DNA of 64,000 bases from Hoplostethus atlanticus (lineage: Eukaryota; Chordata; Actinopteri; Trachichthyiformes; Trachichthyidae). Positions 1-64,000 of the stretch are shown here, piece after piece. Every line of letters starts with the position of its first letter. Within the stretch, counting starts at the first letter, position 1. The stretch lies in contig JAXDDX010000001.1 in assembly GCA_034670405.1 (NCBI GenBank), positions 172,001-236,000 of the forward strand, in the 5' to 3' direction. The position numbers were made by a program, and so were the translations under genes. The notes beneath the pieces are model-generated. The model was given only the letters and a program-made list of their open reading frames with translations. It did not search any database and was not told the origin of the DNA.

Positions 1-77
1 ACTCTGAGATGTATTTTCTGTAAGTAGTATTCTCATAATAGTGTTTTATAGCCTTATAGCCTTTTGTTCTCCCATAC

Positions 78-750
78 AACTACCCTTCTCCGTTCTCTAC
101 ACTGGCTCCCTGTAGCAGCTCGCATCCAGTTCAAGACCCTGGTGCTAGCCTATAGGGCAGTAAAAGGAACAGCTCCTTCTTACCTCCAGGCTATGGTCAA
201 GCCTTACACCCCCGCCCGACCACTTCGCTCTGCTGCCTCGAGGCGACTGGTTGCCCCGTCGCTCAGAGGTCCCTGTGGCCGATCTACACGGTCACGGCTC
301 TTCTCTGTCCTGGCCCCACAGTGGTGGAATGAACTCCCCACTGATGTCAGGACAGCAGAGTCGCTGCCCATCTTTCGCCGCAGGCTGAAAACCCACCTCT
401 TCAGGAAACACTACCCTGACCCTTCCTCTTAGCCTTGCCTATTTGTCGTCAATTATGTGTCTGAGCTCTTGTTTATTGGCTCTTGTTTATTTGGTTCACT
501 TATTTGTCTTAGCTCTTGTTTATTTGATTCTCTTATTTGTCTCATTTGTTTAAGATAAAGTAGGTTGCTAACTTATTGCACTCTTACCTTAACACTAGTT
601 ATGCTCTTAGTTGCTTGTTTAGGAAGGAAATGCACTTACGATTTCTGGTGACTAGTAGTTTTCTTGCCTACCTATGTTGAATGCACTTATTGTAAGTCGC
701 TTTGGATAAAAGCGTCTGCTAAATGACTGTAATGTAATGTAATGTAATGT
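78..750 (+). mobile_element. 3' end of an L2/CR1-like non-LTR retrotransposon (5'-truncated LINE)
   Basis: Bases 78-432 stay open and encode the C-terminal end of a LINE reverse-transcriptase polyprotein, with the familiar fish motifs LHWLPVAARIQFK, APSYLQ, WNELP and FRRRLKTHLF before a TAG at 430. An AT-rich 3' UTR follows. The element closes with the tail GTAAGTCGCTTTGGATAAAA (about 691-710) and a TAATG-type pentamer run near 731-750. 5' truncation is usual for LINE copies made by target-primed reverse transcription. The same tail recurs elsewhere in the window. Assignment to the L2/CR1/jockey group rests on remembered family features; the exact clade is not certain. Confidence 0.8.
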
Positions 751-795
751 GTGTCTGTGCTCCTTTACTGTTACTACTAACTATTCCATTCCATA

Positions 796-895
796 CCACC
801 AGGGGGCGCGCTGACTCTAAGGGGCGCTCTTGTTTCTTCTCTGACGTCATCAACCAGCGCCCCTCAGCAACAGGAGAAGTGAAGTTAGTTGTGTG
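796..895 (+). promoter_or_regulatory. psma4: psma4 promoter and first non-coding exon (CTCF-like motif, CRE palindrome)
   Basis: A perfect CTCF-core-like string CCACCAGGGGGCGC sits at 796-809. A full CRE palindrome TGACGTCA sits at 842-849. Just downstream, the sequence ending GTTGTGTG at 895 is followed by a GTAAG donor at 896, which fits a short 5' UTR exon. The next intron ends just before the ATG exon near 1383-1413. The transcription start is inferred, not shown. The LINE copy ends only about 50 bases upstream of the CTCF-like motif. Confidence 0.55.
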
Positions 896-1410
896 GTAAG
901 CGCTTTTTCTCTTATTTTCTTATTTTAGCTAAATCGTACAGTTTTAGTTAACTGTGCGCTCTGCGGTATACATTGTGATGGAAAAGGGTTTACAAATGGA
1001 GCGAGTAACTTCCAGCTAAAGCCTGAAGTGACCAAGCTCAAATTTTGCTGCTTCATACATGTTACCTAGTTAGCAGGTGTGCTAACGTTAGCTGGGCTTC
1101 ACTTGAGTGTGAGTTAATCTAAGACTAAGAATAAGTTTGAGAGCTGAAATATTCTGACAGTCAACTCTATAGGACTTTAACCTTTCATGTCATTTAATGT
1201 TCGCGACCGTTAAGTTAAGAAACAGTAGCAACTTTCAGATTTGTCTCTTTCACTTTCACTGCATCAGAGACAGCTAAGCAGATGACCGAGCAAATCTATT
1301 AACTTGTAACCATGTACTGTCTTTTTCAAGAGTAAATTAGTCAGTTGAACTTGATTAATAGTGCTTTATATTTCTTCTCTAGCTACAGGATTTGACTGCA
1401 GGCTCCAGGA

Positions 1411-6650
<5,240 letters not shown>

Positions 6651-6755
6651 CCCCCCGACCCCACCCCCCGCTCTGTGTGTACAAATGTGAGCTTGTGTCT
6701 GTGTGTATGTATGTAACATTCAGGTAACTTTGCAATTGTCTTTTCTTAAAATAAA

Positions 6756-8257
6756 CCCAAATGATACATCATCAGTTTGTTGACTTCACTCACTATCAGG
6801 GCTTTCATGTACACTTTGTCAACACGCTCGGCGTTATCTTGATAGTAAACACAGTGGTTAAAAGGTTCCAGTTTATTAAATCTCAAATCTAATATTATTA
6901 TTTACTTTCCATTATAACACATAATGTCAAAGTATTTCAATACCCTGAGTATTTACACTGCTTTCTGCACAGACCTTGTCTCAGTACTCTCAAGGCTTAA
7001 AAGTGATATTTAGTGATATTATTTTTCATCTCCCTTTCATGACTGAAGTGGATTTAACGGGTGAACGTGAACTCAGTAGATCAGAGCTTTCACCTGGGTT
7101 CGTATCGTCGCTCCGTTTGGTGCAAAGAGCAGATGGTCATGATGGATTATACTCTATAATACTTTACACTGTTATGAAATAATAAGTACATGAATGTCTG
7201 AGTAAATGGAGAGGAGGAGGAGGAGGGGGGGGTGCTGAGTTTTTCCCAGTCCTTAATGCAACACAGACAAGAAGAGAGATGTTTTCCTCAGCAGATTAAC
7301 AAGTGAAGTGGTTCTGAGGGAAGTGACGGGAACGATAAGAAATAATCACAATCACATGGATTAGACAATATACAGTATATAACTATATATAACTATAACT
7401 GCATATAACTGTCCCTTGTTGTTTATGTACATGTATATTTTGTTCATCAACACAGTGAATTCACGTCATTAAATATATCTTTGTTACATGTTACATTCAA
7501 TTCACTCTGCCAGATGAAGTCAGTTCATCTGGATTGGGCTGAAGGAGACGATGAACTACCTGACATGGATTCGTTTTTTATTGGCTGCAGAACTCAACTT
7601 GATGTGAGTCGTCCGTCCGTCCGTCCGTCATCCATTCTGGTTCTTGTCTGACCTGTGCTTTTACTACACGAGAATATCAGGTTATGTCTGAAGTCTCATT
7701 GTGCTTACTATCTATTAGGTAACAGAATCAACTTTATTTGTAGATCACTTTATGAAACAAAGTTAAAGTGCTAAAACTCAATCGATGATGCGAAGGTCCA
7801 CGTCTGCAGTCAAACTCATCACTGGTATAAAACTACTAGTGCAGACCTCCAGACACACAGAGGCTGGAAGCTACATCAATACACTGCAGTCGAGCTGATG
7901 TTTAGGCTCCGGCGAAATGCGTCGTGCCACATGTGTTTTTAAAAGTGAGGTTTGCCGCGGCGATAAATCCCTCCAGACGGGATTAGAACATCAACTGGCT
8001 GGATTTCACTCGACGACCGGATGCTGGAAACGGAGATGCGTACACGCGGGCAGTTCTGGGAAATGTCCCGCGTCGTCCTGCCGATGCGGTAACCAGTTAT
8101 CAACCTCAATCTGAGGTGAGTTTATATAAAGTCAAGGGAAGATTAAGGTCAAGGGGGGGGGGGGGGACTATCTGCCTCTGGTCTTTTGGTCCGAGGGATT
8201 AGTGGCACCGCTCGAATGCCTGACTTCAGATTTCTGATGTCCTGGATGTAGTTCTCT
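6756..8257. other. Intergenic region between psma4 and the DNA transposon
   Basis: No convincing gene was found. The stretch holds a GTCC repeat at about 7610-7629, a G-homopolymer at about 8150-8166, and ORFs shorter than 75 codons that match nothing I recognise. Confidence 0.6.
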
Positions 8258-11200
8258 GGCCCTGTTTAGACCTGGCATTAACATCCGATTTGGGCGATCA
8301 GATCTCAAGTTCACACCTCTAAGTACGTCCGTTTACACCCGGCATTAGAATGCGTCTGTGATCGCCTCGAGTGATTCGGATCTCACTTCCCCGCTCTATA
8401 TGCAAATAAACACGTACATCATCATACCAGTTAGCCTGATAACATATCAATATCAATATCGGCCAATTATGACAGCGCTGTCGCTTAACCAGAGGACGTC
8501 AGTTGAGTAGGCGGTCCTTCACTGCGATCCAGAACGCATCGCGTGCACATTGCTAAGAGGATGTGGTCATATCGGTTCTAGACCACCTCCGAATGTGGTC
8601 TGATAGTACAGGCATTTTGTGAGAAAAGAGGGGAGAACCTCCCACAAATTGCAACAGAAAATCTCTCAACTGTTTATTACTCGTAAAGGTCTCCTATATG
8701 ACACATAAAAAGTCTTAAGACATCCAAGTGGTGGAAAGTATTTTTTTTATCATACCCTGGTAACATGTTTTTTCTTCCAAAAATAATATTTTAAGGCTTT
8801 AAAATTTTAAAGCTTAGTATACTTTTATACAAGGCAACATAAATTGGCAGTAATGAACATAAATGTAGGCACTGATTAACAAAAATTTAAAACAATATTA
8901 TTAAAATATCACTTAAAATATCACTTTTATGTTACTTTCAAAATATTTGTGACTGGTAAATTGGCACTTATCAACATGTTGGCACTGATGAACATAAACT
9001 TAAAGATGTTAACTTTTAAGTAAAACTTAAACATTGCTGGTCATCATCAGTAGGTGCCTGGCTCATCTTCATCGTCTTCATCATCATCTTCATCGCATGC
9101 AGCCTGAGATGAGTTTGCACACCCCAATCCTTTGCAGTTGCTACATGCAACAGAGCACTCAATGTCATGCTTCTTGCATGTGCACCTCAGGCTGCTGCAG
9201 TCTGTCTTGCAGGTGCATCTGATAATGTTGGTTTCAATTATTCTCTCACCGAAATGTTCCTTCAGTTTTGACTGCATGTGTGTGTAGCTATATGCTTGAA
9301 GTCCTGAGCCTTGAAGATTGTCTTCCATCTGGCTAACAAGATCATTGATTGTGATCTGTTCATCATCATTTTCTTTGAGGAAGTTCACAACTTCTAGAAA
9401 GGCTTTGACTCTTTCTTTGTCTTGTGGTCGACCAAGTTTTGTTTTATTGGCCCCAGTTTCGCTGGTCTTATTATCTGCTGACATTCGCTTCTTGGTTCGG
9501 AAATTGACACTGCACACTTGGTGATAGACAGCATCTGCAGCATGCAGGTCATGCATCTGCAGCATGCAGGTCATGCACATGCAGCACATGAGCCTTCACT
9601 GCAGCTGCCCAGTCATCTCCTCTTTCATCACAAGATTTCAAGACTGTGTCCTTGAACTCAACCGTCCTCACTGGGAATACAGGCACATCAGAACTCTTCT
9701 TCTTGGTACCAACATGCACTGACCTCCCACAGAACAGACAGTTTCTGTCATAATGGAACTCTTTATCAGCTGAGCGTAGAACACGGCTGTCAATTTCTGT
9801 ATCACATTCTTTTTATTGTTGCTTCTCCTTCAGCGTTTTTGCTATTTGTTGTGGATTAGTATATTTCTTGCGGCAGACTTGATGAACCAGTTCCCCAGGT
9901 GATGTATGGATGTCATCCTCTCGAGATGCACTTGCTCGATTGATGGCGTCACTCCCCTTTTTAGTAAGGGTGGATGTTAGCTGTTCTCCCTCTGCGGGCT
10001 CCTTACAGATGGCACATTGCGGAGGGTCACTGATTGTTGCACTCATAGTGCTAAAATCACCAACAGAAGATGAACATTAATTTTTACAGTACAGTAACTG
10101 AAAACTAACCACTGCAAACTTAACTAAATGCAAATTTTGTCAATTCAACTTGATCATTTTTGCAATAATCCTGTTGCCATGAATATTGCAAATCACTCAA
10201 TTTGTTAACTCTTAAGGTTTTGAACATTACGATGATACAAGGCTACCTAACAAATTAGATGCCATTAAAGCAAACTAGAAATATCATAGTAAGAGTCTGT
10301 CTCTCTATGTTATGCATATCAAGCTAATCACTTATGTCAACAACACAATCATACCACATACAGTACTGGTAGCTAGCTTAGTTAGCTAGCTAGTGTTAGC
10401 TAAATATAAAGCAGGCTAATTTGATGGTACATGATAATAACACATACTCTTTCACACAACAGTTATGAATGTGCAGATAATATATTGTTGAAATATATTA
10501 ATTTGATGACACTTACAAGATAATACATGTATCAGATCATGCTGTGTAAAATAATATCCCTGAGTGGTGACACTAATGATATTGGAAGCATGGTCCACAG
10601 TAAATGTATACCTGACAGTGAGAGTTGATAAGAAACAAAGGTTCCTATGAGATTTCATAGGAAATGCATGCAGGTATTTTTGACCCACTTATGGAAGCTT
10701 GGGCTAGTAATACAAAAACTATAATTACTTAAAAAGAATAAAAGGTAAATAAAAAAATGTAAATGGTCTGAAATCATTTTTAGGAATACCTGGAATATGA
10801 AATGATAAAAACCTTTCATTGCAACAAAACAAACCCACCAGGTCATTTTGACCCACTTACCTGTATGCATCTATGGGAATTTCCTTTTACACATGCATTG
10901 TACTGCATCAAATTCCATGTCTCCTTTAAACAGTTTCTGGTTGACTGTGGACAGCACTGAACCCTTTGTGTGATATCAGACAAGAAGACATGCATAAAAA
11001 CATTTTTTATAATGAGCGTCAATGGAAAATTGGGGCATCACGAATTTGAGTATTTTTCAATATTTTCCACCACTTTGATTTCTTAAGACTTTTGATATGT
11101 TATGAAGGACATATCTATGATATTAGAACAGTTGAAAGATTTTCTGTTGCAATTTGTGGGAGGTCATATCGTATAATGCCTGTACTATGAGTGATGCGAT

Positions 11201-11297
11201 CTTAAATGCAATTTGGGTGCGTTTACACCAGTACTTAGGTGTTAACTTGATATCTGATCGCCCAAATCGGATCTTAATGCCGAGTCTAAACAGGGCC
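8258..11297. mobile_element. About 3 kb DNA transposon with long terminal inverted repeats
   Basis: The left end reads GGCCCTGTTTAGACCTGGCA from 8258. The right end reads, on the minus strand from 11297, GGCCCTGTTTAGACTCGGCA. The similarity continues inward on both sides: ATCCGATTTGGGCGATCAGA; then GTACAGGCATT; then CTCCCACAAATTGCAACAGA; then a block around GTCTTAAGA and GTGGTGGAAA. The inverted ends therefore span about 250 bases on the right and about 500 on the left, where extra sequence is present. I could not see a clear target-site duplication. The interior holds the broken CXC ORF at 9047-10046 and AT-rich non-coding DNA from 10080 to 11040. The superfamily cannot be fixed from this reading. 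Confidence 0.82.
9047..10046 (-). pseudogene. Broken transposon ORF with N-terminal Cys/His domain and C-terminal CXC (tesmin/TSO1-like) domain
   Basis: The first segment (10046 to 9813) begins MSATISDPPQCAICKEPAEG and has a Cys-x2-Cys pair and a VHQVCRKKYTNP motif typical of N-terminal zinc domains in fish transposon proteins. A TAA at 9815-9813 interrupts it, but the same frame continues with the Cys pair of RNCLFCGRSV. A 22-base tandem duplication at 9532-9575 then shifts the frame. The last part, to 9047, contains DLHAADAVYHQVCSVNFRT, then a cysteine cluster CTCKTDCSSLRCTCKKHDIE and CSNCKGLGC, a CXC-type zinc fold, and an Asp/Glu tail. A full transposase core is absent, so this looks like an internally deleted, non-autonomous and dead copy. 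The internal deletion is inferred from memory of longer relatives. Confidence 0.7.
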
Positions 11298-12084
11298 TAT
11301 GAGGCTAGAGGGGGGCCCTTCAGAGAGGAGAGGTGGGGGGGCCGTAGTCACATCAAGTCAGGACACCCAGAATTTCTAGCAGCGCCCCTGACCGCCGACA
11401 ATCAACACTTACATGGTGAATTTCCCCGATGGTCGTGAGATGGAGGTTAATTTACTGTCACTTGAGGTGTCGTTTTTGTTATTGGTGGTGAAACACCCCG
11501 GTAGACACACGCCTACCCGAACAGAAGTGCTTTCAACTCAGCAGACATTTTGTTTCCAGACATTTACAGGAGGTCAACGCTGCAGCCGTGCATTAACCGG
11601 CGTTCACCCATTCAGGAGGAGGCCTCAGAGGTTTAGAAACAAGCCGACGATGCTATTGGCTAGGCCGATTTAATCACAGCGGAGTCCATCTCCGCCCCGA
11701 CACTGAAAATAGATCTCTCTAGATCAACCGATCTGGGAGGTCGTGGTCTTGGAAAGTGGTGAGCTGTAATGTGGCATCAGCTGAGCCGGTTGGAGATTAG
11801 CAGCTGAGTCAGCGCTCGAGGTCAGCTGGTTCACTAAGACGCTTCAGTTCCTCAAACGTCCTCGCTTCTCCCTGATGTAATGTGTTGTCGGTTCTCTCCG
11901 GTGTTTTGATCACTTATCAGTCTCGCTGCTTCATTTCTGTATTCTCAGTGTGTGTTTACAGTAGTACAAGGCTTCACGGTGTGTGTAAAAAAAACAAAAA
12001 AAAAACTCCCAGGGGGGATTTCTTGAAGAACAGCAAAGTTCGTCAGACATGCAGATCCATAGGAGGAAAAACAAACCCACACAC
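11298..12084. other. Gap between the DNA transposon and the oaz2 3' end
   Basis: No gene was recognised. The stretch has several short G-runs near 11310-11340 and an A-rich run near 11988-12005. Confidence 0.5.
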
Positions 12085-13906
12085 AAGATAGATAATGATT
12101 TTTATTGTTTTTTTCCCCCGAAGACAAAAATTTCCAAAGTATACAAGAGTGGATTGTCATTAAATGGTTGCTAGCTATGTCACTGTAAACAAAAAAACCC
12201 TAAAGCTATCACAAGAAAAACAACTGAGAAATATACAGAAAAATATACCTCTGAGAAAATCAATATCTTGACATTTCCTAACAGCTTATAGTCAGGGCTC
12301 AATCAGTAGCAATGAAGACTCATGATCTAGACACATGCAAGAGATAACACCCCCCGCCCCACACACACACACATCACTGTATCTCTGAGGCGCAGAGCTC
12401 TCAGTATGGCTGGTATGGGGAATGTCAATCAATCAATCAATACAGACCATACTAGTTTAGGTTGCTCAGAGTTTCAGTAGGACCTGAACCGACGGTCTGT
12501 CAGACACAGAATGGATTCTTTGGCGTTTTGTTCAGACTACTAAAAACCTGGAGGTGCACCAGGACCCCGCCCACGCTTACTTGCATATAAACACCTGAAG
12601 TGTTTGTTAGGATTTTGATTTTTTTTAAATCCCTCCCATAATGGGCTCGTTTCCCCACATAGCATGAGTCCGGGTCTGTATGGGAACAATGTGGAAAACG
12701 GACCTGTTCCACAGTAAGACTGGAGAGTAAAAACAACATTGCACTCTTTCTCTTAGGCACAAAAAGCCCCGTTTTAAAGGAGCTTTCCACCGGAGCCGGG
12801 TAGTCCTGCCATACTGGGCCCTGGAGGGCTGGTAGTGGATTCATACATACAGCTTCTGTATATCTGCACACTTTATTGCCAATTACGTATAACTGGAGTG
12901 TTTCTCTTAAATCCTGATCATCTTTTAAACCGGCCGCTATTCAACTTCATGACCTTGAAAAACAATAAAGTGGAATGGGAAAACAGTTGAAGTTCTTCTG
13001 ACCAACTCCCTTCACGTCACCTCAATAACTCACCGCCAGCTTGACAGGCTGATTGCAGCATTGCTGGTGGCGTCGGGAGACAGCGAGGAGGCGAGGAGGC
13101 GTCGCCCTCAGAGAGCTGGCAGCTTCTCTGTTGCAACATTCAACACAAGGATCGCCTCTTCGCTTTGACACGTCAGGAGAGACCAGCAGGACGTTTCCAC
13201 ATCTGCCAGGTGACTCCGATTAGATCGTTGTGGGCAAGAAGACAGACCGCGGGCTCAAACGCCCGGTGAGTGACGTGTGCTGGAATGATGCCTTGATATA
13301 CATTTCAACAAGATGAGGAAAATAAATTTTTACATTTCTTAAATGCGCTTTAACATTAAATGTAACAGATTAGCCTTTATATCACAAAGCAAAACAGCGA
13401 ATCTTGTTGACCAAACCGAACCCATGATAATACCTCCTACCAAACTAGACATAACCACCCACATTTACAAAGCTTGCTTTGTACAGAATGTACATGGACA
13501 AACCAAAGTCTCTTACAATAGGTGGAAGCTGTCCGAGGAGAGATATGCTGACTTTTGTAAAAACACCACCTTCGCCAGAACGTCAGACAGTTCGTTGTCT
13601 TGTCGAGGGCAGCACAGACAAATAGGAAAAAAAGAAATGAATCAAAATCCCACGATGTGACGGCTTAGTTCAAGCGTCGGCATCACACGGAGATCCTATC
13701 GTCCCCAAACGCCCCCGTGTATCACAAGTCTACAAAAAATGACGCCTCCCGGTCAGCGATGAAGGTCTGGGGAGTTCGGGTGAGAGGGGGAGTTGAGGCA
13801 GGTTCGTCTGAGGGAGAAAGGGGTGAAAGGCTTTCTGGAGGGGGAGGGAAGATCAGCCGGGTGGGGACGAGGGGGGGGGCGGTGAGGGCTCAGGAGACGG
13901 CGGCGG
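12085..13906 (-). other. oaz2: Probable 3' UTR of oaz2
   Basis: Downstream of the oaz2 stop on the minus strand lie about 1.8 kb without a competing gene. A minus-strand AATAAA (TTTATT at 12101-12106) fits the distal poly(A) signal; another lies at about 12872-12877. Long 3' UTRs are known for this family. The extent is inferred from the signal only. Confidence 0.5.
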
Positions 13907-16622
13907 TCACTCTTCATCGGAGCTGCTGTTGTCCAGACAGTAAACCATGAAGGCCAGGTCTGGCCGGGCCGGTACCATGGGGTTGCCCGGCTTCACCATC
14001 TCGAAGCCCATGTAGTGGAACGTCTTGATGATGGACACTGGTGAGGAACCAGACAGACCAGTCAGACAGACAGACAGACAACTCACTCATGGCACAGTGA
14101 GGCTTCCACATGTTTAAAATCTTCTCTTTAACTCACTAAGTAAGGGTTGTGAACGTTGAGGGCATCATCTAACATGCTACTGGGATCTTCCACATATTAA
14201 AAAGTTAAAATAAAGTCTTACATCGATCCTCTCTGCTTTTATCGAACCACAGGAACACGTAGTTGACTTTGAGCTTCTCCTCAGCAAACTCCAGCAGAGC
14301 GGTGAGGCTGGGGGTGAGATGGATGGAGAGGGAGAGGGAGGGGGAGAGAGAGAGAGAGGGAGGGACGATGACGCACACTGTTTTTTTTTACATAAGCACT
14401 GCAACTTTACATAATAGTGCAGTGGCAGCTGCGGTGCTCGCTGCCGCCCGGCTGGCTCGCGGCCCACGGCAGCCAAGGTGACACCGCCCCGGCGTCAATT
14501 ACAGCTTAACACAAAGCAAGGCCACAGCAACAGAAACCCATTAGCAACACGGCACACCGGTAGCCATGACACACCGCGATAAGCCCCTCAAATACTGTTA
14601 AGACCCAGTTTGTGCAGGGGCTTTGTTTGCTTTTGCTCGTTTAGACCAGATCTGCTCTGTTGATGTGAACGCATTCACTTGAAATGCTTTGGGAACGGCG
14701 GATCTTTTAAAGGACCCCTCAGGCTCGGGGCTCAAGCTAGGACTGTATGAGGGGATCAAATACCAACAAGCTACATGTACATTTAAGGTGAATAACGCCA
14801 CGACTATCAGAATAAACCTGGCTAGCCAATAGAAACTGCTTTCCAGACTGGGTTAATACAAAGCTGACTGAATGAGAGCCAGTGAAGGTGGTACGAAGAT
14901 GGCAGCCAAACAGCCACTGAGCTCGTGCTGGAGATTTGTAATCTTCATACATGACTGTGGATGTTTTTTTCCAATGTTCCTCCCTAAAAAGGATAACAGT
15001 GGTCCAGTCCTCTTAGTGGTTTTTGTCCCAAGATGAAATCAGGGGAAATTGTTCGTCTGTCATCTCATAATTTTGATGAAACTTGGGGGAATGATGCGTC
15101 TCACCACTGCAACTTGCGCTGACTGGCCCAAGCAGGTCAAAACAAGGTGACATGTTACCGAGTACTGTTGCCTTGTTCTGTATTGAGACAGCTAGAGGAA
15201 GGGAAGGGATTCAATCCTTGCCCAGCAGGGGGTCTTAACCACTACACAGGCTTACCTCTCTTTGCTCCCCTCGACCAGTGGCCCAGCAGGAATCTCAAGG
15301 AAGAGGCTGTCTGCAGACAGGGCGGTATCCCAGCAGGCCGAGCGGCGCTCGTTCAGCTGGTAGTGGAAGCGGAGGACAGGAGGGTTCCCACTCACCGGAG
15401 CAGCCTGCGTCACAGTCAGCTTCTCATCCTGAAAGATCCATTTACAGTCATCAAGTTTCAAGTGGTTTTGATGTTTTTGAGATGATTTTATTTATTTATA
15501 AAAAAAAAAAAAGAGAAAAAGTCCACACATCTTTTAGTATTTTTACAGTTTCAGACAATAGGAAGGTGGCGACACAGGTAGGGCACAGAGGACACAGGAG
15601 AGAAAGCTTTGATTTGATCTCGGCCATCAGGGTGTCCGGAGACAGGAACCACGACACCACTGGGATCATACAACCAGATTTAAAAAAAGATAACTTGATA
15701 TTAAATGTGAAGTATATGCTTGCTGTGCATATATAAGAGCTGATGTGAAGTGAAATCAGTAAAAGAGGAAGTGGTTGCGATTTCATGTGTAGGGAAGTAG
15801 CACAGAGAAACACATCTGCAGGAGATTTACAAATTCTGAACTTTAAAGCCTCGATCCGCAATTGCAGCCCGGCGCCCCCTGTTGGAACACCGTCGCTCTG
15901 CTTCTGGCTTTATTTACACATTGAGCTACTGGACGGAGGATATTTTCTCCTGTATATTGCTAAGCTGAAAGCATGTGACAGCTAAACAAGAGCTCTGTGT
16001 TAAGGATGTAAACACACATTGATAAAAAAACATGTCAATATTGAAGTACAGCAGAACTGAATATCAGGTTACCGTGGGTTACGCAAGTTAAGGAAGTCCA
16101 TGTACCAAACTTTTTAAATGCGTGACTGTACCTCAGATTTCTAAGGTTGTGACTTTAACCCAGACGACTAGCATCAAAAAGGTTTCTTTTGCTGGTGTTT
16201 AGTACATTGAGTCAGAATGGCCGCCATGTGATGAAACACTGAAGTACCTTAAGTTTTTATAGAGAATCCCATATTCTGACTCTTTCCGTCACAGGCAGTC
16301 AAAACTCACCAAACTATCAATTAGGGATGAAGGCCTTTCTGATTAAACCCCTGATGGCATTGACCCGGTAAATTCTGGTTTTATCATCATTTTTAATTTT
16401 TCTAAATTGGGAAAATGAAATATGACATATGAGCAAAGCCACCCAAGAGCCGATTTCAGTTGAAGAAGAAGAAGAAGACGAAGAAGAAGAAGAAGTAGTG
16501 CTTTGTGGATTTCCTGGAAGGGAAATTGGCATTTTTCTGTCCAGTGTTTTTGCTGCTCATCTCGGCAGTCGATGAGAATCACAATACATTGGGGCCTATG
16601 TCGTCAGGGAGTGTTGGACAGC

Positions 16623-16686
<64 letters not shown>

Positions 16687-16854
16687 GTGTGTGGAGGCCT
16701 CTAACCTTATGTAGTAGCACACCGAGAGACTGATCCCTGACCGTCCCTCGCCCACCCGGGATCTTCAGTTGTGGGTGAGGGGCATCAGGAGCACCACAGA
16801 GGCCCTGGAGCCTGAGGGTTGGAGCCGGGTAGCCTGGACCCCGCTAACCAGGAA
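13907..16854 (-). CDS. oaz2: Ornithine decarboxylase antizyme 2, last four coding exons; needs +1 ribosomal frameshifting
   Basis: Antizyme binds ornithine decarboxylase, sends it to the proteasome without ubiquitin, and inhibits polyamine uptake; polyamines stimulate its own frameshift. Exons on the minus strand are 16854-16706, 15428-15256, 14307-14222 and 14037-13907 (TGA at 13909-13907). The zero frame in the first listed exon ends PGPLWCS then TGA at 16787-16785. Shifting +1 gives [14 protein letters not shown], running in correct phase through [52 protein letters not shown] and LDNSSSDEE, 156 residues after the shift. That matches the antizyme-2 lineage better than antizyme 1 (DEKLTVTQ, EEKxKVNYVF and a C-terminal SDE motif). 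The exon with the start codon lies further upstream (beyond 16.9 kb) and was not identified. Confidence 0.92.
16464..16496. repeat. GAA trinucleotide microsatellite in an oaz2 intron
   Basis: Imperfect GAA/GAC units run from GTTGAAGAAGAAG to GAAGAAGTAG. They explain the serine- or leucine-rich ORFs on the other strand. Confidence 0.85.
16625..16693. repeat. TG dinucleotide microsatellite beside the oaz2 frameshift exon
   Basis: About 34 TG units, with one CG interruption near 16681, end 13 bases short of the 3' edge of exon 16706-16854. On the transcript strand this is a CA run within the intron, just after the donor. Confidence 0.95.
16732..16790 (-). promoter_or_regulatory. oaz2: Programmed +1 frameshift site (UCC UGA) with downstream H-type pseudoknot
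   Basis: On the mRNA strand UCC (16790-16788) is followed by UGA (16787-16785). Three bases later stem 1 begins: CCCUCACCCAC (16781-16771) pairs with GUGGGCGAGGG (16755-16745) with a single A-C mismatch. The loop between them holds GAUCCC (16763-16758), which pairs with GGGAUC (16737-16732) downstream, making an H-type pseudoknot. Family knowledge: antizyme mRNAs use exactly this slippery stop plus a 3' pseudoknot, with higher polyamine levels raising frameshift efficiency. The pairing here was read directly from the sequence; folding energy was not computed. Confidence 0.88.
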
Positions 16855-19800
16855 CTGGATGGGGAGAGACACAGGAAGAGGAAGTCAACTCTAATTTCCT
16901 TTTTTATTCTAGCAACACTCTTACATGATCGGTCTATGGTGACAGGAATATCGTCAGGTCATTGTATTGGTTGCTGTTGATGATCTGGGAACTGAAGCTT
17001 ATTCTACTGTTGCATTCGCTGCATGTTGCTCTGTATAGGAGCGTTAGCAAAATGCCTGACCGTAGGCTAGTGAATAGTTTAATTAATGATTGAAAATAAG
17101 ATTTATTGAACATATGTTTATTTTCCTTTCCGTTACCGACATTTTATAACAATAAAGTCCACTGGAGGCCGTACTTTCAATGCTTGGTTTGAAGATCCAG
17201 CATTCACTGTGACTGCTGAATGAAGACACACTAATAACTGCCAGCTTGCCAAACTAAGCTGTATGGCCGCTGCTGGTACGACGCCTCCAAAGCCTTTTTA
17301 GTCCATCCAATATTTCAATAGTGAGAGTCATTGAAGCGACCAAACGTAACCAGTCTCTATCCTGGCAGAACAACTCTTCTAAAAGCCAAACGCCTCTGTT
17401 GCTGCTCCACCAGGACATTTATACTTTTATTGCACAAAAACAACTTTCATCTGGACCACAAATGGATGAGTAAACACGGCGGTGAACGGAGGCATTCCCT
17501 CCATCGTCGCAAAACGCTCAGCCCCATTTTAACCCAATTAAGCCTTACACCGTAAATAGCAAACATAACGCGCTCGTGGCAGCAGCTCACCTCCCCGCGG
17601 CATCGAGGACAGCCGGAGGGACTCAAAGGGATCCAACAGATGAGCAAACGCCATAATCACGTTATGCCATTTCCTACTACAAAGTCAGAGAACTATGATA
17701 GTTTATCCAATCATCAAATCAAACTGAACTTGGGACAAAGTGTGTAAAACAAGTCACCACTGACTCCACTGTGAGTGATCTAGTTAGGTTTTCCTCCGCC
17801 GGCTGTCAGTGGACCAGTTAGACGGGCCTGCTTGGTTTCACATAACTTATTCTTAACTTAGTCTAATTCAGTCACGTGACCTCCCGTGCGGCTCACGATC
17901 AACAGACAAAGAACAGAATCAACGCCCATATGGAGGTGGGGACAAGCTCTGCAATGTATTTCATTACTCCTGGCAAAAGGCATTCACACGCTGCAGGTTC
18001 GTGACCACCCTCCGATGCAGACAGAATTGAGGCATGTGACTTCAGAGTTTCATACGGGTTGGGCATGTCGGAGAGGCCATGTATCACAAACAAGCACATG
18101 GTCTGCCAACACCTCTGCAAATAGCTTGCGGGGGTTTGGGAACACACATCTTGAGCGTTTTAAATTACAGCCCAACATTTCAGACAAGCCGTAATGATAG
18201 CCAGCCAGCGAGGGGGGGGGTCTCATTCACAGCCACAAAAGATAATGAATCCTTTTCTGAAGCATTTCTCCAAGCAGACTCTCCTCCAGTTTTTATTCTC
18301 TTTTTGGCTAGAGGCCTGTTGATGTTTTGTTTCAGGTGAAAGACGCGGCACCACTTAAATTTCCTCTACTGACTGCCCATTGAGTCTGCAGTCTTTCTTT
18401 CGAAAGCAGACATCACCCCCGATTCTGCGTCAAGAAGCGTGCAGAATGGAAGGAAAAACTTCTGTCTGAAACCGTATCAGGTAGACCGACCAGTTTGGTG
18501 GCAAATGTTTTGGTTTAAAACACGCACGTCACGGGGTGTGTCACAGAGGAGGGTCGGCAAAGTTAGTCGCCCTGTTTTGTTGAGGAGGAGCTCCAGGACA
18601 GTTGCCCTGGCAACCTGACAGGTAACCCCCGACAACCTGATCTGCATAGCTACGAGCCAAGAGAGTGAACAGTGGAAAACAAGCTCACTTAGCAGCAGCA
18701 GCAAAAAGATGGCAAAAAAACACTGTATTTCTCTGTCAAAAAACACCGTATTTCTATCAAAAAACACCTTATTTCTCTCCTCCCTGCCTTTGTTCGTCGT
18801 TATTTCTGTGCAGCATTTGAACAGATGCATTACAAAGTGGGAAAACATCAGCGTTTTCTCCCCGGCTCTGATTTCTTTAATTATCACTTCTCTATCATGC
18901 GCGATCATTTTAGGGACACAGGAATATTTTTTTTTACTTCTGCTGTGAAGGCTCTGTGGCTTTGACCTTCACACTCCTTACTACTGGTTGCTTGTAATGC
19001 AATAAGGACATTTGCCAAGATGTCAAGACCTGCTTCTCTTTTCCATCTTCCTATTTAGAGAAAGGAGCCTGTCCTTGATGGAAATGCCAGCTTGTTTTGA
19101 AAGGCAACACTCTCGTCCTGACATTTCAGCCACACTCAAGCACACACCCCATCCCCGGCCCACGATGCCACTCCAGCTGGAGGGCTGCAGCCTGCATGCC
19201 CCCAATAGGCCACGAGGTCACCATGAAAAGAGAATATAGGCCACGTTTTAAAGATGGCTTGATGTCACCCATCAGCAGTCGCCAGCAAAACACACTCGCA
19301 CGCTTGGGCTGTATTAACATGCCGGTGAGATAATAATCATCTGTGTGTTGCAGTAAGATGAATCACCCTCCGATTCCCTTGGAAGGGTGTGTGTTGTAAG
19401 AGGTTGTGCAACTGAAAGAGACAAAGAAGGGGAGAGAAAAATGATTTGACGTACAAATGGTTGCATTGCCAAATTGTTCTTCCTGAGCAGAGTTGTTTTG
19501 ATAACTGATTCAAGTGAATTGTTCCAGGGGATAAACGTCCTGAGACACTATCTGTTGGCTGGTGGACTGCTGGGGCAAAGTTTGGCAGACAGCCAAGAGA
19601 CACACAACACAACCAAAACAGGAAGCCCTCTGGCAGCTCTTCCAAGAAGACCAAAAAAACACCGAAACACCTCCTGACGATAACCTCCCCATCTTGGTAT
19701 TGGAAAGGACTGCACTTAACTCAAATAACCAGCAACCGTCGACGTACAACGAGGTCATTCACCAAAAACTTAATGTTAAAAATGATTTAGGTTGGAGACA

Positions 19801-19990
19801 AAAGCAGCAAGTTGTTGAGTCGTCGGACCTCCTCCAGCCCCTGGGGTTTGGCTCAGCTGCATGTCGGAAAAGATGTCGAGACAGAAACAGGAAAGGCACA
19901 CGTTCTCTGAAACCTGAGTCTGGACACCCCTGTTCCTGCCAAAACACATCGCTCTGACCCCTGGACCCAAGCTGTGAGCGTATGAGGCCG

Positions 19991-19993
19991 ACC

Positions 19994-20036
<43 letters not shown>

Positions 20037-20037
20037 G
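19991..20037. repeat. GACA tetranucleotide microsatellite
   Basis: About eleven near-perfect copies of GACA/ACAG. Confidence 0.92.
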
Positions 20038-20986
20038 GAAACAACAACAACAGCTAAACTAAAGCGCTAGAACGGGAAAATGTTGCAACCTAACATAACA
20101 ATCCTGCACCATTCGCAGGTATTGTACCCAGAGACAACAGAATACTCACATTGAAAGAAACACATAAAATACACACATTAGCCAGATTATTTCTACAGCC
20201 GTTACACCATGCTATCAAAATTAGAGAACGATATATGGAGGTAAATATTCTACACGTAGGAGCTTTAAGACCATTACTGATTAAAGTCAGCACAGTTCTT
20301 GCCACTACGGCAAATTGTAATAACAAATGAAACTTGATGGATGAGCCTGATAGCAAAACAACTCCACAATTCTCTCACTGAGTAGCACAGTAGTTTAGTA
20401 ACACGCCTATTGATTGATGTGAAGACTGAACAGTAAACAACGTCTTCCCATGCCAACAGGAATACGTGTGTGTGCTTGTGTATGTTTGGTACAAAACACT
20501 CTACCAGACACCACCGACTACCCCGCCAGCGCAATCACCTCTAGTGGTTTCTGTACACCGAGTGCACCAATAAAAATGTCGGTCATCTTTCAGCATCTTG
20601 GCGTCTTGCCTGTACTCTGCCAAGTCAGACACGCTGAACTGGCTGAGGTTAAACGCCAGTAGTCAATTGAAAACTGGTTTATTTACATAATGTTTTGTTT
20701 CAGGATCCACCAGGATCCACCAGGCCCAGCTACCTTTGACAAGATCAGCCAATCAGTCAAAAGGTGCATTACTCAGAATTAACCTCAGATTGCTCAAATT
20801 AAGAAATCCATCTGTTCCTGAATTGATTTCCTTTGATGCTCCAGAAGTGAACCAGCAGACGGGAGGGGGAGTCGTGGTTATGTAACCAGGCTGATGTAGG
20901 CCAGTAGATGGCTTCATCTGACAGGACCACAGTCACAGAGCTAGTACACTTACTGCACTGGCTCAGAGCATCAATGGACCTCAACG

Positions 20987-20998
20987 CGCGCACACACA

Positions 20999-21031
<33 letters not shown>
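20987..21031. repeat. CA dinucleotide microsatellite
   Basis: About 20 CA units, with one CT interruption near 21000, after a short CG-rich start. Confidence 0.92.
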
Positions 21032-21034
<3 letters not shown>

Positions 21035-21189
21035 CAGAGTATAGAGCCACAGAACAACAAAAACAAGGCCCACATCTCTGCTGTGTACCACTCAGAAAGG
21101 CAAAACACATCCATGCTAGAGAATTCCCCTTCAAAACATTTGTCTTCCGCCTATTTACTGGCATTTCATCCCATGGAACTATTTTAGTT

Positions 21190-21380
21190 CTATAATAAAG
21201 AAGGATACTATACAAATATCACAGTGCTCATAGGAATATTATGGTGATACCACAGGAGATACAAAATACCATTAAGTAACGTCACTAAAAACTCACTATT
21301 GAGTACCACAGACACGCTATTAGTCACAATGGGATCATATTGGTGATATTATAGTGCAAAATTCACATCAAGGGAATAAT
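21190..21380 (-). repeat. Repeat unit (CTATAATATT type), inverted copy
   Basis: Read on the minus strand this contains ACTATAATATCACC, GTGTCTGTGGTACTCAATAG, TGAGTTTTTAGTGACGTTAC and ATAATATTCCTATGAGCA. The same words occur on the plus strand at 22920-23410, so the two blocks are inverted relative to each other. The family is unknown to me. Confidence 0.65.
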
Positions 21381-21509
21381 AATTGTGTTATCTTGTTTAG
21401 TAGGCCATAACATGGGTAGATTACTAAACGAAATAGTGTTTTTGTAGTAGGTCTTGAATGATTTATGAATTAATTTCTCACAACCGATTAAATCTGCAGA
21501 TCAATCCAG

Positions 21510-21915
21510 AAAAAGCGTGTCCCAACTATGGTTTAAACAGAAAGAAAAACGTGTCCTAACAGGGGTTTACAGGAAATGGCATGTCAAATGGCATGGTTTA
21601 AACAGTAAAGTGTGTCCTAAATGACGTCTACGTGTAAAAATGTGCCCCGAGGTTTAATCAGAAACAAACCTATCCCAACTGGGGTTTGAACACAAAAAAA
21701 ACAACATGTCCTAACTGGGGTTTACACAGGAAACCGTGTGCTAACTGGAGTTTCAACAGAAAAAGGTGTCCTAACTGGGGTGTAAACAGAAAAAAGGGTC
21801 CTAACTGGGATGTAAACAGAAAAAAAGGGTCCTAACTGGGATGTAAACAGAAAAAAGGTGTCCTAACTGGGGTGTAAACAAATAAAGGTGTCCTAACTGG
21901 GGTTTCAGGGGGAAA
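21510..21915. repeat. Minisatellite of about 30-32 bp units
   Basis: Roughly a dozen copies of a unit like GTGTCCTAACTGGGGTTTAA plus ACAGAAAAAA. Copies become more alike toward the 3' side (about 21720-21900), where GTCCTAACTGGG and TGTAAACAGAAAAA repeat almost perfectly. The first copies are diverged. Confidence 0.9.
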
Positions 21916-21941
21916 AAATACAGTAAAGTAGCTTAAGTCAC

Positions 21942-22160
21942 TGGTTCCCAAAGTGGGGTCCGGAGACCTCCAGGGGTCCTTGCAGTAGTTCCCCAGCAAA
22001 ATTAACAATAGTTTAATTTCACTATTATTTATTTTATTTATTATTTAACTACTATTGTTATTTTTTATTCCCCCACATATGGTAGAGAAAGACAACAAAA
22101 CCTTTCTCAGATGGGATTTCATGCGACAAAATCGTATCAAATAGGTTGTAATGTGTTTTT
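21942..22160 (+). mobile_element. Fragment of a hAT-like element, left copy
   Basis: It starts CACTGGTTCCCAAAGTGGGG, a form typical of hAT transposon ends. CCAGGGGTCCTTGCAGTAG, CCCCAGCAAAATTAACAATA and a later CGACAAAATCGTATCAAAT follow. A related copy lies at 60430-60690. No target duplication was established. Confidence 0.5.
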
Positions 22161-22919
22161 GGCATAAAGGATGTTCACCCTCGTCTTGTCTACTGCGATT
22201 TTCAGCATCCAACGTTGTATGCGCACAAATAATAAACAAGGAAATGCCAATAAACGTTGTTGATGTCAGATTCTGATGAAATCTGCACTGTGGGCAACAA
22301 AAATGTTCTCACACTAGAAAAATAGAACTATTTCATTTGAGCAGTTTTTACTTTCAGGCCTATTCACGCGCCTGTGTTGACATGTTGGGGTCCGGGTCGC
22401 TGTCTTGCCGTCAGTGTTTCTGTTCGCTGTTGTTTTCCTGCCGCTTTACGAGCAGACTACAAGAAAAGTTGTGCTCTTGCCAACTAAGCGAGATAAATGG
22501 ACTAAACCGGTGTGCCAAACTGACAGCCCTGAATAAAACTATCACGGCTCTGGAAAATGTGTCTTACCTTTCCTCTGTGTTCAGCATGATAGCCTCGAGT
22601 AAACGGGGAACTTTGTGGTGTTTCTGACAACCAAAATAATGACTATTTAATAGAAGCTCCACAGAAAAGTTCACCATCCGTAAAATAAAAACACCTTATA
22701 GGAGTAAAACCCGGTAGCAGGACTGTATGTAGAGACGATTTTTAACAATATATCTTTATGAAGCTGCGTAGCGACTCTGCTCTGCGGCTGCAAGAAGGGC
22801 TATTTATAACCGCAACAGAGGCATTATGGGTAATCCATCCAGGAAGTAACGTGTAGGACTGTTTACAAGTTTAAAAAAAACACAGAAATTCACCATACTA
22901 TTTCTAAAATCGATAGCTC

Positions 22920-23410
22920 AAATGTGCCTGTGGCACCTAATAGCGAGTGTATAGTTCCCTTATCGTACTTTATGGTAGTTTTTATCTTTTATGGTATCAC
23001 TATAATATTCCTATAATATTCCCATATGGATCTATAATATGTCTGCGGTGCTCAATAATAAGTCTGTAGTGATTTTATTGCACTTCAGGTTACTTTTTTA
23101 AAAATCTCATCTGGTGTCACTGTAACATTTCTAAAATATTGCTATCGGGATCTAAATGGCCCTGTGGTGCTCGATAGTTTGTAGTGACTTTATTGTCTTC
23201 ACTATAACACTCCTATAATATTCCTATAGGGGCCTATAATGTGTCCGTGGTACTGAATAGTGAGTTTATTATGACCTTGTAACACTTACTTAATCTTTTG
23301 TTGTTGTTTTTTTTTAACTCGTATCAATGTATTATTTTGATCAGTTATCACCATCTACTATGACTAACATCCCTATAATATTCCTATTGGATGTGTTCTA
23401 GTTTATAGTT
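22920..23410 (+). repeat. Tandem-like array of the CTATAATATT repeat, plus orientation
   Basis: Three to four diverged units share CACTATAATATTCCTATAAT, CCTATAGGGGCCTATAATGT, GTGGTGCTCAATA and GTAGTGATTTTATTG. It mirrors the single inverted block at 21190-21380. No coding signal. Confidence 0.65.
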
Positions 23411-23665
23411 TTGCTGTGATATTTGTGAAGTCTCGTTCTAAGATTACTATAGCTTTTTTGCCGTTTCTCCAGTAGTTGCGTCTCTGTTGCGTGCAGACCC
23501 TGTGTTAGGCAGTTCACTGACATTTTACCAACGCACTTTATAAATAGCCTAATATTGTCAGAACACATCCTTATATTGTTTTGCATGTGGTAACATATTG
23601 TTGATTGACCTTCATCGCCTAAGCTTAAATATACAACTTTTTTCTATTGAAATGGGACATTTAGC

Positions 23666-23727
<62 letters not shown>
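23666..23727. repeat. CT dinucleotide microsatellite
   Basis: About 30 uninterrupted CT units. Confidence 0.95.
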
Positions 23728-23730
<3 letters not shown>

Positions 23731-24144
23731 AAAACAAATGCAGTCACTTCTAATGACTAGTAAGTAACGTAAGTCCTCAGTTAACAAAATTATATCACTT
23801 TTACACATCGGGTCCTCTACATTTTAGAGATATTGAATGATGAAGCTGAGGTAGTGATTCAGGTCCAGAGGGGATATGTAGTGTTTTGGAATATAACTCT
23901 TCAGCTGTCCGACACGACGGTCTGCTTGGTCCAGACTTAGAGTGTGAACCCCAACATAGACCTAGTTATGTAAGGAAGAATGAAAAAGAGGCCCTGCCCC
24001 TCAGATTAGTAACAAGATAGCAAACCTGCTACTTGATCCTGGCACAGAGGTGGTAAGTTCACATTCATATTAATATTGGCAGTCTGGCTTGCCTTGGTAG
24101 GCAGGCAGCATTTTGTGAGGACGTTTGTGAAATCTAAATGAGTG

Positions 24145-24730
24145 GCGGTGACATTTTACATTTTAGCTGACACTTTTCTCCAGAGCGACAATGTGGTCGA
24201 ATAAGCTTCAATTCCTAGATCGCCAAAAATTACGAGCAACCAATACTAAGGAGTGCAAAGGTCAGGGCCTTAGTGACTTGACAATATACCTGGGACTGGA
24301 AAACAATCATGCAAGAGTGAAGAGAGATAGACGGGATATTTTACAGTTAGCGTAAGTAGAAGAGAGAGATATCATTTGGTGGGTAGAAGGTGACGTGAGG
24401 TACTTCTTGAAAAGATAAGAAGGAGGTTTGGGACTGTAAGGTCGCTGGTTTAAATCCCTAGATCGGCTGGGAAACACTGGGTGGGTAAAGTGGATGAGAA
24501 ATACACTCCCCTCCCTCAACAACTACCATCAAGGTGCCCTTGAGCAAGGCACTGAAGTCCCAACTGCTTCGGTAGAGCTGCTCAAGAGCTAACAGCAGGA
24601 GACTGGTTGCACTGGACAGCTCCCCGGTGTGAATATATGTGACTATATGAATGCACAGCAGGGTGCATGGTGCTCTCTGACAGCCTGTAGTCCAGACTGT
24701 GCCATTTATCAGGCCAAGGCAGCATAGCAC
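24145..24730. mobile_element. SINE-like sequences, two pieces
   Basis: At 24150-24195 the string TTTAGCTGACACTTTTCTCC then AGAGCGAC is the reverse complement of the LINE/SINE tail seen at the window start. At 24440-24640 there is GGTCGCTGGTTTAAATCCC (box-B-like), then GAAACACTGGGTGGGTAAAG and GTGCCCTTGAGCAAGGCAC, a signature of tRNA-derived fish SINEs. Boundaries are approximate. Confidence 0.6.
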
Positions 24731-26689
24731 GACAACATAAGCTAGTGGGTGGATGCCTTTATTTAAAGTGCCTTGCAGTACTGTGAGAGCATTGTATTAT
24801 GGGTGGCTCCAGTGAAGATCGTATTTACTCGGTACAATTCTCAGATTCACGTTCTTTACCTTCTCTGACCTCGTTTCCCACAGCTATCTAGTGTGAAATA
24901 CTGACATGACACATTGACAGATTTTTAGCAGTTACAGTTTTGAACAATGGATTTGTTCTCAAGTCTTTTGTAAGAGCAGAGGAACCTAAAGCCATATGGC
25001 GTGCAAGCGTCCCGTGAGCTCTCTCTCTCCTACAACACAAACAGGCCTAATAAACATATTGTGCACCTTCAGAGGAGGTTGGCTAGTCTGAAAAGTTTAT
25101 TTTCAAAATGAGATATCGACCATTTGAAAATTCCACATACAAAATGTTTGTCCCACTTGTAATTCTGCATTGGCACTAAAGGAGTAATGGAGTATTAGCA
25201 TTTTTAGCATTCCTCATGAACACCAATGGGCGCCACTAGCCACAGACTAGCTCATTAGCTTGCAGGTAACAGAACCCAATGGTTTCCATGAGGAATGCTA
25301 ACAATGCTAACAGTCATTTGACAAACTGTTTCAGTCCTTACCATTTAGGCCCAATGAAAAGAAATATCACTGTAACATGTAAAGCACCACCATCTACCCA
25401 CAATCTTGCAGACTTTATGTTCTGAAGACTTTAAATTCCACACGATTTTTCTTGTAGAGTAAGTACAGAAACAGTGGCTTTTTGATTCCCTCAGCTCTTC
25501 ATGCAAACTGAGCCCAGGTTAAATCTGAGCTGAGCACTGAGCATCTCAGGTTCCAGAACAAACTGGCCCTTAGTTGCCCTTAATGCACAGTGTCACGAGT
25601 CGCACATGAGATGATGGCTGAAAAAGAAAACATCTCTCGAGTTTCAGCCTGTCGCCTCGCTGCTGTTTGAGACCGACACCGTTGACCTGGTATTTTGCAT
25701 TGTCCTCTGAGCTCCTCGCACTGAAGACAAAAAGGGAGATCATGTGAACAGCGCACCGACACTCTATCCCTCCTGTGGGGATGAAATATTTAGCAGCGCT
25801 CGGTGGGGAACGAGTCTGGAAAACTGTAGCAAAAGGAGGGTCCTCCTGTTGCCAGATGTTGAGGTTCGATAAGGGAACAGGGCTAATCGGGGGAGCCATC
25901 AGGGCCCGGGCCTTCCATCCCCGAGGAGAGGCTGCATGAGTCTGAGGATGGGTAGGGTTATATGTTATTCATAGGATTATTCAAGAGTCACTCTGCCTCT
26001 CTCTTTCATCCTCTCTCACTCTGTCTCTTTGTTTTTCTCTCTCACCTGCATCACTCGAGCAAACATGAATAACTCAGAGAAATGTACGCTCTGCACTCTG
26101 TAATCCAGTACAGTACCGTCTCGTGCAGCAGTATTATCACACACAACTAGTCCTCAGGTCTCATGCTCTCTATTACAAGCACAAGAAAGAGTGCCAAAGA
26201 GTCTGTGTGTGCGCACACTTGTGTACATGCAAGCGCACACACAGGCATGCGAGTGAGCTATCACAACCCCTGGACAACCTCCTTGATCTAATTAAAGTTC
26301 CCATTGTTCCTCTCTGGCAGCATCCACATTCTGTCCGGGAAATGTTGATTTACTCAAGCAGGTAATCACAACAAACACTAAGACACAGTTCCACCGGTCC
26401 AAGTTTCCCAGTTCTTGTGCTTCTGTCTACAAGATCATACATATCTCAGTGTGCCCTGGGTTGACCGCCATATCAGACAACCGTGGCTAGACTTATATGG
26501 TTAGCTGTGACATGGTAGTTTGGGTGTGAACAGCCCACCATTTCTCTGTTGAGGATAATGACTGTTTTGGGTGAGGCCTTTGTCAACATTGGGCTGTGGT
26601 GGGATCCTCAGGAAGAGGAAATTGTCCACTTTTGTTCTTGAGGTGATCATTTCCCTTTTATGTTTGTGTAAATGTTTACATTGATTATG

Positions 26690-27010
26690 TTCAAGGCATT
26701 TAGCTCATGCTCTTATCCAGTGCAGCTTACAGTGTGTGAGCAGGTAGGGGTTCAGTGCCTTGTTGAAGGGCCCTTTGACAGGACAGAAGGCTACTGGCGG
26801 ACACATCAGCTGCTTCTGGGAACAAAGCTTTTTTGTTTATTTTGGTTAAGGGATGGACTGTCTAACCACTAGCGACCTCACCTGTCTAGCCACCTTACCC
26901 CCCTTACACAAAGCTTTTATCAAAGTTGGTTTAGCCCAGTATCAAACTGTACACTGCTGCAAGCAGGATTTGAATCTGTGTGAGGAGATCCCACAGGATT
27001 TTGAGTCCAA
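26690..27010 (-). mobile_element. SINE/L2-tail fragment
   Basis: The block GGCATTTAGCTCATGCTCTT plus ATCCAGTGCAGCTTACA is the reverse complement of the shared 3' tail. It is followed by GGGTTCAGTGCCTTGTTGAA and a box-B-like GATTTGAATCTGTG at about 26969. Confidence 0.6.
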
Positions 27011-28670
27011 CGGCAGCTTATCCACTCGGCTTCTGCAGCTCCCATAATGGAGAGGTGAGATGGGTAGAAGGTTTGATCATGGCCGAATCGGATCCATCTC
27101 CAAATGCAAACCTGCCGATGCTTCAGGATTCCCTCACATATACCTAAACATTCACTGGGCACTACTACAACAGCATCATTAAAAATGCCATAGACCTACA
27201 CGGCAACAGGACACTAACACCTTAAACATCCACTATTTCTCCTCTGGTGCCACAAGGTCTGGGTTTTCCACCCTCAGATATCATCCATTATATCATCAAT
27301 CTGTGATGTTCAATGGAGGAGGAGGAGTTTTGTGACGAAGTGTTGCAATTCACTGTAACCTGCCTCGTCCACTTCTACTTCTACGTTAGTGATTTCCCAG
27401 AATGCCGTTTGACAGCCCCCAGAGAATGTGCCTGGACTTGTCCGTATTCAGCTGGGTATTACGCGTAGGTGGAGAGAGCAACAACTATAGCGACAGAGAG
27501 AACAGCAAGAGAGTGAGAATTTTGGAGAAAAAGCGAGAGCCGCACCCCTCGAGCAAAACACGTCTTGTGGCTGCATTGCATTCTGGTCTATTGATGCTGC
27601 TGTCGGTGGAGAAATCTCTTCCTCTTCCTGTTGAACGTTGTAAGTAAGTGTTTTTAACAGAGTTCAAGTGCTTTAGGGTTCACATGCTTAGGGGGCACCA
27701 GGTTAAGCAACAGGTATGTGATGGTATGTGTGATGTTTTCCAACCACACATGTATCGTCACATCCTTTACATCCACGCACACTTTCATTCCACTCACATC
27801 AGGATTTTCTTTAAAATTGGTAATCAAAATTGATAATCAGAAACTGGTGATCTGCAGTGTGTTGAGTGTACAGGGACAAGGGAGCGCAGGTCCAGTCCTA
27901 TCGCCTCCACAAGTGTTACCTTGCTTTGCTGAGACACCGCTCACCCTCACAGCTTGCTGTGTCACGTCTGAGCACCCGAGGGCCACGCTGTTCCTCTCTG
28001 GATTGATACTCATTGATATGCATTTTTTAAGCTGATTGTCTCGCTGTAATACAGTCCCTGCAGGCTGCAGCTCCCCGGCACGCCCTCGCAGCTTATTTGA
28101 TTGTCATGCACACGTGTTATTTGCGTCACCACTTTGGTTAATACAGAATAGAATTGTTTATACCCTAAACTGGGCAGGAGGTGCAGGTTGGGGAGGCTTG
28201 TGTGTTACCACTGTTTTCCAAAGACTTACCTACTTAATCTTCTCATCCTTTATCCCACCCCACCCCCACATGGGAAACTTATAATATGATAATGCATCTT
28301 ATTACTGATTGGTCCAAAGGGTGCCTGCATGTTTCACTTGTATACACTATTTGCCTGTTTATGTCTGTATGCAGTAAGTTTGCGTGTCTATGTAAGAATG
28401 CATGTATGCATCTATTGTGGCACCCTCGGGGGGGGAAAAGCCAAGGGGTCACAATCCCATTCTGAGCGCAAATGCATGGAACAGATCACACAGGAGGCAG
28501 GATTGTGATGACAAAACAATGCTTTTACTTACTGAACTTAAAATCACACTTCAACTTATCGTCAGACGAAGAACTGAGTTCACAGGTCCTTCAGCAGCCT
28601 CTCCGCTGGACTGCAGACTCCACTCTTTAAGTCTTTTTCTCTCAATCAGCTCCCACCTAGCTGATTGTAA

Positions 28671-29186
28671 TGGTGCATGCGATTGTACTCAGAAGTCGAT
28701 ATTTCCGACTCTGTATTCCCGACTTCCGATCTAAATGTGTTCCAGTGCATCTGCTCGGGAAAACATGGACGCCAGCAGCAAACTCATGTCTCAGAATTTT
28801 ACAAGCATCTAATGAGGACCTACATCAACTACTACTACAGCGCCATTAGTGAAGAGAAACGGCGCATATCAGTGAACTAGTAACATTAACGTTAAAGCCA
28901 CACGCTAGTAAAGACTTCTATCTCGTAAGGTTGAGCACAAATCAACCGAATTACGTTACAAATGTAAACTACAAAGTTGTTTCAACATGTTTTCATAACA
29001 AAAATGACATATGAAGTAAAAATTGATGCAAAGGGAATTGTGTTTACTGTTCACGGTGTGCGCCACTATATTGCTGTGACGTCACGTGTGAACTCGGACC
29101 TAGTTGGATCTTGCCCCAGTTTATTGCACTTTTCCGTGTCGGAGGTCGTTTTTTTTCCGAGTTCCCGAGAACAATGGAATGCACCA
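28671..29186. mobile_element. Non-autonomous PIF/Harbinger-like MITE with TAA target duplication
   Basis: The left end is TGGTGCATGCGATTGTACTC. The right end read in reverse is TGGTGCATTCCATTGTTCTC, an inverted repeat of roughly 30 bases with a few mismatches. TAA lies immediately outside both ends (28668-28670 and 29187-29189), as expected for the 3-bp TWA duplication of PIF/Harbinger elements. There is no transposase ORF inside, so it depends on a helper. The superfamily call rests on the duplication and is tentative. Confidence 0.6.
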
Positions 29187-29710
29187 TAACACCCTTCACC
29201 TGGGGCAAGATGGCCGACTGGCTGTTATCTGCTGGGGAATGTAGTCCTTCCCCACAGTTTCTCATGTATCGAGCTGTCCACCTACCTATCTATCTGCTTG
29301 CTGTTCCTTGTCATTTCACAGAGCAACAGCAGCACTGGGACTATGGCATCATGGTCCCGGGGCAGGTGAGGCCGTCTACAGCAGCTGTGTAAGTGGGTAA
29401 TCTCTCACTGGGTTACATATCCGACTGGGTATGCCAGTGCCTGCAGTACCAACAGTGCTGCTCTTTCTAAAAGGAGCTCATCTTGCCCCCTAGCTCTGTG
29501 CTTCGTTACATAACTCTATCTAACTCTTGCCCACCATCCATGTGGAGCCACACTGAATGTTCTGGAAACCCAAGGGGGCAGATGGGGAAGGAAGTAGAGG
29601 ACTTTCATCTTTCGCATGTTATAGTTCCTCATACATGTAGTCTTATAAATATTGGACTAAAATGCAGTTACTTTATTGTTCTCTGTCTCAGTCTGTCATG
29701 CATTCATAGA

Positions 29711-29772
29711 CCTCTCTCTCTCTCTCTCTCACACACTCACACACACTCACACACACACACACACACACACAC
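29711..29772. repeat. Compound CT/CA microsatellite
   Basis: CT units at 29711-29730 pass into CA/CACT units up to 29772. Confidence 0.92.
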
Positions 29773-32594
29773 TGAGGGATTAAAAATAACTGGTACCAGA
29801 TCCATAGCCCGAGGCATTACTGTAAGATAAATATTTCATACTGTTACACAACCTCCATAGGCATAGATAGCTTCTAGCTAGCAGACCACAGTGCAACTGC
29901 TTGTGTTGGGCCGTTCCTGACTGGTGGGAGTACAGCCTTTATAGCAGCGCTGTTATTGTTCCCATCCCTCAACATGCACCAAAATGATGCAAGGTCTTTC
30001 AGGCTGTGGGGAAATCCATTACACCCAGTGTATAAAACCTTAGGACCACCACAGTCTGACCAGGCGGACCCAGGTGAAAGCTGTGATTCCTGATGATTTC
30101 ACTTTGTTTCGTGAAGCTGAGATGAAGGAGAGAAGACGAGATAAATAAGGATTTTAAAGCCTTAAGACAATTATAACATGGAGACATCGAGCACAAAGGA
30201 AGTGGAACTCAATATTGGCAAGGTGATGGTACTATTTTGTACACTCTGCATTAGTTGCACAAGAACTTTTGTGAGTGTAGTTTTGTTGTCTAGGTACAGT
30301 TACTTCTACACCAGTGACATAAATATGGTACAATGAGAGTCATCCTAGTGTACAGAGGTACGCACACACACGTGTTTATATAACTGTACTTGTGAAGACT
30401 ACATACATTCATACCCAAACTCCTCACCCTGAACTAACCCCTTGTAAGTGAGGATTAGAAAAATGTCCTCACTTTCGACGATTTTCCTCATCCTTCCAAA
30501 CTTGTGAGGAGATTTGGTCCCCACAAGTACAAGAACACGAACACACGTCTCAAATTTACTGATGACGAATTTCAGAGAAGGCACAGTCATACGGCCCTTC
30601 ATGTAATTCCCACGTAGGACAATGGGTACCCAGCAGAGCCTGCCTAAATTAGCCCGCACTCTCGTTGGCCTTGCATCGTCTTCCTGTCCAGAGCTGTGAG
30701 CAAGCAGCAACCCTGGAGGAAGGGCAAGAGATCGTGGGAACTGGCGTGTCACTGCAGCTTTGGCCGCGTCCCGGTGAAAGCTCCTTCCAGAGAACAACAT
30801 GACAAACTCTGAAAGCACCGAAGGGGAAGAAGAATAAACCCAAGAGGAAACTGGAGAACAATGAAGACATGGATGTTACACTGCTGTTCGGCCAGCTCGG
30901 GCTAGGTTTGGGTGGGAACCCAAAGGCCGGTTCTACTGTAGTCGCAGCCCGGTTATCCAAACTCATTGACAAAAACAAGCCCCAGTTCCCACGTTGACCT
31001 TTCCCACGCCGCCGCACATATTGTATTAATACTACTCGGAGCATTTCCCTTCTGATTTGGATAAGAAAGAAAAGAAAATACACTGGATGTTTGTCTTTCC
31101 TTATCTCGACGAACGTGTTTTGGTTGTTGTTATTTTGAACTGGGTCCTTTCTTTATTCATGCCTTTCATTCGGAGATTTCAATGAGTGTGTTGGTACCTG
31201 AGGTGGTGACCTCAGTTTCCCAAAAAGAATCAAAGCCTTAAAGGGAAGGTTCTGGATTTTTTTCAGAAGCCTCTCCTCCCAAACCAAGCCCTCTCTTAGG
31301 CCAGCAAAAAAAAAATCACCATTGTGATTTTGTTTTTGAGAAACTTCCAGCAGCCTCCAGGTAACATTTCTCTCTCAAAATCACATTCAAGTCCTTCCAG
31401 ACGGTTGTGTTACCTGTTAGTACTACTTAAATTAATTAAAGGGAATAGGTTACAGTTTCATAAATGCCAACAGGCGTATTGCCAGTTTCTCCAAAACAAA
31501 CGTGACAGCCGTTATTTAGGGACGTTAGTAATTGAATCCTATTCCAGGGGCCTTCCACACAACAGATAAACAACCTGTCCCTGCATCACCTGCACTGAAA
31601 AGTTGACAATGCAATGACAAAACATAAAAACCAGCTTCACCAGTCCATGAAAGGAGGAGAGCATATGGACGTACGGCCCCTCCAGCGTGGCCGAACGCTT
31701 CCGAGCTCCGCGTTGTGATTCTCCCCAGTGTTCTTTTAATCTCGCTGACAAAGCCACTTGCAGGAAGCTATGCCAGATATGTCCGGCCTGTCACGGCCTT
31801 CCCAGCAAAGGCAGTAAGTGAAGAATAACACTGTTTCACCAGACAATCGCCAATCGCCACAAACAAGGCCAAACTGAACAACAGAGGGTTTAACCAAGAC
31901 CACGGTTGTGCCGACTCCAGGGAATTCTTTCCATACTTCCCTTATGGTGAGTCACCCTACGCCTGACTGAGCTTGGGCAAAACAAGGACCAGACGCGGGG
32001 CATACTCAAAAATACATTTCTTGGTTGGACTATTGTTTAACAGTCCAGGAGCATATTTCAGCTCAATTAAACTGCTAAATGTAATAAAAGTTCTATTATA
32101 ATAATCATTTTCACATGTTAGGAGAACAGTAGGCCCACGCTGAGGACCCATGAGGCATAGTATCCACCGTCACTAGTTTCAGTTCCTGGTGGTTTCTATC
32201 GTTTCATCTTCTAGTATGGGGAAATTTCAAAACGGCTACTTTGATCCCAGCTTTCATTCCCTCCTCATGCAACTTCATACTGAACCATGTTTGGAAATGT
32301 GGGGGGTCCCTGGGGAGAATCTTTTTCCGACAGGGTCCCCAGCCTACTGCGTAGCTATTTGGGCCCCTTGGCATGGAAACATTTGAGAGCCTGTCTCAAG
32401 TCATGGATGACCTATTTATCTATTTTCTGCCTGTTCCAGAGGGTTGTGTACATTTTGAGAACTTCATTTCTGTTCACTATGGTTCATTTCAATAAGGATC
32501 TGTCCTAAAACTCACTGGTCATGTCTGACCTCTGCAACAGCCATTGCATCCTGCGTAAGTGTCTTTGAGCTGAACCTCTAACTGCTCACTAACC

Positions 32595-32650
32595 CTGACC
32601 TTGTAAATCTCTTTGGATAAGGGCATTAGCTAAATGCCTAAATGTGAATG
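32595..32650 (+). repeat. SINE/LINE 3' tail fragment
   Basis: TTGTAAATCTCTTTGGATAA then GGGCATTAGCTAAATGCCTA is a diverged copy of the tail described at 691-710. Confidence 0.6.
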
Positions 32651-34054
32651 TCCTGAGAGCAGCTGGACCAGTGGTAAAAGACCCTGCAATAACGGTTGAA
32701 CCCGTTTCAATGGAAAGAAACAAAAAGGTCCTCCAAGGAACAGATGAGCTGGGAGCACAACACAAGTGAGTCTTGGGCACAATGAGTTTCAGACTTCCTT
32801 GTGTCTGCAGATGAGGTCAGCTTTGTTTAGGAATACCATTCCCTCATCCAGCACCCTTCCCATGGCCTCTACATATTTCCAAGCATTACTCCTAAATATG
32901 GCAACAATACTCTGGCAACGTCTTCGGAGGCATTTTTAAGCAGTGCAGATGCACAACAATGCACTGTATTTATCACTTAACCCTGTAGCTGTTGGGAACA
33001 CATTCTCATGGCAAGGTAAAAACCTGGCAAATAATTATTGGTTTGTTTCAACATGCCTGGAGCACCGGCTGGGTGTGGTTTGCCACTTAGGACAATGAAT
33101 GCCAGGAAGATCAAACAGGAAAGTTTCTCAAAGTAATATACCTTTCTGTGATTGACAACTTACCTGACACCACCTGCGCTGTCCCACCCATCGAATACTA
33201 GGAGTAGGTGAAAATGTAAAGAATTACAAAGGGAATCTGTGTTGCAGATGGAACCAGCAACTGGTGGACAGGAGGAGAAAGTTTGTTTTCCACGTCATGA
33301 AGCTTCCCAGAAATGCATCGTTCCTCATTTTATTGCACTGAGATCAAATAAGCTAAAATGTAAATGGGACTGCCTCTGTTCTGCTGTGGTGCCAACATCT
33401 CTGGTGTGAGGGAGACCCCTAGTGTCCTGTCTAGGGCACTGTCAGTTGCTGTACTGCAGTGGTTGAGTCCTCAGTGAAATAAGGAAGAGACAAAATTATT
33501 TCTTTCATTAGAGAGAGAAAGTCCAGTGAGAAGGACATTTAAGGATGATTGTTTTCACCATCCTGGCCTAATACACAGGGGATGGATGAATGTCTACCTA
33601 TAGTGTTTAATAGAAATAAATACTGTTCAGTAGTTTTAAACATTCACCCAATAATTGGCCAGTGCTGCTGCAGTCACATCTGGTGTCTTGTTATATACTT
33701 AATGTTCGAATTAATAAATGTTTGTTGCTAGCAGCAAAATTCCACTAGATTTCATTCTGTTGAAATGTAGTTAGAGAATATCACTCCAATGTTAGGGAGT
33801 AGGTTGTTTTGAATTGATTGGTCAGGTTTTTACCTTGACAAGGAATGAGAATATGTTCCCAAGAGCTACAGTGGCTGAAAATACTATCAAATTAAAGCTG
33901 ACAGTCGGCACTTTAACCTCATAATCACAGTTACATTTCATATCCACAGTAATAAGAGGATGGGGCCAAAACAAACAATACATCAATGTCCAAAACCTTT
34001 GAAGCTCAGTCTAGTATCCACACCACCATAATCAGATGGAATAAATGACACTCG

Positions 34055-34337
34055 GTTAACAAAACGTGAAACCTTTATTTAAGATTTCTTCTTTTTTACA
34101 AAATACGCAAAGAACAGTTGGAATGCTCGTTGGTAAATGGACCCAAAGTGCGTCGTCATGATTGGTTGATGTGATGCTGTTCTGGCGCTTTAAGAGGTCA
34201 GCCGCTGCCATTGGATAGCCCAAAGCCCCATCTCCAGGACCACAGGGCTGGCAGTGATGACATGGTGGCCTGGACAATTTCCCAACCCACCCCCCCCCAC
34301 CCCCCAGTCCTGTTTCCCTGTTCCCTCCAGTAGTGCT
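34055..34337 (-). other. ppib: ppib 3' UTR with poly(A) signal
   Basis: A minus-strand AATAAA (TTTATT at 34074-34079) lies about 260 bases past the stop codon, with the transcript end expected near 34055. The UTR contains a C/G homopolymer stretch near 34290-34310. Confidence 0.65.
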
Positions 34338-37647
<3,310 letters not shown>

Positions 37648-37900
37648 CCTTCTCTCGCAGATCCGAACCATTAACAAGAAAAAGGAGCAGTCAAAACGGC
37701 CTATTTATCTTGCTACCTTTATACGTGCCGGGAAGGGGTCGGGTGTCCGGGGTGGAGACTGCAGCGACGGCCGGTCTGGGCTGCAGTCTGCTGTGGAAAC
37801 ACGAAGCACCAAGGCGTGGTTTTCATGGAGCTAACAGACGCATATTACTAGGATTGGTTCATACGTGGGAGCGTATAGCCCAATCAGATGTATACGCGTA
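37648..37900 (-). promoter_or_regulatory. ppib: ppib promoter region
   Basis: Upstream of the ATG there are two CCAAT boxes in opposite orientation (ATTGG at 37853-37857, CCAAT at 37880-37884), with an ACGTGGGAG string between them. A GC-rich stretch lies at 37725-37790. ER-stress elements are known in cyclophilin B promoters, but the canonical CCAAT-N9-CCACG spacing was not found here. Confidence 0.4.
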
Positions 37901-38039
37901 ATGCAGTTTTGATGAACTCGAGATCCCGTCAAGAAGAGCTTCTATAAAACCTCCTCGATAAAGACCCAGCCTGACACCCCAGCCCTCAACACAATCTAAA
38001 CTATATACCACGGGTTCTCAAACCTTTTGATAAAGACTG

Positions 38040-38256
38040 TCTGAACATCTAATTGTATGGTGTGTTTGACCATGTGCTGCTCTGGGGTTTTATTGTATTA
38101 TTTTTTACTTAATTTTATTTGTCTTTTATTTATCTTTATCTCCATTTTTGTTTCTCTGCTGTGTATTTCATGCTGTTTTTAATCTTAATGTAAAAAAACA
38201 CGATACCTTGTAGCAAATGTGCTATTGAAATAAAGTTTGATTAATTGATTGACCCG
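38040..38256 (+). repeat. LINE 3'-end-like sequence with AATAAAG and GATT tail
   Basis: A T-rich block ends TGCTATTGAAATAAAGTTTG then ATTAATTGATTGA, typical of retroelement 3' ends in fish. No coding part is attached. It could instead be an unrelated 3' UTR remnant. Confidence 0.4.
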
Positions 38257-38789
38257 ACCGACCCCCATCTTAAATTTTTGTCACCAGGTAAAATTTGGTA
38301 CAGAACTGGACAACTGTTCATACTGTAGGTGGGGTGACAATAGAGGAGAGAGTTACATATATTTCTATAACTCTCTCACTGTCCCAACTTCAAATGAATC
38401 AAATAATGAAATTAAATTGCTACTCATTTAGCTGGAAACCATCTCTAGGACCCCAGACCCCATTTTGGCAACCACAGTTAGGCTTTATGGGTTTGTACTC
38501 TCAATACCTACAAGCGAGAAAACAGAACTTGCCAACCATCTGTTCCCACACAAACATTGGCCAACATCCTCTGAACTTGTTTTTACTTCATCTTTCAAGT
38601 AGGTGGCATAAACTCCAATCATCACATTCAATTAATTTGATTGCTCAGAATAGTTACTAGTAAGTACCAGTGCTTATTTTAACTAGTCTCAGGAATGAAT
38701 GTTAAAGCTGTTTGCCATAGTACTTTCAACCTCCCCAACATCAACAAAGATGTACACCAGTCCACACCACCACAACAGAGCCAAATGGT

Positions 38790-40595
38790 GCTCGTCATAT
38801 ACATTTTAATGACAAACTACAAGGAAATGAAACTTGTTGACAGTTACAACTGTTAAAAACACAAAATAAAAATAAGTAAACTTGAAATAGATTGTACTTG
38901 CTAATAAAAAAAATCTAACGGGGATTCAGACATAAGGCTACATTCACCTTTGCAGATGCCTCTTCTAGGACACCTGCCACTTCCTAGTGCAAATAATCCA
39001 TTCTGCTAATGCTATACATTTGTATTTTTGCATTAAGACTCCATTATTGCATGCCTTCAGTGGCCATTTGAGGTATACAAACACAGTTCCAACAGAAACA
39101 AACATCTAACTTGATGTGGTCATTTGCAAGTAAGTTCACTTTTCCTTTGCCAGAAAAAAGCAACCTGGGAAAAAGCTTCATTTATCTATATGCTAGTACA
39201 ACAATACCACGTGAGTCAGGAAGCTTGCATCATTTCCCAATAGAATAGATAGTTACACAATTTAATGGTTTCCCAGCCAATTGTGTGTTATATAATCACA
39301 TTTTAGAAGTAAGGGTAAAGCAATGATTGAAAAACAAAAACAAATGTGGAACAAGAATAGTACAAACCAACAAACAGAGGGCAGTAGCCCTGCTAGGGTA
39401 TGATCTACCCCTCACTGATAACAGGTGAATTAGCTGGCAACAGACTGTTAACTAAGCTTTACTGCATAACGCGTCTGTCCGATCTCCTCCAAAACGTTTA
39501 GTCTTAGATTTTAAAGTTCCTAAATTAATCAGAAAATTGTATTTTATATTTTTATTTTATTTTATTTCATTATCCAAAACAAAAAAAAAAGAAGCTTTGA
39601 ACAACTGGGCAAGGAATCCACAATGTAGAGCAACAGTGATTATAAAGACACTTGGCTGTTTGTGCTATGAAGACCTCTCAAACTAAAAAGTGTTTAGGAA
39701 AACAGTCTTCATTAGTAGTTTTCTTACTCACTAGTATTCTTATCCTCCCAAAATAGATTAAAAGAAAAAACAAAACATGAAAAGTACAAGTACATTTAGA
39801 TGAGTTATTCTGTTGAAATAAGAGTCTGAAAATCTGAGAAGTTTGATACCCGTGTGTGAATTGTTCAATGTCTTCCTAGTTCTTCTGACCTTTCTACTGA
39901 CTATTTCATATTAATGCACCAAAAGATGTAGACGGTAACAGATCCACCCCCCTACCCCCCTCCCAAAAAAAACCCAAAACCAATTGCATTATTATTATAG
40001 ATTAACATTAATAATACCACTTAGATTCTACATTGGTTAAGATTTAGAGGGGTAATATGTTCAACGTTCATCAGTTTCCAATCAAACTGAATTGTTTCAT
40101 GAGATATATTTTCCATTTCAGAAGCATTATTGATGAAATATTTTAATTTTAATTTTGGCTTCGAAATATTAGTAGAACATTTAACTTTTTTTTTTTTAAA
40201 TGTAATTTAATTTTTTCAAGGCACTGCATATTAAAGATATGCAAGTCATAGTGAATCAGGTGAGCCAAAAAAACTCTTTGGAGTTTGTGAAGATCTGAAC
40301 TGGGTCCACTGCATAGCTTCTGGCCGTCATACAGTCCAGTCAGACCCAGACAGGAAGGGGTCAAAGCAGGCTGGAAGTGTCATGAGGCAGGAGTTAAAAC
40401 TGTAGCAGCCAATCACATTCTTAAACTCATTGGAACAAGCTTTGGGAAGGAAGACACAGAACCTGGACTGGACGGGTCCAGAACCCAGGACTCCACCCCA
40501 AGTACCAAAGCTACAGTACAAACCTCACTGGGGGGAGGAGTGTATTTTCAGCACACCCCATCCACTCCGTTCTGAGTATGGGATTTAACCAAACC
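38790..40595 (-). other. adpgk: Probable adpgk 3' UTR
   Basis: About 1.8 kb of AT-rich sequence with no gene lies after the adpgk stop. An ATTAAA-type signal in reverse (TTTAAT near 38803) and several TTTATT strings near 39550 could serve as poly(A) signals. Which one is used cannot be told from the sequence. Confidence 0.4.
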
Positions 40596-44353
<3,758 letters not shown>

Positions 44354-44369
44354 GATGCTCCCACACACT

Positions 44370-45330
44370 CCTGCAAGACCTTCGAAAGATCAGTATTGAT
44401 CAGTATTTGTGTACATAGACGACTCTCTACCACAGTCAGAATGCAGACAACTGACTCACACATCAACAACCTCACTGCATCATACTGGCCTACCAGCTAC
44501 ACAGCTGTCCTAAGGTATATATACATACACACACACACACAGATTAAAATGTCCAATCTGGAGCTACTGCACAGAAAATGACTTGGTTAACATTGTGAAG
44601 TAGACTGTGAGGGCACCCAGGAGTAGTTTCTGTTATATAAGGATATATTTTCTAGTTCAAACAAACAAAACGCACGCATGAGTGGTACCCAGAATGTTTC
44701 AAGTTTTATATCCAAGTGAGCTTTATTCTGTAATAGTATTATAAAAGGTGTAGACCACAACACGTACACTTTTCTGCAGAAAATCCCCATGAGTGATAGT
44801 CCCCTTTAAATCGCCCTCATGCTGTTCCCTTCCATTGCCACTACTCACGTACATTGGGGTACTTCATGGTACAGTATATAGTGTAATGTTACAGCTAACG
44901 TGGAAGCCCAGGACTGGCTAGCTAGTCAATGAAGCAGTTCATGAAAGGTAATCTGCCTGTAGTAGCATTAGCCAGCTCGGTTTAGCGAGTAATCTAATTT
45001 AGAGTCAATCACTGCAAGCGAAGACTTGCTCTAACGTTACCTAAGCTAGTTTATGTTAAAAGCTAGCCAGTATTAAAGTAACCAGGTAACTAAGCTAGTC
45101 AGCAGCACGTACCGGGCTGTAGGCTCCAAGCTCGGCAGTCAAGAAGGCGAGTCTTTCCTGGTATTTAGCAGCACCAGCCTTTAGATAACTGAGAACTGCT
45201 GGTGATAAAAAATCGGTGTCGAATTCAAGCCATTGAAGGAGCAATGATTGGAAATACAGCCAGTCGGAATCAGCCGAAAGGAGTACCGACTTCCGCCTGC
45301 TGCTTCGCGCATGCGCGAAGCAAACTGCTA
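44370..45330 (-). promoter_or_regulatory. adpgk: adpgk 5' UTR exon and promoter region
   Basis: The 5' end of the ATG exon is set by an acceptor just upstream (ends CTTGCAG). A GTACGT donor lies at 45112-45107 on the minus strand after CTACAGCCCG, so a non-coding first exon ends at 45113. The start site is probably in the CpG-containing sequence near 45200-45320 (TTCGCGCATGCGCGAAGC at about 45304-45321 is a near-palindrome containing the NRF1-like GCGCATGCGC). Confidence 0.5.
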
Positions 45331-45339
45331 GCTTAAGCT

Positions 45340-47690
45340 GCTGTTAGCCCTCCACCACTCATTCATTTATTTATTTCCTCTTCTGCTTTTCTTTTCTCAC
45401 CTTCAACGTCTCAAATGTAAGAGTGTTGATTTCCCGCTGTACAGCAAAGTTGATAAGGATGGTTCAGTTCACACAAGATGACTCCTTCCTCTTTATTATA
45501 ATTTCATTGCAACAAAACCATCAAAAGGAAAGCTGCAAGTATCTACAGGATATGCCAATGAGAAATACATCACCTTTAATCACCTCCTGATCACCTTTCG
45601 TGAAACAGTCCTAGAAAGTTTTGTCCCACTAACCCACTGTCTGAGTTTATATAAAATTAACCAAAATATCTTTCAAAGTAACCACTGCTCCTTGGTCCTA
45701 CATTAATACAAGTAGTAAGTTATCAATAAAATATAAGGAAATTATGTTCTTAAAAAGTTTGAAGCAGCACCCATAGATTCGCTATATTTATGGTATTTTA
45801 CTTTTATTCTTGAGGTTTTCTCCATATGACAATAGTTATGTCTGGTGGCCAAATTGCTTTAAAAAGTTTAACTCTTTGTAATAAATTCAACTTAACAATA
45901 AACAATAAATTTAACCTTTCAATCTGAAACAAACACGCTTCTAGCTGTTTTCAGCTTCCTGGACACATTTTGCCCAGGAAATGTACTTTTCTAGCTTTAA
46001 TTTCCTTTACTTGCTCAAAGTGAACAGAACAGCCCTGGTCTGGTAATAAACCAAAAAGCCCAGGGCCTTAAAAACCAAGTGAACAAATCAGTTCACTTAA
46101 GAGACATAATTCAAGACGTTTTCTCCTGCAGGCAAAGGTGTCTGAATTTTCAGCTTGAACTGCTTGTCAGTACTTGTGAAGTATTTTGCCCCGGGCTGCT
46201 GTGAGGTGTGGTGGCTACGGAGAAAGGATGCCCTATTTGTATGCCTAAATATGAAGGCATTCATTCCAAAACAATATCACTTAACCGTTCAAATTCAGAT
46301 GGTTCCACCCTTTATTTTCTGTATTTTGTAGATAAGGATATGAGCAAATGTAGGACTTAAGAGTTATGCTTTCATGTTAGAACTCCTTTTATGATAGAGG
46401 ATGTTACTTTTTTCAAATGGTGGATATCTCATCTCTTCTGACCTGAAATAACTTGAAGTTTCCCCTCAAACTAAGTGCTGCACCATTTGAAATCATTACT
46501 CATGTTACAAAATGATTGCTGGCGTGAAAGGATAATTTCTTAGCAATCTTAAGACTTCCACTTGAAACGGTTCTAGGGGATTTCATGAACTGGTAATTCC
46601 TGTATGGACAAGACCTTGAATCTGTCCTGCTGCACGTAGATTTAGATTTTAAACTCATTCATTCAAATAGAGCGAGGTTGTTGAGTTAACACATATCACT
46701 CATTCTCTATAGACTTTTCTATTCATGACTATCATATTATTAGGTTATTTGTCAATATAAAAACTTAATTTGATGTTACCTGCTTGGGAACTCATGAACT
46801 AAAGAATGAATGAACGCATGATGTATTTTGGCATTTGGATTCCCGGATCCTAATGCTCTCAAAGAAGAACCTTTTGTTTTGTAGTGTGGCATTCCTCCTA
46901 GACAACCTTGTGATTTGCCTGGAGAAGTGACTCTGTACGCCACCGTCTCCCAAAGATTTCACCCACTTTTCATCATTCTCAAATCTAATAACGTTGATTT
47001 GAAAGGGATGGGTTTAAAAGGGACGCTTCACACAAGATGAGTCAAGTTCTCTTATTTATTATAACTTCAAACAAACCTATCAAAAGGAAAGTACATCTAT
47101 TTGCCAGTGCCAAATACATTTAGTTACACAGGAAAATTGCTTCAACGTTGGCCTCCACACCCGTATTTGGCATGTGAGAGGTTTAAGGCTTGGCTGTAAG
47201 GGACATAATAGTGAGGATGTGAGAAACTGCACGCACTTGCTCAATGCAAACACTTCATGACCTCCTTTTGTGAAACATTCCTGTAAAGTATGGTCCCGCT
47301 TCTCTGGAGTTCATATCATACTGCTCATACTGTGACAAACTCAACATGTAAACAACATCTTTAAAAGTAACCGCTGTCTGTCCCTTGGCTAAACTCCCAT
47401 ATTGCCCCTCTATCTTAAAATGAAATCCAAAACTATTAAGTTCTCACTAAAATGAATAAAAGACATCAGTACCTTACTCATACTGACACATCTTTTCACA
47501 GTGTTGCTGATTAAAAACAGTTTTCAAGCTTTCACTAAAGCTGATGGACATCTTCGCTTTTCGTCTCCAACAATGTCGCTATAAAGTTACTGTAGCAAAC
47601 TATCTCTGATCTTCTGGCTAAAAAACAACATTGCTATGAGCTAGACGAGCGACTATGACTAGCTCTGCAAAATAGATGTACGACTTTCAA
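45340..47690. repeat. Intergenic region between adpgk and snx22 with a diverged direct duplication
   Basis: Block A (about 45455-45730) and block B (about 47025-47400) share TTCACACAAGATGA, TTTATTATAA, ATCAAAAGGAAAG, CAAATACAT or GAAATACAT, GTGAAACA, AAAGT...GTCCC and AAAGTAACC in the same order and orientation. Both start with a minus-strand AATAAA (TTTATT), so they may be duplicated 3' UTR ends. No coding exon was found in between. Confidence 0.6.
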
Positions 47691-47734
47691 GCTACACTTT
47701 GGTATTTGGCCTCAACATCAGATTTTCAAAGTGC

Positions 47735-47885
47735 TGTAATATGGCAGAACGGCATTCCTGTAACAATGCCTTGATTATGGGTTTGATTCCCACTGGGACC
47801 ACCCATACAAAAACATGTAGGCTAACATACATGGTTCTGTAAGACATTTTGGATAAAAGCATCCACCAAACGTCATATTGTAGGT
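47735..47885 (+). mobile_element. tRNA-derived SINE with L2-like tail
   Basis: The box-B-like GGGTTTGATTCCCACTGGGA, then ACCACCCATACAAAAA and the tail ACATTTTGGATAAAAGCATC with CACCAAACGTCATAT form a short SINE within the probable snx22 3' UTR region. Confidence 0.7.
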
Positions 47886-47999
47886 TCATCTGTTATATTA
47901 TTGTATGACGGTGCCTTTTCCATTCGTCAGTCCTTCCAGATTTGTATATTTCTAATGCACGTTCCATATTTGGATGCATAAAATCCTTTACTTTAAGCC

Positions 48000-53635
<5,636 letters not shown>

Positions 53636-54841
53636 AGGGAGGCTTTCTTGTACCAGCATCGGACGGTGTTATCTCGTCACCCAACCTGGCCGCATGTGGT
53701 CAGAAACCGAAAACGTTACCGGGAATAGTTTGCTCTGCGTCCAGGAACTGAAATGTGCTCGCTGCTGCTCTCCCGTCCCCCTGCGCTCCACCTACTAACT
53801 AATTGGCCACACCAAAGTGTCTCGGCGCATCCAGGACCATTAAAGGTGCAGTCCACGATTTGGGAGTAAAGGCTCCGCTGCACATCTGCACGCAGCCAGG
53901 AATTCTGTTCACACTTATGACTACCTGGACAAGTGTGCACGAGCGGGTTTGCAGGATATAAAAGCACAAATGACCATTCCACGTGACACGCACTTCACAT
54001 GTCACTCCTCTTCCAACATGTAGGTGATGTCGTGGTAAATATAAAGGTGGGTGGACTGTGACCTGTGAATCAGTCCAATATTATATTTTCACAAAAAACA
54101 TTAATTTATGTTTTTCTACAAAAAAAAGACCCTATCTTCATGTAACTTGCATCCATTTGATAACAGTTACTTTTATTTATACTCAGAATTTGTGTCTTAA
54201 AGGTTTACGTCAGAGGTGGGTGGGAGTAGGTCTTCTTGTCGAGGGACAACTCACCACTTTCAAATCCAGGTTCACTTCCCAATAGACTAGAAACACAAAG
54301 TAAAACACTGTAAATTCACGTGGATAAAAAAAGGATGTAAACCCTAACCATACAACTCAAAACTGTTAGCACATCCTCTCAAGCCCACTGACCAAAGACG
54401 GCTTCAACCCCCTCAGTCGGGAATACTCTGAGTTGTGGTTGTTATGTGGTTGTTACAGTTATGGTTATTCAGTTCACTTGCGTAGGCATCGAGGTGTGCT
54501 CTTGACATCCCTTGAAAAAAGGAAGTTATACCTGTGTCTTGTTATGAAAAGTAAATATCCCAAAATCAAATTAAAGTTTATTCCTGCAGAGGTTTGTCAC
54601 TCAGAGCAACACAGCTCAGCCAGTTCTCCTTCAGCAGAGCCTTTAAACCCATTTGAACATCATTTTCTGTGTTGAACCAGGATCACATGCTCTGCCTGTG
54701 ACCTGTGACCATGTGATTTATATCTTCCCATCTCTGCGCTGTTTTAATTTAAGCAGGCAGGAAAGCTTACTAAAGCGACTCTGTGCAAGGATGTGTGACC
54801 TTTACAGAGTCATCACAAGGTAAAAATATAATGGTCTAGTC

Positions 54842-54843
<2 letters not shown>

Positions 54844-54876
<33 letters not shown>
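54844..54876. repeat. TG dinucleotide microsatellite
   Basis: About 16 TG units. Confidence 0.92.
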
Positions 54877-54877
<1 letters not shown>

Positions 54878-55042
54878 GCGTCATCATGTTTTACTACTAA
54901 GTGAATCCTTGCCGTGCTCGTGTACTCTTTGTTTGAGAACTCACACTGTCAGCAAATCCAGACCATACACATTAACAACAAGGAAGTTAGTCTTGGCTTT
55001 GTAGCTGCCAGAATCGCAAGAGATGTTACTAGCCACTTTATT

Positions 55043-55044
<2 letters not shown>

Positions 55045-55075
<31 letters not shown>
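55045..55075. repeat. CA dinucleotide microsatellite
   Basis: About 15 CA units. Confidence 0.92.
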
Positions 55076-55076
<1 letters not shown>

Positions 55077-55935
55077 GTAACTTATTTTAGGGATTCAGTG
55101 AAATTGACTACGCTCTTTTTGTGCCCGTTGGATTGGATTAAAAAACATTGGACTCTTGCCGAAAATATTTCATGTCACTGTGAAAACCTCATATCTCCAA
55201 AGTGTCTTTTCTCCTTAGCAAACCTTTCAGGAGTTAAGAAAAGCAGCAGCTTTGTTTTGAGCTTGACCTCCATGCATTGTTTGAGTTTATCCAATGGGGT
55301 TTGAAAGGATTTTATAAACCCAAGGATGGTAGAATGTTCTCGACCCATAGGAGAACATGTAATACTGAAACTGAAGTGACAACAGTGGTTTGCAACACCA
55401 GAGACAACAGACTGGGCAGGGAAACAAGTATTTTAGAGCAAGGTGTTACTAGTGTGTTAAGACTCAAAACTTTTGAAGCTGTTTCTAGATTCATTGATCA
55501 GTTGGTTTCATTCACATAAAAACACTGCATGTTAGTTGTCTAACACTTTATAGCTTACATACATGTTTACATACGTATCATTGCAAACCTGAAGGGAAGT
55601 GGGTTTGGGTTTGAATTCTCACAATGTCTATTTTGAATTGTCTTCCAGTAAATGATCCCCCAGGAACTAATCTGACATGCTAGTTAGGAAAACAACCAAA
55701 AGTGAAAATTGAGATGAGATTGAGATGTCAGCATTTGTACTCCATCTGCCCAAGTTCATAACAACAGAAGAAGAATGAAAACCTGTGGTCTGGGGGAGTG
55801 TAATGCAATTTGTCAGAGCCAGTGTGTGCATGAAAGAAACCACTGTCCAGAGTATCCAGAGTAACTGCATTCATGAGCGCTCATCCCAGTGACTGAGTTA
55901 TTTACTGCCACCAAAACCTCAACTCGGACACATAT

Positions 55936-55937
<2 letters not shown>

Positions 55938-55986
<49 letters not shown>
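55938..55986. repeat. CA dinucleotide microsatellite
   Basis: About 24 CA units. Confidence 0.92.
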
Positions 55987-55988
<2 letters not shown>

Positions 55989-56380
55989 GACATACATACG
56001 CACATGTTTGTCCAGATGGGCGCTGGACTCAAGTTTTAATCAAACAAAACTCTGTATTCAGACTTTAAAATGCCAAGGCCTCCTTTTCACCAGCAACACC
56101 ACAGAGAACTGAGCAGACCAGAATCAAATCTGACTTTCTACCTAGTTAGTTCCTAGTTAAGGAAGTATTTGTGATATTATATATAACTGCTGGATCTATG
56201 GGCTCCATAGATCCATTTTGTTTCCGTATATCAGAGCTCATAGTTGAAGGGCTTGCTTGCTGCCACATGTTGTGTCTGGATGATGGAGGATCTGCATGGA
56301 AGGGAAGTGTTGTACTTTCTCCACTAGGTGGCAGAAATGATCATCTCAATCCTTGGTGAGATGGACTACTCACTACTCAC

Positions 56381-56665
56381 ATACTACTACAACTATTACT
56401 ACTACAACTACAACTACTACTACTACTACTACTACTATAACAACTACTACTACGGCGACTACTACTACTATTACTGCTACTACTACTGCTTCTATTACTA
56501 CTAGTATTACTACTGCTACTACTACCGCCTATTACTACTACTACTTCTACAACGACTACTACTACTACTATTACTACCACTATTACTACTACTACTACTA
56601 TTACTACTACAACTATTAGGCTACTACTACTACTATTACCACTACTGCTACTGCTTCTTCTTCTA
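56381..56665. repeat. Imperfect ACT/CTA trinucleotide tract of about 285 bp
   Basis: Nearly uninterrupted TAC/ACT triplets with scattered G and C variants. It explains the Thr- and Tyr-rich plus-strand ORF and the Ser/Val-rich minus-strand ORF, neither of which is a gene. Confidence 0.93.
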
Positions 56666-57549
56666 TAATAATGCTGCTAATAGTAATAATACTGCTGACT
56701 TATACTCATACTCATACTTATACTCATATCACTCATAATGTAGACCAAGACAATTTTCTCTTATCTCAAACTTGCAATGGCTCAAATGTTTTCTGCATCA
56801 GAATTAAAAAACAACGTGTTCTCAATGCACTTAAATTATGTGAACCTGAACGGAACTATTCTTTCACTGCAGTCAGATTTCTTGGTATTAATAGTATTAG
56901 TACTAGTTAGTATTTGACTCCTTGTGGGTTGTTTATTTTTTAGTCCTAAAGTAATTACACTAATTGACCTAATGGAGGAGTTTGAATTAAATGTCAAACC
57001 TTTAAACTCAAACGTGATATCTGAAACCACTGATGCCATTTTGACACATTTTGTGTTCTCGGGTTTAAGAATTACACTGATTGGCCTGATGGAGGCGCCG
57101 TAATGAAAGGTAAAAATTCAAACTTCGAAAGGTCATAACTGCTGCACCACCAGTCCCATTTTGTTGTAACTTTGAGGGATGACGCATCTTGTTATTGATT
57201 GGCCACAGGAGCACTGTTGCCAACTTGGCGACTTTGTTGCTAGATTTAGCGACTCTTCAGACCCCTGGAGAACTTTACTTCCCAAAAGTGACAAGCCATT
57301 AAATCTAGCAACTTTTTCCGACCATGGGGAACAATGTTCATGTGTTGACATCCATAAGCATTCAGTGACAGATCTGTATATCTGGTGTGGATTTGTGCTA
57401 CTTTCTTGTAGCCCTGCTAACTATAGGTAACGCTGCAAGTGAAATCTCATGGGCGACCACTGGAGCACACAGAGCTCTCAGGTTGTATTGCTGACTTCTA
57501 ACTGTGAATAGGAAGGTGACATAATGCCGGGATGACATCTCATCACTGC

Positions 57550-58166
57550 GACTTGGAATTGTTCATGTGTTTGACTCGTTGGAACGCCCACATCCTCAAC
57601 ACCAAGAAGACCAAGGAGCTCATTGTGGACTTCAGGAAGTCCAAAGCCGGCACACACACCCCCATCCGCATCAACAGGACAGAGGTTGAGCGTGTCGCCA
57701 GCTTTAAGTTTCTGGGCGTCCACATCTCCGAGGACCTCTCAACACCTCGACCATGGTCAAGAAGGCTCACCAGCGTCTCTTCTTCCTGAGGAGACTGAAG
57801 AAAGTCCACCTGTCTCCTCAGATTCTGGTGAACTTCTACCGCTGCACCAACGAGAACATCCTTACCAACTGCATCACAGTCTGGAATGGCAACTGCTCTG
57901 TTTCAGAGCGGAAAGCACTGCAGAGGGTGGTGAAAACCGCCCAACGCATCACCGGTACCTCACTCCCCTCCATTGAGTCGGTCCAGCCCAAGCGGTGTCT
58001 GCGTAGGGCGCGCAGCATCGTCAAGGACTCTTCTCACCCCAGCCACAGACTGTTTGCCCACCTCCCCTCTGGGAGGCACTACAGGTCCCTCCGTTCCAGT
58101 ACCAGCAGGCTCAGGAACAGCTTCTTCCCCTCAGCTGTCACTTTGCTGAACTCGTCACCATGGTGA
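57550..58166 (+). mobile_element. LINE reverse-transcriptase C-terminal fragment, frameshifted
   Basis: The first frame encodes LNTKKTKELIVDFRKS and VASFKFLGVHISEDLS, up to about 57745. It then breaks, probably through a small deletion, and continues in another frame with MVKKAHQRLFFLRRLKK, CITVWNGNCSVSERKALQRV, KRCLRRARSIVKDSSHPSH and RLRNSFFPSAVTLLN. These are the end of the RT domain and its C-terminal region in jockey/CR1/Rex-type fish LINEs. The 5' part is missing, so the copy is dead. Confidence 0.85.
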
Positions 58167-58539
58167 TAGCAGCATAATCGCCTTTCGTAAGTAGAGTTAT
58201 ATCGTAAGTCGCACTTTGTCGTATCACATACTCCTTATATGCATAGTCTCCCTGGTACTTTGGTGCGATGGGAAGGAAACCTCGAACTCTTTTGTGGGGA
58301 ACTAAAAAGGTTCCTGCTGAGAAGGTTCTTGCTCAAAAAAGTACCCCAAAAAGTTCAGGTTGCTGCAGTGGAAAAACGAGATATCAGCATCCTCAAAAAA
58401 AACAATCCCTCACATGTCTTACTTGTAATGACCACTAGGAGGCTGACGTGAACGGTTTTCCCCCAATCGGCAGTTTTATTTATGGCAAATCCGGTATGAT
58501 TTGAACGCGGCATACACCCACCAAACGGCTAACTATTAA

Positions 58540-58692
58540 AAATCACATGACCAGAGCATCATCATCACCTCCCCCCCCTTCTTCCGCCCGCACAGAGCAT
58601 CCCAGTAGCGGATGTAGCGCTGTCTGTGCGCCTTTAAAAGCAATCCTGGTCACAGCACTAAATCTCCATCGAGGGAGAGGAAAGCCACGGCA
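58540..58692 (+). promoter_or_regulatory. ap3b2: ap3b2 promoter/5' UTR
   Basis: Upstream of the ATG lies a GC-richer stretch with CCCCCCCC near 58569-58576 and several CpG dinucleotides. It is expected to contain the transcription start. No TATA box was noted. Confidence 0.4.
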
Positions 58693-58805
58693 ATGTCCGC
58701 CAGTTCTGCTTTCAACGATGAGAAAGGGGGATCGTCCAGCGTCGGGGAGCCGGAATATGGCCACGACCCCGCGAGCGGAGGGATTTTCTCCTCCGACTAC
58801 AAAAG
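58693..58805 (+). CDS. ap3b2: AP-3 complex subunit beta-2, first coding exon only
   Basis: AP3B2 is the neuronal large beta subunit of adaptor complex AP-3, which sorts cargo into synaptic vesicles and lysosome-related organelles. The exon encodes [20 protein letters not shown] followed by [17 protein letters not shown] and ends AAAAG before the donor GTACCG at 58806. The block [20 protein letters not shown] distinguishes AP3B2 from AP3B1. The 113-base exon leaves phase 2, fitting a split Arg codon. The next exon, expected to begin HDDLKEML, was not found up to 64000, so intron 1 exceeds 5 kb, unless that exon is missing. Confidence 0.9.
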
Positions 58806-59344
58806 GTACCGCCGGACGCCGTTGTTATTTGTCATATTGGGGTATTATGTGGCGGTGTATGTGAGGAGAGTGCTGGGGGGGTGGAGGAGGTGCAATGTGG
58901 ATGTAATTTCCTGCCTGGTGAGATGCATAGGAAGTGCATCGGGGTTTATTGTATTGTTGTGAATTTGCTTTGAATATCGACAGGCGAGGTGTATTCGTAA
59001 CAACTGAACTTTGTTGGGGCCCGTGATTGAAAACAGTTCTACTTTGAAGACCCGGTGTCTTTTCTACCGCGAATCTCACCGTGATTTTGCTGCCCGGGGA
59101 CGTGAAATCTCCCGTATCGATAGCAGTGTTGTTGTTAGCTATAGGTCTGTCCGGTCGTCCCCTGGGAGACTAGTGAGGCTGGATGTTGCTTGTTTTTTTT
59201 TTTTTTTGATTGTGTTTGATTTGATTGGTTTGTTGTAGGTTTGTTGATTGAAACGTGCAGGCCCGGGAACGAGGCCTCAGCTGCGGCTTAGTGCCGTTTT
59301 CAGCACCACCCCTGTTGGACAGCGGCAAAGCAGCAGCATCCCGA

Positions 59345-59745
59345 CTGCAAGGGTTCATTTCAAAACCCATTTAAAAAAAACACTTGAAATCCATGAATCA
59401 CTAAAAATACATCTGACCCCATCCTCAACAATGTTTATTTCAACTTTTTTATATACCCATTTTGAGAAAAAAAATCACCTGAAATCCATGACTCAATAAA
59501 AATACTGGTGACCTCATCTCCAATAATGTTACTATTTAAAAAAAAATGTCTTAGGATAGCTAACAATTTAATACCAATTTTGAGAATAACAAACCACCTG
59601 AAATCCATGACTCAATAAAAATACCGGTGACCCCGTCCTCAATGTTTATTTCAAAACACCTGAAATCCATGACTCAACAACACAGGTGACCCGATTCTCA
59701 ACAATGTTACTATTAAAAAAAATATCTTAGGATAGCTAACAATTT
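59345..59745. repeat. Tandem repeat with about 90-180 bp period in ap3b2 intron 1
   Basis: Four copies of a core CACCTGAAATCCATGACTCA then ATAAAAATAC, GGTGACCCC and CAATGTTTATTTCAA or CAATGTTACTATT. Two copies also share TCTTAGGATAGCTAACAATT, indicating a higher-order unit. Confidence 0.85.
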
Positions 59746-60429
59746 AATATGGAATCATTTGAGTTTCGATATTATAATCAGTAATCATTTTGTAAAAGCA
59801 GGTGCCACATTTTTCAAAATGTGGATGTCTGGTTTTGGAATGAAACTCTTCGTTTGGTCACCACAGTGAAGTTGTGTTTCCAGGAATCTAATACAGCAAG
59901 GCCAATGTCTGTTGTATTTGTAGGACTTTGTAAGGAGGTAATAGATTTGACATTACATTTAGATTCAGCTGTTACTCTTACAGTGAATGAGCAGGGCTCA
60001 GTGTTTTGGGGGGCTGAACTTGTGGCATTTTGGATACAGCACTGTCTGTCTAACCACTGGATCTGTGAGTAAACTTCTCACAAAACAAGGACAATGTCTT
60101 TCTGGATTTGCAACAGGTGTAAACGGGGCCATGCTGAGGTGGTAGAGTAGCGGACGACAGTGCTGGGGGTAACACTTTTGGTTTGGCTATAACAGGTAGC
60201 AGATACCGGCCTGGAGGCCAGGGATGTTGTGGAGGGTAAAGCTCTCCCACCTTTAACTACCTTGTAAGGCTGACATAAACCTTTAGGACGTAAATTCATA
60301 CTATATGTCATGAGTAATATCAAGCAGATGTAACGTATATGAGGACAGGGTCTTAAGGGATTAAAGGATCAATCAAATCATCAGTCTGACTTTTGTTTAT
60401 ATGGGTGGTTGTTTGCTTTATGATGATCA

Positions 60430-60690
60430 CCAGTTGGACCCCCTATTGTTGGGGGCCCCAGGGGTCCTTGAGGGGATTGCAGGGGGTCCCCAGCAAACTG
60501 AGGAATAATTGTATTTCACTATCATTTATTAGAAGTTACCCCAATTATAGAATATATAACAATGACAATCACAGGTTTCACTCTCACCACAATTATCTAC
60601 CCACAATGCAGTGTAGACTCACTACTAAATCAGCAAGACTCTCCTCCTGGGACAAAATCATACGAAATGGGGGTCCATGGCCTAATGGGG
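60430..60690 (+). mobile_element. hAT-like fragment, second copy
   Basis: CCCAGGGGTCCTTGAGGGG, GTCCCCAGCAAACTGAGGAA, TTTCACTATCATTTATTA and GGGACAAAATCATACGAAAT match the order of blocks in the copy at 21942-22160. Confidence 0.5.
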
Positions 60691-62109
60691 GTTTATTTGG
60701 GTCCTGCTTTAAAACAGCTAATCACTTAAATACTTTCCAAAGCAAGTTTTCATCCTGTTGTTTTTTGTCAAATGCGGGATATCTCTTTTTTTGGAACTAA
60801 ATTCCTTTGGGGTTATGGGAATCTACTTTGCAGAATTTACTGTTTAACCTACTGGAGGTGTCGTAGGTTTAAGTCACCCACTTGATAAACCCAATACCAT
60901 CTACCCCATGTCTTCTGACATCAACGCCAGGGGCTTACCCTTCTTTAATAGCACAGGGTATGGTTACGTCAGATACTATACTTTGGCAAATAACAAAGTT
61001 TATCTCAATTTCATTAACGTTGAAATCATATTGACAGTGCATTACATTGATTGCTCTCACTGTTGCTGCAAATGCATCGGAAATCATTGAAAATCTGTAA
61101 GAAAAGAAACTCATGCAGGCCTATTGCTGGAGGCATTTACCAATTAAAAACATTGAATTCACAATTCTGGTACATGCTTTATGTGAACTGAAGCTTTTTC
61201 ACCAGCAGATGGCGCTCTATCACTGTACATGGGGGAATTACAGTCTGGGAACTCTCACACTTGGGAGTTTGCCTAAAGGCTATTTGCAGAATATCAACCA
61301 TGAGCTGCAGGCCTGTTGGAGCCGACTTGTGTGTTCATTACTTGATTCAAGTGCAGCCTCGGCCTCTTTGTAGTGCAGATCTGTGTTTGCAGTAGAGGGG
61401 GTTTCCACAGTGCATGGGAAAGCAGCAGTGGTAGATTAACCGGTTTCCCTGTAAACATGACAGTGATAGCGCTGACTCGACCTTCACTCGCTGTCTCCTT
61501 GGAAACGCCGCTGATGTGCAGTGTTCCTTCACTCCTCAAACCATGTCAGATACACCGAGATATGCAGGATATGGGTTGCTAGTACTGAGAGCTAAATGTA
61601 GCTCTGTTAAAGCTGTATTAAGTACGACTTTCACTGCCCCATAGCACAAACGGACCATAAACTATCTGCGGGGTTGATCAAGTTGATCAATACCAATGAA
61701 TCAACTATGAATTCAGAGGGGCTGAGATTTCTGGCTTTCAAAAAACTCTCTTTCACAACTCGTACGTACTCCCTTGCGTTCTCAGCTGCTCAACAATGGA
61801 GGCCGGTGGTACGGGCGAAAGCCAAAATGACGTAAAATGAAAGAAATGAAAGCCTTGTGACGTTTTACCTCTTCACTACGTGTTGCTGTTGGATCTCTGC
61901 TCCAATTAGCTAGCTGAATCGCTCAAATGTGACTTTTATATTTCTGTCAATTACAGGCTACTAAGCTGAGCCAGAGATCCATCGATGGTGTTCCCCGTCG
62001 GTCAATAAAATGACTTGATGCCCCTTTAGTAACAAGGTGCTAATAATGCCTAATCAGAAAGACATGAATTGATCTTCTAAGATCACATGTATGCAGATGC
62101 ATACATTCT

Positions 62110-62200
62110 GTGTGTTAGTGGCCCCAGCGGGATTCGAACCCCAAACCCCAGCAGTGTTAGTGCCTTGCTCTGACCATAGCACCACCTGCATTGTTCATTG
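62110..62200 (-). repeat. tRNA-derived SINE remnant
   Basis: CAGCGGGATTCGAACCCC is the complement of a box B. It is followed by AGCAGTGTTAGTGCCTTGCT and CTGACC, as in many fish tRNA-derived SINEs. The piece around 5285-5360 is similar. Confidence 0.55.
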
Positions 62201-62936
62201 ATTTGAGGAATATCGAGCTTTAGGACATAATGGTGTTTATGGATATATGAAACTCTCCATGTGTTCCTTCTGAAATGCCCTGTTGAGCCTCATTCATGTG
62301 GAAGAGATGTGTGGGGGGGGGGGGGAAGGAAAATGCACCGAAAAAAATGTATTTCCATCCAGAATCAGAAAGCCATTTGAAACAAGTGACACTTAAAAAA
62401 ACAAAATATTTAATAGAACAAAATGAAAACAAATGATGATACTTTTTAAATGATAGTAGATAATAATAGTAGATTTTGGTAGATTTACATTCTTGGATAT
62501 ATTGAGTGATAAACTTCAGGGAACGTTTTTTGTTTTTTTCAAAATGGATATATAGCATTTTGAAAATAAACTCTTATACTCTTGATATGATGTGAAGTTT
62601 ATTCAGACTAGATTTTTGAAGAGAAACATGTTTGATGCCATCAAACAAGATGCTGCTTTTGGAGTAGAAGTGAAGGTAATTTTTTTTTTAACAGCTTTAT
62701 GAAATCCCAGAAAACGTACCCCTATCCCCTGAAAGATACCTTGAGTGTTGTCACAGCGTCCACAGATTCGGCCTTTCATTCACTGTAAATGTCGCAGCTC
62801 CGGGCTGTATCTCGTGATGATGTAAGAGGTTAAAGTATTTACTCTCTAGCTCATGTTAACAAATCTAGACTGAGCTGTCAAAGATTACAGGAAAAGCATA
62901 TGTGACTTTGCTTCAAGGCGTAGAAGAAACGAGTGG

Positions 62937-63426
62937 GAGAGAGAGAGAGAGAGAGAGAGAAATGTCCTCATCACGACAGCGGCAAGAAAGCTGAGTCATG
63001 TAAGAAGAGAGGAAGCAGCAGAAAATATTGGAACATGAATAAAATGGGGCAATCTAGAAACATCATGACCGAGAGGAGCAGGAAATGAAGATATCTATTG
63101 AATATCACAAAAGGTTGGTGATGCTATCAAGCTGATAGATAAAGAAGGCTGTCAGAGAGGGAGAGACTCAAGGGACGAGAGAGAGAGAGAGAGAGAGAGA
63201 GGAGGGACGAAGTGAACGGGGAATGAAATGAACTGGAGAATTTACACGTGAATGTGATGGGGCGGAGCGACGCTGACTGAAGGACGGCGGTGGGATGGGG
63301 GTATGGGGGGTGGGGGGTGGGGTGGGTCTGATAACGTGGCGAAGGTGGGAGAGGCTGTGTGTCATCGTTACAACAGAGCACGGTGCAAAACCTTGTTATT
63401 AGAGGGAGAGAGAGAGAGAGAGAGAG
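62937..63426. repeat. Purine-rich region with three GA microsatellites
   Basis: GA runs occur at 62937-62960, 63177-63201 and 63402-63426. Between them are G-rich runs (63290-63325, GGGGTATGGGGGGTGGGGGG). Confidence 0.9.
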
Positions 63427-63429
63427 TGG

Positions 63430-64000
63430 TGCAGGAACAGGAACCACAGGAGGAGGAGGAGCGAGAGGAGAGGTTTATGGCAAATAAAACTCCACGCCCC
63501 TCTCTCCCTCCGAAGCATCCATTTACCGAGCAGCTGAGCGCCTCACTGGATGCGTACGGGAGAAAAACCTAGCCCGGAGCTCCCGTGGATCCGGATTACA
63601 GCACTCTGGGAGGAAGGATATCCAGCCTGGCGCTATGGAAACGGCTTCCAACAGGCACTGAAGTGTTTGTGGCAGGGCTGCAGCGTCGTTCCAAGGCACA
63701 CTGGATATATTTAACCTCGGATGAAAGGAGTATTTACAACGCAGCCTCTCACCGAAGCGCCAGGCTGCACTTAGTTGTGTGATAAACTGTGTGAGCAGGA
63801 TCTAGAGAATTTCACATCCCCGTACCAGTGATCAACCAGCCACGGCGTCGAGGAGTGGCCTAAATAAACTGCAGACGTGTCGCTCTCTCTCTCCACTTGG
63901 TGCCTGGTGATTCTACAGGTTGTTGCCTTCCGGTTGGCAGTTTGAGCTTTTTCTGGTTTTCAGGGGCAGGGGGCGACGTTTTTCGAAGATAACCACCATG
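63430..64000 (+). other. CpG-containing region ending in a possible start codon
   Basis: The window ends AACCACCATG, a strong Kozak context with ATG at 63998-64000. The preceding 500 bases are less repetitive and could be a 5' UTR of another transcript or an alternative 5' exon of ap3b2. The reading frame past the ATG is outside the window, so no gene can be named. Confidence 0.3.

What the first reader, a model, noticed from the sequence alone, without database searches (positions are those of the whole stretch)
16732..16790. Complete antizyme frameshift cassette: UCC-UGA, short spacer and a near-perfect H-type pseudoknot
Stem 1 is 11 base pairs with one mismatch, its loop contains GAUCCC, and GGGAUC lies downstream at pseudoknot distance. 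Only a +1 shift at UGA connects the short zero frame to the conserved antizyme body. The two parts join exactly at the residues expected (PGPLWCS, then DAPHP). A homology-only annotation would probably call this a pseudogene or start it at the wrong place.
Basis: partly seen in the sequence, partly recalled or inferred. Interest (0 to 1): 0.72.

Follow-up and report, generated by a model that had tools for sequence, protein, structure and literature searches.

The report
Ordinary vertebrate antizyme 2 frameshift gene
This is a normal, apparently intact antizyme gene, probably from a fish, whose ribosomes must skip one base at a stop codon to make the protein; the device is well known, and the only mildly new point is a likely second, upstream start site.

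Summary
On the minus strand, 16790-16732 carries UCC-UGA, a 3-nt spacer and an H-type pseudoknot. Stem 1 is 10 Watson-Crick pairs plus one A·C mismatch; stem 2 is GAUCCC/GGGAUC. It matches Rfam RF00381 Antizyme_FSE at 67.9 bits, E 2.3e-13. From sequence alone I extended it to a five-exon gene (coding part 22677-13907) with GT-AG at 4 of 4 introns. ORF1 stops at the UGA, and skipping one base gives 215 open codons. The body matches solved antizyme 1 (5bwa_B, E 1.1e-44) and Pfam ODC_AZ. The mechanism is textbook: polyamine-stimulated +1 frameshifting. Two qualifications apply. Geometry and folding energy alone would not establish the pseudoknot. A cryptic acceptor at 16811 could in principle bypass the UGA, so "only" is too strong. 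One addition: exon 1 has a second in-frame AUG, 30 codons upstream, whose peptide resembles the antizyme 1 N-terminus. That suggests the two-start architecture described for antizyme 1. No fish relatives could be searched, so compensatory changes were not tested.

The parts
16732..16790 (-). Antizyme +1 frameshift cassette (shift codon to end of stem 2)
   Evidence: RF00381 16787-16732, 67.9 bits, E 2.3e-13; sequence
16785..16790 (-). Shift site UCC-UGA, stop of ORF1
16771..16781 (-). Stem 1, 5' arm (CCCUCACCCAC); 10 Watson-Crick pairs + A-C mismatch
16745..16755 (-). Stem 1, 3' arm (GUGGGCGAGGG)
16758..16763 (-). Stem 2, 5' arm GAUCCC in the loop of stem 1
16732..16737 (-). Stem 2, 3' arm GGGAUC
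22801..22808 (-). TATAAATA, candidate core promoter; no ATG between it and the first start
   Evidence: sequence; function inferred
22568..22677 (-). Exon 1, coding part (predicted): first AUG 22677, second in-frame AUG 22587 (30 codons later), donor AG|GTAAG, phase 2
22588..22677 (-). Candidate N-terminal extension resembling the antizyme 1 N-terminus
   Evidence: local score 46, 0 of 20000 shuffles reach it (best shuffle 43); best of 551 ATG-started open segments of the window
16706..16854 (-). Exon 2 (predicted) with the cassette; CAG|T acceptor, AAG|GTTAG donor
15256..15428 (-). Exon 3 (predicted), antizyme body
14222..14307 (-). Exon 4 (predicted), antizyme body
13907..14037 (-). Exon 5 (predicted), antizyme body, C-terminus, TGA
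12872..12877 (-). First AATAAA after the stop, candidate polyadenylation signal
   Evidence: searched from 13907 down to about 10500; function inferred

Best explanation
An intact vertebrate (probably teleost) antizyme 2-class gene. Ribosomes translate a short ORF1 (59 codons from the first AUG, 29 from the second) up to UCC-UGA. When polyamines are high, a fraction of them slip +1 at the UGA (UCC UGA read as UCC, then GAU), helped by the pseudoknot 3 nt downstream, and go on into ORF2 to make full-length antizyme (215 or 185 aa). Antizyme then binds ornithine decarboxylase and restrains polyamine synthesis and uptake. Shown here: the cassette, the two frames, the predicted intron-exon structure (no transcripts seen) and the protein family. 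Inferred from the family: polyamine control, frameshift direction in vivo, ornithine decarboxylase binding. Inferred from sequence alone: use of both AUGs by leaky scanning.
For: RF00381 match, E 2.3e-13. ORF1 ends at TCCTGA; ORF2 is open only 19 codons upstream, with no ATG. Five exons, GT-AG at 4 of 4 introns, one base skipped gives 215 uninterrupted codons. Protein matches antizyme structures 5bwa_B (E 1.1e-44), 1zo0_A, 4zgy_B, 4zgz_B, the 4 distinct sequences found, and Pfam PF02100 (71 bits, cut-off 24.2). Of two recalled human proteins antizyme 2 scores higher. Human guide and primer sequences printed in PMC10281260 (passages) show the same GAUCCC arm, a 2-nt linker and GUGG in antizyme 2, the whole GUGGGCGAGGG arm in antizyme 1, and an antizyme 2 primer ending CAG|TAG that I read as the intron 1/exon 2 junction, which fits the phase-2 split serine codon found here.
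Against: No RNA-seq, ribosome profiling or orthologous fish sequence was available. Folding energy is not exceptional (z -0.53). L3 is 2 nt shorter than the Rfam consensus, and the consensus' outermost and innermost stem 1 pairs are missing; these are small departures. A cryptic acceptor exists. The OAF paper says mammalian antizyme 1 and 2 mRNAs carry two distinct pseudoknot types; which type this one resembles was not tested.
Confidence: 0.96

Rival explanations
1. Splicing bypass: an acceptor inside exon 2 (exon start 16811) joins exon 1 directly to the body frame, so the frameshift is not needed in some transcripts.
For: 1 of 4 downstream AGs tested joins exon 1 in frame to LKIPGGRG.
Against: Weaker pyrimidine tract (13 of 19 against 16 of 19 for the natural acceptor; fractions 0.68 and 0.84); two other AGs lie upstream of it in exon 2; it would delete the PGPLWCS segment and leave the conserved cassette without purpose.
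Confidence: 0.03
2. Decayed gene copy (pseudogene) in which the frame break is damage.
For: The frames are broken by one base at the UGA, as in a damaged copy.
Against: Introns retained with GT-AG at 4 of 4, otherwise open frame, and the break is exactly at the family's shift site with the whole stimulator.
Confidence: 0.01
3. Same mechanism, other label: the brain-and-retina antizyme AZR described in minnows, or an antizyme 1 copy, rather than oaz2 proper.
For: APGP at codons -8 to -5 equals the Danio 'brain & retina' entry of Table 2 in PMC5009743; the first-AUG extension looks like antizyme 1.
Against: Body and MLNTEES...PGPLWCS are antizyme 2-like. The review says AZR signals seem weaker and that the gene is absent in many other fish, whereas here both stems are intact. 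The OAF paper lists the Danio antizyme types as OAZ1L/OAZ1S/OAZ2, which would place AZR in its OAZ2 class if AZR is the third Danio gene (my inference).
Confidence: 0.2

Closest known systems
Antizyme_FSE, Rfam RF00381 (antizyme frameshift element)
   Same: Full-length match 1-59; UGA, 3-nt spacer, the ten core stem 1 pairs and GAUCCC/GGGAUC stem 2 identical to consensus
   Different: L3 two nt shorter, one outer stem position deleted, A/G instead of C-G at the innermost stem 1 pair
Antizyme 2 (OAZ2)
   Same: 110 of 185 aligned residues identical to recalled human OAZ2; MLNTEES start, PGPLWCS-DAPHP join
   Different: An additional in-frame AUG 30 codons upstream; ORF1 middle part diverged; whether human OAZ2 has such an extension was not testable
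Antizyme 1 (OAZ1)
   Same: Two in-frame AUGs, 30 codons apart here and 34 in antizyme 1 (review PMC5009743); 10 of 24 identities at the extreme N-terminus to recalled OAZ1
   Different: Body and second start are closer to antizyme 2 (89 of 184 identities to recalled OAZ1 from the second AUG, 100 of 214 from the first)
Danio brain-and-retina antizyme (AZR)
   Same: APGP at codons -8 to -5

Membership tests
Antizyme_FSE (RF00381) | Score above the curated gathering threshold | tested here: met
   67.9 bits against 40
Antizyme_FSE (RF00381) | Compensatory changes supporting both stems among relatives | not testable with these tools
   No fish or other vertebrate genomes searchable; pattern scans of viral contigs and genome contigs gave 0 hits
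Antizyme gene | ORF1 ending in a stop at the shift site and a longer ORF2 in the +1 frame without its own start | tested here: met
   on the predicted splice form
Antizyme gene | ODC_AZ domain | tested here: met
   PF02100 E 1e-19; 5bwa_B E 1.1e-44
Antizyme gene | Polyamine-responsive +1 frameshifting and ornithine decarboxylase binding | not testable with these tools
   needs bench work
Antizyme 2 (OAZ2) | Closer to antizyme 2 than to antizyme 1 | tested here: met
Antizyme 2 (OAZ2) | Neighbourhood with RBPMS2 (recalled from the human map) | tested here: inconclusive
   Recalled RBPMS2 RRM gives one match in the window, E 0.30, not significant; an ADP-dependent glucokinase-like gene lies upstream
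Two-start antizyme (as antizyme 1) | First AUG in weaker context than the second, in-frame extension homologous to antizyme 1 | tested here: inconclusive
   First AUG: -3 C, +4 G; second AUG: -3 A, +4 C; extension similarity 0 of 20000 shuffles but E 0.89 in a plain whole-window tblastn; only one reference, recalled, with QRILNSH corroborated by a primer in PMC10281260

The most novel reading that the evidence does not exclude
This antizyme 2-class gene keeps an antizyme 1-type N-terminal extension and two AUGs in exon 1. One mRNA could then make four products (two starts, each with or without the frameshift), including a possibly mitochondrial form of antizyme 2. The two-start arrangement would predate the antizyme 1/2 split.
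Probability: 0.55. Interest if true: 0.3.

Novelty: already known. Interest (0 to 1): 0.13.

Why it matters
It is a clean further case of one of the best-studied programmed frameshifts in animals, so it changes no picture. It does give a complete predicted gene model. It also gives a small testable point: whether antizyme 2 in this lineage has an alternative upstream start like antizyme 1, where a mitochondrial localisation signal is described between the two starts (review passage) and the choice of start is said to determine mitochondrial localisation (title of a cited study, seen in a reference list).

Tried and rejected
Comparators: DNA pattern TGGTGYTCYTGATGYYCCYCACCC in viral contigs (0 hits) and genome contigs (0 hits); exon 3 protein in viral contigs (32 stretches matched a pattern, none confirmed). 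These are viral and prokaryote collections, so the negatives say nothing about fish.

Four weak Rfam matches below gathering scores in 12800-23000 (pestivirus 3' UTR, TUG1_3, DLG2-AS1_2, RFPL3-AS1_1, E 0.031-0.79) were taken as chance. Synteny with RBPMS2 was not found. ViennaRNA in the box has no pseudoknot folding function, so the pseudoknot was scored by parts only: stem 1 alone -18.4 kcal/mol, stem 2 duplex -8.4 kcal/mol. My first gene model began exon 5 one base too early (exon 5 product garbled); this was corrected. The first pseudoknot scan gave the same six hits that one search then printed and compared with shuffles. An earlier count gave 11 of 24 identities for the N-terminal extension; the alignments show 10 of 24, and the report uses 10.

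Literature on two starts in antizyme 2: the searches (of which 21 and 24 returned no paper) showed nothing on it in the titles and abstract openings I saw, nor did the passages. PMC110703 is not held. Of the OAF paper I saw parts 1 and 2 of 4 and passages; of the others passages only. The library lacks most subscription papers, so this is no claim that it is unpublished.

Full report
What was checked. The stated interval 16732-16790 on the minus strand reads UCC UGA, UGC, CCCUCACCCAC, AACUGAA, GAUCCC, GG, GUGGGCGAGGG, ACGGUCA, GGGAUC. The two 11-nt arms pair at ten positions with one central A·C mismatch; GAUCCC and GGGAUC pair perfectly. Rfam's cmscan of the whole window gives two matches at gathering level, one of them RF00381 Antizyme_FSE at 16787-16732, positions 1-59 of 59, 67.9 bits, E 2.3e-13. 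Differences from the Rfam consensus lie in loops and at the ends of stem 1: A/G instead of C-G at the innermost pair, one outer position deleted, two nucleotides fewer before the 3' arm of stem 2.

Chance. The bare geometry is not unique: 5 distinct places in the window (6 raw hits), and 15 raw hits in 20 dinucleotide shuffles, a mean of 0.75. TCCTGA within 12 nt upstream is found at 1 of the 5 places and 0 of the 15 shuffle hits. Without the pseudoknot, 16784-16732 folds at -20.3 kcal/mol, z -0.53, 64 of 200 shuffles at least as stable. So the claim rests on the family match and the coding context, not on energy.

Gene model. tblastn of recalled human OAZ2 finds the body exons, and splice sites read from the sequence give exons 22677-22568 (coding part), 16854-16706, 15428-15256, 14307-14222 and 14037-13907, with GT-AG at 4 of 4 introns. 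The zero frame ends at the UGA after 59 codons (29 from the second AUG). ORF2 extends only 19 codons upstream of the shift, back to a TAG, with no ATG. Skipping one base at the stop gives 215 codons ending in SSSDEE and a TGA. The protein matches the antizyme chains 5bwa_B (E 1.1e-44, residues 60-215), 1zo0_A, 4zgy_B and 4zgz_B and Pfam ODC_AZ (E 1e-19). From the first AUG the scores are 545 and 470, with 110 of 185 and 100 of 214 identities: the extension raises the OAZ1 score and lowers the OAZ2 score, but OAZ2 stays ahead.

Independent letters. Passages of PMC10281260 print human guides and primers. The Az2 guide reads CTGTCGAAGATCCCCGGTGG, that is, the same GAUCCC arm, a 2-nt linker (CG) and GUGG. 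An Az1 guide reads AGGTGGGCGAGGGAATAGTC, which holds the whole 3' arm GUGGGCGAGGG. The Az2 primer ends GCAGTAG, which I read as the intron 1/exon 2 junction; with the recalled MINTQDSS start, this gives the same phase-2 split serine as MLNTEES here. An Az1 primer reads GCAGCGGATCCTCAATAGCCAC, which I translate by hand as QRILNSH, supporting that part of the recalled OAZ1.

Bypass. Of four downstream AGs tried as alternative acceptors in exon 2, one (exon start 16811) joins exon 1 in frame to the body. Its tract is poorer (0.68 against 0.84 pyrimidine) and two other AGs lie before it in the exon. I judge it unlikely, but among those tested it is the one route round the UGA.

Two starts. The first AUG after the TATAAATA (22808-22801) is at 22677, in frame with 22587 and 30 codons before it. 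Aligned from their first residues, its peptide and recalled OAZ1 share 10 of 24 residues without a gap (MVNFSVELLLNSHYF against MVKSSLQRILNSHCF at the start). None of 20000 shuffles reaches the score of 46 (best 43), and it is the best of 551 ATG-started open 30-codon segments of the window, the next scoring 32. In a plain whole-window tblastn this match had E 0.89, so it is convincing only because of its place and frame. The second AUG has the better -3 base (A against C), the first has G at +4. The review PMC5009743 (passages) describes two starts 34 codons apart for antizyme 1, the second favoured, with a mitochondrial signal between. PMC4551804 (passages) says two start codons are usual in most higher vertebrates. 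Whether antizyme 2 was known to have both I could not settle.

Which paralogue, which species. APGP at codons -8 to -5 equals the Danio brain-and-retina antizyme in Table 2 of PMC5009743. [quoted passage not shown] The OAF paper lists the Danio types as OAZ1L/OAZ1S/OAZ2. oaz2 proper or an AZR-like oaz2 copy both remain possible. The OAF paper also speaks of two distinct pseudoknot types in mammalian antizyme 1 and 2 mRNAs; I did not test which one this resembles.

Verdict. Correctly spotted, correctly interpreted in essence, ordinary in kind.

Noticed in passing
window 22588-22677 (-): In-frame upstream AUG with an antizyme 1-like N-terminal peptide in an antizyme 2-class gene.
   Followed up: partly
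window 16626-16693 (-): A 68-nt (CA)n-type microsatellite begins 12 nt after the exon 2 donor; CA repeats near donors can affect splicing (recalled).
   Followed up: no
window 40599-43308 (-): Pieces of an ADP-dependent glucokinase-like gene: three ORFs match PF04587, E 9.4e-54, 7.6e-23 and 1e-18.
   Followed up: no
window 57708-58163 (+): ORF matching Pfam ALKBH8_N (E 4.6e-12); it looks like the tail of a LINE reverse-transcriptase ORF (recalled association).
   Followed up: no
window 678-732 (+): UnaL2 LINE 3' element, Rfam RF00436, 65.5 bits.
   Followed up: no
window 21670-21905 (-): Repeated 'cccagttaggacac'-like units in intron 1, a degenerate tandem array seen by eye.
   Followed up: no
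window 9050-9595 (-): 182-aa cysteine-rich open frame without a Pfam match at E 0.01, perhaps a transposon fragment (guess).
   Followed up: no
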